Positions 1 through 41,533 of a stretch of DNA of 41,533 bases are shown in pieces (positions within the stretch are counted from its first letter, which is position 1; every line of letters starts with the position of its first letter). Origin of the DNA: a virus. The stretch spans positions 1 through 41,533 of the IMG/VR virus record IMGVR_UViG_3300043444_000386; one strand, written 5' to 3'. The notes beneath the pieces were generated by a model. The model did not search any database. It was not told where the DNA came from and was given only the letters and a program-made list of their open reading frames with translations. Made by a program: the position numbers and the translations under genes.

Positions 1-433
1 TTGTAACGGTTCACACGCTGCGGTTTCCTAACACGCTTACGGCCACCCATGTCGGCAATCCGTCCTTTCCGTTTACGATGGCGTCGTATTCGGCGGGCAG
101 CACGACCGACCTCAGCGTTTACTGCGGATCCTTTGCCGGCTTCATTGAGGGACAGAAGGTTTTGCACGGACCGCGCTATTCCTACGTCAACACCCTCACG
201 ACGGTTGGTGCCACCAACTATCAGGCGTTGTTCACCATCAGGAATACCCGTTACTTCGGCGGGCGGACCAACCAGTCGGTTATCAATCTGCTTTCCGTGT
301 CCGGTGCGCTGAAGCATACGCAACCTTGCATCTTCTACCTCATCAAGAACGGGGAGCTTGCCGGCACGCCCAGCTTTGCGGCGTTTACGTCGGGCAGTTG
401 CTCGACGTGGGACACGGCTGCAACCACGGTGAC
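1..433. repeat. Left copy of near-identical terminal repeat
   Basis: Bases 1-433 match 41101-41533 without gaps, with 16 substitutions that I counted by eye (about 96% identity). The first 127 bases are identical and the differences lie after that. The reading frame continues exactly across the junction 41100/1, so the unit length is 41,100 bp. A true terminal repeat of one molecule should be exact, so the mismatches suggest variation within a population, or a diverged tandem copy of the fibre gene. Confidence 0.9.
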
Positions 434-629
434 GTTTTCGGACAACTCGCAGCTTCTTTGGACCGGGCACTTGGGCGAGACGGGCGACATCGACCACCAC
501 TTCACCAACGGTGAGACTTCCGGTGAAATCACGCTGCAACCTGGCGAGTGGATTACGTTGGCAGCCAAAGCCTCAACCGGAACTCCTGCTTACGTAACCG
601 GCTCCATCAACACCAGAGAGGACCAGTAA
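1..629 (+). CDS. Tail fibre/virion surface protein, C-terminal part (continues from 40134)
   Basis: The frame opens at base 3 without a start because the gene begins at 40134 and crosses the circle junction; the joined gene would encode about 531 residues. The sequence is rich in Thr, Ser, Gly and aromatic residues, as in beta-structured virion surface proteins, and has no recognisable enzymatic motif. It ends in a TAATG overlap with the next gene, so the two are probably translationally coupled. A late structural role is inferred from position between the glycine-rich adhesin and the tail hub gene. An ATG at 78 lies inside the gene and is not the likely start. Confidence 0.7.
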   Translation, partial: VTVHTLRFPNTLTATHVGNPSFPFTMASYSAGSTTDLSVYCGSFAGFIEGQKVLHGPRYSYVNTLTTVGATNYQALFTIRNTRYFGGRTNQSVINLLSVSGALKHTQPCIFYLIKNGELAGTPSFAAFTSGSCSTWDTAATTVTFSDNSQLLWTGHLGETGDIDHHFTNGETSGEITLQPGEWITLAAKASTGTPAYVTGSINTREDQ

Positions 630-2872
630 TGCCTTCCGTTAATCAAATTGGTCCGCTGGACAGCATGGCACGCACGAGCGGAGACGCATCCTTTTTCCGG
701 CTGAACAACCGGCTTGGCAGCGATCAGCTCAAGCCGGGCGAGGTTTCCAATAGCGAGAATGGCCGCATGGACCTCGACGGCGCATGGCAGCCGCGCAAGG
801 GCATGGAGGTATTTGGCTCCATCCTTACCACCACGGAGGCCACACTCCAAGCCGGCCCCATAGACTTCCTGTGGGTTGTTGATGAGTATCAGGCTGATTT
901 GAGTTTTTTGGTTGTTTCACCAACGCCGGTTTCGGTTAGTTCGGCGACTCGTGTCGGCGCCGTTGTCACAATCACCACATCCAGCGCCCACGGAATAGCA
1001 TCAACCGCGGTTGTCTACGTCGATGGACTTTCCGGGACCGCGACGGTAAACGGAAACCGCGTCGTGAAGGTAACCGGAGCAAGTGAGCTTCAGGTTTACC
1101 TACCCGGCGCCACCGGCAGCGAAACCTACTCCGGCAGCGGAACGGTCGACGCGGCCCGCCTTGCCGGCGAGGTAGTGCTTGGTGTTTACGGTAGTTGCCG
1201 CTTTTCCGATCCCTCGGATAGCAACGCGGAATACATCATCCGTGCCACGAATTACAAGGCCATCGCAACATCGGTCGCTGACGGCACGGAAACCGACATC
1301 GCCTACCCGTCGGGTATTACGATTACATCCGACGTTGAGCTTATCCAGTGCTTCGACCGCGTGATTATGTTCATCGGGGGAAGCACGGCGCTTGAGTGGG
1401 ACGGCGATCTTTCCGGCACTCCGGCCTTTACCCGAGTAGCCAATGGCGCTTACACGCAGCCAACCTACTACAACACGGCAAGCAACACGGTGATTGCCGA
1501 TGGCGTCGTTACGGTTAGCGAGGCTTCCCACGGGCTTTCCGTTGGCGACAAAATTTACGTGGTTGAGAACGGCTCGACGGAACTCCTACAAGGGCAGGAA
1601 ACCGATTCCGGCTACACGGTTGCTACCGTTCCGACATCCGGCAGCTTCACCTTCTACGCCGAGATACCCGACCACGCTGCAACCTCCGTCGTTTACACGA
1701 AGAAGATTAGCGTTGGCACGGGCTACACCCACATGCCCGCCCCTGCGTGGGGAACTTACCACCAGCGTCGCCTTTGGGTGCCGTATGCCTACACGATGGC
1801 CGGCAGCTCGGGAGCATCCCCCACCATCACGGCCCGCAACGTCTCGGACGAAATCATCGCCTCCGACATCCTCGACAGTGACACCTATGATCGGCTTCAA
1901 AATCAATTCCGTATCACCGCCGGAACTGCGGACTACGTTGTGGCTCTTGAGCCTTTCGCTGAGGACAACCTTCTGGCGTTCAATCGGAACTCGATTCACC
2001 TTCTGTCTGGCGTTTCTGGGTCGATTGCTGACGTGTCTGTAAGGCTCATCACGTCTGAGGTTGGCTGCGTTGCCCGCAAGTCCATCGTTCAGGTGGGCAA
2101 TCAGGTGCTTTTCCTGTCGGACAACGGCGTCTACTCCGCCAACTTCGGCGACCTTTACAACCTGCGCGGGGCGGGCGTTCCTCTGTCTGAGCCCATCCAG
2201 GCCACCATCAACCGGATCAACCGGGACTACGCCTACAAGGCGGTTGGTGCCTACTACAACAATCGCTATTACCTTGCGGTTCCTTTGGACGCAAATACGA
2301 CCAATAGCACTATCCTTGTTTACAACTTTCTAAACCAAGGGTGGGAAAGCATTGATTCGGTAGGCTCAGAGGGCTTCAACGTCACCAACTTCATTCCGGC
2401 CTCCAACGGGGGGTTGAACAACCTCTACGCAATCAGCCTTGGCGGTGCAATTCATAGGCTGGAAGTGCGTGAGGACGGGAATGACATTCTCTCGCTTTAT
2501 GGCGGCATCACAGCAGCCACCTACTACGTCCCGTCTACTGTTTCCACGCGCGCCTTCAATGCCGATACGGCGGAGCGTAAGAAGTGGAGCCGTTTGGAGC
2601 TGCATCTTGAGTCTTCAAGCTCGGAGGCTAGCAACGCAACCCTATCTGTTGACGTAAGAAACCCCGATTCCACCACGTCGGTTGGCACGGTTGAAAGCAT
2701 CTATGGCTCATTGCTTGCGCCGGATGAAGACGCAAGCCTGCGTGCTAGAATCGGAAACAAGCGCGGTTACAGTGCCAAGGTGGTTTTTTCGCCGACAGCA
2801 GGCCGCCCACGCCTTCGTGCCGTGAGTCTGACCTCCACACTGACCAACACTTCCGTAGTAAACGCAGCGTAA
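629..2872 (+). CDS. Large tail hub/nozzle-type protein, probable beta-propeller
   Basis: This 747-residue protein starts at the ATG overlapping the previous stop (TAATG at 627-631); an upstream in-frame ATG at 548 lies inside the fibre gene and is less likely. The N-terminus is followed by Thr/Val-rich beta repeats. The middle (about residues 470-600) has segments such as VGNQVLFLSDNGVYSANFG and YNNRYYLAVPLD, typical of blade-like repeats in podovirus tail nozzle proteins (T7 gp12 or P22 gp10 type). It probably forms the distal short tail. The assignment rests on pattern and gene order, and I cannot tell which of the two families it belongs to. Confidence 0.55.
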   Translation: MPSVNQIGPLDSMARTSGDASFFRLNNRLGSDQLKPGEVSNSENGRMDLDGAWQPRKGMEVFGSILTTTEATLQAGPIDFLWVVDEYQADLSFLVVSPTPVSVSSATRVGAVVTITTSSAHGIASTAVVYVDGLSGTATVNGNRVVKVTGASELQVYLPGATGSETYSGSGTVDAARLAGEVVLGVYGSCRFSDPSDSNAEYIIRATNYKAIATSVADGTETDIAYPSGITITSDVELIQCFDRVIMFIGGSTALEWDGDLSGTPAFTRVANGAYTQPTYYNTASNTVIADGVVTVSEASHGLSVGDKIYVVENGSTELLQGQETDSGYTVATVPTSGSFTFYAEIPDHAATSVVYTKKISVGTGYTHMPAPAWGTYHQRRLWVPYAYTMAGSSGASPTITARNVSDEIIASDILDSDTYDRLQNQFRITAGTADYVVALEPFAEDNLLAFNRNSIHLLSGVSGSIADVSVRLITSEVGCVARKSIVQVGNQVLFLSDNGVYSANFGDLYNLRGAGVPLSEPIQATINRINRDYAYKAVGAYYNNRYYLAVPLDANTTNSTILVYNFLNQGWESIDSVGSEGFNVTNFIPASNGGLNNLYAISLGGAIHRLEVREDGNDILSLYGGITAATYYVPSTVSTRAFNADTAERKKWSRLELHLESSSSEASNATLSVDVRNPDSTTSVGTVESIYGSLLAPDEDASLRARIGNKRGYSAKVVFSPTAGRPRLRAVSLTSTLTNTSVVNAA

Positions 2873-2873
2873 C

Positions 2874-3560
2874 ATGGCAATTCTTGCATCAGGCACTACT
2901 TGGGCCGCTGGTTCCGAGCTTTCGGCTACCAATCTCAACGCTGCGGTAAACTCGGCCACGTTTGCGTCAGGTGCGGTAGATGACAGCACGACGCAGCTTT
3001 CTGGCGGTGCAATCATCGTCAAGGACGGCGGCATTACGGCTGCCAAGCTCTCTTCCGGTGGCCCCACATGGTCGAGCGGAACAACGACCACTACTAACCT
3101 GACCGCCACATCTGCCGTGACTGGGGCCATCGGAAACTTTGGCAGCCTTGGCGCAACCTCGACCACCTCAATCTATGAGGTAATTGAAAACATTTCCACA
3201 AGCGGTTCTGCGCTTACGGGAACCGTTAATTTCGATTTTCTTACGTCTGCCGTAAACTACTACACGGCCAATGCTGCGGCAAACTGGACGTTGAATGTTC
3301 GTGGTAGCAGCAGCACGACGCTAAACTCCGTTCTAGGCAATGAGGACAGCGTAACCATTGTAGTCTTGGCTACGCAGGGCAGCACGGCCTACTACCACTC
3401 TGCGCTTACCATCGACGGCTCGGCGCAGACGGTGAAATGGGCAGGGGGCTCCGCCCCGTCGGCTGGTAACGCGTCCTCCATCGACGCCTATACCTTCACC
3501 ATCATCAAAACCGCCTCGGCAACCTACACCGTGCTTGGCAGCCAAACCCGCTACGCTTAA
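2874..3560 (+). CDS. Virion-associated beta-structured protein, probable tail appendage
   Basis: This 228-residue protein starts one base after the tail hub stop. It is rich in Ser, Thr, Ala and Gly, has an N-terminal low-complexity region and a C-terminal beta-rich domain (about residues 100-228), and has no cysteine. This composition is common for phage fibre or appendage subunits. No catalytic motif is visible. It lies between the tail hub and the ejection protein genes, which supports a structural role. The exact function is unknown. Confidence 0.55.
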   Translation: MAILASGTTWAAGSELSATNLNAAVNSATFASGAVDDSTTQLSGGAIIVKDGGITAAKLSSGGPTWSSGTTTTTNLTATSAVTGAIGNFGSLGATSTTSIYEVIENISTSGSALTGTVNFDFLTSAVNYYTANAAANWTLNVRGSSSTTLNSVLGNEDSVTIVVLATQGSTAYYHSALTIDGSAQTVKWAGGSAPSAGNASSIDAYTFTIIKTASATYTVLGSQTRYA

Positions 3561-3885
3561 TGCAATCCAGTGGGGAATCGACAACTACGGGGATTTCTTC
3601 GGGAAGCTCCACGGTTACTATCTTCAGCACGGCTACGCTTACTCAGAGCCCGGCATCCTTCTGCTTTACCGCCCCTGCAAGCGAGACGACCCCGCAAAGT
3701 GGGTTGAACTTGCAGACGCGGACTGCTGGTGGATCGAGTTGGCTTACGGATTGGGTGCAATGGAACGGCTGGTCACACTTGTCCCCCGCCGACTTGCGTG
3801 GGTTGGGTTTCAGCGCGGCCTAAGAGGTTTTGAAACACCAAGGTTCTACAAAACGCATCAATTCCTGAGATATGTCCGCTCCTAG
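3535..3885 (+). CDS. Small conserved-looking phage protein, start uncertain
   Basis: This frame encodes about 116 residues with a protein-like composition: WGIDNYGDFF near the start, then HGYAYSEPGILLLYRP, WWIELAYGLGAMERL and a basic aromatic end. The pattern recalls small acyltransferase-like or internal-virion genes placed beside podovirus ejection proteins, but I cannot name the family. The only start in the 5' part is TTG at 3535, inside the preceding gene. A competing frame at 3560-3823 has an attractive TAATG start but encodes Ser/Thr-rich low-complexity sequence, so I prefer this one. The gene overlaps the next start by 14 bases. Confidence 0.6.
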   Translation: MAAKPATLNAIQWGIDNYGDFFGKLHGYYLQHGYAYSEPGILLLYRPCKRDDPAKWVELADADCWWIELAYGLGAMERLVTLVPRRLAWVGFQRGLRGFETPRFYKTHQFLRYVRS

Positions 3886-5569
3886 AGTCAATTTGCCGGC
3901 AACTCCGGCGGCCCCGAACGCGGTTGACGCGGGTAGCGCCATTTCCAGCTACATGCAGGGAATCGCCAACCCTGCGTTGCAGAACCTGATTATCAACGCG
4001 GAGGGCACGTATTCCCCGCAGTATCAGGCGAACCAGCAGCGTAACATCCAGAACGCCTTGCTTGGCGTTGCTCCGGGCACGGAAGGCGGCTTCTATGGCT
4101 CGCTGGATTTGCAGGACATGGCGGCGCGGCGTGCGGCTGCGCTCAACCAGTCGCTCCAGACGCAGCAGAATCAGTTCAACATTGATACGCTTGGGACGCA
4201 GGGTGGGGCGGCCTTTCAGGCGTTTGCCGGGGCCAATCCCTATCTCTCGCAGGCGCTCGGGCAGGCTTCCGGCCTTGGCGGTCGGCAGGTCAGCGGCTAT
4301 TTGAACGCGGCGGGGGATGCGGCCATGCAGGCGCCCCAGTTTGCCAACATCCAGCCTACGCAGGTTCAGGCTCCGGGTGGCAGCGGCTACATGCAGGTAA
4401 GCGCCAACCAGATTCAGTCCGGCGGCACGCTTACCCCCGAGCGCATTGCGGCCCAGCAAATCGCTGCTCAGCAGGTTGGGGCGGGTCAGGTGGGTTCCGG
4501 TGCGCTTGGCAACCAGCTTTACCAGCAGGCCCTTCAGAATCAGGCCATGTCCCCGCTGTCGCAGGCTTTGCAGGCGCAGGGGTTGCGTATGGCGCAGGCT
4601 CCGGGTCAGCTTACGCCGGACGAGATGCGGGCGGCTACGCAAGGCAGCCGTGAGCAATTTGCGCAGGCCGGTCGCCTCGGCGATAATGCGTCGATCTTCG
4701 GCGAAGCCTCCGCCAGAATTGGGGCTTCTCGGGAACGCCAGATGCAGGACTTGGCCGGTGCCCAAGGCATCAACCAACAGCTTCTCGGTGCCCAGCAGGC
4801 GGGGCAGCAGCTTGCCACGAACGTCTTGGCGACGGACATCCAGCGCCAGCAGGCGAACGTGGGCACGGCGTTGCAGGCTGCGCTTGCCAATCAGGGGGCC
4901 AACCTTCAGGCGGGACAGTCCAACCAGCAGTCGGCTTTGCAGGCGGCTTTGGCCAACCAGCAAACCGGCTTCAACGCGCAGCAATTCAACATCACCAATG
5001 CGCAGGAAGTCCAACGGCTCAACCAGCAGGCGAACCTCCAAGCAGCCCTTGCGAACCAAGGTGCTTACGCTCAGAGCTACCAGTTTGGGGCCGGGCAGAA
5101 TATGCAGGCGCAGCTTGCGAACCAGCAAGCGGGGCTGAACGCCAACCAGTTCAACACGCAGTTCAACGCCAACCAAGCCCAGCAGCGGTTTGGCAATCTC
5201 CTTGGCGTTACCGGCATGGAGCAGAACATGCTCGGGGCGGACCGGAGCTATGCGCTTGGTTTGGGCGGCTTGCAACAGGGCGCTACGGGAGCGGCTTTGG
5301 GGCTTCTCAACCAGCCGTCTTCGGCTATGGCCTACGGCTCGCAGTTCTTGGGTAATGCCCAGCAGAACGCGACGGGCATCGGTCCCCAGTTGTTCGATCC
5401 GAATGCCGGCATCAACCTTGCCCTTCAGAACAACGCTAACCTCGCCAACTACAACGCCTCCATCTACGGGGCGCAGGCCGGTGCGGCGGGTGCGCAGGCG
5501 CAAGCCCGTGGCCAGTTCTACGGCGGCATCTTCCAAGGCATCGGCTCGGCAATCGGCGGGAGGGGCTAA
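3872..5569 (+). CDS. Ejection/internal virion protein, Ala/Gln-rich
   Basis: This protein of 565 residues is extremely rich in Ala, Gln, Asn and Gly. From about residue 300 to 440 it has degenerate repeats around the unit QAALANQ, suggesting a long helical or coiled-coil rod. It is first of three consecutive large genes that match the usual set of three podovirus internal virion (ejectosome) proteins, which are carried in the head and released into the host envelope with the DNA. No lytic transglycosylase motif is visible. The role is inferred from composition and order. Confidence 0.6.
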   Translation: MSAPRVNLPATPAAPNAVDAGSAISSYMQGIANPALQNLIINAEGTYSPQYQANQQRNIQNALLGVAPGTEGGFYGSLDLQDMAARRAAALNQSLQTQQNQFNIDTLGTQGGAAFQAFAGANPYLSQALGQASGLGGRQVSGYLNAAGDAAMQAPQFANIQPTQVQAPGGSGYMQVSANQIQSGGTLTPERIAAQQIAAQQVGAGQVGSGALGNQLYQQALQNQAMSPLSQALQAQGLRMAQAPGQLTPDEMRAATQGSREQFAQAGRLGDNASIFGEASARIGASRERQMQDLAGAQGINQQLLGAQQAGQQLATNVLATDIQRQQANVGTALQAALANQGANLQAGQSNQQSALQAALANQQTGFNAQQFNITNAQEVQRLNQQANLQAALANQGAYAQSYQFGAGQNMQAQLANQQAGLNANQFNTQFNANQAQQRFGNLLGVTGMEQNMLGADRSYALGLGGLQQGATGAALGLLNQPSSAMAYGSQFLGNAQQNATGIGPQLFDPNAGINLALQNNANLANYNASIYGAQAGAAGAQAQARGQFYGGIFQGIGSAIGGRG

Positions 5570-5572
5570 CGT

Positions 5573-6844
5573 ATGGCATTTCAACGCGGTTCAGCGGTAA
5601 ACCCGGCGCTTGGCCGGACGGACTTCACGCCCTTCCTTCAGGGCAGCCTTGCGGGCAGCCAGATGGCGGCTCAAGGGGCTGCGGCTATGGGGCAAGGCGT
5701 CGGTGCGCTGGCGCAAGGTGCGGCGCAAGGCATCCGCTCCTACTACGACAACAAGAAGAAGAAGGAAGAGGAGCAGTCGGCGGCTACGTTCCTTGAGGGT
5801 ATTGCCATGAAGAACCCGCAGATGGCCCAAGCAATCGGGCTTTCTCCGGGTGAGGACGGCAAGTTTGATCCTGCGGCAATCAAGGCAGCCATCAAGGGGG
5901 CTGGCGGTCCGGCGCAGGCAATCAAGCTCGGCTTGTCCATTCAGGAGCAGCAGGCTCAGGCTGAACAGCAGCGCCAGCAACAGGCGATGGTTGCCCAGCA
6001 AATGCAAGCAGCCCAGCAGAAGGCTGCGGCGGAGGCTGCGGCTGCGCAGCGTCAGCAAATGGTTACTGCGGGCGCCAATGCCGTTGCGCTTGGCGGCAGC
6101 GCGCCGTCCTACTATACGAACGCTATGGCCAACGAGGCTACGCTTGCCGGTCAAGAGCGTGCGGCCAAGCTGGCCAAGTTGCAGCAAGAGGCAGCCCCGC
6201 CCGCGCCTCCCGCCCCCAATGTAGGGGTTGGCCGGCTTTACGACCCCGCTACCGGCTCGGCTAGGGTCATTCCGGGTGGCGTGGCTGACGCTGAGCAGCA
6301 GGAAAAAGCGTTGGCGCTTCAGAAGGAGCAGGAAGAACTCAAGGCCCGTGGCGAAGCCGCCAAGCAAACCCTTGCGCAAACCCAGGTTCTCATCCGTGAG
6401 GCCATCGCCCTTCAGCGTTCGGAAGGCGGAAACATCGGCGGTCAGGTATCCGGTGCGTTGCCCAACATGATGCGTGGGTTTACGGAGTCCGGCGACAAGC
6501 TCGATGCTTTGGACGCTCTGTATGAGCGCATCAATGCCCGCAACACGGTGAGCAATGTTGAACAACTGGTTTCCGACTCTCCGAAGGGTAAGAATCCGTT
6601 TGCACCTCTGTCCAACAAGGAAGTGGACATCATTGCCGGCACGAGTGGCAACCTGAAGGTGAGCCGCGACGAGAAGGTGCAGGTCAAGACGTTGATGGAC
6701 CTAGACGAGTTCATCTCCAAGAAGCTCGGTGTTGAGCCGCTGAAGGCTGCGCAGGGCAAGGTGCGTAATGCTCCTAAAACGCTCAAGGGGCCGACTTCCG
6801 GTGCCCTTAAGTGGGACCCCGCTAGCGGCACGCTGACCCGATAA
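5573..6844 (+). CDS. Ejection/internal virion protein, coiled coil
   Basis: This 423-residue protein starts three bases after the previous stop. A Gly/Ala-rich N-terminal stretch (about residues 20-60) is followed by a Lys/Glu run, then a long Gln/Ala/Glu coiled coil (about 120-170 and 235-280). The C-terminal third is more globular. It overlaps the next gene by one base (TAATG). As the middle member of the three ejection-type genes it probably forms part of the conduit for DNA entry. No enzymatic motif was seen. Confidence 0.55.
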   Translation: MAFQRGSAVNPALGRTDFTPFLQGSLAGSQMAAQGAAAMGQGVGALAQGAAQGIRSYYDNKKKKEEEQSAATFLEGIAMKNPQMAQAIGLSPGEDGKFDPAAIKAAIKGAGGPAQAIKLGLSIQEQQAQAEQQRQQQAMVAQQMQAAQQKAAAEAAAAQRQQMVTAGANAVALGGSAPSYYTNAMANEATLAGQERAAKLAKLQQEAAPPAPPAPNVGVGRLYDPATGSARVIPGGVADAEQQEKALALQKEQEELKARGEAAKQTLAQTQVLIREAIALQRSEGGNIGGQVSGALPNMMRGFTESGDKLDALDALYERINARNTVSNVEQLVSDSPKGKNPFAPLSNKEVDIIAGTSGNLKVSRDEKVQVKTLMDLDEFISKKLGVEPLKAAQGKVRNAPKTLKGPTSGALKWDPASGTLTR

Positions 6845-9735
6845 TGCCACTTGTAAATCATCCCAAGGTAGGGCCGATTGAGTTTCCCGATGAAATGTCG
6901 GAGGCTGACATCGTTTCTGCGCTCAAGAAGATTGATGCGGACATAGCCGCCCAGCAGACTACCCAGCAAGCTACCACGCAAGACGTTCAGCCGTCCGAAC
7001 CGCCTCCGGTGCCGGAAATGGTGCCTATGGCTCCGGGCGTGGGCCAAACGCTAAAGGAAAGCGCGATGCTGGCCCTTTCCGGTGGGGCCTTCATGGAGCC
7101 CTTCCGCAAGCGGGAGAAGGCCCTTGAAAAAGAGCGGTCTGTTACCGCTTCTAACCTCCAAGCCCAGCTCGGACTTGCCGAGCCCGTTGGTCTGCAAGAA
7201 AGGGGCCCGGGAGTGGCCGATAGGTTCATGCAGTCGTTGTCTCCCAACGCGGAGGCTACGCGGGCCTATTACGAGAAGCGTCCGGGTGGCGGCTTCATCC
7301 CACTTTCCAAGGACAATGGCCTTGTCCGCGTTGTTGGTGCCGACGGCAAGCCGGAGTGGGTTCTGAATAATCCGTATGGCTTTTCGAAGGGCGACATAGC
7401 GGCTATGGTTGCGCAAATCCCGCAGCTTGCGGCTGGTGCTGCCGCCGCCTTTTACGCTAAGGGTGTTTCCCCGGCGGTAGCGGGTGCGGCTGCCTCCAAC
7501 TTGGTTGGTGCGGCCACTGACGTTGCCTTCCTTGCTCTCAACGACCAGCCCATCGACTCAACTGAAATTCTGAAGCGTCGTGGGATCAATACGGCGGTTG
7601 AGTCGGCTGCCGGTGTGGTTGGTGAGCGTGCGCTTCCGGTTGCCGGAAACTACTTCAGGACGAGAGGTATTCCGTTTCTGAAGGACAGTCCCTTGCAGGC
7701 GGTGAAGAAGGAAGCGCAGAAGGAGGCCCTTGCCGCCGAGCGTTTCCTGAAGAAGCAGGGCGTAAACGTGCCCGTTGCCGGACAGGTTGGGCAGGCGGTG
7801 CGTGAACTTGGAACGACCAAGGGAACGTCGGAAGAAGCCGGCAATACGATTGCTCGCGCGTTTACGGCCGCCGATCGCAATCTGACGGACTACCAGATGC
7901 GGGAGGCTGGCCGCATGGCGGAGGAGCTGGCCAACCGCTCCCATGGCGCCTTGGACAAGGCTACCACTGCGGCTACTGCTCCGGTTGAGGATGCGGCTGG
8001 CGCAGCGATTGGGTCCGCCCGCGAAATGATTCAGGTCGCCCGGGCGGAGGCTGGTGCCATGTTTGAGCGGGCATTTGCTCAGATTGACAAGGACATCATC
8101 TCAACGCCCGGACTTACCCAAAACTTCGTAAAACTGGAGAAGTCCGGTGCGCTAATTCAAGAGGTAAAAGACAATCTCCTGAAGATGGCCGGACCGGACG
8201 GCGTGGTGGACAGTCCGCTCTATGCGCCAATGCTTTCCACGCTAAGAACCCTTGAGGGTTCGGTTGGCATTGGCCAGAGGCTGGCTGCGGTTCGCAATTT
8301 GCGTTCCGAAATTGGCGAACGTATTCATGGCGCCAAGGGCGGCGAGGTCTTTCCGGGCTTGCTTGAAAAGCAGGCAAGGCGTCTTTACGGCGCTCTGAGC
8401 GATGATATTGACAACTCTATTGCAAAGGTTGGCGGCCAAGGCGGTGCCATGCTCAAGGCTGCAAACGCCAATTACAAGCAGCTCGTTGGCAAGGTGGAGG
8501 AAAGCCAGTTCTTCAACGACCTGCTTTCCGGCAGCTACGAAAACCCCTACGCCTTGCTGAGTGCGCTTGGGAACAAGAATGTAGTCGGCCCGGCGGAGTG
8601 GCGCTTGCTGCAAAGCTCCATTGATCCCCAGTCGTTTGCCGGCATACGCAAGGCCCTGGCCAATACGCTTCAGGACTCGTCTATGGTTCGCATCGGCGGG
8701 CGTGAGTTCAACGACATTTCCGTAATGTCGGACAACCTGCGCAAGCTCCCGGCTGAAATCAAGGACAGCATCTTCGGGGGAAGCTCCGCTTGGCAGTCCA
8801 TCGAGGAAGCAGGCAAGCAATTCGCCTTCCTGAAGCAGAAGAAGGGCATCTTTGGATCTCCTGCCCTTCCCACCAAGGAAGAACTTATCGAGGCTGCCCA
8901 AATCGCCCAGACCGAGGGTTGGACGAAGGGTAATAACCCGATGACAAAGGCGATGGCGTTTGCCAACAAGCGCCTCAGCAACCTTGCTTCCGGCATCGTC
9001 TCCCAGATGCGAACGGGCAATACCCGTATCGCCGTTGAGAACCCCGATGCCTTCTTTGAAAGCGTGGTTCTTTCGGGTAACTACTCGCCGGACTACCTGA
9101 AGCACTTGATGGGCAAGTTGTCGCCTCAAGAGCGCGACATCATCGGCAATGCAGCTTGGCAGCGTATCTTCGACCGCGCCAAGCCGGAAGCCTCTTTCTT
9201 TGCCAATGGCGAGCTTCAGAAAGCCTCCACGCAATACGAATACGACAAGATTGCGAAGACGCTCCTTGGTGAAGGCCCCAAGCTGGGCTCAAAGGCCCAG
9301 CAGGACGCCATCCGTGTCGTCATTGGCGACCGACGCTTCAAAAACGCCGAGGCGCTTGTCAAATACCAGTATGCGCTGGCCCTTGAAACTGCGGCTCAGA
9401 ACAGAAACGCTCAGGACGTAAGGAAGCTGATTTCCAAGGCGTATTTCCCCAACCTTTTTGCTGCCCAAACGGCGGCTATGGTTATGGACAAGGCAAGCAC
9501 GGGCTTGCTTCTGCGTGAGGCCAATCCCGCCATGCTTAGGGCCTTCTCCACATTCCAAGAGAGTTTCGGCAACCCTCGGGCTACCCGCGTTACGCTGCAA
9601 TCGCTTGGCCTTACTTCTTCCAAGCTGACGCAAGCCAAGCTGGACTCGCTTTGGTCCAGCTACGCGGACATGCTAGAAGGGCTTACGGAAGAACAGCAGC
9701 TGGCTATAAACAACTACCTCACGGGGCGGGAGTAG
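6844..9735 (+). CDS. Large ejection/internal virion protein
   Basis: This is the largest protein in the window (963 residues) and the last late gene. The N-terminus (residues 1-30) has the pattern HPKVGPIEFPDEMSEADI, a short module often seen at the start of phage internal virion and tail-associated proteins. A Gly/Ala-rich hydrophobic stretch at about residues 188-232 could insert in a membrane during ejection. The remainder is helical and charged. It is the natural counterpart of the biggest ejectosome protein of podoviruses. No transglycosylase or protease signature is visible. The stop lies at the convergence with the early genes. Confidence 0.6.
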   Translation: MPLVNHPKVGPIEFPDEMSEADIVSALKKIDADIAAQQTTQQATTQDVQPSEPPPVPEMVPMAPGVGQTLKESAMLALSGGAFMEPFRKREKALEKERSVTASNLQAQLGLAEPVGLQERGPGVADRFMQSLSPNAEATRAYYEKRPGGGFIPLSKDNGLVRVVGADGKPEWVLNNPYGFSKGDIAAMVAQIPQLAAGAAAAFYAKGVSPAVAGAAASNLVGAATDVAFLALNDQPIDSTEILKRRGINTAVESAAGVVGERALPVAGNYFRTRGIPFLKDSPLQAVKKEAQKEALAAERFLKKQGVNVPVAGQVGQAVRELGTTKGTSEEAGNTIARAFTAADRNLTDYQMREAGRMAEELANRSHGALDKATTAATAPVEDAAGAAIGSAREMIQVARAEAGAMFERAFAQIDKDIISTPGLTQNFVKLEKSGALIQEVKDNLLKMAGPDGVVDSPLYAPMLSTLRTLEGSVGIGQRLAAVRNLRSEIGERIHGAKGGEVFPGLLEKQARRLYGALSDDIDNSIAKVGGQGGAMLKAANANYKQLVGKVEESQFFNDLLSGSYENPYALLSALGNKNVVGPAEWRLLQSSIDPQSFAGIRKALANTLQDSSMVRIGGREFNDISVMSDNLRKLPAEIKDSIFGGSSAWQSIEEAGKQFAFLKQKKGIFGSPALPTKEELIEAAQIAQTEGWTKGNNPMTKAMAFANKRLSNLASGIVSQMRTGNTRIAVENPDAFFESVVLSGNYSPDYLKHLMGKLSPQERDIIGNAAWQRIFDRAKPEASFFANGELQKASTQYEYDKIAKTLLGEGPKLGSKAQQDAIRVVIGDRRFKNAEALVKYQYALALETAAQNRNAQDVRKLISKAYFPNLFAAQTAAMVMDKASTGLLLREANPAMLRAFSTFQESFGNPRATRVTLQSLGLTSSKLTQAKLDSLWSSYADMLEGLTEEQQLAINNYLTGRE

Positions 9736-9979
9736 TTTTCTTAAAAAAGAAGCAGTGTTCGCAGGGATGGTTGTAAAGCCCAATTTGCAGGTGCCACCTC
9801 ATCCACTCAAATGAGATCCAGCGGCAGCCTGGATACCCCCAGCATCCCGGCTCGTATCCGCATACTATCGCAGGCGTTATCGCCAAGCCACAGGTGGCAA
9901 ATCCCTTTACGGAAATCCTGCGGATAAAGCGATGGAGCCAGCATCGGCCGCTTGGTGCGTTGCTTGGGTCTGTTTTCAT
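9719..9979 (-). CDS. Small Cys/Trp-rich hypothetical protein
   Basis: This 86-residue frame begins with MKTDPSN and has eight cysteines and several tryptophans in its C-terminal half, including CGYEPGCWGYPGC and CEHC, which could bind zinc. It is the last leftward gene and overlaps the end of the rightward ejection gene by 17 bases. Its start follows shortly after the preceding stop, in a boundary sequence nearly identical to the one at the next gene upstream. Function unknown; it could still be a chance frame. Confidence 0.45.
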   Translation of the reverse strand: MKTDPSNAPSGRCWLHRFIRRISVKGFATCGLAITPAIVCGYEPGCWGYPGCRWISFEWMRWHLQIGLYNHPCEHCFFFKKTTPAP

Positions 9980-10177
9980 TCACTTATCTGCGTTCGCCTT
10001 TGATGGCTTGTGGCATTTGCATTGAGAGCAAACGGATGCTGTAATACTGTGCTCATGAACAAATACGTGAGGGGGCAGCTTTAGCTTCAAATGGCGAAGG
10101 TATGTGCAGAACGGGTGTGCAATTTTACTTGCATGTCGATTGGCATTGAACTGGCACGTCTCGGCCTTGGTTTTCAT
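9980..10177 (-). CDS. Small hypothetical protein, ANADK end
   Basis: This 65-residue protein starts with MKTKAETCQF, has a CSQCKC cluster near the C-terminus and ends in ANADK. The upstream gene ends with the same five residues, because both genes carry the same boundary sequence at their 3' ends. It is packed directly between its neighbours in the early block. The cysteine cluster suggests metal binding. Function unknown. Confidence 0.45.
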   Translation of the reverse strand: MKTKAETCQFNANRHASKIAHPFCTYLRHLKLKLPPHVFVHEHSITASVCSQCKCHKPSKANADK

Positions 10178-10594
10178 TTATTTATCGGCGTTCGCTCTTA
10201 CTGGCTTCTTTTCTTTCGCCTTAACCATAACAGAGTCAAGCAGAGGATAGCCATTGCTGCCCCGTAGGCTGCCGGCTCCGGCGTCGGGTGAATCTTGCCT
10301 TTTCGCTTCTCGTAGGGCTGCCATGCGTCTTGCGTAGTGCTTGTATTTGTCTGCTGGAGTGATGCCAACGTATTCAGGCGTAAGACGCCAGCGCCAGCAA
10401 CCCCGCCCGTCGGAATCGGACCCGTGCCAGCGGTCGGCTTGGCCCGTAGCATGGAGATAGCGTAGTTCACGGGAGGCAAGGGATCGGAATATGCCTCCGC
10501 GCTTCCTGCACCAGTCTTCGTTGGAAAACCACTCGGGACCAAGCTCACTTACGCTTCTCCACGAGCGGTCGGTAAAACGTCGTTTCTTGGCCAT
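10178..10594 (-). CDS. Winged-helix-like small DNA-binding protein candidate
   Basis: This 138-residue basic protein starts MAKKRRFTDRSW. Residues 18-70 (EWFSNEDWCRKRGGIFRSL, then RELRYLHATGQ and a Trp/Arg-rich strand) resemble a winged helix-turn-helix and parallel the neighbouring 78-residue gene. The C-terminal half is Lys/Arg-rich and ends in ANADK. Its start overlaps the upstream gene by 50 bases, so a later start is possible. An overlapping frame (10198-10548) may also be coding. A regulatory or DNA-binding role is inference only. Confidence 0.6.
   Translation of the reverse strand: MAKKRRFTDRSWRSVSELGPEWFSNEDWCRKRGGIFRSLASRELRYLHATGQADRWHGSDSDGRGCWRWRLTPEYVGITPADKYKHYARRMAALREAKRQDSPDAGAGSLRGSNGYPLLDSVMVKAKEKKPVRANADK
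10198..10548 (-). CDS. Overlapping frame with PEP-CTERM-like tail (uncertain)
   Basis: This frame is shifted by one base from the 10178-10594 gene. It starts with GTG in a GTGA overlap with the stop of the preceding gene, an arrangement also used after dnaB in this genome. The 116-residue product is Pro/Thr/Gly-rich and then ends with PTPEP, a hydrophobic stretch of about 17 residues and a RRKK tail. That is the layout of PEP-CTERM exosortase sorting signals or of a tail-anchored small membrane protein. The N-terminal half looks like a shadow frame, so the reality of the gene is doubtful. Confidence 0.3.
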   Translation of the reverse strand: MSLVPSGFPTKTGAGSAEAYSDPLPPVNYAISMLRAKPTAGTGPIPTGGVAGAGVLRLNTLASLQQTNTSTTQDAWQPYEKRKGKIHPTPEPAAYGAAMAILCLTLLWLRRKKRSQ

Positions 10595-10781
10595 TGTTCG
10601 CCTTGTAGGTTTGGGCTTCCATGAAGCCGCTGGTTACGAGCGATTCGGCTTTTCGTCGGGCCGCATGGCAGGAGCATTCCCAACGCTTTGCCAGTTGCTC
10701 CCGATGGAGCCAGCCTTCCGGGGCTTTCGTGGAAGACTTGACAATGAGGTCGATTTCTGACCAAGGGTCTTTGTTTTTCAT
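10545..10781 (-). CDS. Small winged helix-turn-helix protein
   Basis: This 78-residue protein has the layout of a small winged-helix domain: WLHREQLAKRWECSCHAARR (about residues 24-43) as helix-turn-helix, followed by ESLVTSGFMEAQTY and TTFYRPL as wing strands. It is likely a DNA-binding regulator of the phage. It lies just downstream of the metallophosphoesterase gene and ends in a GTGA overlap with the alternative frame at 10548. The specific target is unknown. Confidence 0.65.
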   Translation of the reverse strand: MKNKDPWSEIDLIVKSSTKAPEGWLHREQLAKRWECSCHAARRKAESLVTSGFMEAQTYKANNGQETTFYRPLVEKRK

Positions 10782-10784
10782 GTC

Positions 10785-11513
10785 TTAGTAGTGTTTGAAC
10801 TCTGTCGGGTAGCAGAACCGTCCATCAATGGATCGGACTTGGAAAATGGTGTAGCTGCCGTCCTCATAAATTTCCCCAACGGCCCAGCCGTGAGCCCAAC
10901 GTAGTTTCCCCGTCTTGCTCTTGGCGTAGTCCATGTCGAGGCTGCAAAGGCAGCCAATGCCGCGAGCCTCCCGCTGCTCCAGTCCTGGAGTCTGGTAAAC
11001 GTCGATGCTATGGGTATGGCCGTAGACGACGTTGCCGTAAACGCGGGCGTGTTGGGCGGCGGAGCTTACGCCGGTATGGAAGCCATGAACCACGCAAAGA
11101 TGGCCGAGCTTAAGCACGCCAAGGCGGGCATCGTAGTCGTAAATCCGGGCTTTGTTCTCGTGGGCGGTCTTGGCTATGTCCTGCACCATTCGCTCGCCCA
11201 AATCGCGTCTAACCGCATCGGGCGACTCGCGCAGCATGTGGGGGCGGATGTCGTGGTTGCCGAGCAACAGGTGGTTGCTGTTGCCACCCTTGAAGAACTT
11301 GGCAGCAAACTCACGGCCAGCGTCGAAGTCGTCCCGCATGGAAAGCGCACGCTCGTCTTCGGAGGCTCCTCGCCGGATGGCAGCAAAGTCCCAAAGATCG
11401 CCGGCAAAGACGCGGATTTGGGGCTTGAAGTCCTTGATGCAGGCAAGGACCGCTTGAGCCGCTTTGGAGTCGGCGTGCTGTCCGTGCAAGTCTGAAGCAA
11501 TTATGAAACGCAT
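10785..11513 (-). CDS. Calcineurin-like metallophosphoesterase
   Basis: This 242-residue protein carries the dinuclear metal-site motifs of the calcineurin-like phosphoesterase fold in order: D8-x-H10, G38-D39, G85-N86-H87-D88, H143 and G165-H166-T167-H168. These enzymes hydrolyse phosphomono- or diesters, and in phages they are often linked to nucleic acid or nucleotide turnover. The substrate cannot be told from sequence. The start overlaps the 3' end of the upstream HNH gene by 13 bases, consistent with one operon with the replication genes. Confidence 0.92.
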   Translation of the reverse strand: MRFIIASDLHGQHADSKAAQAVLACIKDFKPQIRVFAGDLWDFAAIRRGASEDERALSMRDDFDAGREFAAKFFKGGNSNHLLLGNHDIRPHMLRESPDAVRRDLGERMVQDIAKTAHENKARIYDYDARLGVLKLGHLCVVHGFHTGVSSAAQHARVYGNVVYGHTHSIDVYQTPGLEQREARGIGCLCSLDMDYAKSKTGKLRWAHGWAVGEIYEDGSYTIFQVRSIDGRFCYPTEFKHY

Positions 11514-11890
11514 TTGGTCTGTTTCTTGGCTTCCTGACGAATCAGGCGTTGTTCTTCAGTGATGGCCTTATGACACTTGGCCTTGCAAATTGCTCGGTAT
11601 CCGTCGGCTTCGACGAAAAGCCGGGCAATAAATGTGTCCCAGCCTTGAAAACCCACCGCTGGATCGACCACGGGCTGAATGTGGTCCAGATGAATCCCTT
11701 TTGGGCCGCTAACCGCTCCGCATAGCTCACAGCGATAGCGGCCATAGCCGATGCGTGCTCGGCGTAGAGCCGTGTGCTTGGGTCCCCAGCGATGGGAGGC
11801 GCCACGAAGCGCGGAGGTGATGAATGACTTGAATCGAGCTGGCGTCCATTTGCCGTCATTGTGTGGGGTAGGGGGCTTTACGCGCGGCAT
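11501..11890 (-). CDS. HNH nuclease with zinc-binding cysteines
   Basis: This 129-residue protein has a zinc pair C54-x2-C57, the beta-beta-alpha-metal core with HLDH (H67, D69, H70), then C102-x3-C106 followed by H107. This fits an HNH nuclease of about the usual length, nicking or cutting DNA with a single metal ion. Such genes occur in phages as free-standing homing nucleases or recombination helpers. It sits between a small gene after dnaB and the phosphoesterase, overlapping the latter. Confidence 0.88.
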   Translation of the reverse strand: MPRVKPPTPHNDGKWTPARFKSFITSALRGASHRWGPKHTALRRARIGYGRYRCELCGAVSGPKGIHLDHIQPVVDPAVGFQGWDTFIARLFVEADGYRAICKAKCHKAITEEQRLIRQEAKKQTKCVS

Positions 11891-11894
11891 AGGC

Positions 11895-12086
11895 TCAGAT
11901 AAGGCCGGCGGCTTTCAGATTGGCCGCGCTTTCGGCAAACACCTTCAGCCGCTCAAGCTGTTTGAACAGATGAACGGAGTCCGGTTGCTCTTTGTTCAAG
12001 TGGTTGTTGATGTCGCCGGCAAGGTATTCGCCGATTGATTTGATGTCTTCCTTCATGGCTTTGCTAATGGTGTTCGCCGTATTCAC
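11895..12086 (-). CDS. Small helical hypothetical protein
   Basis: This 63-residue helical protein starts with GTG in a GTGA overlap with the dnaB stop (12083-12086), so it is probably translationally coupled to the helicase. It is charged, has no cysteine and no motif I recognise. A helper role in replication is possible from position alone. Confidence 0.65.
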   Translation of the reverse strand: MNTANTISKAMKEDIKSIGEYLAGDINNHLNKEQPDSVHLFKQLERLKVFAESAANLKAAGLI

Positions 12087-14671
12087 AGTTTCAGTCCCTT
12101 TCGTTCCTCTTCAAAAGCGGTTATGGGCCGATTGAACCACATGGTCAGCTTATCACGGCCTTCACCACGACCCTTGGCTTGAAGGATGTTCGTGTAAACT
12201 CGGCGCAAATCTCCATCGTTCAGGTCTTGGGTGCTGCCGTCCGGCAATCCGGTAGGGGCATGGATAAATATCACTCTGTCCGCATCTTGTTCGACATTCC
12301 CAGAGTTGTGAACTATGACCCCGTTGGCTACGAAGTTGTGATGCTCGGGCACAACCCGATCAAACACCGGACCGCCGGCCGCGCGCTCAATCTTACGCGG
12401 CTTGTCCCAGAATACGTCATCTCCGACAAGGCTTTGGATGTGCTCATTCATCATGCCTCTGTCCATGAGGTTCGCCCAAACCCGCATCAAGTCATCGTAG
12501 GAGATGCGCTTGCCTTGAAAGCGATAGCCGATTTGGGCATGGGTGAGTCCGTAGCGTTTCCTGATTGAGTCAACGAGCCGACCAACGCCTACGCTGAAGC
12601 GAGATCCGGCGATGTTGCTGGTCCGGGTTGAATCAACCTGACGCAGCAAGTCGCCCTTGCGGCCAATAAGCGGGATTTTGGTGGCAAACCGCGCCACTTC
12701 TTCGGCTACGCGTATAGAAACCTTGAAGCAGGGATGCTTTGCCCTTTTGCCCATGTATCCGGGCTCAATACTGGCATAGATGCCAAGGCGAAGGAGTGCC
12801 CAAACAACCTGCCATGCCATGTGCTCCGATGTGGTGGAAAAGGAGAGGCACGGGCGGGGCTTGAGCATGACGCACCCGTCCGTCTCCCAAAGGCCGGCGA
12901 TAAGCTCGGCAAGACTTTGGTTGTCGGCCGTCTCGCAGAACCACTGCGGGATGCGTTTTTCCCATGAACGGCGTCCCCACATGTCATTTTTCCGCATCCA
13001 GTTCGTCGCCGGATTCCCAAGGGATGTGCGAACAGGGTGCTTGGTAATGTCAAACTGCTGGACCTTTTTGCACTTGTGGCGGTGGGGTTTGGGGCAGAAT
13101 CCGAATAGCGCGTTTGTCTGGTTGCAGAACTCCTCGGCAACAACCTGGCATGAGGTGATGAACGAGGGCGACTGGCTGCCTACGCCAGACCCGTTGCCAA
13201 GCATCCACCCCATCCAGCGGCTTACGTGGAAGTATTCGCAGTTGCGGGGGGCGGGGATACGGCGGGCGCAGGCGATGGCGCTTTCCTTTGTGACGGCTTC
13301 GGCAAGCGTCCAGCCGTTGTCCGTCTTGATGGCGTGTCTCGGCGTGCAGGTGATGGTGCGACCACTCTGGAGCGTTATCCGAATCATTTCCGGCGCAGCC
13401 TCTCGGGGTGCATTTCGGCTTTCAGAGGCAACAAGCCGTCCGTCCATAGACAATCCGACGGTGGCGATGGGCGCCTCGGTGTTGCGCCAGATGCCTTGGC
13501 TGTTGAAGACGTAGGTGTCCTTTACGGAAAGGCACTCGCGGATGTCAGAAAGGCGAGGCTCGCGGTCTTCCTTCTCAACCCCTCGGCTAACCTGAACCAA
13601 GAGAAGCACGGGGATCTTCAAGTCAACGGCAATGTCCTTCAGTGCCATACTGAACCGGCCTATGGCTATGTCCCGCGTTTCCCCCCGCTCCTGCTGCGGA
13701 TCGTAGCGTTGCAGGTAGTCCACGATGATGGCCCGAATGGGCATAAGCTGCCGGCAAGCCTGAACGCGGGCCATAAGCTGTGAAAGCGTCCGGTCCTTGT
13801 CAAAAGCTAGGATGTTCGGGTTGCGTGACACGGAAGCCAAGGCGTCGTCAAACTCGTCCATGTCCTTGTCATGGAGCTTACGGTTGCGGTATTCCTTCCA
13901 TGACTTGCCGGAAAGTGCTTGGGCAAACAACACTGGAAGCCCTTCTACGGGCATTTCCCTTGAAAATAAGAGGATTTTGCCGCCCTTGGACCATTCCCAT
14001 GCCACTTGGCGGGCAACGCTGCTCTTTCCGCATCCAGGACGGGCTCCAAGCACCAGCAGTTCGCCGGCCTTGGCCCGCCCGAAACGGTTGTCCCAGTCTT
14101 GCCACCCCCACGAGATACCTTGATCTTCCTCGGTTAGCGGCTCGGAGCCCCGGATTCGGACGCATTGAGCCTGCGCCCCGACCGCCGCTTCGTTCAGCGT
14201 CAGGGCCTTTTGGGCGGCGTGCTGGATGGACAGGATGCGGTGGGTTTCGGAAACGAAGTCCTCGACGCTGCCGGAGTAGGCCAACGCCTTCTCGGCGGTG
14301 CGGGTGGCCGCCCCGTGAAGCTCACGGAGCACGTAAAGCTCACGCAGCCGGGCAATCCAGTAGTCGAGGTTCTTGCTGATGTCCTGACCGCTGGAGACGG
14401 CGGTAAGGGCCTCGTATCCGCCAATCTCTTCCAGTTTGCCGGCCTTTTTAAGCTCCTCGGCTAGCACGGCAAGCTCAACGGGGTGTCCTTGCTTGTGCAG
14501 CCAGCAAATTGACTTCCAGACCTTCTGGCAAACCGCGTCGTAGAAGACTTCCGGGGTAATTTTACCCTCGAAGCATTTGCAGAGGGCAGGAGCGCCGTCC
14601 AAGAGGACGTGCGTTATGAGGGCGCGTTCGCCTTCTTCGGAATGAGGCAGGGTTGTCTTAGTTTTGGTCAT
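12083..14671 (-). CDS. dnaB: Replicative DNA helicase DnaB interrupted by an intein
   Basis: The 862-residue precursor contains a 452-residue DnaB helicase split by a 410-residue intein. The N-terminal primase-interaction domain occupies about residues 1-150. The RecA-like motor has Walker A GARPGCGKSS (209-218), Walker B IIVDYL (315-320) and the helicase loop LSDIRE (374-379). The C-extein resumes with SGNVEQDAD. It unwinds DNA at the phage fork. No phage DNA polymerase or primase is visible, so it presumably recruits host enzymes. The start overlaps the upstream gene by four bases (ATGA), and the stop overlaps the next gene (GTGA). Confidence 0.96.
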   Translation of the reverse strand: MTKTKTTLPHSEEGERALITHVLLDGAPALCKCFEGKITPEVFYDAVCQKVWKSICWLHKQGHPVELAVLAEELKKAGKLEEIGGYEALTAVSSGQDISKNLDYWIARLRELYVLRELHGAATRTAEKALAYSGSVEDFVSETHRILSIQHAAQKALTLNEAAVGAQAQCVRIRGSEPLTEEDQGISWGWQDWDNRFGRAKAGELLVLGARPGCGKSSVARQVAWEWSKGGKILLFSREMPVEGLPVLFAQALSGKSWKEYRNRKLHDKDMDEFDDALASVSRNPNILAFDKDRTLSQLMARVQACRQLMPIRAIIVDYLQRYDPQQERGETRDIAIGRFSMALKDIAVDLKIPVLLLVQVSRGVEKEDREPRLSDIRECLSVKDTYVFNSQGIWRNTEAPIATVGLSMDGRLVASESRNAPREAAPEMIRITLQSGRTITCTPRHAIKTDNGWTLAEAVTKESAIACARRIPAPRNCEYFHVSRWMGWMLGNGSGVGSQSPSFITSCQVVAEEFCNQTNALFGFCPKPHRHKCKKVQQFDITKHPVRTSLGNPATNWMRKNDMWGRRSWEKRIPQWFCETADNQSLAELIAGLWETDGCVMLKPRPCLSFSTTSEHMAWQVVWALLRLGIYASIEPGYMGKRAKHPCFKVSIRVAEEVARFATKIPLIGRKGDLLRQVDSTRTSNIAGSRFSVGVGRLVDSIRKRYGLTHAQIGYRFQGKRISYDDLMRVWANLMDRGMMNEHIQSLVGDDVFWDKPRKIERAAGGPVFDRVVPEHHNFVANGVIVHNSGNVEQDADRVIFIHAPTGLPDGSTQDLNDGDLRRVYTNILQAKGRGEGRDKLTMWFNRPITAFEEERKGLKL
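12305..13534 (-). other. Intein in DnaB, with LAGLIDADG-type endonuclease domain
   Basis: The intein starts at C380 (first splicing nucleophile) and ends with H788-N789, followed by S790 as first C-extein residue. Block B has T443-x2-H446. Block F/G has HHNFVANGVIVHN. Between them lie two LAGLIDADG-like motifs: MGWMLGNGSG (487-496) and ELIAGLWETDG (589-599). The second keeps the catalytic Asp (D598), but the first has Asn (N493) where Asp is normal. Splicing looks intact, while cleavage may be lost or reduced. It interrupts the conserved DnaB stretch between RE and SG, near a known DnaB intein site. Confidence 0.93.
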
Positions 14672-14901
14672 TTATTTCGTTTATCCTGAATGAAGTTTTC
14701 GCAGGCTCCGTCCTTGTCCAGATTCGGAACAAAGAACACGGTTGCCCCCTCGTCCATAGCTCCAATGCGCCGAAGGCATGTGCTGCCTTTGACGCACTCG
14801 TCGTTCCAGCAGCGTGTAAAGTCAAGCGGAAGGCCGCTTGATGGGCCTGCTCGCCGCACAACTGCCGGCTTCTCTTCCTGCTTGGGCTTACGTTTAGCCA
14901 C
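14668..14901 (-). CDS. Small Cys-containing hypothetical protein upstream of dnaB
   Basis: I chose the GTG at 14901 (MAKRKPKQEEKP, 77 residues), which overlaps the exonuclease stop by eight bases; a longer form from ATG 14937 would overlap it by 44 bases. The product has a basic N-terminus and a C-terminal part with CWNDECVKGSTC and a later Cys, a possible metal site. It overlaps the dnaB start by ATGA. Function unknown, but coupling between exonuclease and helicase suggests the replication/recombination module. Confidence 0.6.
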   Translation of the reverse strand: MAKRKPKQEEKPAVVRRAGPSSGLPLDFTRCWNDECVKGSTCLRRIGAMDEGATVFFVPNLDKDGACENFIQDKRNK

Positions 14902-15694
14902 GGGGATCGTATTTATGCGTCTGGCGCCACAGCTCAAGACACGCCTTGAAGGCAGCCCAGCCCTTGCGCAGCTCGTTGTGGTCGTAAATCAGCGTCTCGA
15001 TGCGCCCCGGCTCCGTCGTCGAGACGTAGATATTGCGTCCCTCGGCGTGACAAGGGATGTCGTCCAGGTCCTTTCCGTGGTAGGCCATCCAGTAGGCCGC
15101 AATTTGGGCAGCATGTCCCTGCTTCGGCACCATCTTCTTCTTCTCAGTGGTTTTGGTTGTCTTCCAGTCGGCAACCCCGAGAACCTGACCGCCCTCCCGT
15201 TCGTAGGGTAAATCGGTTGTGCCGGCGTAGCCGTCCTTCAGTCGGACAACTCGGGCCTCCATGGCCATGATGTTCAGGCCGTTAAGCTCCTTCAGGGCAG
15301 CCTCAACAATCGGGCTTGGATCAATCATCTTGCCGCCCCACTCAATCGGCTCGCGGGAGTAGTCGCCGTCTTTGAGCTTCGACTCGATGAGTCCGTGGAA
15401 CGTGGTGCCGGTAGACATGGCAACCTCCCATTCGGCCAAGGCTGCCTTTTTCACCTCTGAAATAAAGGCTTCCGTCCCGCCCCATTCATTGTAGGGCGTA
15501 ATACGGGCCGTTGCAATGAGGAGGCGCTCGCGGGCTCGCGCAAGACCTTCGTTGCCCCATACGTGGACAACCGAGCTTACAGAAGGCTTGAGCCCCCATT
15601 TGCGAGCTTCACGAAGGCCCGTGGGCTTTTCGTTTCCTTTGTCGTCGGTGTATGTGTGGCAGGCTTCGCCTGTTTTGGAATACCAATGTGACAT
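14894..15694 (-). CDS. RecB-family PD-(D/E)XK exonuclease (Cas4/RecB-like)
   Basis: The preferred start is the ATG at 15694 (MSHWYSKTGE, 266 residues); an upstream ATG at 15835 would overlap the neighbouring gene. The nuclease core is visible as H100 in GTTFHGLIE, E146, D161 in GTTD, D176-W-K178 in VADWKT, and Q197-x3-Y201, the QxxxY motif of RecB/AddB/Cas4 nucleases. Such phage enzymes resect double-stranded ends for recombination or degrade host DNA. It lies directly upstream of the helicase in the same operon. Confidence 0.85.
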   Translation of the reverse strand: MSHWYSKTGEACHTYTDDKGNEKPTGLREARKWGLKPSVSSVVHVWGNEGLARARERLLIATARITPYNEWGGTEAFISEVKKAALAEWEVAMSTGTTFHGLIESKLKDGDYSREPIEWGGKMIDPSPIVEAALKELNGLNIMAMEARVVRLKDGYAGTTDLPYEREGGQVLGVADWKTTKTTEKKKMVPKQGHAAQIAAYWMAYHGKDLDDIPCHAEGRNIYVSTTEPGRIETLIYDHNELRKGWAAFKACLELWRQTHKYDPRG

Positions 15695-15716
15695 AAATGA
15701 GTTAGCTTTCAGACTT

Positions 15717-15941
15717 TCAAAGTTGTCCGAACTCCTTGTTATGCTTAGCGAGCGAAGCCTGATAGTGCTTATCAATGATCGCCGCGTAGTCCGGGCTCTG
15801 AAATCTTCCGGCTCCGTAAGAGCGTATCCACCCATCGCCCAAACCGGCGGCGTAGTAAGCTACGCGCTCATTCTCGGCGCGAAGAGCCTCGGAAATTTCG
15901 CGCGCCGCACAGGATCGCCAATCGTCGTAGGGTATGTTCAT
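15717..15941 (-). CDS. Small hypothetical protein beginning at an attC-like site
   Basis: This 74-residue protein starts MNIPYDDWRSC; the ATG lies four bases beyond the edge of an attC-like palindrome (15946-16032). A longer form from 15968 would be read through the palindrome. It is helical, with an aromatic central part (YYAAGLGDGWIRSYGAGRF). I do not recognise a family. Confidence 0.6.
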   Translation of the reverse strand: MNIPYDDWRSCAAREISEALRAENERVAYYAAGLGDGWIRSYGAGRFQSPDYAAIIDKHYQASLAKHNKEFGQL

Positions 15942-15945
15942 AAAT

Positions 15946-16032
15946 GCATAACAAGAGGCTAGAGACAACGCCGACGTGGCTCAGGGAGAATGCGGAGCCG
16001 AGGGGCGGCGTGTCTCACCCTCGACGTTAGGC
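15946..16032 (+). other. attC-like recombination site 1
   Basis: On the plus strand it reads GCATAAC ... GTTAGGC at its ends, the integron R boxes. The inner arms GAGACAACGCCG (15962-15973) and CGGCGTGTCTC (16006-16016) pair perfectly except for one extra A in the left arm, the extrahelical base typical of attC. A further GGCTC/GAGCC pair lies in the centre. The stop of the minus-strand gene 16027-16266 is inside GTTAGGC. No integrase is visible in the window. Confidence 0.7.
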
Positions 16033-16266
16033 GATTTCATCTGGTTTCCATCCGAGAGCCGAAAGAACGAAGTCATAGCCCGATTCGGTTTCGATTCCGT
16101 TTACTGCACACTTTAAGTTTCGGCCACCGAAGGAAGAAGCCTCTACCGATTTCACCGCGTCTTTGCGGATTGCGAGCAGTCCGCCGCCCTTCGTCCTGAA
16201 CTGAAGGACGCCCAACAAGGTGCTAGAGCCAACGCTCGGGACCTGAGCTGTGTTTTCAGCGTTCAT
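16027..16266 (-). CDS. Small hypothetical protein between attC-like sites
   Basis: This 79-residue protein has an N-terminus encoded within a partial attC-like sequence (VGSSTLLG) and a C-terminal domain with GGLLAIRKDAVKSVEAS and a beta-rich end, like a small barrel. Its stop is embedded in the GTTAGGC box of site 1. The start overlaps the upstream gene's end by 11 bases. No known function. Confidence 0.6.
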   Translation of the reverse strand: MNAENTAQVPSVGSSTLLGVLQFRTKGGGLLAIRKDAVKSVEASSFGGRNLKCAVNGIETESGYDFVLSALGWKPDEIA

Positions 16267-16267
16267 T
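16210..16267 (+). other. Partial attC-like site 2
   Basis: The left half is well formed (GCCCAACAAGGTGCTAGAGC, 16210-16229, then CAACGCT), matching sites 3, 4 and 9. The right half (to about 16267, with GCGTTCATT) is too degenerate to pair well. It lies inside the first codons of the 16027-16266 gene. Confidence 0.45.
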
Positions 16268-16441
16268 GAGGGTCCTCAAAAAAGCCCGAGCATCGTCCGC
16301 AACGCTTTCCTGCTCCTGGCACTCGGGGCCGGGGAAGTAGCGCATGAAGTCCGCAATTATGGCTTCTGCATCCCTTACTCGGGCGCGTGCCTCAAGCAGT
16401 TCGTTGCGCAGTCGGATGGACTCGGCGAGATACTCGTTCAT
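16256..16441 (-). CDS. Small helical hypothetical protein
   Basis: This 61-residue protein is mostly helix with a coiled-coil-like N-terminal half (ESIRLRNELLEARARVRDAE). It overlaps the upstream gene by ATGA (16438-16441) and the downstream gene by 11 bases, showing tight packing. No function can be assigned. Confidence 0.6.
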   Translation of the reverse strand: MNEYLAESIRLRNELLEARARVRDAEAIIADFMRYFPGPECQEQESVADDARAFLRTLNER

Positions 16442-16752
16442 GCCTGTTTCCTCCGCAGCATGTAACGCTTAATCGTATTAGGCCAGACGAAATCATCCAT
16501 CTTCTTGCTCAACTGCCAAGGAGACAGATCCGGCCAGCGCGCAATGGCAGCCTCGATTTTCTGCTCCAGAACCGAAAGCGGACGCGGAGACTTCCCGTAA
16601 CATTTGGAGAGGCCGATGGACTGGGAGGGCTTGGCCTTCACCACCACGACGAAGTTGGTCTTCTCCAACCCTTCCATTTTGGCCTCGAACCAGCGCATAA
16701 AGCTGGAGTCGGCAGACTCATCCAAGCACCTGGCTGCGGTTTTGCTAATCAT
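16438..16752 (-). CDS. Small putative helix-turn-helix protein
   Basis: This 104-residue basic protein is preceded by a good ribosome binding site (GAAAGGAA, four bases before the ATG). The C-terminal half (IEAAIARWPDLSPWQLSKKM, then VWPNTIKRYMLRRKQ) looks like a helix-turn-helix with a basic recognition helix. It may regulate transcription or bind DNA. No exact family is recognised. Confidence 0.65.
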   Translation of the reverse strand: MISKTAARCLDESADSSFMRWFEAKMEGLEKTNFVVVVKAKPSQSIGLSKCYGKSPRPLSVLEQKIEAAIARWPDLSPWQLSKKMDDFVWPNTIKRYMLRRKQA

Positions 16753-16856
16753 GTTTCCTTTCTGTGTTTGTTCTTACTGAAATTGAAACAGGGTGCTTCA
16801 TTTGCTCAAGCCCAGCCACGTTTCTAAGCGTATGCCTACGCCTCCTGCCGTGGGTT

Positions 16857-16920
16857 TAGTGGACCTGCCGGGACTTCAACCCGGACCCTGTGTTTTGCTA
16901 TCCGAGGGGACACCCCTCAA
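16857..16920 (-). other. tRNA 3'-half-like sequence with adjacent hairpin
   Basis: On the minus strand there is a perfect T-arm-like hairpin, CCGGG-TTGAAGT-CCCGG (16868-16884), followed by CAGGTCC and ACTA, resembling an acceptor 3' strand. No matching 5' acceptor or anticodon arm is found upstream; instead there is a hairpin GAGGGG-TGT-CCCCTC (16904-16918 in plus coordinates). It lies in the 190-base gap 16753-16942. It may be a tRNA remnant, an attachment-site core or a plain RNA hairpin. Confidence 0.3.
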
Positions 16921-16942
16921 CTGTCAGTGTTCGCTTTTATTC

Positions 16943-17284
16943 CTAAAGCTCACGGGCGTTCCAGTCTTTAAGCGCCGCTAGCTGCGCATCATCTCCGCCA
17001 AAGCTGACATATGCCCAATCAACACCCAAATTGGATTTGCGCACCCACTCAATCCATTGCTTGCGTTTCTCTGCTTGGATATTTGACGTTTCCCAGCCTG
17101 CCCGACTGCCATCCGGGGCCATCAAGAAGGAGGTAAATGCGTTCGCGTTGCTTTTGACTATCTCCGAACAGGGAAGTCCAAGCTCAATGGCTTTTTCACG
17201 GGCTGTAAAAGTGTCATGTCTTCCTCCAATCTTGGTATCATCCTGCCCGGTTACAATTATGCTTTGATGTCGTATGTATCCCAT
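16943..17284 (-). CDS. Conserved-looking phage hypothetical protein
   Basis: This 113-residue protein starts MGYIRHQSIIVTG and has a middle pattern APDGSRAGWETS, then a C-terminal WAYVSFGGDD. The layout (histidine-bearing first strand, PDGS-x2-GW motif) recalls a small protein found in many phage early regions, of unknown function. It has no cysteine-rich or nuclease motif. It follows the putative OB-fold gene in the operon. Confidence 0.7.
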   Translation of the reverse strand: MGYIRHQSIIVTGQDDTKIGGRHDTFTAREKAIELGLPCSEIVKSNANAFTSFLMAPDGSRAGWETSNIQAEKRKQWIEWVRKSNLGVDWAYVSFGGDDAQLAALKDWNAREL

Positions 17285-17368
17285 AAAAGAGTATGCGGCG
17301 TCCTAGGTTTAGACGAAAGAGCGCACCATGCCACCCCTGCGGGAACGGCCCGCATTTCCGCAAGTTGT

Positions 17369-17376
17369 TAGGCTGC
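17369..17376 (+). other. Isolated attC R-box-like sequence
   Basis: GTTAGGC at 17369-17375 lies just beyond the stop of the 17377-17961 gene. Beside it is a hairpin with TGCGGG/CCCGCA arms (about 17328-17345). No second R box is clear, so this is at most a degenerate half site. Confidence 0.25.
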
Positions 17377-17961
17377 TTATTCCCCGCCCATCTTCACCCC
17401 AGCCGCCGCATCCGTCCGAGCCTTGAACTCGGCGGAGGCCCGAATCTTATCGGCAATCCATTCCGGCATGTAGCTCGGGATGTCGATAGGTCCGCCAGGC
17501 GGGATGGTGAAGGTGATGGTTTCACGGGCCGGCGCCACCGCCTGCATACCCTTGGCCAGCGGGACAACCGAGTCCAGGTTGGCATACACCACACTCGGAT
17601 CGCTCTGACTCGGGCTGTGAACCACGTTGGCTTGCCCGTTCTTCCCAATCAGGGCTCGCAGGTCAAAGCCGGCTTTCGGCTTCTCCCCCAGCCAGCCCGA
17701 CAGGAACTTGAACAGGGTAGCTTTCTCGTTCAAACTGATGGCGAAGGAGCGGTTGATGACCCGCCGCTCTTCCTTGCCGTCAAACACCTTGGTTTCATGA
17801 GGCAGCTCGAACAGAAGCACAACCTTGCGCTTGTCGGGATGGGCCGGATTGGCCGACTTTTGCGTTCCGATGTCTACGACGCCAAACAGGACTACTTGGT
17901 GGAGCCCACGCGGAACGGGGTCGGACTTCTTTTTCGATTCGGTTAGGATTAGTGAACACAT
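17377..17961 (-). CDS. Putative OB-fold / single-strand DNA-binding-like phage protein
   Basis: This 194-residue protein has the layout VPRGLHQVVLFGVVDIGTQ, KVVLLFELP, RRVINRSFAISLNEKA and LRALIGKNGQANVVHS followed by VYANLDSVVPLAKG. That series of beta strands recalls a phage early protein family thought to be OB-fold and linked to replication or single-stranded DNA. The C-terminus is Pro-rich and then helical. The neighbouring exonuclease and helicase support a replication role. I am not certain of the family, and an acidic C-terminal tail typical of SSB is not evident. Confidence 0.5.
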   Translation of the reverse strand: MCSLILTESKKKSDPVPRGLHQVVLFGVVDIGTQKSANPAHPDKRKVVLLFELPHETKVFDGKEERRVINRSFAISLNEKATLFKFLSGWLGEKPKAGFDLRALIGKNGQANVVHSPSQSDPSVVYANLDSVVPLAKGMQAVAPARETITFTIPPGGPIDIPSYMPEWIADKIRASAEFKARTDAAAGVKMGGE

Positions 17962-17976
17962 GGTTGGTTTTTGGTT

Positions 17977-18543
17977 TTAGTAATCTGCCGCAAGGGCAGA
18001 AATTGGGCTTGGGGCGGTATTTTGATTAAGCAGATCGCGCTTGAATTTTTCAAGCATTAAAACCGCGGTTTGAATGCACGCGAAATTGTTCTGCATTTTA
18101 ACGCCATTCCTTTGGCATGACACCCTAAAGAATCTCCGTCCATTCCTGAACATCTCAGTTATGCCGATAGGCAAATCCCGACTTCGTCCGCACTTTCTGT
18201 GGCGGTTTTGGCTGTTTACTGCGCAACTGACATCGCGAAGATTTATCCAGCGGTTGTCTGTTCTTACTCCGTTGATATGGTCAATTTGCTCCTTGGGCCA
18301 TTTGCCGGTCTGCATGAGCCATGCAATTCTGTGCACGGGGATTTGTCGCATCTTTGGCATTCGGACGCGCAAATACCCATCCCCGTCCAACCAGCCCGCC
18401 GGTTCACCCACTCCACGACTAGTAATTCCGGCCCCATTGCTGCGCATAATGGGAGCTGTTCTTTTTAGAATCCCCGTTTCGGGATCGTAGCTAAAAAGCT
18501 CTTTGGCTAACTTGTAATCATCCAATTCACTCATTCTACTCAT
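17977..18543 (-). CDS. Free-standing HNH homing endonuclease with AP2-like DNA-binding domain
   Basis: This 188-residue protein has the HNH_3 pattern: VHRIAWLMQTGKWP (70-83) with H71, then IDHINGVRTDNRWINLRDVS (87-106) with D88-H89 and N101. It continues with an AP2-like three-strand DNA-binding module (about 124-158, LPIGITEMFRNGRRFFRV). Such enzymes cut DNA and promote spread of their own gene. The gene lies next to a 524-base non-coding stretch, a typical setting for a mobile nuclease inserted between early genes. Confidence 0.9.
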   Translation of the reverse strand: MSRMSELDDYKLAKELFSYDPETGILKRTAPIMRSNGAGITSRGVGEPAGWLDGDGYLRVRMPKMRQIPVHRIAWLMQTGKWPKEQIDHINGVRTDNRWINLRDVSCAVNSQNRHRKCGRSRDLPIGITEMFRNGRRFFRVSCQRNGVKMQNNFACIQTAVLMLEKFKRDLLNQNTAPSPISALAADY

Positions 18544-19067
18544 GGTTGTTCGCCTTTAACATTGATTTACTAACACTCCAATCACTTTCTCCGCCCTACC
18601 GTCGCTGGTGCCGGTGCATAGCGGAGTTTCCTGGGCCGTAAAGCCAAGAAAAACTACGATTTGCCGAGAGCTGATTCATGGATGGGACCTCCACCGCACT
18701 TTCGATTGAACCCGTCGCTGTATGCCGTCTGCTGTCGCCTCGTATCCCGACCTAGGGTCCTGAAACTCCGTGAAAGGGGAGCACCTAGGATTTTTGGTTC
18801 AATCTAGCTCTGCTGACTGTTGAGCCGCTTAAAGCCCCCAAGTGCTTTGTAGCTTAACGCAGCCTTGGGTTCTGCGTGGGCCAAAAGAAAAGGCCCAGTG
18901 GGGAGATCGGAGTTTCACGCCACTGGGCCATCGGTCGGGGCGATTAAGCCTACCGAAATGGATTGTTGCGCGGCTCCGATACCGCTTGATTGAGAGAACT
19001 AAGAATACAGCACACTCTTGCAAGCCCAAAACAGCACTTTCCCTCAAATTCTAGCCGTTTTGAGCAA
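18544..19067. other. Non-coding stretch with several hairpins
   Basis: No convincing gene lies here; short frames on both strands (for example 18829-19047 minus and 18842-19054 plus) look like chance. I see a nested palindrome with CCTAGG at 18751-18756 and 18784-18789 around CTCC/GGAG arms, an ACGCAG/CTGCGT hairpin near 18857, and a terminator on the minus strand. It could hold an untranslated RNA or be the footprint of the adjacent HNH insertion. I see no group I intron core that I can support. Confidence 0.5.
18881..18929 (-). terminator. Intrinsic terminator for leftward transcription
   Basis: On the minus strand a ten-base-pair stem (GGCCCAGTGG with CCACTGGGCC, plus-strand arms 18892-18901 and 18920-18929, loop of 18) is followed by TTTTCTTTT. 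It would end transcripts from the small early genes to its right before the HNH gene. Confidence 0.75.
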
Positions 19068-19385
19068 CTATCCGACCACGAGCCAGTTTAGCTTCCAATC
19101 GTGCCTTATTTGCCGCAGGAGGGCATCCAGCCCAGACCCGTGCTTGAACCTTACTTCTTTTCCAAACCGGGTTACGACGATGGAGTTCCTGCGCTCGCCC
19201 TGGCGTATTTCAAACTGATAGCCCATGCCGGCTAGGCAGTCCTCAACCCGAATTATGCGCAGGACGGTATTTGGGTCGGGAGGTCGGATTGGTGCCCCGT
19301 TAAACTGGGCAAGATCCTTACGTCGGGTTTCACGTCCAGACCTTAAATTCTCGATGCCCCTTTGCTTATTTCCGTAGATTCTCAT
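19068..19385 (-). CDS. Small basic hypothetical protein
   Basis: This 105-residue basic protein starts MRIYGNKQRGIENLRSGRET. Its C-terminal part alternates strands and helices (YQFEIRQGERRNSIVVTRFG, then DALLRQIRHDWKLNW). The start overlaps the preceding gene by 20 bases. Transcription passes from it into the hairpin-rich gap with the terminator. Family not recognised. Confidence 0.6.
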   Translation of the reverse strand: MRIYGNKQRGIENLRSGRETRRKDLAQFNGAPIRPPDPNTVLRIIRVEDCLAGMGYQFEIRQGERRNSIVVTRFGKEVRFKHGSGLDALLRQIRHDWKLNWLVVG

Positions 19386-20025
19386 GAGAATTGCATATCA
19401 CATTGTTGGGCGAAGAAAGAGCCGCGATGATCGCGCGGAGATTCCCGGCGTCGCGGTGGCCGTCGATACCGCTGCCGGGAATTGCTGCCTGTTGGCGCGG
19501 CGTGAGCAGTCCGTCTGCGGCCTCGGCATATTGGCGTAGGAACGAGCGCTGGTTTTCCAGCCTGCGTCGCGCTTCGTGGATGACGAAAGCGCTGGCTTCC
19601 TCGGCGTATTGCCGGTGTCCAGCTTCGAGGATGTCAAGGCTCTTGAGTAGGTCGTCGAACCCGCCCAACAAGTCGCTAGAGCCAACGTCGTGTGCCGTCT
19701 CGGTTTTAGTGTCTGTTTTTATTTGAGTATTCCTTTCGCTGTTAGTGTTCGCCGCTACTCCGTGGCTCATCTCGGCGTTCGCCAAAGTCTGCGAGCGCCA
19801 GTTGTTATCGAAGTCCGAGCAGGCGTGTTCGGGCGTCTTGCCGAAGCCCGCGACCCCATCTTGCAGGTTCTCGCCGTAGAGCGCGCACCATTGGTTTCCG
19901 TCCGGGAAGACTCGCGGGCGCATAATAGCGTGCGGGGCTTGGAGTGCGTATTGCGTTTCCTGAAACGCTTGGCGCTGTTCGTAGAACGTGTGGACGATGT
20001 TTAGTTGGCTTTGTTCGGATAGCAT
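19366..20025 (-). CDS. Composite protein read through an attC-like site
   Basis: The 219-residue product has two unlike parts joined by a low-complexity linker. Residues 1-82 (with FPDGNQWCALYGENLQDGVAGFG and CSDFDNNW) resemble a small phage protein that is usually free-standing. Residues 83-122 are the translation of attC-like site 3. Residues 123-219 form a helical domain (DILEAGHRQYAEEASAFVIH). The start lies 21 bases past the edge of site 5. This looks like a fusion of two small genes through the recombination-like site. Confidence 0.55.
   Translation of the reverse strand: MLSEQSQLNIVHTFYEQRQAFQETQYALQAPHAIMRPRVFPDGNQWCALYGENLQDGVAGFGKTPEHACSDFDNNWRSQTLANAEMSHGVAANTNSERNTQIKTDTKTETAHDVGSSDLLGGFDDLLKSLDILEAGHRQYAEEASAFVIHEARRRLENQRSFLRQYAEAADGLLTPRQQAAIPGSGIDGHRDAGNLRAIIAALSSPNNVICNSHENLRK
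19663..19783 (+). other. attC-like site 3 (inside a reading frame)
   Basis: The plus strand begins GCCCAACAAGTCGCTAGAGC (19663-19682) and ends with CGTGGCTC (19761-19768), then GGCGTTCGCC. The arms GAGCCAACG and CGTGGCTC pair with one extra A in the left arm. The centre (about 75 bases) is long and unpaired. The whole site is translated within the minus-strand gene 19366-20025. Confidence 0.6.
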
Positions 20026-20046
20026 AGGTTTCGTGAGTTTAAGAGT

Positions 20047-20133
20047 GGCGAACCAGCCGTAGAGACAACGGCGATGGCGTCAGGGGTTTAGTCGTGGCGT
20101 TGTCCTCGCCGTGTCTCACTGGGCATGTTCGGC
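20047..20133 (+). other. attC-like site 5
   Basis: Ends are GGCGAAC (20047-20053) and GTTCGGC (20127-20133). Inner arms GAGACAACGGCGA (20062-20074) and TCGCCGTGTCTC (20106-20117) pair over twelve bases with exactly one extra A in the left arm. A minus-strand gene starts 21 bases to its left and a plus-strand gene 13 bases to its right. Confidence 0.7.
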
Positions 20134-20146
20134 TTAAAGATTTCCC

Positions 20147-20368
20147 ATGAAAGCAAAACTGCACTTCCACGAAAACGACAAAAAGAAAGACAAGACCATT
20201 GATGGTCTTTCGGTCGTCTTTAGAAAAGACGACATATTGGTTGTCGGCGGACGTTTTTACAAAATCGAGGACGCACAATATGACCCTGAACAGAAAGAGG
20301 CTACCTATTGGCTTGAGATCGGATACGACGAACATCCAACAGCCCCAAACTCAGGAAGCGCACCGTAA
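20147..20368 (+). CDS. Small plus-strand cassette-like gene
   Basis: This 73-residue protein (MKAKLHFHENDKKKDKTIDG, then VVFRKDDILVVGGRFYKIED and YWLEIGYDE) has a plausible small beta-rich fold. It is encoded against the direction of most early genes, starts 13 bases after attC-like site 5 and is followed 73 bases on by site 4, the layout of an integron gene cassette. Function unknown. Confidence 0.65.
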   Translation: MKAKLHFHENDKKKDKTIDGLSVVFRKDDILVVGGRFYKIEDAQYDPEQKEATYWLEIGYDEHPTAPNSGSAP

Positions 20369-20441
20369 AAGACGCATACCTGGCCAAGTTGGCCTTCATT
20401 CGCTTGGTATTTCCTATCACTACTACGCGATAGGAAGAAAA

Positions 20442-20545
20442 GCCGAACAAGGCGATAGAGCCAACGCTGGGGTCGCTCTGAGTTTTCGGGATGTCAGTGG
20501 TGTTCGTATCCATTTTAGGAGCGTGGCTCATCTTTGACGTTAGCC
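20442..20545 (+). other. attC-like site 4
   Basis: Ends are GCCGAAC (20442-20448) and GTTAGCC (20539-20545). Arms GAGCCAACGCT (20458-20468) and AGCGTGGCTC (20520-20529) are fully complementary except for one extra A on the left. The spacing from R box to arm and the AACAAG start copy the layout of classical aadA-type attC sites. Confidence 0.7.
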
Positions 20546-20667
20546 AGTGAACCCTTCGCGTGCTTTATCAATCTCGGCATCTCAACCGCTATCAACAGAC
20601 CAATTTCAGAAAGATCGTCCACGGGCCCACCCCACAGTTTTTGAAGCCTTTCAACCCTAGATTCCAA
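20515..20667 (-). CDS. Possible 50-residue protein ending inside attC-like site 4
   Basis: From a TTG at 20667 the minus strand encodes LESRVERLQKLWGGPVDD followed by a helical stretch (IGLLIAVEMPRLIKHAKG) and a tail translated from site 4. It is back to back with the plus-strand gene at 20667. A longer form from 20841 would lie antisense to that gene and is less likely. Short length and a weak start make it uncertain. Confidence 0.35.
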   Translation of the reverse strand: MESRVERLQKLWGGPVDDLSEIGLLIAVEMPRLIKHAKGSLANVKDEPRS

Positions 20668-20915
20668 TGAATGAAGCTCCGAAGAAGTCAGAGGGCGAGC
20701 GATTGCTTGAGCAAGTGCAGGGCATGAGCACGGGCTTGTTGCTTGAGTGGATTGCCGGAAAGAAAGACCACGTTTTAGACGTGTGGATAGGCCGCTACGA
20801 ACTTGAGCGAAGAAGAGTGAAATGGAGCGAGATTCGTTCATGGGTTACTATCGGCATTTCTGTAGCCGCTTTGATTGTTTCGATTGTTGCGTTAGTGTTG
20901 AAAAAGAATGGCTAA
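20667..20915 (+). CDS. Small C-tail-anchored membrane protein, cassette-like
   Basis: This 82-residue protein has a charged N-terminal part (KKSEGERLLEQVQGMSTG, then ELERRRVKWSEIRS) and one C-terminal membrane helix (VTIGISVAALIVSIVALVL, about residues 60-78) ending in KKNG. Its stop TAA lies inside GGCTAAC, the first box of attC-like site 6, as in many integron cassettes. It is on the strand opposite to most early genes. Function unknown. Confidence 0.7.
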   Translation: MNEAPKKSEGERLLEQVQGMSTGLLLEWIAGKKDHVLDVWIGRYELERRRVKWSEIRSWVTIGISVAALIVSIVALVLKKNG

Positions 20916-20981
20916 CCAAAGCATCACAGCCAACTCCGGGGAGCTTACGCTCCCCTCCGTGGCTGACTGCTGACGTTCGAC
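20910..20981 (+). other. attC-like site 6
   Basis: Ends are GGCTAAC (20910-20916) and GTTCGAC (20975-20981). The inner arms CAGCCAACTCC and the facing GTGGCTG pair with an extra A. The outer loop closes with a strong GGGGAGC-TTAC-GCTCCCC hairpin (20938-20955) after a three-base mismatch. Confidence 0.65.
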
Positions 20982-21401
20982 CTACTGAAAAGCATCAGCG
21001 TCTTTTCGATGGTCTGTCCGGGTTTCACGAGCGGGCGGAACCATTCGTCCATTTCGGCGTGGCTCATCATTGACGTTCTCTTCCGGCTGGCGCTCAGTCG
21101 CGGCCGCCATCTCCGCGCGAAGGTCGTCGAGGCATCGCTGCGTGGCCGCGATCTCAATGCGATAGTCCATTCCGAGGCGTGGGTTGTGGGACATCACGAC
21201 GGCACTTTGCTTTGCGCGGGCTTCCCATTTTGCCAGCAGTCGCTCTACGCTCGACACCGGCAGAGAACAAGTCGCCAGACCCGAACGCTCACATTGGCCC
21301 TGCGGTTCGGACAGCGGGAGTGCGCTCGGGTGTAGGATTTCGCGCACGGCCTCAGTGTAGCTCATGCCGCGATTTTTAATCAGTTCGGTTATCTTGCTCA
21401 T
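20982..21401 (-). CDS. Small hypothetical protein with attC-derived segment
   Basis: This 139-residue protein starts MSKITELIKNRGMSYTEAV. It has a helical region (VERLLAKWEARAKQSAVV, then QRCLDDLRAEMAAATE) and then NVNDEPR, translated from an attC-like half site at about 21058-21076. The last 25 residues are read beyond it. The frame stops at 20982, at the edge of site 6. Unknown function; the true C-terminus may once have been shorter. Confidence 0.55.
   Translation of the reverse strand: MSKITELIKNRGMSYTEAVREILHPSALPLSEPQGQCERSGLATCSLPVSSVERLLAKWEARAKQSAVVMSHNPRLGMDYRIEIAATQRCLDDLRAEMAAATERQPEENVNDEPRRNGRMVPPARETRTDHRKDADAFQ
21056..21078 (+). other. attC-like half site 7
   Basis: The plus strand shows CGTGGCTCATCATTGACGTT (21058-21077), almost identical to the right half of site 4, but no matching left half is found nearby. 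Confidence 0.4.
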
Positions 21402-21426
21402 GACTTATTTCTCCGTTCGGTTCGCG

Positions 21427-21447
21427 TCGGTCATCTCCGCGTTAGCC
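21427..21447 (+). other. attC-like half site 8
   Basis: CGGTCATCTCCGCGTTAGCC at 21428-21447 matches the right half of the other sites with a GTTAGCC box, placed between two minus-strand genes. No left half was seen. Confidence 0.35.
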
Positions 21448-21624
21448 ACTAGCGGCTGAACCATCATTTGCTTTGGGTTTTTCGAGATGTTGACTCAGCC
21501 ATTCCGTTAGCGACTCGAATGTCTCGAAGACGTGAGGGACGTAAGCGATCATGCGCATGTCTTCGGATGATTCGGTGGCGATATAGCCGTTCGCCGCGGT
21601 TTCAATTTGGATTCGTTTCATCAT
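21442..21624 (-). CDS. Small conserved-looking phage protein
   Basis: The start is the tandem ATGATG at 21624/21621 (about 60 residues), nine bases after the edge of attC-like site 9. The product (MMKRIQIETAANGYIATES, then YVPHVFETFESLTEWLSQHL) has the pattern of a small alpha/beta protein common in phages: first strand, a NGYI turn, then an aromatic strand and a final helix. Function unknown. Confidence 0.7.
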   Translation of the reverse strand: MMKRIQIETAANGYIATESSEDMRMIAYVPHVFETFESLTEWLSQHLEKPKANDGSAASG

Positions 21625-21633
21625 AAAAAAAGA

Positions 21634-21759
21634 GGCTAACAAGTCCACAGAGCCAACGGCCCCGGTCGTGCGCAGCGGATTGGATGTCTGTTTTCGGTTT
21701 CATAGTGTCAGAAGTTTCGGTTGTGCGGCGTCGGCCGCAGCTCATCCTTGGGGTTCGGC
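21634..21759 (+). other. attC-like site 9
   Basis: The plus strand begins GGCTAACAAGTCCACAGAGC (21634-21653) then CAACGGC, close to a classical left half, and ends with GCCGCAGCTCATC and GTTCGGC (21753-21759). The right arm has two mismatches to the left. The gene to the left starts immediately beyond the GGCTAAC box. Confidence 0.55.
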
Positions 21760-21914
21760 AAAATTGCTGATTCAAGATCCAATGCCCGCGATTGGGCATC
21801 TTCTCTCGCCTCCGTCTCTGTTGTCCCAAACCCTTGAATTATTGGGGACAAATAGCAAACCCACGTATCCCGTATTTTCCGGGCCTCTGCCTTGTCGGTG
21901 TTAATTGTTTTCAT
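21708..21914 (-). CDS. Small hypothetical protein
   Basis: The start ATG at 21914 overlaps the upstream stop (ATGA, 21911-21914), giving 68 residues. A longer frame from 21989 is unlikely. It has TWVCYLSPIIQGFG and a helical, acidic centre, then a C-terminus (NPKDELRPT) translated from the right half of attC-like site 9. Function unknown. Confidence 0.6.
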   Translation of the reverse strand: MKTINTDKAEARKIRDTWVCYLSPIIQGFGTTETEAREDAQSRALDLESAILPNPKDELRPTPHNRNF

Positions 21915-22162
21915 GCTTCCTCCGAAATCATTAGCAGCTCCAAAGGGCTCGGCGTTTCCTGATATAGAAACAGCCGTATTTGGTTCCAAACGTCAAGCCG
22001 CGACTGGCGCGTGTCCACTTCCGAACGATTGCGGCGCATGCGCTCCGCCTCCCGGTTGAGCCGGAAGGTGGCAGCGCAAGCAGGATGGCGAACGGGAGGA
22101 CGCCCCCGAACGCCCGAAGGCACCAAAAGGGCCTGTCCGCAGGTTGGGCAGGTCTTATTCAC
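21911..22162 (-). CDS. Small zinc-ribbon-like protein
   Basis: From the GTG at 22162, with GAGGA seven bases upstream, the 83-residue product begins MNKTCPTCGQALLVPSGVRG and continues with HPACAATFRLNREAERMRR. The CPTC and HPAC pairs form a likely zinc site, followed by a basic helix. Small proteins of this type often bind nucleic acid. The next gene overlaps by ATGA. Confidence 0.65.
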   Translation of the reverse strand: MNKTCPTCGQALLVPSGVRGRPPVRHPACAATFRLNREAERMRRNRSEVDTRQSRLDVWNQIRLFLYQETPSPLELLMISEEA

Positions 22163-22256
22163 CGCAGTCCTCCCCGTGGTTGTTGTTGCGATCGAGGAAG
22201 GCGTAGACGACGGCGCCGATGCAGGCCAAGACAAACCCAAGGGTGGCGCGGATCAT
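22155..22256 (-). CDS. Tiny single-span membrane protein
   Basis: This 33-residue frame starts with an ATGA overlap with the preceding stop (22253-22256). The product is MIRATLGFVLACIGAVVYAF followed by DRNNNHGEDCGE: one membrane helix and a short polar tail. The tight overlaps on both sides support it as a real gene. Confidence 0.55.
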   Translation of the reverse strand: MIRATLGFVLACIGAVVYAFLDRNNNHGEDCGE

Positions 22257-22546
22257 TTGCGGGCCTCCATAGCCGCGAAAGCGCGGCGGATTTCGTTGGC
22301 CTTCCGTTCCACATCTACCTCGAAGGCCTGAAAGGCCAGGCCGAGGGTGCGACCGGAGCCATGATGGAACGAAGGGGCTTCGTCCGGTCCGACAAACCCA
22401 GAAACCGACCAAAGGAAGGTTTGGGTCGAGCTGTTCCATGAGACCCCGAAGGCAAAGTTGGAAACGCCCTTGGGCGCCATGTCGGGACTAGCCATTTCAG
22501 CCAAAGCGTTTGCAATGGCGATTTCCTGGTCGATTAGGTTTTTCAT
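22253..22546 (-). CDS. Small hypothetical protein
   Basis: This 97-residue protein starts MKNLIDQEIAIANALAEMAS, preceded by GATAGGAGATATAACACAC, which contains a good ribosome binding site. A beta-rich middle (FAFGVSWNSSTQTFLWSVSG) and a C-terminal helix follow. No family recognised. Confidence 0.65.
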   Translation of the reverse strand: MKNLIDQEIAIANALAEMASPDMAPKGVSNFAFGVSWNSSTQTFLWSVSGFVGPDEAPSFHHGSGRTLGLAFQAFEVDVERKANEIRRAFAAMEARK

Positions 22547-22587
22547 GTGTGTTATATCTCCTATCTGCTAGTTGGTGTTCGTCCTAA

Positions 22588-22815
22588 TTAGTCGAATTGG
22601 TGGCGTCCGTCAACTAGTAGGCTGAAAACCATTCCCTTTGCCTGATCGTATGTTTCCGCTGTTGCTACGTGCTTCCCCATGCGGAAAATGTCGAAAACCC
22701 TGCAATACGTCACTTCGGCATCCCACTCGTCCGACGCCTTGACAATCCCGTCGGGCTCCATGCGTGGAACTATTGAAATTCCACATCCAAAGTCATATCT
22801 TTTTTTGCAGGTCAT
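22588..22815 (-). CDS. Small hypothetical protein
   Basis: This 75-residue protein (MTCKKRYDFGCGISIVPRME, later FRMGKHVATAETYDQAKGMV) starts in an ATGA overlap with the preceding gene (22812-22815). The strand-helix pattern at the end is typical of small phage early proteins. Function unknown. Confidence 0.6.
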   Translation of the reverse strand: MTCKKRYDFGCGISIVPRMEPDGIVKASDEWDAEVTYCRVFDIFRMGKHVATAETYDQAKGMVFSLLVDGRHQFD

Positions 22816-23120
22816 GTTACACTCCCCACGAGGTAGTCGGCTTCGGAATCAACACCCAGTATGCGTGCTGCCTTATCGTATCTGCTTCCCATTTCGCATG
22901 ACTCCAGTTCAAGCCCCGCGCAAACCTCCGCCATGTCACGCCTTCGGAAGTAATCCACGGAAAGGCGCTTGGCGTCTGTTAGTGCTGCGTCCGACGCGTC
23001 CATTTCCACGCGGCACCATTCGCAGCGGCCGTTGCCAGCAAGGGCCCAACAGCCCTTGCAACGGCCATCTTCAAACGATCCGGGATTTGAAATCCTTTTC
23101 ACTGAAAACTTGTTTTTCAT
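22812..23120 (-). CDS. Small Cys-rich, possible zinc-binding protein
   Basis: This 102-residue protein has CKGCWALAGNGRCEWC (residues 22-37), a four-cysteine knuckle that probably binds zinc, followed by a charged helical part. It starts MKNKFSVKRISNPG. It overlaps the next gene by ATGA. Function unknown; a nucleic-acid-binding or adaptor role is possible. Confidence 0.65.
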   Translation of the reverse strand: MKNKFSVKRISNPGSFEDGRCKGCWALAGNGRCEWCRVEMDASDAALTDAKRLSVDYFRRRDMAEVCAGLELESCEMGSRYDKAARILGVDSEADYLVGSVT

Positions 23121-23123
23121 GGC

Positions 23124-23333
23124 TTAAAATTGGTGGCGATTTTCGGCCCGAAGGTCCTCTGCCAAATCACGGTTGCAGACTCGCTCAATCCCGTATTCGG
23201 TTAGGACACTGGCAATTTGCCTTGTCTCAAACCAGAACTCCGGTCGGTCCCGAATGCATACCAGGGCATCTGCCAGGGCCTTTACGGCCATTTGCTCACG
23301 GGTTAGGGGTTTGGGTGCTGTTTTGCGTTTCAT
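23124..23333 (-). CDS. Small helical hypothetical protein
   Basis: This 69-residue basic helical protein starts MKRKTAPKPLTREQMAVKAL. The segment ASVLTEYGIERVCNRDLAED looks helix-turn-helix-like but is not diagnostic. It sits three bases from each neighbour. Confidence 0.55.
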   Translation of the reverse strand: MKRKTAPKPLTREQMAVKALADALVCIRDRPEFWFETRQIASVLTEYGIERVCNRDLAEDLRAENRHQF

Positions 23334-23336
23334 GGG

Positions 23337-23636
23337 CTAGAATTGGTCGGAATTGAGGAAAGAGATGGTTTTCTGAGGAATGTAAACCTCAAGCTCGGGA
23401 CGCGGAGGCGTATCCTCCCCGAAGGGCAGGCGTTTGCCTACGCAAACCCTCAATCCATCGTCAAAGCTAGTCGGGCCGTTCAGCATGTCGTTAAATGGAA
23501 AGCCTGACTCCCTCCACTTGAATCCCTTCGGAAAGGGGCGCGCGGCTACAAGGCCGAATTGTCCGTTGTGAATTGCTCGCTTTAGCAGCGCGTTAAGCTG
23601 TTCAATTTCCGTTTCGTTTAATGGTTTCTTTTTCAT
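23337..23636 (-). CDS. Small hypothetical protein
   Basis: The start chosen is ATG 23636 (MKKKPLNETEIEQLNALLKR, 99 residues); a longer frame from 23687 is unlikely. It overlaps the end of the previous gene by 35 bases. An N-terminal helix precedes beta strands (FGLVAARPFPKGFKW, ELEVYIPQKTISFL). No family recognised. Confidence 0.6.
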   Translation of the reverse strand: MKKKPLNETEIEQLNALLKRAIHNGQFGLVAARPFPKGFKWRESGFPFNDMLNGPTSFDDGLRVCVGKRLPFGEDTPPRPELEVYIPQKTISFLNSDQF

Positions 23637-23739
23637 GGGTAATTTGGGTCCGAAGGATGGTTTCAAGCGCCAGGGCCAAGCCGACAAAGCCCGCCTCCCG
23701 TGCGCGCTGTATGGCTAGCATCAAATCAAGGTTTGTCAT
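23602..23739 (-). CDS. Very small helical protein
   Basis: From ATG 23739 this encodes 45 residues: MTNLDLMLAIQRAREAGFVG, a helical middle, and a Lys/Glu-rich end. The longer open frame up to 23937 lies antisense-like over its neighbour and is not credible. Function unknown. Confidence 0.5.
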   Translation of the reverse strand: MTNLDLMLAIQRAREAGFVGLALALETILRTQITHEKETIKRNGN

Positions 23740-23764
23740 GGGCTGGAATGGTTGTTTCGTGGTT

Positions 23765-23977
23765 TTATTGATAGACACCGACAAACCAAACAAAGCGGCC
23801 ATCGTCTCGTGCCAGCTTGCGAATAACCGACTTGGCCTCCGCCTCCGTATCGGCGTATTCAAAAACCTCCACGTTGCGCGGGTTATCCCTCCACTGTCTG
23901 CAAACAGCATATCCAAGCACCCGCTTGGCCGGGTCATGCGATTGAGCCCCTGTTATTTTTATGGCGTTCATTTTCAC
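23765..23977 (-). CDS. Small hypothetical protein
   Basis: This 70-residue protein starts MKMNAIKITGAQSHDPAKRV and ends in GRFVWFVGVYQ. The alternation of strands with one helix (EAEAKSVIRKLARDD) suggests a compact alpha/beta fold. It directly follows the next gene upstream with no spacer. Confidence 0.6.
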   Translation of the reverse strand: MKMNAIKITGAQSHDPAKRVLGYAVCRQWRDNPRNVEVFEYADTEAEAKSVIRKLARDDGRFVWFVGVYQ

Positions 23978-24169
23978 TTAAAATCTATTATACCAACCCT
24001 TTCCGAAGGGGTGAGCCTCAACTTGCTTTCTGGCGTGATAACTGAATCGTTTCAGGCTGTATTCCGCACCGTCCCGCTTGTCTGGCGACTGGTGCTTGGA
24101 TAACTCCAGAAATGCCTCGCGGTGACGGTTGGCCCAAAAACGGTGCCACAAAAAATGGATCTTTCTCAT
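23978..24169 (-). CDS. Small basic hypothetical protein
   Basis: This 63-residue, His/Arg/aromatic-rich protein starts MRKIHFLWHRFWANRHREAF. Its stop abuts the next start. Possible nucleic-acid contact is suggested only by charge. Confidence 0.5.
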   Translation of the reverse strand: MRKIHFLWHRFWANRHREAFLELSKHQSPDKRDGAEYSLKRFSYHARKQVEAHPFGKGWYNRF

Positions 24170-24225
24170 AAGGTTTCACCTGCCCTGCCGCTAGTAGTTC
24201 AAATCGGGTTGGTTATTTCATGCGT

Positions 24226-24642
24226 TCAAGGTTTGACCCCGTAAACGCGCAACTCGCGCGCAAGGGCGCGCGTAACGCGGCGGGCGGACGCGGTGGAAAT
24301 GTTTTCGGGAATGTGGAGCGAAAGGCTCGTGTTCTCGCCTGTCTCGCGCCAAACCGAGTCGGGCGGATAGGCCGTCACCCACCGAGCAACCTCGCACGGG
24401 GAACTGTCCGCTTCAAAGCGGTCCCCGTGTCCGCGCAGGATTTCCACCGCTTCCCGCAGTGTGAAGAGCGCCGGAGGTTGGCCCGCTTCATTTTCGGCGG
24501 GAATTTCCCCGCTTGGGTTGGTGATAAAACCACAGCGGGCACTATCGCCATTCACTGCGCTTTCTTCCGTCAGCGTGTCAAACGTGATGCGGAAACGTTG
24601 GGTTTGTCGGTTTTGAGTTGTCATAGGTTCAAGGTTGGTCAT
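24226..24642 (-). CDS. Hypothetical protein
   Basis: This 138-residue protein overlaps the preceding gene by ATGA (24639-24642). A second Met (residue 7) is an alternative start. It has an N-terminal beta part (RFRITFDTLTEESAV) and helices (LFTLREAVEILRGHGD). No motif that I recognise. Confidence 0.6.
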   Translation of the reverse strand: MTNLEPMTTQNRQTQRFRITFDTLTEESAVNGDSARCGFITNPSGEIPAENEAGQPPALFTLREAVEILRGHGDRFEADSSPCEVARWVTAYPPDSVWRETGENTSLSLHIPENISTASARRVTRALARELRVYGVKP

Positions 24643-24839
24643 ACCATTTCCACCCTAGCGCGAAGTTTGCCGTCCCACTTCGTGAAGTGGTTTCCGTCCC
24701 ACGTATCAGCAGGCGCACCGAAGGTCCGCACGACAGCGTCCTCCATGCTTGTCGCCTCAACTGGCAAGCTACGGCCATCCTTTGCGAAATGCCGAAAGTT
24801 CCCGTTCAGGTATTCAATGACGTATTTGTTTTTCTTCAT
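24639..24839 (-). CDS. Small hypothetical protein
   Basis: This 66-residue protein (MKKNKYVIEYLNGNFRHFAK, then TSMEDAVVRTFGAP) has a strand-turn-strand start and one helix. Its stop overlaps the next start by ATGA, consistent with co-translation. Function unknown. Confidence 0.6.
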   Translation of the reverse strand: MKKNKYVIEYLNGNFRHFAKDGRSLPVEATSMEDAVVRTFGAPADTWDGNHFTKWDGKLRARVEMV

Positions 24840-24922
24840 AGGTTCAAGGGTTCAAGCCTGCCCTCCCGCTTTGCTCAAACGGAAGGGCAGGGTGAAGCCT
24901 CAGCTTCGAGCTGGGCACACAC

Positions 24923-25276
24923 TCAGAAAGCCGAAACAATCACTCCACCCTCAAATTCAATGCACGTTCCCTGATTGCTGATGAACTCACGAATCCGCTC
25001 CTCCCGCTCATCCTCCGGCATTTCATCGTCCATCCGGCATTCCTCGTTCGCATTTTCAGCCGAACCGAAATAGTCCTCGGCCCACGCCTCCAGAGACTCC
25101 CACTCGCCCCAGTCGCACCGGATGGCCACGGCATCAAACTCCATTTCTGTGCCGCTCTCCTCCTCAATCTCCTCCAGATATTCCACAAGGGCCTTGGCGC
25201 CCGCGTAGCTGAATCCATTCTCGCCCTTGTTATACAGCAAGTCTGCCGCGTGTGATGTGCTGAGTGTTAGTTTCAT
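24923..25276 (-). CDS. Acidic hypothetical phage protein
   Basis: The chosen start is ATG 25276 (MKLTLSTSHAADLLYNKGEN, 117 residues); a longer frame from 25513 runs over the neighbouring gene. It has FSYAGAKALVEYLEEIEEES, then EFDAVAIRCDWGEWESLEAW and a very acidic helix. Acidic proteins of this layout occur in phage and plasmid accessory regions, some as DNA mimics, but that role is not shown here. It is the second early gene after the control region. Confidence 0.65.
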   Translation of the reverse strand: MKLTLSTSHAADLLYNKGENGFSYAGAKALVEYLEEIEEESGTEMEFDAVAIRCDWGEWESLEAWAEDYFGSAENANEECRMDDEMPEDEREERIREFISNQGTCIEFEGGVIVSAF

Positions 25277-25286
25277 GGTTGGGTGA

Positions 25287-25589
25287 TCAGTAGGTGAAAC
25301 CTTCAGCAAGTTGGTCCCGAACGTCCCGCGCCAGCTCGCGCGAGTTGCAACGGCGGGTAAGGGTAACGACCGCCCAGACGGGGAAACCATAGGCGCCACC
25401 CGTGAAACTGTTGTCTCCGGTCTGGTAGTTCCATTCGCCTTCCGCATTTGCCCCGATAGTGACACACATAGACGGTGTGTCGTCGTCGGAATCGTCGGAC
25501 GCACGATAGTCATCCCCGATAGTCTTCTTCAGCGCCACGAATAACGCGGCAAGTTCCACAATCGTCGGCAGCTTGTATTTCGTTTTCAT
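25287..25589 (-). CDS. First leftward early gene, hypothetical protein
   Basis: This 100-residue protein starts MKTKYKLPTIVELAALFVAL, preceded by AGAGAGGAAACAGAC, which contains a strong ribosome binding site. It is acidic in the middle (SDDSDDDTPSM) and ends with a helical basic part. As the first gene of the leftward block, it would be made earliest, a position often used for host take-over proteins. No function can be read from the sequence. Confidence 0.65.
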   Translation of the reverse strand: MKTKYKLPTIVELAALFVALKKTIGDDYRASDDSDDDTPSMCVTIGANAEGEWNYQTGDNSFTGGAYGFPVWAVVTLTRRCNSRELARDVRDQLAEGFTY

Positions 25590-25642
25590 TGTCTGTTTCC
25601 TCTCTGTTGTTTGTTGTGTGTTGTTCTCTCTAGCTCGCCATC

Positions 25643-25671
25643 ACTCTACTACATTCCCCTTTCATTGTCTA
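25643..25671 (-). promoter_or_regulatory. Candidate early leftward promoter
   Basis: On the minus strand TAGACA (25666-25671) is followed after 17 bases by TAGAGT (25643-25648), about 50 bases before the first early gene. The match to sigma-70 is 5/6 and 4/6. The position fits, but the match is moderate. Confidence 0.45.
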
Positions 25672-25952
25672 CCGGGGTAAATACCCTATTTTTCATTCCC
25701 CTACCTCTTTTTCCCTCCGCCCTGCCCGTTCCCCTGTCAATCGGGTTTATTGCCCATTCTCCACCATTCTCCCCAGTTTTCACGCACACAGCACACACAG
25801 CCTCCGCTCCTTCCTCCGCCTCGCTTCGCTTTCTCCGCTTGGCTGGGGATTCCACGATTTCAGCCGAGGGTTGATGGTGAACGCATCAGGATATTGAGAT
25901 GCGTTGATGTAAGAAAAGAGGGTGCGTTTTTCTTACAGGGAGCTGTGGGGAG

Positions 25953-25999
25953 CACGTGTGAGCACGTGGTTCGCTCGCGTTGCTCGCTCACCGCACGTG
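25953..25999. promoter_or_regulatory. Three helically phased CACGTG palindromes
   Basis: CACGTG occurs at 25953-25958, 25963-25968 and 25994-25999; the starts are 10 and 31 bases apart, close to one and three helical turns. The group is flanked by ACAG-GGAG-CTGT (about 25936-25947) and CTACAG-CTGTAG (about 26001-26020) palindromes. This suggests operator or origin binding sites on one face of the helix. Confidence 0.5.
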
Positions 26000-26110
26000 A
26001 CTACAGGTGAGGAGCTGTAGTAGATCGGGCCGTCGGTGTTAACAGTGTCTACGCCGTCTCACGGCTAGTGCCGTTCGTTACGGCCCATGCGCCGCAGCTA
26101 CGCCGAAATG

Positions 26111-26170
26111 CCACTATGCCTCGCGTAGTTGCTCGGCAAGACGGACGGCAGCGCAAAAAGTTACGCCCTC
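26111..26170 (+). repeat. Dispersed repeat, copy A
   Basis: This 60-base non-coding stretch aligns without gaps to 37821-37880 with 45 identities (75%). The best-kept core is GCTCGGC-x-AGACGGACG. It lies in the divergent control region. Confidence 0.6.
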
Positions 26171-26523
26171 CCCGAAATTATTTTCATCCCACCATTCCAC
26201 CTAGGGGGGAGGGGGTTAGCTCGAGCTGCTGGCTTGCTTGTGTTAGTAGTCAACTGCCCCAGAAAAAATTATCTGTAAAAGGGGCCACTGCTGTGTAGGG
26301 AAGGCTTACCGGCTTCCGCCTCGCCTTGCCGATGTCGGCAGCAGGCTGCCGTCTCGTGCAACCGTATTGTAATTGAAAATAGCCCTTCGGGTAAGTTGGC
26401 AAGCCTTTTCTTTGATGTTTTTGAAGAAAGTTTGTAAGAGAGGGGTGGGTAGGGTTTTAAAATTGTGGATAAAAGGGGGCTTGACGGGTTGGGGGTGGTT
26501 TGTTTGGGTTTTCTTAGAAGCTC

Positions 26524-27150
26524 ATGGAACCTACGACGAACGACAACGGCAACAACGCCCTTGGGGCGGCGGCAGAGGCGGTTTCCGTGAAGAATACAGG
26601 GTTTGGAGGCCGGACGAGTGCGGTGATGGCGGAGAGCGTGATGAATGCGTTGGGGACGGGGGATGGGCGGTCTGTGGTGGAGGAGAAGAATCCGGCTAAG
26701 GCTGCGTTGGCTTTGGATTTGATGGCTGAGGGGAAGAGCTTGAGGTCGATTGGGAAGAAGACGGGGTTGGGGTTGCATGACTTGACGGCGTTGCGTAGTC
26801 GGCATGTGGGGGCTTTGGCGGAGAGGAAGCGGGAGATAGCGCAGGGGGCGTTGCAGGGGCTGGAGGCTAGCCGGATGTTGGCTATGGAGAAGATGCAGAT
26901 GATTGCGGATGATGAGGAGGAGTTGAAGAAGACGAATTTGCGGGACGTGATGGTGGCTTATGGCATTTTCAACGACAAGTTCCGGGATGCGACGGGGGAG
27001 AGCAACAAGATGACGCATGACGTGCGGGTGATAGGGACGACGTTGGAGGATGCGCACAAGTTCATTGAGGCGGCGAAGGAGAAGGCTAGGAAGCGAAAGG
27101 AGACGGCTGCGGTGGAGGTTGTGGTTGAGGAGGTGAAGGGAAATGGTTAA
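26524..27150 (+). CDS. Terminase small subunit (probable)
   Basis: This 208-residue protein has a helix-turn-helix-like segment at about residues 66-95 (LMAEGKSLRSIGKKTGLGLH), then a long helical region and a basic C-terminal end. Size, domain layout and position just before the large terminase gene fit the small subunit that recognises phage DNA for packaging. Sequence similarity is not strong enough to prove it. The gene is strikingly G-rich on the coding strand, with TTG used for most leucines, unlike the genes downstream. Confidence 0.6.
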   Translation: MEPTTNDNGNNALGAAAEAVSVKNTGFGGRTSAVMAESVMNALGTGDGRSVVEEKNPAKAALALDLMAEGKSLRSIGKKTGLGLHDLTALRSRHVGALAERKREIAQGALQGLEASRMLAMEKMQMIADDEEELKKTNLRDVMVAYGIFNDKFRDATGESNKMTHDVRVIGTTLEDAHKFIEAAKEKARKRKETAAVEVVVEEVKGNG

Positions 27151-27340
27151 GGAACGGCGCATTTCATGGACTTGCTCGTATGAGCAGGGGGAAGAGGCTG
27201 CCGAGTTGGCGGAGGGCTTTGCTGCGATGGAGTGGGAGACAGCGAACGGCAAGGAGGATGGATGGGAGCGGGTGAGGACAATTTGGAATGATCCGAGGTT
27301 GGGTTATGCCGGTTACATCCGGGGAAAGACGCTTAAATGA
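27143..27340 (+). CDS. Small hypothetical protein
   Basis: This 65-residue protein (MVKERRISWTCSYEQGEEAA) is Glu- and Trp-rich and overlaps both neighbours by a few bases (ATGGTTAA at its start, ATGA at its end). It sits between the terminase subunits. Function unknown. Confidence 0.55.
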   Translation: MVKERRISWTCSYEQGEEAAELAEGFAAMEWETANGKEDGWERVRTIWNDPRLGYAGYIRGKTLK

Positions 27341-27621
27341 AAAACGAAGTAGGTAAGTGGTATAAATACGAAGAGCTTGGCGACAAGGGCGATTTGTATG
27401 TGACACGGCACGCCGGGCTTATTTGTTTTGGCCTTTATTTGGGACGCGATCCCGGTGGTCGTGTTTGGTGGGGCGCAACGCCATACAGCCGCGATGCTGG
27501 GCTCCTTGTAGATGGGAGCCTTTGGTCGTCGGAACATGAAATGCTTTTTTTGAAGATCTGCGACAACTTGCCAATGAGCGAGGCTGATGCCCTTGGTGCC
27601 ATCAAAAAAGCACTTGTTTAA
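27337..27621 (+). CDS. Small hypothetical protein
   Basis: This 94-residue protein starts MKNEVGKWYKYEELGDKGDL in an ATGA overlap and ends in a TAATG overlap with the large terminase gene. It is beta-rich with many Trp/Tyr/Gly and a C-terminal helix. Unlike its upstream neighbours it uses ordinary codons, so it may be a separate insertion. Function unknown. Confidence 0.6.
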   Translation: MKNEVGKWYKYEELGDKGDLYVTRHAGLICFGLYLGRDPGGRVWWGATPYSRDAGLLVDGSLWSSEHEMLFLKICDNLPMSEADALGAIKKALV

Positions 27622-30215
27622 TGCTTACTTGGAAGAGACATGAGTTGTTGAAGCCTCCGACGGACGAGGAGGTGGCGTTGATGGAGCCGGAGGAGTTGCT
27701 GGCGGTCCACAAGGCTTACCACGAGTCGATAGAGAATGCGGAGCGTGACCCGTATCGGTTCGGGTTTGTCCTGGATCACTGGAAGCAGGGTGACTTCTGG
27801 TGGGCCAAGTATCGGACGCTGCTTCTTTTTGGGGCTAACCGCTGTCTTGCCGGCGAACAGGTTATCTACGACCCCGTAAAAGGAAAAGCCCTCCGAGTTG
27901 ACTCAATCACGGAGGGCTTTCATGTAACGGCCTACGATTTGGTTAACGATAGGTTTGTTACGGCAAAGGCTTTGCGGCCTTTTCAAAAACCAGCTCAGGA
28001 GTTGTTTGGTGTTTCTCTATCCAATGGAGAAACTCTATTTTGCTCGGCGGCGCATCTAGTCCTAACTCCTTCTGGATGGAAAGAAGTAGGTCAGCTAGCT
28101 GTTGGAGACTGCATTTGCGGGCAGCCTCAAAGCTCTTCAGAATCGCAGAAGCCCGTATGCGTGCCAAGCCAAGTGGCGTCCACTTCGGACATTGACCAAG
28201 AAGCGTTTCAGCCAAGTGCCTTGAGTTGGAGTCAAAAAGCTCAAGGTTCTCAATCCGATTGTCAGTCTTATCGTTGTTCTTGTGATGAACAACTTCGGTC
28301 GGCAGAAGATTCCTCCCGAGATGCTTCTCCATCACAAGGCGGTGCTCTTGGATGTATTTCTCCTTCCGGTAATACTTTCCATTTGCTTTCAGCCGGCGCG
28401 CCTCGTTCAGGCGAAGGCATTCGTGATGGTCTGGCGCCCAAACGTGAACGTAGCCATTTTTATCAAGGATTCGCCCGCCTTTCCATTGTGGGTGACCTTC
28501 TGCGGCGCGCGGCCCTCGGCGCTGGCACTTTATTCCGTGCTTTTTGCAAACCTTGGTCACGAGTTTACGGGTTATTCGCGGGTCCAGATTGGCAGAAAGA
28601 TGGCTGGCAATGCGATCTTGCGTCCATCCATCTGCAATCCACTTACGAATGTCCTCAACTGGATACTGAATCGAACTTGTTCTCATGCGGGGCTAATAAT
28701 ACCACACGAGTAAGCATTGTCAACATCTATTCGCTCCGCAACGATACCGTGTGGGATTTTGAGGTTCCCTATTTCCACAACTACGTATCCGCTGGAATCA
28801 TCTCACACAACTCGGGAAAGACGAGCTACGGCGCTCGGGCCGTGGTTAAAGCTGCCATTGAGAATGCCGGGAGCCTGATTTACTGCTTCAGCCAGACCGA
28901 GGAAACGTCTTTGCTTGTTCAGCAGCCAGCCATTTACCTAGCCCTTCCGGCTGAATTAAAGGTGAAACGGACGGAAAGCGTCACTCACATCAGCTACAGC
29001 AGCCAAAACGGCTTTACGGGGAATGCTTTGGTGCTTCCGAACGGCTCCCGAATCGTCTTCAAGTTCTACACGCAGTTCCAGCAGAACCAATCCATCCTTG
29101 AGGGCATGGAATTGGGCTGTCGTGACCCTCAGTTCATCAATATCGGGGCTTGGCTGGACGAGTATTTGCTGGGGATGGAGTTGGTTGACCGGCTTTATTT
29201 GCGTCTGGCTACCCGTAACGCCAAATTGCTCATCACCTTTACTCCGAAGGACGGCATTACGGAGACGGTTAAGTATTTCCTGAAGGGTTCAGAAACGGTG
29301 GAAAAGCGGGATGCGGAGTTGATGCGGGTTTTGCATGGCCGCAAGGACTGCGAAGTGCCCTACATCCAGAAGAACGAGGGCCGCAACACGGCTATCATCT
29401 ACTTTCACAGCAAGGACAACCCTTGGAGCGGCTATCAAACCATCGTAGAGACTTGTAAGAGCAAGGGAGATCCCGATTACACGCTGACGGCGGCTTACGG
29501 AGTGCCTACGGCCATGTTTGACACGCCGTTCCCCTGCTTTTCGACGGAAGTGAACGTGGTTAAGCCGTCGGACATGCCGACGAAAGGCATAACCCGTTAC
29601 ATGGTGCTTGATCCGGCGGGGCGGAAGAACTGGTTCATGGTTTGGATTGCGGTGGACGAGGACGGGACGTTCTGGGTTTACCGGGAATGGCCTGGCGTGG
29701 ATGTCGGGGAGTGGGCTGTGGAGAAAAACGGGCAAATGGTTGCCGGTTTGGGCTCCAAGGGGAAGGGATATGGCATCGGGGAGTATGTTTCCTTGATTCG
29801 GTCGCTGGAAAAGCTGCCCGGAGAGGTAATTCACGAGCGCATCATCGACCCACGGCTCGGGCAGACCAAGTATTTGAAGGAAAGCGGAGCCTCCTCCATC
29901 ATCGAAGACCTTGCCGATCAGGATATGGTTTTCATCCCTGCTCCGGCGCTGGACATCGAGGACGGTTTGCAGGCTTTGCAGACTAAGATGGCGTATGACC
30001 GCCGGAAGCGGCTCGATTCCATGAACCATCCGCACTTCTACATCAGCAACGAGTGCGAGAACACGATTGCGGCCTTGCAGCTCTACACGGGAGAGGGCGG
30101 ATATGAGGAGGCTTGGAAGGACCCCATCGACTGTCTGCGTTACGCTGCCATCACCGGCATTTACCACATCGGCGACAAGAAACCCCGTGTCATCACGGGC
30201 CAACGAGGATACTGA
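27621..30215 (+). CDS. terL: Terminase large subunit (packaging ATPase-nuclease) with intein
   Basis: The 864-residue precursor contains a 541-residue large terminase and a 323-residue intein. The intein sits inside Walker A: N-extein ends LLLFGANR (residue 74), C-extein starts SGKTSYGARA (398), together GANRSGKT. A likely Walker B is in INIGAWLDEYL. The nuclease domain begins at about residue 660 with MVLDPAGRKNWFMVW and has further Asp residues such as IIDPR and DCLRYAA. The protein pumps DNA into the procapsid through the portal. ATP hydrolysis, and so packaging, should need intein splicing first. Confidence 0.95.
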   Translation: MLTWKRHELLKPPTDEEVALMEPEELLAVHKAYHESIENAERDPYRFGFVLDHWKQGDFWWAKYRTLLLFGANRCLAGEQVIYDPVKGKALRVDSITEGFHVTAYDLVNDRFVTAKALRPFQKPAQELFGVSLSNGETLFCSAAHLVLTPSGWKEVGQLAVGDCICGQPQSSSESQKPVCVPSQVASTSDIDQEAFQPSALSWSQKAQGSQSDCQSYRCSCDEQLRSAEDSSRDASPSQGGALGCISPSGNTFHLLSAGAPRSGEGIRDGLAPKRERSHFYQGFARLSIVGDLLRRAALGAGTLFRAFCKPWSRVYGLFAGPDWQKDGWQCDLASIHLQSTYECPQLDTESNLFSCGANNTTRVSIVNIYSLRNDTVWDFEVPYFHNYVSAGIISHNSGKTSYGARAVVKAAIENAGSLIYCFSQTEETSLLVQQPAIYLALPAELKVKRTESVTHISYSSQNGFTGNALVLPNGSRIVFKFYTQFQQNQSILEGMELGCRDPQFINIGAWLDEYLLGMELVDRLYLRLATRNAKLLITFTPKDGITETVKYFLKGSETVEKRDAELMRVLHGRKDCEVPYIQKNEGRNTAIIYFHSKDNPWSGYQTIVETCKSKGDPDYTLTAAYGVPTAMFDTPFPCFSTEVNVVKPSDMPTKGITRYMVLDPAGRKNWFMVWIAVDEDGTFWVYREWPGVDVGEWAVEKNGQMVAGLGSKGKGYGIGEYVSLIRSLEKLPGEVIHERIIDPRLGQTKYLKESGASSIIEDLADQDMVFIPAPALDIEDGLQALQTKMAYDRRKRLDSMNHPHFYISNECENTIAALQLYTGEGGYEEAWKDPIDCLRYAAITGIYHIGDKKPRVITGQRGY
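27958..28686 (-). CDS. HNH homing endonuclease encoded antisense within the terminase intein
   Basis: The 242-residue product has an N-terminal helix-turn-helix (about 8-50, VEDIRKWIADGWTQDRIASH), a linker with GYVHVWAPDHHE, then YIQEHRLVMEKHLGR (111-125) and the HNH core with H134-H135 in VVHHKNN, N143 in DNRIENLEL and H157 in SNSRH. Residues up to about 190 match the usual size of such enzymes; the last 50 overlap, antisense, the splicing-domain coding and may be run-on. It should cut intein-less terminase genes and spread the intein. A promoter lies directly upstream. Its codon third base faces position 2 of the intein codons, so each frame constrains the other. Confidence 0.9.
   Translation of the reverse strand: MRTSSIQYPVEDIRKWIADGWTQDRIASHLSANLDPRITRKLVTKVCKKHGIKCQRRGPRAAEGHPQWKGGRILDKNGYVHVWAPDHHECLRLNEARRLKANGKYYRKEKYIQEHRLVMEKHLGRNLLPTEVVHHKNNDKTDNRIENLELFDSNSRHLAETLLGQCPKWTPLGLARIRASAILKSFEAARKCSLQQLADLLLSIQKELGLDAPPSKIEFLHWIEKHQTTPELVFEKAAKPLP
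28696..28723 (-). promoter_or_regulatory. Near-consensus promoter of the antisense HNH gene
   Basis: On the minus strand TTGACA (28718-28723, full consensus) is followed after 16 bases by TATTAT (28696-28701, 5/6), with TGG just before it as an extended -10. Only nine bases separate TATTAT from the ATG at 28686, so transcription would begin within about three bases of the start codon, giving a leaderless message. There is no ribosome binding site. The promoter lies within intein-coding DNA. Confidence 0.7.
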
Positions 30216-30217
30216 AC

Positions 30218-30616
30218 ATGGCTAACATCAAATTCGAGGACTTGCGGCAGGAGCTTCGGCTGAACCGGCTGGAGTTGAGCAAAATTCGAAAGCACAAGTG
30301 CATCGAGGTCGAGGACTGGTTCAGGGACGAGACGGGCTCGTGGTTTACCGAGGCCGGTGCGGACAAGGTTCGGCTGGCGGTGGCCATTCCGCTGGCCGTG
30401 CCGGATCGGCAGCAGGTTCGCATCCTGGCCCCGGCGCCGAACAAACGGTGGGTTTGGGCCATCACGCTTGGCAAAGACAGCCATCGGGTTCCTGTCTTTA
30501 TCCCCTCACGCATCCGCCCCGAGAGCCTTGTGGGCAAGCTCATCACGGTTGACGTAATTCAGGACAATACCGGCATCACCTACCGCCATGAATCCATCGG
30601 AAAGCTCAAGCGATAA
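30218..30616 (+). CDS. Hypothetical late protein between terminase and portal
   Basis: This 132-residue protein starts at ATG 30218, two bases after the terminase stop; an upstream in-frame ATG lies inside terL. It has a helical basic start (FEDLRQELRLNRLELSKIRK) and beta strands afterwards (WVWAITLGKDSHRVPVFIPS, then GKLITVDVIQDNTG). The position suggests a head-assembly or packaging accessory function, but no family is recognised. Confidence 0.6.
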   Translation: MANIKFEDLRQELRLNRLELSKIRKHKCIEVEDWFRDETGSWFTEAGADKVRLAVAIPLAVPDRQQVRILAPAPNKRWVWAITLGKDSHRVPVFIPSRIRPESLVGKLITVDVIQDNTGITYRHESIGKLKR

Positions 30617-30617
30617 G

Positions 30618-30863
30618 ATGAGCAACGTCGAGTTGTTCGAGCATCACAACCGACTGATAGGGTTTGAGATTCTCACTCGTAGCATTGCTTCGTGCTATTA
30701 TCCAATGGGGTTGCCGGAACTTCAAGAGAAGGTGGGTCTTAATCCCAAAATCATCCACCTCATCATCGGCAAACTGAAGAAAACCTATGGACGACACCAA
30801 GGAAATCGAGCTGCTTTATTCGAGCGAAAAGCCGGACGTTGCGCTGCTGAAGAAGGCGTATGA
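30618..30863 (+). CDS. Small winged-helix-like protein overlapping the portal start
   Basis: This 81-residue protein starts MSNVELFEHHNRLIGFEILT and contains GLPELQEKVGLNPKIIHLII, a helix-turn-helix-like segment. It overlaps the portal gene by 77 bases in another frame, and its last 25 residues (Arg/Gly/Ala-rich) may be of little importance. Possibly a DNA-binding factor. Another possible start is ATG 30588. Confidence 0.5.
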   Translation: MSNVELFEHHNRLIGFEILTRSIASCYYPMGLPELQEKVGLNPKIIHLIIGKLKKTYGRHQGNRAALFERKAGRCAAEEGV

Positions 30864-32868
30864 CGACACGGTAACGGGCCTTGCTGTCTATCAGCGCGCG
30901 GCGAAGACGAGCTTCGATACGCGGCACAACATTTGGGCGGGCAAGTCTGAGGATTTGCGGAAGAAGGGTGCGGATGCTTTCCCGTGGACGGATGCCTCGG
31001 ATACGGAGGTTTTCCTGTCGGACAATGCCGTAAACACCTACATTGCCCTGTTTATGAACGCCCTTCAGCGGGCGAACATCCGGGCAAATCCGGTGGGGTT
31101 TGACGACATCGAGCGTTCGGCTACGGTTTCGGCGTTTCTGCGGTGGATGGTGGCGAGCTACATCCCGGACTTCCGCCGGCAGATGGAGCTCGGGGCAAAC
31201 GACCTGCTGACCAAGGGCGTGATGATTACGCACGTGGGATGGCTTCAGGAGAAGCGCACGTTTCTTCAGGACATCACCCTTGAGCAGATGGCGGCGGTGA
31301 GTCCCGACTTGGTTCGGGCCATCATGGAGAAGACCAAGGAAGAGGAAATCATTGCCCTCTTCGGCCAGTTCTTCGGCAAGGTGGACGACAAGAAGTTTGC
31401 CAAGCGCATGAAAGAGGCGCTGAAGGATCTGCGTAAGACCGGCAAGGCCCGTATTCCGGTAAGCCGAAACTCGGTTGACTGCCCCTGCGTGGAAAGCATG
31501 TCGCCGGACCAAGACCTCATTTTCCCGAATTACACGCGGGATTACCAGTCGGCTCCGCATTGCTTCCGGCTGCGGAAGATGACGCCGCAGGCGATTGAGA
31601 ACGCGGTGGCTACGCTCGGGTGGGATGAGGAGTGGGCGGAGGCGGTGTTGAAGGTTGCGCTCGGCAAGGACTACCGGACCGGCGACGCCATCAACAACAG
31701 GGTGCTTATTCGTGAGGGTGGACTTACCAACAAGCTGGTTGATGTGGTTTATGCCTACCAGCGCCTCATCGACGAGGACGGCGCCGAGGGTATTTACGAG
31801 ACGATTTTCTGCCCCCTGTCGGTGGAATACGAGGGCCGCGAGGTGTATGCCAAGCATTCCCTGATGAACGGCTTTGACGACTACCCCGTGGTGGTTACGA
31901 AGCTCGGGGAAGAGTCGCAGCGGCTCTACGAGGGCGCTTCCGTGCCCGAGCGGCTACGCGGGCTCCAAATGACGGTGAAGGCGGAGCGGGACAGCCGCAT
32001 CGACCGCAACAGCCTTTCTACGGTGCCTCCGCTGCTTTGCCCGGTTGGCTCCGAGCCCAAGGAATGGGGGCCCAAGTCAATCATCCCCTATCGCCGGCAG
32101 AACGAAATCAGTTTCGCTCCTACGCCCCAGTTCAATCCCGGCTCCATCGAAATCGAGAATACGATGCTGATGGAGGCCAACAAGGTGATGGGCCTCGACC
32201 ATGAGAATCCGCTGGCTCCGCAGCGCCAGCAGTTCTTCATCAACAAGTTTCTGGAGCACGTCCGGGACGTCATCAAGTTGGCATTCAAGTGCTATCAGCG
32301 GTTCGGTCCCGAGTCGGTGTTCTTCCGCGTTACGGGTAAGGGCGAGGGCCAGACCATGAGCAAGGGCTCCGCCGACGAAAACTACGACATCACCATCGAG
32401 TTTGACGTGATGCTGAACGACCCGGAGAACATGGAGAAAATCCTCCAGCAGTTCGTCAGCCTGCGGCAGCTGGACGCTAACGGGCGTATTGACATGGATC
32501 TCCTTTTGGGGAGTATCGCCTCCATGATTAGCCCGACGGTTGCCGACGCCATTCTCCGTCCGGCCCAGACGGCTACCCAGGAAGTCACGCGTGATGTGAT
32601 GGATGATTTGAGCAAAATCTACGCGGGCATGGAAATGGGCGCCCGCCCCAACGGAGCACAAATTGCCATGCAGGTTATCCAGCAGTATGTCCAGCAGCCC
32701 GACGTTTCGCAGCGCCTTAGCGCCGATGAGGCGTTCTACAAGCGTCTGGTCAAATACCAGGAGCAGTATCAGTTCCAGATCCAGCAGGCGCAGAACGCCC
32801 AGATTGGCAAGCTTGGCACAGCGCCGGCACAGGTTGGCGGAATGCAAACCCAAGGAATCCAGCAATGA
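30787..32868 (+). CDS. Portal protein (head-tail connector)
   Basis: The 693-residue protein has the size and layout of podovirus portals: a helical N-terminus, a mixed alpha/beta core (clip, stem and wing) and a Gln-rich helical C-terminus (VIQQYVQQPDVSQRL, then YQEQYQFQIQQAQNAQ) like a barrel/crown extension. Position after terminase and before scaffold and capsid supports it. It forms the ring through which terminase pumps DNA. It overlaps the next gene by ATGA. I recognise it mainly from context and overall pattern. Confidence 0.75.
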   Translation: MDDTKEIELLYSSEKPDVALLKKAYDDTVTGLAVYQRAAKTSFDTRHNIWAGKSEDLRKKGADAFPWTDASDTEVFLSDNAVNTYIALFMNALQRANIRANPVGFDDIERSATVSAFLRWMVASYIPDFRRQMELGANDLLTKGVMITHVGWLQEKRTFLQDITLEQMAAVSPDLVRAIMEKTKEEEIIALFGQFFGKVDDKKFAKRMKEALKDLRKTGKARIPVSRNSVDCPCVESMSPDQDLIFPNYTRDYQSAPHCFRLRKMTPQAIENAVATLGWDEEWAEAVLKVALGKDYRTGDAINNRVLIREGGLTNKLVDVVYAYQRLIDEDGAEGIYETIFCPLSVEYEGREVYAKHSLMNGFDDYPVVVTKLGEESQRLYEGASVPERLRGLQMTVKAERDSRIDRNSLSTVPPLLCPVGSEPKEWGPKSIIPYRRQNEISFAPTPQFNPGSIEIENTMLMEANKVMGLDHENPLAPQRQQFFINKFLEHVRDVIKLAFKCYQRFGPESVFFRVTGKGEGQTMSKGSADENYDITIEFDVMLNDPENMEKILQQFVSLRQLDANGRIDMDLLLGSIASMISPTVADAILRPAQTATQEVTRDVMDDLSKIYAGMEMGARPNGAQIAMQVIQQYVQQPDVSQRLSADEAFYKRLVKYQEQYQFQIQQAQNAQIGKLGTAPAQVGGMQTQGIQQ

Positions 32869-33065
32869 AAAAGCCCACACTTGAGCAGGCGGTAAAGGCT
32901 TTGGAGCACAACGAGAACTTCCAAGTTGTCATTGAGTTCATCGAGATGCAGAAGGAAAGTTCCCTCGCCGAACTCTATCGCGCCAACAACGATCAGGTTC
33001 AGCAGATTTCGGGTGAGCTTATTGCATCCGATCGTATCCTCAAGACGTTGAAGTGGATTTTGTAA
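32865..33065 (+). CDS. Small helical hypothetical protein
   Basis: This 66-residue helical protein starts with an ATGA overlap with the portal stop. The sequence (MKKPTLEQAVKALEHNENFQ, then ELIASDRILKTLKW) is typical of small head-completion or assembly helpers found between portal and scaffold. Function unproven. Confidence 0.6.
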   Translation: MKKPTLEQAVKALEHNENFQVVIEFIEMQKESSLAELYRANNDQVQQISGELIASDRILKTLKWIL

Positions 33066-33092
33066 GCACCGTGCAATAACGGGTGCTAGTAT
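33065..33092 (+). repeat. Hairpin plus GTGCTAGTAT element, copy 1
   Basis: AGCACC (33065-33070) and GGTGCT (33082-33087) form a hairpin that runs into AGTAT. The ten bases GTGCTAGTAT recur at 35735-35744, again after a hairpin and 33-38 bases before a start codon. Both lie in rare gaps of the late operon. It may be a promoter, a processing site or a translation control. Confidence 0.4.
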
Positions 33093-33130
33093 GCGGTCAG
33101 CTTGCGCCGGGGCGTTAATCCGGTGATTCA

Positions 33131-34237
33131 ATGACCGATACCAAACCTATGCCCGACGCCGGGGGCTCTACAAATACGGTGGAAGCGAAGCCTATGGATG
33201 CGGAGAAGTTCTTTCTCCAGCGTCGCGTAGCCAGCCTGACTGGCAAGAAGGAGGAAGCGTCACAAGCGCAACCTGCAACAAGCGAGCAACCGGCTGAGAC
33301 AGCCCCCGAAGTCCCGAAGGTTCCCGAGGCCGAAAACACGCCCGAATTGGAGCAAGCCCCGACGGAACAGCCCAAGGACGAACGGAAAGACGTTCTTTCC
33401 AAGTTGGATTTGGGGAATTTGTCCGAGCAAGAGCTGGACGATTTGGCCAAGAAGCTCGGCAGTGGTGCGGTTGCCCGTTACGGGGAACTCACCGCCAAAC
33501 GCAAGCAGGCGGAAGAAAAAGCCGCTGCCCTTGCCGCCGAGATCGAGCGGATGCGTGCGGAGAAAACGCAGGCTACGCCGAAGGTTGACAACAACCCCTA
33601 CGCGGACGTTACCACCCTCGCAGACTTGCAAGCCAAGGATGCGGAGGCGAGGCAGGCCGTGGAGGTGTTGGAGGAAAAACTCTTCGAGGCTTCCGACCTT
33701 TCAGTAAATGACATCGCTGCCAATATCAACGGCAGGGATTACACCAAGGTCGAACTACGCAAGGCTCTATTGGAGGCCAAGAAGGCGCGTGATTCGTTTA
33801 TCCCTGCCCAGATGCAGGAGTTGAAAGAGCGTGAAGTCCGCAAGACTCTCAAGGCTCAACTGGACGAGAAGATGCGCCAAGAGTTGGCTTGGCTCGAAGG
33901 CACGGACAATGACACGCGGAAGCAGTTTGAAACGCTTCGCTCGGGTCCGGTAGTGGAGAAAATCCGCAAGCTGGTTCCCGAGGCCGAGGCGGCGCTGGAC
34001 TACCTTTTCGCCCACGCGGCGAACAGCATGTATGGCGTTCGGAAAGTGATTTCGCAAGAGCCCCAGTCGATGAAGATTACGCCCCCATCTCCGGCACGCA
34101 CGCAAGCGGCTCCCTCCGCCCGCGTGGATGCCAAGTCAGAGGCTTTCCTTAAAGACTTGGATAGTCGTTTTCGCAAAACAGGTGACCCCGAGGTTTGGGT
34201 AAAGCTCCAAGCAGCAAAGCTAGCATCAAGAAAATAA
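33131..34237 (+). CDS. Scaffolding protein (probable)
   Basis: The 368-residue protein is acidic and highly charged, with a Pro/Glu/Ala-rich disordered N-terminal third (residues 35-85), a long coiled coil (about 105-145 and 205-260) and a basic C-terminal end. That composition and the position just before the major capsid gene are typical of podovirus scaffolds, which guide procapsid assembly and then leave. No protease motif is visible. It is preceded by a 65-base gap holding the first GTGCTAGTAT element. Confidence 0.7.
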   Translation: MTDTKPMPDAGGSTNTVEAKPMDAEKFFLQRRVASLTGKKEEASQAQPATSEQPAETAPEVPKVPEAENTPELEQAPTEQPKDERKDVLSKLDLGNLSEQELDDLAKKLGSGAVARYGELTAKRKQAEEKAAALAAEIERMRAEKTQATPKVDNNPYADVTTLADLQAKDAEARQAVEVLEEKLFEASDLSVNDIAANINGRDYTKVELRKALLEAKKARDSFIPAQMQELKEREVRKTLKAQLDEKMRQELAWLEGTDNDTRKQFETLRSGPVVEKIRKLVPEAEAALDYLFAHAANSMYGVRKVISQEPQSMKITPPSPARTQAAPSARVDAKSEAFLKDLDSRFRKTGDPEVWVKLQAAKLASRK

Positions 34238-34243
34238 GCCAAC

Positions 34244-35224
34244 ATGGCCTTCAGTAACAGTTACGATACCACTTCGCCCGGCTCCGCCGCGCTGAACCGC
34301 GAGCAGCTTCTCGATTCCGTCGAAATGCTGGCTCCTGAGCAGACTCCGTTCTACTCCACCGCCTCCAAGATCAAGGCGACCTCCACCTTTGTTGAGTGGG
34401 GCCTTGACAAGCTCTCCAGCCCGGTCACCACGGCGGTTGCCGAGGGTTTGGACGTGCAGGACTTCACGGATGCGTTTGAGAACGTAGCCCGTGTCGGCAA
34501 CTACACCCATAAGCTCCGCCGGAGCTACATGGTTTCCGACATCCAGGAAGCTGTCACGTCGGTTGGTCCGCAGGACATTGCCCGTGCGCAGATGAAGGCG
34601 ACGATGGAGCTGAAACGCGACATCGAAGCCACCCTGCTTGGCACCCAGGACCGCGCGGCCCCCGATGGCGCCGGCACCGCGTCTACGCTGCGTGGCTTTG
34701 GCGACTGGATTGACAGCGCCGGCCCGTCCGACGTTCCTGCGGCCTATCGCACCCCGTCCGGCAGCATCCACGCGTCCGGCACGTTCAGCGAGACGGTTCT
34801 CAACAACCTCATCACGTCGATTTATCGCACGTCCGGCGAGGCTCAGAACCTCACCCTGCTTGCCGATACGGCGCTTCGTCGGGTTATCTCCGACTTCGCC
34901 CGTGCGGACACGACCTCGGGTGCTTATCGCACCTTCAATGCCTCCAGCTCGGACGCTACGATCACCCTCAAGGTGTCGCAGTATGATTCGGACCACGGCA
35001 TTGTGTCCATCATCAACATGAACCCGGATTGCGCGCCGGACACCACCAACAAGGATACTGGCTACATCATCAATCCGAGCAAATACTCGGTTGCGGAGCT
35101 GATTCCGATTGGTGTTACGGCCGGCATGAATGAAGGTGGCGGTCGGCGCGGCTGGGTTGACTGGGTTGGCACGCTCCGCGTCTCCCATCCGGCCGCCCAC
35201 GGCAAGATCACGGTCCTCAGCTAA
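34244..35224 (+). CDS. Major capsid protein, DUF5309/SU10-type
   Basis: The 326-residue protein has the N-terminal pattern LNREQLLDSVEMLAPEQTPF and the conserved middle of SU10-type (DUF5309) phage capsid proteins, an HK97-like fold: MVSDIQEAVTSVG, then KATMELKRDIEATLLG, and a beta-rich C-terminus. It forms the head shell. Codons are strongly C-ended and uniform, as expected for a highly expressed gene. A strong terminator follows after one further gene. Confidence 0.85.
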   Translation: MAFSNSYDTTSPGSAALNREQLLDSVEMLAPEQTPFYSTASKIKATSTFVEWGLDKLSSPVTTAVAEGLDVQDFTDAFENVARVGNYTHKLRRSYMVSDIQEAVTSVGPQDIARAQMKATMELKRDIEATLLGTQDRAAPDGAGTASTLRGFGDWIDSAGPSDVPAAYRTPSGSIHASGTFSETVLNNLITSIYRTSGEAQNLTLLADTALRRVISDFARADTTSGAYRTFNASSSDATITLKVSQYDSDHGIVSIINMNPDCAPDTTNKDTGYIINPSKYSVAELIPIGVTAGMNEGGGRRGWVDWVGTLRVSHPAAHGKITVLS

Positions 35225-35247
35225 CCCTTAACCAAGGACTAACCAAC

Positions 35248-35721
35248 ATGCCTGCTCTCTCCAATCCTGAAGTCACCAAGGGGTTCACCCACGTCTACAA
35301 GTTCGATTACGTCGATCTTCAGGCCACGGGCTTCCTTTCCACGCTCGGCGCGGCCAACCAGAAGATCATCGCTTCCGTCCCTCCGGGCGGCATCGTTGAA
35401 CTCTGCGCGGTTATCAACCTGACCGCCGAGGCCGGCACGTCCGACCTGACGCTTGACGTTGGCGTTACCGCTGCCGACCCCGATGAGTTCATCGACAACC
35501 TCGACCTCGACGCTCTGACCTACGCCTCGTTCAACACGGGTGATGCGTTTGTCGGCACGGACTCCGGTTCGGCCACGACCACGAACGTCGTCAACGGCTA
35601 CATCAACAACACCAGCTCGGCCAAGTCGGTTTACATGGAAGTCAATGGCACCCATGCCAACCTGACTGCCGGCGAGTGGATCATCGGTCTGAAGATTACC
35701 GATCTGCTGTCCGCCGCCTAA
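35248..35721 (+). CDS. Head decoration or structural protein after capsid gene
   Basis: This 157-residue protein, preceded by AAGGACTAACCAAC, is beta-rich and acidic (LTLDVGVTAADPDEFIDNLD) with no cysteine apart from one. It lies between the capsid gene and a strong terminator and shares the capsid gene's highly biased codon use, so it is probably made in large amounts. A head decoration protein is the best guess; a head fibre is possible. Confidence 0.55.
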   Translation: MPALSNPEVTKGFTHVYKFDYVDLQATGFLSTLGAANQKIIASVPPGGIVELCAVINLTAEAGTSDLTLDVGVTAADPDEFIDNLDLDALTYASFNTGDAFVGTDSGSATTTNVVNGYINNTSSAKSVYMEVNGTHANLTAGEWIIGLKITDLLSAA

Positions 35722-35723
35722 GT

Positions 35724-35744
35724 AGCAACCCGTTGTGCTAGTAT
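35724..35744 (+). repeat. Hairpin plus GTGCTAGTAT element, copy 2
   Basis: AGCA (35724-35727) and TGCT (35736-35739) can pair, and GTGCTAGTAT (35735-35744) follows as in copy 1 at 33065-33092. It immediately precedes the terminator. Confidence 0.4.
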
Positions 35745-35747
35745 TGA

Positions 35748-35776
35748 GGGGAGGAGCTTCGGCTCCTCCCCTTTTT
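35748..35776 (+). terminator. Strong intrinsic terminator after the capsid genes
   Basis: A perfect ten-base-pair stem, GGGGAGGAGC (35748-35757) with GCTCCTCCCC (35762-35771), closes a TTCG tetraloop and is followed by TTTTT. It would reduce transcription from the abundant capsid genes into the tail genes. The next gene starts two bases later. Confidence 0.95.
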
Positions 35777-35777
35777 C

Positions 35778-36086
35778 ATGCAAATCATTACGGCTTTGCC
35801 GCGTTACAGCGACGGCGAGATTGATCGGGCGATTTTCAAGGAACTCAAAACCGGGCATCAGTTGCTCAAGGCGCGCGAGGAGTTCCGTGACAATCAGGCT
35901 GCGCTTGAGGCGGAGTCATTCAAAGGCCACAAGTCAATCAAGGGGTTGGGCAAGTGCGTGGCGGTTTGGGACCAGGGGGACTACCTGCGCATGGTAAAGA
36001 AATACGGGCATCAGGAAGTGAACAGCAAGGACTTCCTGCGGACGTTCCAGAAGCTCTACCCGCATTTGAGCCCCAACCGAGTCTGA
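35778..36086 (+). CDS. Small hypothetical virion-region protein
   Basis: This 102-residue basic helical protein starts MQIITALPRYSDGEIDRAIF directly after the terminator, so its ATG is close to the base of the hairpin. It contains FKGHKSIKGLGKCVAVWDQG, a compact pattern that I have no name for. It precedes the adaptor-like gene by one base. Confidence 0.6.
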   Translation: MQIITALPRYSDGEIDRAIFKELKTGHQLLKAREEFRDNQAALEAESFKGHKSIKGLGKCVAVWDQGDYLRMVKKYGHQEVNSKDFLRTFQKLYPHLSPNRV

Positions 36087-36087
36087 C

Positions 36088-36696
36088 ATGGAAACCGAGA
36101 CATACACGAACGTCTACACGTTGGTAAAGGCCCTGTCGGGCAACACGGCGTTTACCACGGAAGAGGACACGCTGGTAAACAGCTTCATCAACCGTCGTAT
36201 TTACGACGCCTACCGGCGGTTTGAGCGTTGGCCGCGTTACCTGAAGCTGGGGGAGGCACGTGCGGCTACGGCGGGGGTTGTTCCGTTCACGCAGGAAACC
36301 CTGAGCAACGTGGACACGTTCCTTCGCATTTACGCCGAGGAGCCCTACCTGACCAACTCGGTGAGGGAGTTTGATTTTGTCGTTACGGTGGATGGGGCGC
36401 AAGTCATCGGGGAATACGACGACGCCACCACGTTTTACGTCGATTACAAGAAGCGGCTGGACGGTCCGTTCAACAACACGACCAACACAGCCATCCCGAT
36501 TGAGTTCAGCAAGTATGCGGCCTACGGAGCGTATGCCGACTTCCTGCGTTACGATGAGCAGCACGCCAAGGCGCAGGTTGAGGACGCCAATGCTGAACAA
36601 TACCTCTTGCTAGAATTGCGCTCGGCTATGGCGCAGAGCAACAACCGCAATGCGGGGATGCGTATTCGTAGCCACCACACCGCCCAATCCCGCTGA
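36088..36696 (+). CDS. Head-tail adaptor / tail tubular protein A-like
   Basis: The 202-residue protein begins METETYTNVYTLVKALSGNT and has helices with FINRRIYDAYRRFERWPRYL, then beta strands (EFDFVVTVDGAQVIGEYDDA, TTFYVDYKKRL) and a C-terminal helix (LLLELRSAM). Length and helix-strand order match podovirus adaptors (T7 gp11/P22 gp4 class) that bind below the portal. The assignment is by layout and order. Confidence 0.5.
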   Translation: METETYTNVYTLVKALSGNTAFTTEEDTLVNSFINRRIYDAYRRFERWPRYLKLGEARAATAGVVPFTQETLSNVDTFLRIYAEEPYLTNSVREFDFVVTVDGAQVIGEYDDATTFYVDYKKRLDGPFNNTTNTAIPIEFSKYAAYGAYADFLRYDEQHAKAQVEDANAEQYLLLELRSAMAQSNNRNAGMRIRSHHTAQSR

Positions 36697-36698
36697 AC

Positions 36699-37028
36699 AT
36701 GGCCAACGCTCGTATTGTCAACACGCCCTCGCAGGCCATCAAGCAGGATGGCACGACGCACACGCAAATCACCGTTGGATCGTCTTCGGCTGCGCTTAGT
36801 GCCAGCCTTACGCTTAATGCCAGCACTACGCACGTCCTTTTGCAGTTTAACAATGCCAACGCGCGCGTGACGTTTGACGGGGCTACGGCGGCTACCAGCA
36901 CGAAGGGGTTTCTCTACACGGACGGCAGTTCGGCCTACTGGACTCGCCAGATGTTCAACTCGGCGCGCGCCATCCGCACGGCAAGCACGGACGTTGTGGT
37001 TGAGGTTCAGGAACTCAACTACCTCTAA
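36699..37028 (+). CDS. Small beta-rich virion protein
   Basis: This 109-residue protein (MANARIVNTPSQAIKQDGTT) is Ala/Thr/Ser-rich and strand-forming, with a C-terminal VVVEVQELNYL. It is packed between the adaptor-like gene and a fibre gene. It probably belongs to the virion; no further function is visible. Confidence 0.55.
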   Translation: MANARIVNTPSQAIKQDGTTHTQITVGSSSAALSASLTLNASTTHVLLQFNNANARVTFDGATAATSTKGFLYTDGSSAYWTRQMFNSARAIRTASTDVVVEVQELNYL

Positions 37029-37030
37029 GC

Positions 37031-37810
37031 ATGGACATTTTCAAAACCCTCCTTGTCAGCACGCCGGGTGCGGTTGGCAGCTCGGTTGCCATTACCGGAG
37101 GCAGCATCAACGGCACCAACATCGGTGCTACGACGCCGGGATCTGGGGCGTTTACTACGCTTACGGCTTCGGGTGCCACTACGCTTACGGCCACCACGGC
37201 TTCCACCTCCACCACCACCGGGGCTTTGGTGGTATCGGGTGGTGTGGGCGTTGCGGGGGCTGTATGGGCTGGCGGTAAGGCTTTTTTCAACGGAGCTTCC
37301 GACATTGGTGGCAACACCGCTTTGCAGGTAGCTACTACTGGTGGCGGTATTCGCGTGGATTCTGGCTCAGCCAGCAGCGGAACATATCCAGCACTCATTC
37401 TTACCTCTTCCGGTGCTGGTTGGGGTTCCGGGTTTCAGTTGCAAAACTCCACCGCCGTGACTGGACGGAAATGGGGCGTTTATGCCGGCTCAGGCGGAAA
37501 CCTTTCGTTTGCCGATGAAACTGCCGGTCTTGAATGGGCAACCACTACTGGTGGTTCGATTGGTGCTGGTAATTTCAAGGTTAATTACACCACCGCTTCC
37601 ACCTCCACCACCACTGGTGCGTTGGTAGTGTCTGGCGGGATTGGAGCTGCCGGAGCTGCAAACGTAGGAACCTACTACGGTATGGTTGATGGTGTTACTG
37701 CCCCAGGGGCTACCGTTGGCTACGCTAAGATTTACGTCGATACTGCTGACGGTGACTTGAAGGTTATCTTTGGTGATGGAACCATCAAGACGCTTGCTAC
37801 TGACACCTAA
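37031..37810 (+). CDS. Tail fibre-type protein with duplicated module
   Basis: This 259-residue protein is Gly/Thr/Ser/Ala-rich with two copies of a module TASTSTTTGALVVSGG (about residues 56-71 and 186-201), a motif common in trimeric phage fibre shafts. A globular part lies between them. A C-terminal segment with KIYVDTADGDLKVIFGDG is typical of fibre ends. It is followed by a 111-base gap with a dispersed repeat and a hairpin. Confidence 0.65.
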   Translation: MDIFKTLLVSTPGAVGSSVAITGGSINGTNIGATTPGSGAFTTLTASGATTLTATTASTSTTTGALVVSGGVGVAGAVWAGGKAFFNGASDIGGNTALQVATTGGGIRVDSGSASSGTYPALILTSSGAGWGSGFQLQNSTAVTGRKWGVYAGSGGNLSFADETAGLEWATTTGGSIGAGNFKVNYTTASTSTTTGALVVSGGIGAAGAANVGTYYGMVDGVTAPGATVGYAKIYVDTADGDLKVIFGDGTIKTLATDT

Positions 37811-37820
37811 CAAGTAAAGG

Positions 37821-37880
37821 CAACTACGCCTCGCTACGTCGCTCGGCGAGACGGACGCCAGACGGAAAAGTTACACTCTT
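37821..37880 (+). repeat. Dispersed repeat, copy B
   Basis: This aligns with 26111-26170 at 45 of 60 positions. It lies in a non-coding gap between a fibre gene and a small gene and runs into an ACGGAAAA/TTTTCCGT hairpin. Confidence 0.6.
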
Positions 37881-37892
37881 TTTCCGTTTTCC
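37862..37892 (+). terminator. Weak AT-rich hairpin, possible terminator
   Basis: ACGGAAAA (37862-37869) pairs with TTTTCCGT (37880-37887), followed by TTTCC. The stem is AT-rich, so termination would be partial at best. Confidence 0.35.
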
Positions 37893-37921
37893 TGAAAAAA
37901 GAAACCTAGCCTCTAAGAACC

Positions 37922-38176
37922 ATGCCCACCGTAGAAACCTACCTCTTTCGCATTCAGACCGATCCCAATGCCTCTGCCGATCCTACCGGCACGGCCTTCT
38001 TTGGGGAGAAAACCACTGTTGGCGACAAGGTGTTTAAGGACGACCTTGCCTCGTCGGTTTCGTGGCGTTTGCTTGACGACAAAACCGTAACGGTTAGTGG
38101 TAAGACGCTGACCTACGCTGAGGTGAGTGCGTTTGTTACGGCTATCGCCTATCAGGAAAAAGCCGGCTCTGAATGA
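37922..38176 (+). CDS. Small hypothetical late protein
   Basis: This 84-residue protein (MPTVETYLFRIQTDPNASAD, then DKTVTVSGKTLTYAEVSAF) is beta-rich with a C-terminal helix. It overlaps the next gene by ATGA. Position before the lysis-like group suggests a tail or accessory role, but nothing is diagnostic. Confidence 0.6.
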   Translation: MPTVETYLFRIQTDPNASADPTGTAFFGEKTTVGDKVFKDDLASSVSWRLLDDKTVTVSGKTLTYAEVSAFVTAIAYQEKAGSE

Positions 38177-38334
38177 CACCGGAAACCATCGAACTGAAAA
38201 TCCAAATCGACCTGCTTGCTCAGTCGCAGGCAAGTCTAGTGAAAACGCTAGCCCAGAAGCTCTTTGAAATTGAAGAACTCCAAAAGAAGCTGGCTGGTAA
38301 GTGTTCCGATTGTAGCGGTCGCGCTACTGATTAG
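38173..38334 (+). CDS. Small coiled-coil protein containing an out-of-frame lipoprotein start
   Basis: This 53-residue frame starts in an ATGA overlap (MTPETIELKIQIDLLAQSQA) and forms a charged helix, ending with KCSDCSGRATD. The start of the following lipoprotein gene lies inside it in another frame, an arrangement that recalls nested lysis genes, although there is no membrane helix here as in an inner-membrane spanin. Confidence 0.55.
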   Translation: MTPETIELKIQIDLLAQSQASLVKTLAQKLFEIEELQKKLAGKCSDCSGRATD

Positions 38335-38782
38335 TAGCTGCGGGAAGAAGGCTTCGTCTCCGGCAGCGGGTTCTTACAAGGCGTTTCAGTTGCCCCTGCC
38401 GGGGTTTATAGGGGATGAGAGTTACGCCGGGGTCAGGAGTTCGGCGTTGTTTGAGCTTCACGAGGAGTTTGAGCGGGTAGTGTTCAAGGCCGGTATGCCG
38501 GCCAGGTGGGACCGCCGCTTCGACTGCAACAGGTTTGCGGGGCTTTGGATTGGGCTTGCGCAGGTTCGCTATGCTGCCGAGCAGTGGCATAGCAAGACGG
38601 CTCCGCAAGCCCTTGCCTTGGCCGAGGTCTGGTATAAGCCCGATTATGCCCCGGTTGGAGTGGGTCATGCCATTGTTGCTGCGGCAACAGAAGTTGGCCT
38701 AGTTTTCTTTGAGCCTCAAACTGGTTCGTTGGTTACGCTTTCTGCGGCGGAGCGTGCCTCAATTTACTTCGTCCGCTGGTAA
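38264..38782 (+). CDS. Lipoprotein with possible Cys-His peptidase-like domain
   Basis: The frame opens with TTG at 38264 (or TTG 38270), within the preceding gene. The 172-residue product has a basic start, a hydrophobic segment and a lipobox ISSC with C26, so it is predicted to be a lipoprotein. The mature part has C88 in RRFDCNRFAG, H135 in VGVGHAIVAA and E150-P-Q152-T in VFFEPQTG. That order is reminiscent of transglutaminase/papain-like folds. It precedes a holin-like gene, so a role in lysis or envelope entry is plausible but unproven. Confidence 0.6.
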   Translation: MKLKNSKRSWLVSVPIVAVALLISSCGKKASSPAAGSYKAFQLPLPGFIGDESYAGVRSSALFELHEEFERVVFKAGMPARWDRRFDCNRFAGLWIGLAQVRYAAEQWHSKTAPQALALAEVWYKPDYAPVGVGHAIVAAATEVGLVFFEPQTGSLVTLSAAERASIYFVRW

Positions 38783-38784
38783 AC

Positions 38785-39213
38785 ATGGGACTTCTCTCCT
38801 TTCTTGCGTCTGCGGCTGGTGGCACGGTGTTGGGTGGCCTTACCCAACTTCTAGGCACGTTTGCCTCTGAAGCCAAGGAATGGTCGGCGAGCAAGCGCCG
38901 GATCGCCGAGCTGACGGCGATGAAGGAGCGCGACATTGCGATTGGGGAGCTTCAGGCTTTCACCAAGGCGCAGGAAGCCTCCATCAGCAGCGGTTACACG
39001 CCCCCCGAGACGGCTTCTGGGTGGATGCACGGCTTGTTTACCATCGTTGAGGCGCTTACCCGTGTCATCCGGCCCGCGCTGGTCATCTGGGCGGCCTTTT
39101 ACATTTTCAACCTTCCGCCTACGGTTGCGGGTCCGTTGCAGCCAGAAATTATCGCCGTTGCCTTTGCCTGCATCTATTTCTGGCTGGGTGTCCGCCATCA
39201 GGGGAAGAAGTAA
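38785..39213 (+). CDS. Holin-like membrane protein
   Basis: This 142-residue protein has a Gly-rich N-terminal segment (about residues 4-24, ASAAGGTVLGGLTQLL), a charged amphipathic helix (30-62) and two C-terminal hydrophobic segments (about 83-107 and 119-135), ending in RHQGKK. Such proteins with a glycine-zipper start and two or three helices are often annotated as phage holins. It directly follows the lipoprotein gene. Confidence 0.6.
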   Translation: MGLLSFLASAAGGTVLGGLTQLLGTFASEAKEWSASKRRIAELTAMKERDIAIGELQAFTKAQEASISSGYTPPETASGWMHGLFTIVEALTRVIRPALVIWAAFYIFNLPPTVAGPLQPEIIAVAFACIYFWLGVRHQGKK

Positions 39214-39216
39214 GAC

Positions 39217-39945
39217 ATGCCGATTCTTTGCACATTTGCAGCGGCTTCGGCTCGGGGTTGGGGCTCTTTTGGCAGTTCGGGAGCCTTTGTGGCTGCCACG
39301 GGCGGGTCCACCAGCACGTCCGGCAACTACAAGACCCATGAGTTTACGTCCTCCGGGACGTTTACGGTTACGGGGGCTCCGGCAGGGGCTACGGTTGAGG
39401 TAATGGTGGTAGGTGGTGGCGGTGCAGCCTCGTTTGCGGGCGGTGGTGGTGGTGGCTACGTCTATTCTAGTGCCATTCCCGTGAGTTTAGGCTCGTTTTC
39501 TGTCACGGTTGGGGCAGGCGGTGCGGCTCCGGGAGATAATGGCTCTAATTCGGCTTTCTCGACGCTTGTGGCCCTTGGGGGTGGCGCCGAGAACACGGCG
39601 GGCGGTTGCGGTGGTGGTGGGCGGGATAGGGGCGGTGCGCCTGGCCTTCAGCCGACTAGCGCCAGCGGCGGGTATGGCTATGCCGGCGGCAACTGGGCCT
39701 CTACGGGCTTTGACGGCGGTGGTGGCGGTGCTGGGGCGGCTGGTAGCGGAACCACGGGTGGGGCGGGCCGTTCGGCAGACATCGGGACGGGCACGTTTGC
39801 GGCTGGTGGCAACGGCGTCAATGGCGGCACGGGGGCTGGCACGGCTGGCACGGCCAACACGGGTAATGGCGGCACGGGCGGGACTTATGGTTATGGCGGG
39901 GCAGGCGGCAGCGGTATTGTAAGGGTCAGGTATCTCTATCAGTAA
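39217..39945 (+). CDS. Glycine-rich tail adhesin/receptor-binding protein
   Basis: The 242-residue protein has a beta start (THEFTSSGTFTVTGAPAG, then VEVMVVGGGG), then from about residue 70 an extremely Gly-rich region with GGGGG runs and GAGG/GTGG repeats, ending IVRVRYLYQ. This is the layout of glycine-rich adhesins with a polyglycine-type sandwich, used for receptor recognition at fibre tips (as in T-even gp38). It is likely a host-range determinant and prone to repeat-mediated change. Confidence 0.75.
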   Translation: MPILCTFAAASARGWGSFGSSGAFVAATGGSTSTSGNYKTHEFTSSGTFTVTGAPAGATVEVMVVGGGGAASFAGGGGGGYVYSSAIPVSLGSFSVTVGAGGAAPGDNGSNSAFSTLVALGGGAENTAGGCGGGGRDRGGAPGLQPTSASGGYGYAGGNWASTGFDGGGGGAGAAGSGTTGGAGRSADIGTGTFAAGGNGVNGGTGAGTAGTANTGNGGTGGTYGYGGAGGSGIVRVRYLYQ

Positions 39946-39948
39946 GCC

Positions 39949-40134
39949 ATGAGTTTCAAAACGCGCATTGAAGACATTCTGACCGGGGCGTTCCCGGCGT
40001 TTGCCACCATCACCCTGTCTGAGATTCATCAGCTTGCGGGCATTGCCGGCGCTCTCATCGGTGCGGGCTACGTCATCTGGAAGTGGCGGATGGATGCCAA
40101 AATTGTGAAGAAGTTCGGCAAGTTCAAAGACTGA
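39949..40134 (+). CDS. Small membrane protein, second holin-like candidate
   Basis: This 61-residue protein has a hydrophobic stretch (about residues 13-45, with IAGALIGAGYVIWKW) and a basic tail (RMDAKIVKKFGKFKD). It may be a single- or two-span pinholin-like or accessory protein. The stop overlaps the next start (TGATG). Confidence 0.5.
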   Translation: MSFKTRIEDILTGAFPAFATITLSEIHQLAGIAGALIGAGYVIWKWRMDAKIVKKFGKFKD

Positions 40135-41533
40135 TGCCGTCTCCCGAGAAAGTTTACGTCACGAATCATGCCCTGCGGATGGCCGCACAGGGCAACGATG
40201 GTCGGGTTGTGGATCTTGCAACGACTGCCGAGGGGCACTTGGAAGTAGCCATCCACGCCCCACGGCTTCCATTCGGCTCGGTGCATACGGAGTCGCTTAC
40301 GCCCGTCTTTCAGTCGGATGCGGTTTACGGCATAAACACGCAGCAGGTGTCTAGCTCGACTAGCGGAAGCGGCGCCGTGTCGGCAAGCGACTCCCTCTTC
40401 ACCTGCTCAACCGGCACCACCATTTACTCGTTCGGGACTCTTCAAAGCCGCAAACGTCTACGTTATCGAGCAGGACAGGGTGTTGTTGGTCGATTTACGG
40501 GACGTTTCACGACGGGTGTTGCCAGTTCAATTCAGGTTGCCGGTGTGGGTCATGCCGAGGATGGGTTCTATTTCGGCTACAACGGCACGTCCTTTGGCAT
40601 CTTGCACGTCAACCGCGGCGTCCGCGAGGTTCGGACGCTTACGGTGACGACTGCCAGCACGGCAACCAACAACTACAACGTCACCCTCAACGGGACGGCG
40701 TTCAACGTGACGGCCACGAACAACGGCAGCACGGCCCGCACGGCTTACGAAATCAGCCGCGGCACGTTCACGGGCTGGGACGCCGAATCCATAGGTTCCA
40801 CGGTTGTTTTCGTGAAGAACAGCGCCGGCGCAGCCTCCGGCAGTTATTCCCTTGCCCAGAGCGGGGCAGGAACGCCCGCGGCAGGCTCCTTTGCCCAAAC
40901 CAAGGCCGGGGCGGCGTCTACGGATACGTGGTATGCCCAAACCGCGTGGAATGGCGATAAACTCAACGGAACGGGACCTAGCGGCGTCACCCTCGATCCC
41001 ACCAAGGGCAACGTCTTTGAGATTGGAATCCAATACCTCGGATACGGGTCGGTTGAGTTTAAGGTTGAGGTAACGTCAAGCGACGGGAACAATAGCGACT
41101 TTGTAACGGTTCACACGCTGCGGTTTCCTAACACGCTTACGGCCACCCATGTCGGCAATCCGTCCTTTCCGTTTACGATGGCGTCGTATTCGGCGGGCAG
41201 CACGACCGACCTCAGCGTTTACTGCGGCTCCTTCTCGGGCTTCATCGAGGGCCAGAAGGTTTTGCACGGACCTCGCTATTCCTACGTCAATACCCTCACG
41301 ACGGTTGGTGCCACCAACTATCAGGCGTTGTTCACCATCAGGAATACCCGCTACTTCGGCGGGCGGACCAACCAGTCGGTTATCAATCTGCTTTCGGTGT
41401 CCGGTGCGCTGAAGCATACGCAACCCTGCATCTTCTACCTCATCAAGAACGGAGAGCTTGCCGGCACGCCCAGCTTTGCGGCGTTCACCTCCGGCAGTTG
41501 CTCGACGTGGGACACGGCTGCAACTACGGTGAC
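40134..41533 (+). CDS. Tail fibre/virion surface protein, N-terminal part (runs off right edge)
   Basis: From ATG 40134 the frame (MPSPEKVYVTNHALRMAAQG) is open to the end of the window. It is Thr/Ser/Gly/Ala-rich and beta-structured (SFGILHVNRGVREVRTLTV, then VEFKVEVTSSDGNNSD). The junction at 41100 joins frame-exactly to bases 1-629, for a total of about 531 residues. The terminal 433 bases are a second version of the left-end sequence with several substitutions. It is likely a virion surface protein beside the adhesin gene. Confidence 0.75.
   Translation, partial: MPSPEKVYVTNHALRMAAQGNDGRVVDLATTAEGHLEVAIHAPRLPFGSVHTESLTPVFQSDAVYGINTQQVSSSTSGSGAVSASDSLFTCSTGTTIYSFGTLQSRKRLRYRAGQGVVGRFTGRFTTGVASSIQVAGVGHAEDGFYFGYNGTSFGILHVNRGVREVRTLTVTTASTATNNYNVTLNGTAFNVTATNNGSTARTAYEISRGTFTGWDAESIGSTVVFVKNSAGAASGSYSLAQSGAGTPAAGSFAQTKAGAASTDTWYAQTAWNGDKLNGTGPSGVTLDPTKGNVFEIGIQYLGYGSVEFKVEVTSSDGNNSDFVTVHTLRFPNTLTATHVGNPSFPFTMASYSAGSTTDLSVYCGSFSGFIEGQKVLHGPRYSYVNTLTTVGATNYQALFTIRNTRYFGGRTNQSVINLLSVSGALKHTQPCIFYLIKNGELAGTPSFAAFTSGSCSTWDTAATTV
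41101..41533. repeat. Right copy of near-identical terminal repeat
   Basis: Matches bases 1-433 with 16 substitutions and no gaps. Seven of the differences cluster at 41228-41273. See the left copy. Confidence 0.9.

Follow-up and report, generated by a model that had tools for sequence, protein, structure and literature searches.

The large terminase gene of this virus appears to contain a mobile intein that carries the gene of its homing endonuclease in antisense, within its own linker, a reading to which we assign a probability of about 0.85; splicing, cleavage, the target site and antisense transcription remain undemonstrated. The DNA analysed (the window) is the entire 41.5 kb virus record IMGVR_UViG_3300043444_000386, and the coordinates of its relevant features are collected in Table 1. 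Judged by homology, its SU10-type capsid protein is consistent with a tailed phage. The intein splits the Walker A motif of the terminase between GANR and SGKT, and the two coding frames, sense and antisense, are both intact.

Anatomy of the terminase intein and of the gene opposite it

The terminase precursor matches the Pfam family Intein_splicing (PF14890, precursor residues 92-397, E=1.3e-9) as well as the NCBIfam model of the intein C-terminus (TIGR01443). The splicing residues C1, H71 (block B), H322 and N323 are invariant across 19 inteins, and the +1 residue is S or T in the loci where it was read. The structural model agrees: AlphaFold2 confidence is high at both Hint ends (pLDDT ~94-98 for residues 1-90 and ~94-97 from residue ~290 on) and falls to 30-46 over most of the length of the linker, and a Foldseek search with this model returned the Ssp DnaB and Mtu RecA mini-inteins (E 6e-7), in agreement with the sequence profile. 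A Pfam search found no domain in the sense linker, which is predicted to be disordered. On the model, the sense frame thus comprises the complete splicing halves of a mini-intein, joined by a long structureless linker; splicing itself is inferred. The criterion for a mini-intein (a Hint domain without an in-frame endonuclease) is fulfilled, while that for a full homing intein (an endonuclease between the Hint halves, in the same polypeptide) is not.

Table 1. Features of the window, with positions, strand and supporting observations.
Feature	Position	Strand	Remarks
DnaB-like helicase with classical intein	12083-14671	-	in-frame LAGLIDADG_3 PF14528 2.9e-10; PF14890 1e-11
Terminase large-subunit precursor ORF	27621-30215	+	864 aa; frame open across intein
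Terminase N-extein, residues 1-74, ends GANR of Walker A	27621..27842	+	
Intein, 323 codons, C1 to N323, +1 residue S (precursor residues 75-397)	27843..28811	+	
N-terminal Hint half, intein residues 1-97	27843..28133	+	AlphaFold2 high confidence; mini-intein matches
Disordered linker (predicted), intein residues ~98-279	28134..28679	+	sense frame open, structureless; pLDDT mostly 30-46
C-terminal Hint half, including H322-N323	28680..28811	+	confident from ~residue 285
Terminase C-extein, starts SGKT of Walker A	28812..30215	+	weak Terminase_6N match; uninterrupted in relatives
HTH+HNH endonuclease gene, 242 aa, ATG start, intact	27958..28686	-	HNH_3, phrog_10730 matches
HNH residues H134-H135 (E131-V-V-H-H motif)	28282..28287	-	conservation in 30 sequences
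Predicted sigma-70-like HNH promoter: TTGACA, 16 nt, TATTAT, 9 nt, ATG	28696..28723	-	11/12 consensus matches
SU10-type major capsid protein	34244-35224	+	PF17236 1e-43

The opposite strand of the linker encodes a conserved HTH plus HNH protein that is predicted to be ordered and evolves under purifying selection, its cleavage activity being inferred. The protein matches HNH_3 (PF13392, E=1.8e-11) and the HNH endonuclease family phrog_10730 (E=3.5e-21), and in an alignment of 30 sequences residues H135, N143, N147, N154 and H157 are invariant, with H134 conserved in at least 90%. Its structural model has a mean pLDDT of 91.9 and a helical, HTH-like N-terminal part. The best HNH structural neighbour is I-HmuI (1u3e), a weak match (Foldseek prob 0.89, E 0.58), and a sequence-profile search of the protein against structures retrieved no HNH chain.

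The initial annotation had placed the intein boundaries at C75, H396-N397 and S398, had named the HNH residues and had described the antisense gene as complete inside the intein, all of which holds: both ORFs are intact and carry the PF14890, HNH_3 and phrog_10730 matches. Its figure of about 190 overlapping intein codons is too small, because the HNH tail also underlies the region of splicing block B. The HNH gene overlaps intein codons ~40-281, i.e. ~242 codons, with HNH codon position 1 opposite intein position 1, position 2 opposite 3, and position 3 opposite 2.

In most representatives the HNH gene is predicted to have start signals of its own, either a TTGACA/-10 promoter or a Shine-Dalgarno site; this prediction rests on consensus matching, and expression is inferred. 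The promoter scan found one site against 1.2 in shuffled sequences, so that it is the position and conservation of the promoter, not its existence, that count as evidence. A Shine-Dalgarno-like site is present in 19 and absent in 29 of the 48 representatives scored. Among the 29 without it, 17 have an exact TTGACA 34-39 nt (usually 37) before the ATG, and 12 lack one at that distance; such a spacing would place the transcription start at or adjoining the start codon. The TTGACA box lies 23-36 codons from the end of the intein and in two codon phases, and because these positions and phases vary it is conserved as a DNA signal and not for the protein sequence. Of the 32 TTGACA occurrences on the antisense strand of these inteins, 23 lie no more than 100 nt upstream of the HNH gene. 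Individually, the promoter reaches P<0.05 in only 19 of 50 representatives, which are related to one another, and several representatives of the Shine-Dalgarno type also have promoter-like hexamers further upstream.

Coding constraint in the two overlapping frames

To quantify how far the intein frame is kept open, we held the HNH protein fixed, permuted its synonymous codons and counted stops in the intein frame. The window has 0 stops in this frame, against a mean of 8.2 expected; the same count gives 0 observed against 144 expected for 19 representatives, and 0 against 297 for 51 representatives. Controls, defined as HNH relatives that fail the nested criterion, behave differently: in 83 such genes, which do not lie within an open frame, 229 stops are observed where 256 are expected. 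Thus HNH relatives outside inteins carry a normal number of antisense stops, unlike the nested copies. One of the first six presumed free-standing controls, from Pseudoalteromonas phage PHS3, had zero stops, and proved to be nested.

Selection was estimated from simple counts over 27 pairs at 90-99.8% identity, with the caveats that the boundary at about codon 95 is approximate and that one clade is over-represented among the pairs. Over the linker, dN/dS of the HNH gene is 0.16, with substitutions distributed 413:102:63 over HNH codon positions 3:1:2. In the intein frame of the same DNA, amino acids change freely (ratio 2.7), and changes of the stop-creating type are nearly absent (2, with 23.5 expected). 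Where the HNH tail lies over intein codons <95, the pattern is reversed: the intein is constrained (dN/dS 0.36) and the HNH protein relaxed (0.89). The intein outside the HNH overlap has a dN/dS of 0.16. From these substitution counts, the constraint is seen to switch between the two frames along the DNA.

Distribution, mobility and alternative readings

A search of IMG/VR with the HNH protein alone gave 36 loci, in 33 of which (L002-L034) the HNH gene lies antisense within a terminase intein, in the same phase and with zero stops in both frames (for L019 the match covers only part of the intein). The intein played no part in selecting these loci, so their open sense frame counts as an independent result. 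Two candidates, L036 and L037, were rejected as nested relatives, having only a short HNH motif in common and not being nested. After alignment-based searches and a six-frame HMM scan, the same nesting was found in at least 119 distinct viral or phage loci, counted by their distinct HNH cores, each with an opposing sense ORF >300 aa, the host being a terminase Walker A where the junctions are readable. This number is a lower bound, since the alignment-based search took in 80 of 518 confirmed candidates. In 119/119 distinct loci compared, no stop interrupts the sense frame opposite the HNH gene. None of the loci fetched has an HNH gene recognisable as broken or degenerate; L035 and L205 are incomplete, apparently cut by contig ends. 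The abundance of unnested inteins at this site cannot be read from the intein search, because ranking by similarity to the window's intein favours nested copies.

The insertion point in the nested loci is mostly between GGNR and SGKT, and in 7 loci (L195-L199, L202, L206) it lies three codons further on, between GK and T. The host terminases belong to different families, Terminase_6-like in phage Taid and Terminase_3 in PHS3. Both of these are cultured phages. The same arrangement, or a near-identical precursor, occurs in Pectobacterium phages Taid, Pappous, Ymer, Abuela, Koroua, Amona and Sabo and in Dickeya phage Setonix; in the two records inspected (Taid and Ymer) the precursor is annotated as a hypothetical protein and the antisense HNH gene is unannotated. 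In PHS3 (KX912252.1; L121:41-2167, minus strand) the full terminase ORF has 708 aa and a GTG start, and it was deposited as a truncated CDS because the antisense HNH gene was annotated instead; 6 more loci of the PHS3 type are present in IMG/VR.

Searches of other collections gave fewer relatives. Against the phage collection, blastn of the window found no DNA relatives and tblastn of the intein protein no match, the HNH search there being the one that led to Taid and PHS3. Against genome contigs, a single HNH protein found no matches, and the HNH alignment found mostly free-standing HNH proteins, which served as controls, and one nested copy (L213). The latter lies on a contig of a bacterial MAG (JAJDCY010000026.1, Phycisphaeraceae) and is probably phage or prophage sequence. 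We also observed that in L110 (IMG/VR 3300005613_002283, positions 3-242, minus strand) an intein interrupts the terminase at this site too, but that the antisense ORF, truncated where the contig stops, is a different HTH-like one. We found no other relative of this ORF; antisense nesting may extend beyond the HNH family described here.

These results bear on what the initial annotation had considered capable of overturning its reading, namely degraded HNH frames in homologous terminase inteins, a lack of purifying selection on the HNH residues, or a frameshift error in the sense frame. The HNH frame is intact in homologues from the 119 or more distinct loci, selection on it over the linker is purifying, and a frameshift error was looked for and not found, both relatives and cultured phages keeping the sense frame open. 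The statement that no antisense nested example had been described agrees with the open-access literature, in which we met no intein with an endonuclease gene in antisense (most subscription journals and preprints were outside the scope of the search); the arrangement itself is far from isolated. The proposal that an HNH gene entered a mini-intein in reverse is an inference with which the data are compatible.

Several observations suggest mobility. The Walker A motif is uninterrupted in 68 of 80 terminase relatives, while 2 have inteins and 10 could not be scored. Intein-less junctions were read in L038 and in Escherichia phage KW1E_UTAR, which represents an intein-less allele of the Pectobacterium phage terminase. 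In pairwise distances, HNH proteins that are 59-67% identical reside in terminases that are only 19-25% identical, and this excess of HNH identity points to horizontal spread. Between the window and the intein-less L038, DNA identity is ~70% up to 60 nt from the insertion and ~86% over the C-extein. The dip near the insertion may reflect co-conversion, with which it is compatible, but it is only suggestive: a second dip occurs at +300 in the same gene.

Could the HNH protein serve the phage instead? It might be a domesticated function, acting in packaging or repressing the terminase by antisense transcription, that is carried in the intein and for which homing is no longer the main role. The HNH gene is invariably in a terminase gene among the loci fetched, an antisense promoter within a late gene could affect that gene, and in PMC11855218 terminase-adjacent HNH proteins are cited as linked to packaging. 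We nevertheless consider this unlikely, since the patchy presence of the element, with intein-less alleles in close relatives, gives it a selfish look, and its transfer among very different terminases and its two adjacent insertion sites likewise suggest a selfish rather than an essential element.

It is more doubtful still that the sense insert is not spliced at all, being merely tolerated in the protein with its frame kept open for read-through, so that the HNH gene would be the sole active element. Splicing here is unproven, and there is a precedent in the ShiLan insertion, which is proposed to behave as an unspliced insert and which contains an HNH gene in an alternate frame on the same strand, without a detected intein or intron (PMC11855218). 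ShiLan resembles the window in hiding an HNH gene in an insertion that is open in the host frame and in its patchy distribution. It differs in that its insert is thought to be retained in the protein and its HNH gene is on the same strand, whereas the window has an intein and an antisense HNH gene. The catalytic splicing residues of the present inteins are all invariant, purifying selection acts on the splicing halves (dN/dS 0.16 where the HNH gene does not overlap), which have a predicted Hint fold, and an unspliced insert in the Walker A motif of an essential ATPase should, we infer, be lethal. That the antisense ORF is a meaningless by-product of codon usage, as other long antisense ORFs in the window arise from composition, or a mis-assembly, is already refuted by HNH homology with an invariant motif, the HNH dN/dS of 0.16, and the recurrence in at least 119 distinct loci, cultured phages included, with 0 stops against 297 expected.

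Proposed mechanism and comparison with known systems

We favor a mobile intein with an antisense endonuclease, which would operate as follows. The terminase precursor would be made late, with the plus-strand genes, and would then splice itself. The HNH protein would be made independently, probably early, by the host sigma-70 polymerase, and would cleave or nick the Walker A codons in the intein-less gene of a co-infecting phage. Repair of this break would copy the whole block, and for this reason the splicing and homing functions would move together. The antisense layout would uncouple expression of the nuclease from the late terminase gene, and its sole cost would be a meaningless linker, which splicing removes.

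The known arrangement of mobile inteins is an in-frame endonuclease, as in the P-loop TerL inteins of mycobacteriophages (PMC5050341). These, PI-MtuI and the DnaB intein of the present phage likewise have a Hint domain, interrupt the active site of a P-loop ATPase, are patchily distributed and contain an endonuclease within the intein DNA, with homing presumed. They differ in that their endonuclease belongs to the intein polypeptide, on the same strand, whereas the endonuclease of the window is a protein of its own, encoded on the opposite strand, and the linker is structureless. None of the three ORFs opposite the DnaB intein has a Pfam match.

Fractured genes, reportedly described by Dassa et al. 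in 2009, combine split inteins with a free-standing endonuclease. As in the window, the endonuclease is not fused to the intein yet is associated with its DNA; there the host gene and intein are in two pieces, whereas here the frames of both continue unbroken through the region of the endonuclease gene. Free-standing phage HNH endonucleases (HNH_3, phrog_10730; I-HmuI-like) share the HNH motif and an HTH-like DNA-binding part. Antisense genes for His-Cys homing endonucleases are known from nuclear group I introns, namely I-DsqI (rDNA L2066) and D. iridis Dir.S956-2 (PMC9548176), and there too the endonuclease is antisense to a self-splicing element and separately expressed (in the window, by prediction). 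Those elements are RNAs in eukaryotic rDNA, with the gene in a peripheral RNA segment and no second protein frame; in the window, by contrast, two proteins overlap on opposite strands.

The element has an anatomy and distribution like those of homing inteins, yet lacks an in-frame endonuclease, and we class it as a new mobile-intein architecture. We think it quite probable that it defines an undescribed class, widespread in environmental phages, in which splicing and homing are encoded on opposite strands, selection switches frame, a built-in promoter allows independent and probably earlier expression of the endonuclease, and one HNH family occupies the R/S and K/T junctions of very different terminases. 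For annotation, the arrangement is a trap even in cultured phages, whose records give a truncated terminase (PHS3) or overlook the endonuclease (Pectobacterium phages). Splicing, cleavage and homing are open to direct testing in the cultured phages and their intein-less relatives, and the 119 or more loci form a large natural collection of long genes that overlap in antisense and in which constraint can be measured in both frames. Inteins may, in this way, separate homing from the expression of their host protein.

Follow-up and report, generated by a model that had tools for sequence, protein, structure and literature searches.

The stretch of viral DNA analysed here, 41,533 nucleotides long and called the window below, carries an intein within its terminase gene, terL, and, within the DNA that encodes the intein, a gene for an HNH endonuclease that reads in the opposite direction. 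How is a gene so placed expressed, and by what signals? The arrangement is very probably this: a mobile intein at the Walker A motif of terL houses a separate, nested, antisense HNH gene that has its own sigma-70-type promoter, a leaderless start at ATG 28686 and a terminator that is a feature of the window's subgroup of relatives (Table 1).

Table 1. Positions of the terL intein, of the HNH gene on the opposite strand, and of the predicted signals for its expression
Feature	Position	Strand	Basis or remark
terL reading frame with in-frame intein, 864 codons	27621..30215	plus	exteins 27621-27842 and 28812-30215; alignment to relatives
Intein, 323 codons (C1 ... H322 N323)	27843..28811	plus	Intein_splicing 1.3e-9; alignment; fold match; empty sites
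Hint N-terminal splicing half, residues 1-95	27843..28127	plus	pLDDT about 97
Linker of the sense protein, residues 96-283, facing most of the HNH gene	28128..28691	plus	predicted disordered; stop-free
Hint C-terminal splicing half, residues 284-323	28692..28811	plus	its opposite strand holds the HNH promoter
HNH homing endonuclease gene, 242 aa	27958..28686	minus	HNH_3 1.8e-11; PHROG HNH families; frame selection; model pLDDT 88.6
-35, TTGACA	28718..28723	minus	opposite sense Hint-C codons Ile-Val-Asn; conserved in relatives
Extended -10, TGG-TATTAT	28696..28704	minus	hexamer 28701-28696
Predicted transcription start, G28688 or A28686, with leaderless ATG 28686-28684	28686..28688	minus	geometry and relatives
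Predicted intrinsic terminator of the HNH unit: 12-bp stem GAAAGCCCTCCG/CGGAGGGCTTTT, 14-nt loop, then CCTTTTACGG	27874..27921	minus	hairpin tests; close relatives

Together, terL and the intein form a single continuous frame of 864 codons that is nowhere split into separate ORFs, and the insertion point lies at the Walker A motif (...FGANR/CLAGEQ...IISHN/SGKT...). Among 30 aligned inteins C1, H71 and N323 are invariant, H322 is kept in at least 90%, and SGKT follows. The insert therefore displays the whole set of intein characters—Cys1, block-B His, penultimate His, terminal Asn, Ser/Cys/Thr at +1 and in-frame insertion—and its Hint fold is recognized both by the Intein_splicing family (1.3e-9) and by PDB mini-intein matches that reach 1.8e-7. 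In the AlphaFold2 model of the intein, residues 1–95 and 284–323 have a pLDDT of about 97, residues 96–283 mostly one of 33–45, and the confident part resembles solved mini-inteins in a fold search. Family searches with the sense protein, including Pfam, NCBIfam and PHROG, found no endonuclease family, and NCBIfam gave general intein-containing matches only. As modelled, the intein polypeptide has no endonuclease domain. Elsewhere in the window, an 862-aa protein (12083–14671, minus strand) has a DnaB-like helicase match that is confined to residues 1–379, the other half of the protein having no assignment.

The endonuclease is encoded on the other strand, antisense to terL and wholly within the intein-coding DNA. 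The HNH protein matches Pfam HNH_3 (PF13392) at 1.8e-11 and PHROG HNH families as well, and when relatives are aligned its core residues H115, H134, H135, N143, N147, N154 and H157 are invariant. Its AlphaFold2 model has a mean pLDDT of 88.6; a fold search with this model against the PDB returned I-HmuI as its top match, non-significant, and a PDB sequence search with the protein returned a single odd match, which we set aside.

Relatives with and without the insert point to mobility. The closest terL relatives (L288–L290, 91–92% protein identity) are without the whole 969-bp insert, and their alignment to the window breaks and resumes at the intein boundaries, a clean empty site. The phages PHS3 and AL, both reported on Pseudoalteromonas marina, are 95–97% identical around terL and differ by a 900-bp cassette, which PHS3 has and AL has not. 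With its HNH family membership, its catalytic core, and its presence or absence at one site between matching flanks, the gene has the marks of a homing endonuclease. The same site also harbors mini-inteins of 130–148 aa that have no HNH gene. In one of them (L210, 148 aa), TTGACA-17-TATACT and the Shine-Dalgarno sequence AAAGGAGG stand antisense ahead of what is only a remnant of the HNH gene, pointing to a fossil of HNH loss from the larger intein forms.

How general is the nesting? HNH searches of viral, genome and phage collections gave 116 loci with an assigned start, window included, and these fall into 50 clusters at 80% HNH identity. At every one of the 116 the HNH gene is antisense inside a long open frame, and the first base of each HNH codon faces the first base of a sense codon. 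The two Pectobacterium phages examined share both the nesting and this phase. At all 34 close loci the opposing frame is a match to the window's TerL; at the others it is mostly a terminase or an intein-containing protein, and at a few it is unassigned. Cultured carriers are Pseudoalteromonas phage PHS3 and the Pectobacterium/Dickeya phages Taid, Abuela, Setonix and their allies. Two contigs from bacterial assemblies, L122 (a Phycisphaeraceae MAG) and L165 (a bacterial MAG), likewise have an antisense HNH gene in a terminase-like frame with intein motifs; these are probably prophages or co-binned phages.

Judged by substitutions, selection is acting on the HNH frame, and the overlapped sense stretch is being kept open. 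In 23 pairwise comparisons of relatives, 639 substitutions fall at position 1 of the HNH codons, 498 at position 2 and 1363 at position 3, even though this last position is opposite sense position 2; in none of the 23 is HNH identity below sense identity. Sense stops across the HNH gene are zero at every locus, against means of 2–11 when the HNH gene is recoded synonymously. Two departures from the usual organization may be mentioned. L018 (and L078) has lost most of the N-terminal Hint half through an in-frame deletion that leaves both the terL frame and the antisense HNH gene open; splicing should be lost, which makes it puzzling how TerL works at these loci, unless the contig is misassembled. 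L027, L030 and L032 have a second intein-like insertion further downstream in terL.

Antisense nesting accounts for certain errors of annotation. In GenBank, the terL of PHS3 is truncated, starting only in the last part of the intein, and the HNH gene is annotated; in full, the terL frame continues across the HNH gene, which is on the opposite strand. The annotations of the Pectobacterium phages examined omit the HNH genes instead.

What drives the gene? On the minus strand TTGACA (28723–28718) is followed by 16 nt, TATTAT (28701–28696), 9 nt (TAGCCCCGC) and ATG (28686–28684), and the final bases of the 16-nt spacer are the TGG of the extended -10. This is the arrangement, between 28723 and 28684, that the original prediction had placed at the antisense HNH start. 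It matches the sigma-70-type consensus at 11 of 12 positions, with an extended -10 and a spacer inside the 16–18 nt range. The prediction had also called it the best such promoter in the window, and rightly so: with 16–18 nt spacing allowed, no other site on the two strands of the 41.5 kb reaches 10/12. By chance, dinucleotide-preserving shuffles give 2.54 sites per window at 10/12 and 0.08 at 11/12. Recoding the window's sense protein synonymously equals the score in 0.2% of draws (p 0.002). The remainder of the window (positions 1–41533, both strands) has no sigma-70-type site of at least 10/12, where chance would give 2.6; perhaps the phage avoids such sites or relies on other promoters.

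An in-frame TAG lies three codons 5' of the ATG, and so ATG 28686 is the earliest possible start of the HNH gene. At the usual spacing from the -10, the purines available as start points are G28688, which would leave a 2-nt leader, and A28686, which would leave none; this geometry agrees with the forecast that transcription begins zero to three bases before the ATG. No Shine-Dalgarno sequence precedes the ATG, again as had been claimed, although this is common in the window: among the gene starts of its long ORFs, only 6 of 39 have a Shine-Dalgarno-like sequence. Because the other 33 do without, its absence at the HNH gene is weak evidence for a leaderless start, and as proof of one we reject it. 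The scarcity itself suggests a host that largely manages without Shine-Dalgarno sequences.

Better evidence comes from relatives. For each cluster, the sense codons upstream of the HNH start were recoded synonymously with the codon usage of that locus's terL, and promoters were scored with a weight matrix of E. coli hexamer frequencies. Exact TTGACA occurs at -40..-33 in 15 of the 50 clusters, where 1.56 are expected under recoding. For the highest-scoring promoter within the 60-nt leader, the p combined over the 50 clusters is about 3e-23, a value that assumes independence and overstates promoter conservation, since the clusters are phylogenetically non-independent. The count of -35 matches fails to reach significance when all 50 clusters are combined (p = 0.10), because loci with Shine-Dalgarno sequences dilute the signal. 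The -10 hexamer is far less conserved than the -35, and the Pectobacterium phages have a good -10 and a weak -35. Mini-inteins without an HNH gene, considered as a control for loss of the hexamers, were set aside for that purpose: they number seven loci only, of which two still carry TTGACA, one of them along with an HNH remnant. Of the two hexamers whose persistence despite synonymous freedom was in question, the -35 is conserved and the -10 only poorly. By these comparisons the HNH promoter is conserved beyond what the sense protein requires; it is the -35 sequence and its distance from the ATG that are kept, and the idea of a promoter dedicated to the antisense gene is supported.

The clusters fall into two classes. 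In 22 of the 50 there is a -35 at -40..-33 and no Shine-Dalgarno sequence; in 16 there is a Shine-Dalgarno sequence and no -35 at that place; one has both, and 11 have neither, some of these being remote or having uncertain starts. The dichotomy is marked (Fisher p 5e-5, 50 clusters). Within the Shine-Dalgarno class promoter scores also exceed the synonymous expectation (combined p 4e-10, independence assumed), the promoter there being further upstream. PHS3 is of this class, and its HNH transcript is predicted to begin about 25 nt ahead of the ATG. Such a split is the pattern expected if the class without Shine-Dalgarno sequences starts transcription at the ATG, and it supports leaderless starts, that of the window included, much as had been predicted.

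The message might nevertheless not be leaderless: transcription could start elsewhere, or a longer leader could lack a Shine-Dalgarno sequence, as is the norm in this genome (33 of 39 genes), and many relatives do use a leader and a Shine-Dalgarno sequence. We regard this as unlikely. In the 22 clusters without Shine-Dalgarno sequences the -35 is 34–40 nt from the ATG, which fits a +1 at or next to the ATG, whereas in nearly all of the Shine-Dalgarno class the -10 is 26–44 nt from the start. A second doubt touches the promoter itself, for TTGACA is opposite a conserved Val-Lys/Asn pair, and the hexamers might be a by-product of the Hint-C protein (Ile-Val-Asn/Lys read as TTGACA) and no promoter at all. 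At single loci the exact -35 taken alone has a synonymous p of about 0.03–0.19, which leaves room for this reading; the excess of exact TTGACA over the number expected given the proteins, and the window's full promoter score, do not. TTGACA occurs, moreover, at two different Hint-C positions (IVK/IVN or DVKWD) with its distance to the ATG unchanged. Synonymous recoding leads us to reject the by-product reading as very improbable. Of equally slight probability is the view that the HNH gene is a degenerate relic, no longer expressed or active: loss of the gene has occurred in the family, as the mini-inteins and the L210 remnant attest, but here the catalytic-core residues, the intact frame and the codon-position bias are conserved, and no promoter in the window is better. 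The preferred reading, of a live gene with a promoter of its own and a leaderless start, has one further element.

Just 3' of the HNH stop, inside Hint-N codons, is a G+C-rich hairpin with CCTTTT after the stem, the hairpin and T run on the transcribed strand that characterize an intrinsic terminator. In the window it stands out from shuffles (z -3.8) and from synonymous recodings (p 0.001). Its loop of 14 nt puts it outside the limits of the standard scan, and the stem was not among the observations that accompanied the original prediction. Of 8 close loci, window included, 7 share the position of the hairpin (synonymous p 0.001–0.006 each), and the eighth, L077, has one with a 17-nt loop, just past the limit of the scan. 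Covariation is modest, its score being reached by 3 of 500 shuffles. In the wider family no clear terminator was found (combined p 0.99, 48 clusters), and we reject the hairpin as a feature of the whole family; it is confined to the window's subgroup. Promoter, HNH gene and terminator would make up a complete transcription unit inside the intein-coding DNA.

The terminator bears on another proposal, that antisense RNA from this promoter times or dampens terL. Being inside the intein, it should stop the transcript short of the 5' extein and leader of terL, and the idea loses force accordingly. That such control is the promoter's main role is the least probable reading of all, and we reject it as unsupported: the transcript would be the complement of some 0.8 kb of terL mRNA, but the HNH protein coding is under selection, the conserved terminator should end the RNA within the intein, and close cassette-free relatives do without any such control.

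How might the element work? What the sequences show is the nesting, conserved across relatives, with selection on the HNH frame and the sense frame kept open; a promoter more conserved than the protein demands; the terminator; and clean empty sites. Most probably, host RNA polymerase would make the HNH mRNA early, independently of the late terL transcript, and a 70S ribosome would start at the 5' AUG of the leaderless message. The HNH protein would cut intein-free terL alleles at the Walker A codons, and repair would copy the whole cassette, intein and HNH gene together, into the cut allele. The intein, for its part, would splice itself out of TerL, so that packaging still works.

Several known systems come close. 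HNH_3 homing endonucleases are usually free-standing or intron-borne; the window's protein resembles them in its Pfam match, core residues and predicted fold, and differs in being nested antisense in an intein. Dassa et al. in 2009 reportedly described 'fractured genes', in which the two parts of a split intein are separated by a free-standing endonuclease gene. There, as here, a separate endonuclease gene comes between two Hint halves, but host gene and intein are in separate ORFs, whereas the window's frame is continuous and its endonuclease antisense. The TerL1 inteins of mycobacteriophages have their endonuclease as a domain of the intein polypeptide (PMC5050341). They share with the window the TerL ATPase P-loop site, conserved splicing blocks and a sporadic distribution with empty alleles; in the window the endonuclease is instead encoded apart, antisense and under a promoter of its own, and the middle of the sense protein is predicted to be disordered. 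The ShiLan element, described as actively homing, has its HNH gene concealed in a different frame of a methylase and lacks a splicing domain (PMC11855218). That gene uses the third frame, begins at a GTG 18 bp into the insert and would, as proposed there, have the host transcript as its message; neither a promoter nor antisense reading is mentioned in the paper (PMC11855218). Both HNH genes overlap an open host frame, have no Shine-Dalgarno sequence and are proposed to start leaderless, but the window's insert has a complete Hint domain and its HNH gene is on the opposite strand. Leaderless mRNA translation is known for lambda cI (PMC4965119). The predicted HNH start is similarly at or next to the 5' end of its transcript, with no Shine-Dalgarno sequence; unlike that of cI, it is only predicted, and its promoter is inside another gene's codons. 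Among the papers examined we found no published case of an antisense endonuclease gene in an intein; possible precedents, judged by title, are Gorbalenya 1998 ('Non-canonical inteins') and the preprint of Gosselin et al. 2025 (actinobacteriophage inteins, 'non-canonical architecture').

It seems likely, then, that this is a widespread and previously undescribed architecture of tailed-phage terminase inteins, in which an autonomous antisense endonuclease gene has its promoter, its start and, in some members, its terminator in the opposite strand of splicing-domain codons and its expression is uncoupled from the late host gene. The relatives amount to over a hundred natural examples, in bacterial viruses, of a fully nested antisense gene under selection. 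PHS3 and AL, with and without the cassette, are a ready, cultured pair for experiment, and the antisense gene offers a direct test of leaderless starts in phages that are largely without Shine-Dalgarno sequences. If we have read the situation correctly, a selfish element expresses its endonuclease earlier than, and separately from, the essential late gene that it occupies, and the information for doing so would be hidden in synonymous positions on that gene's other strand.
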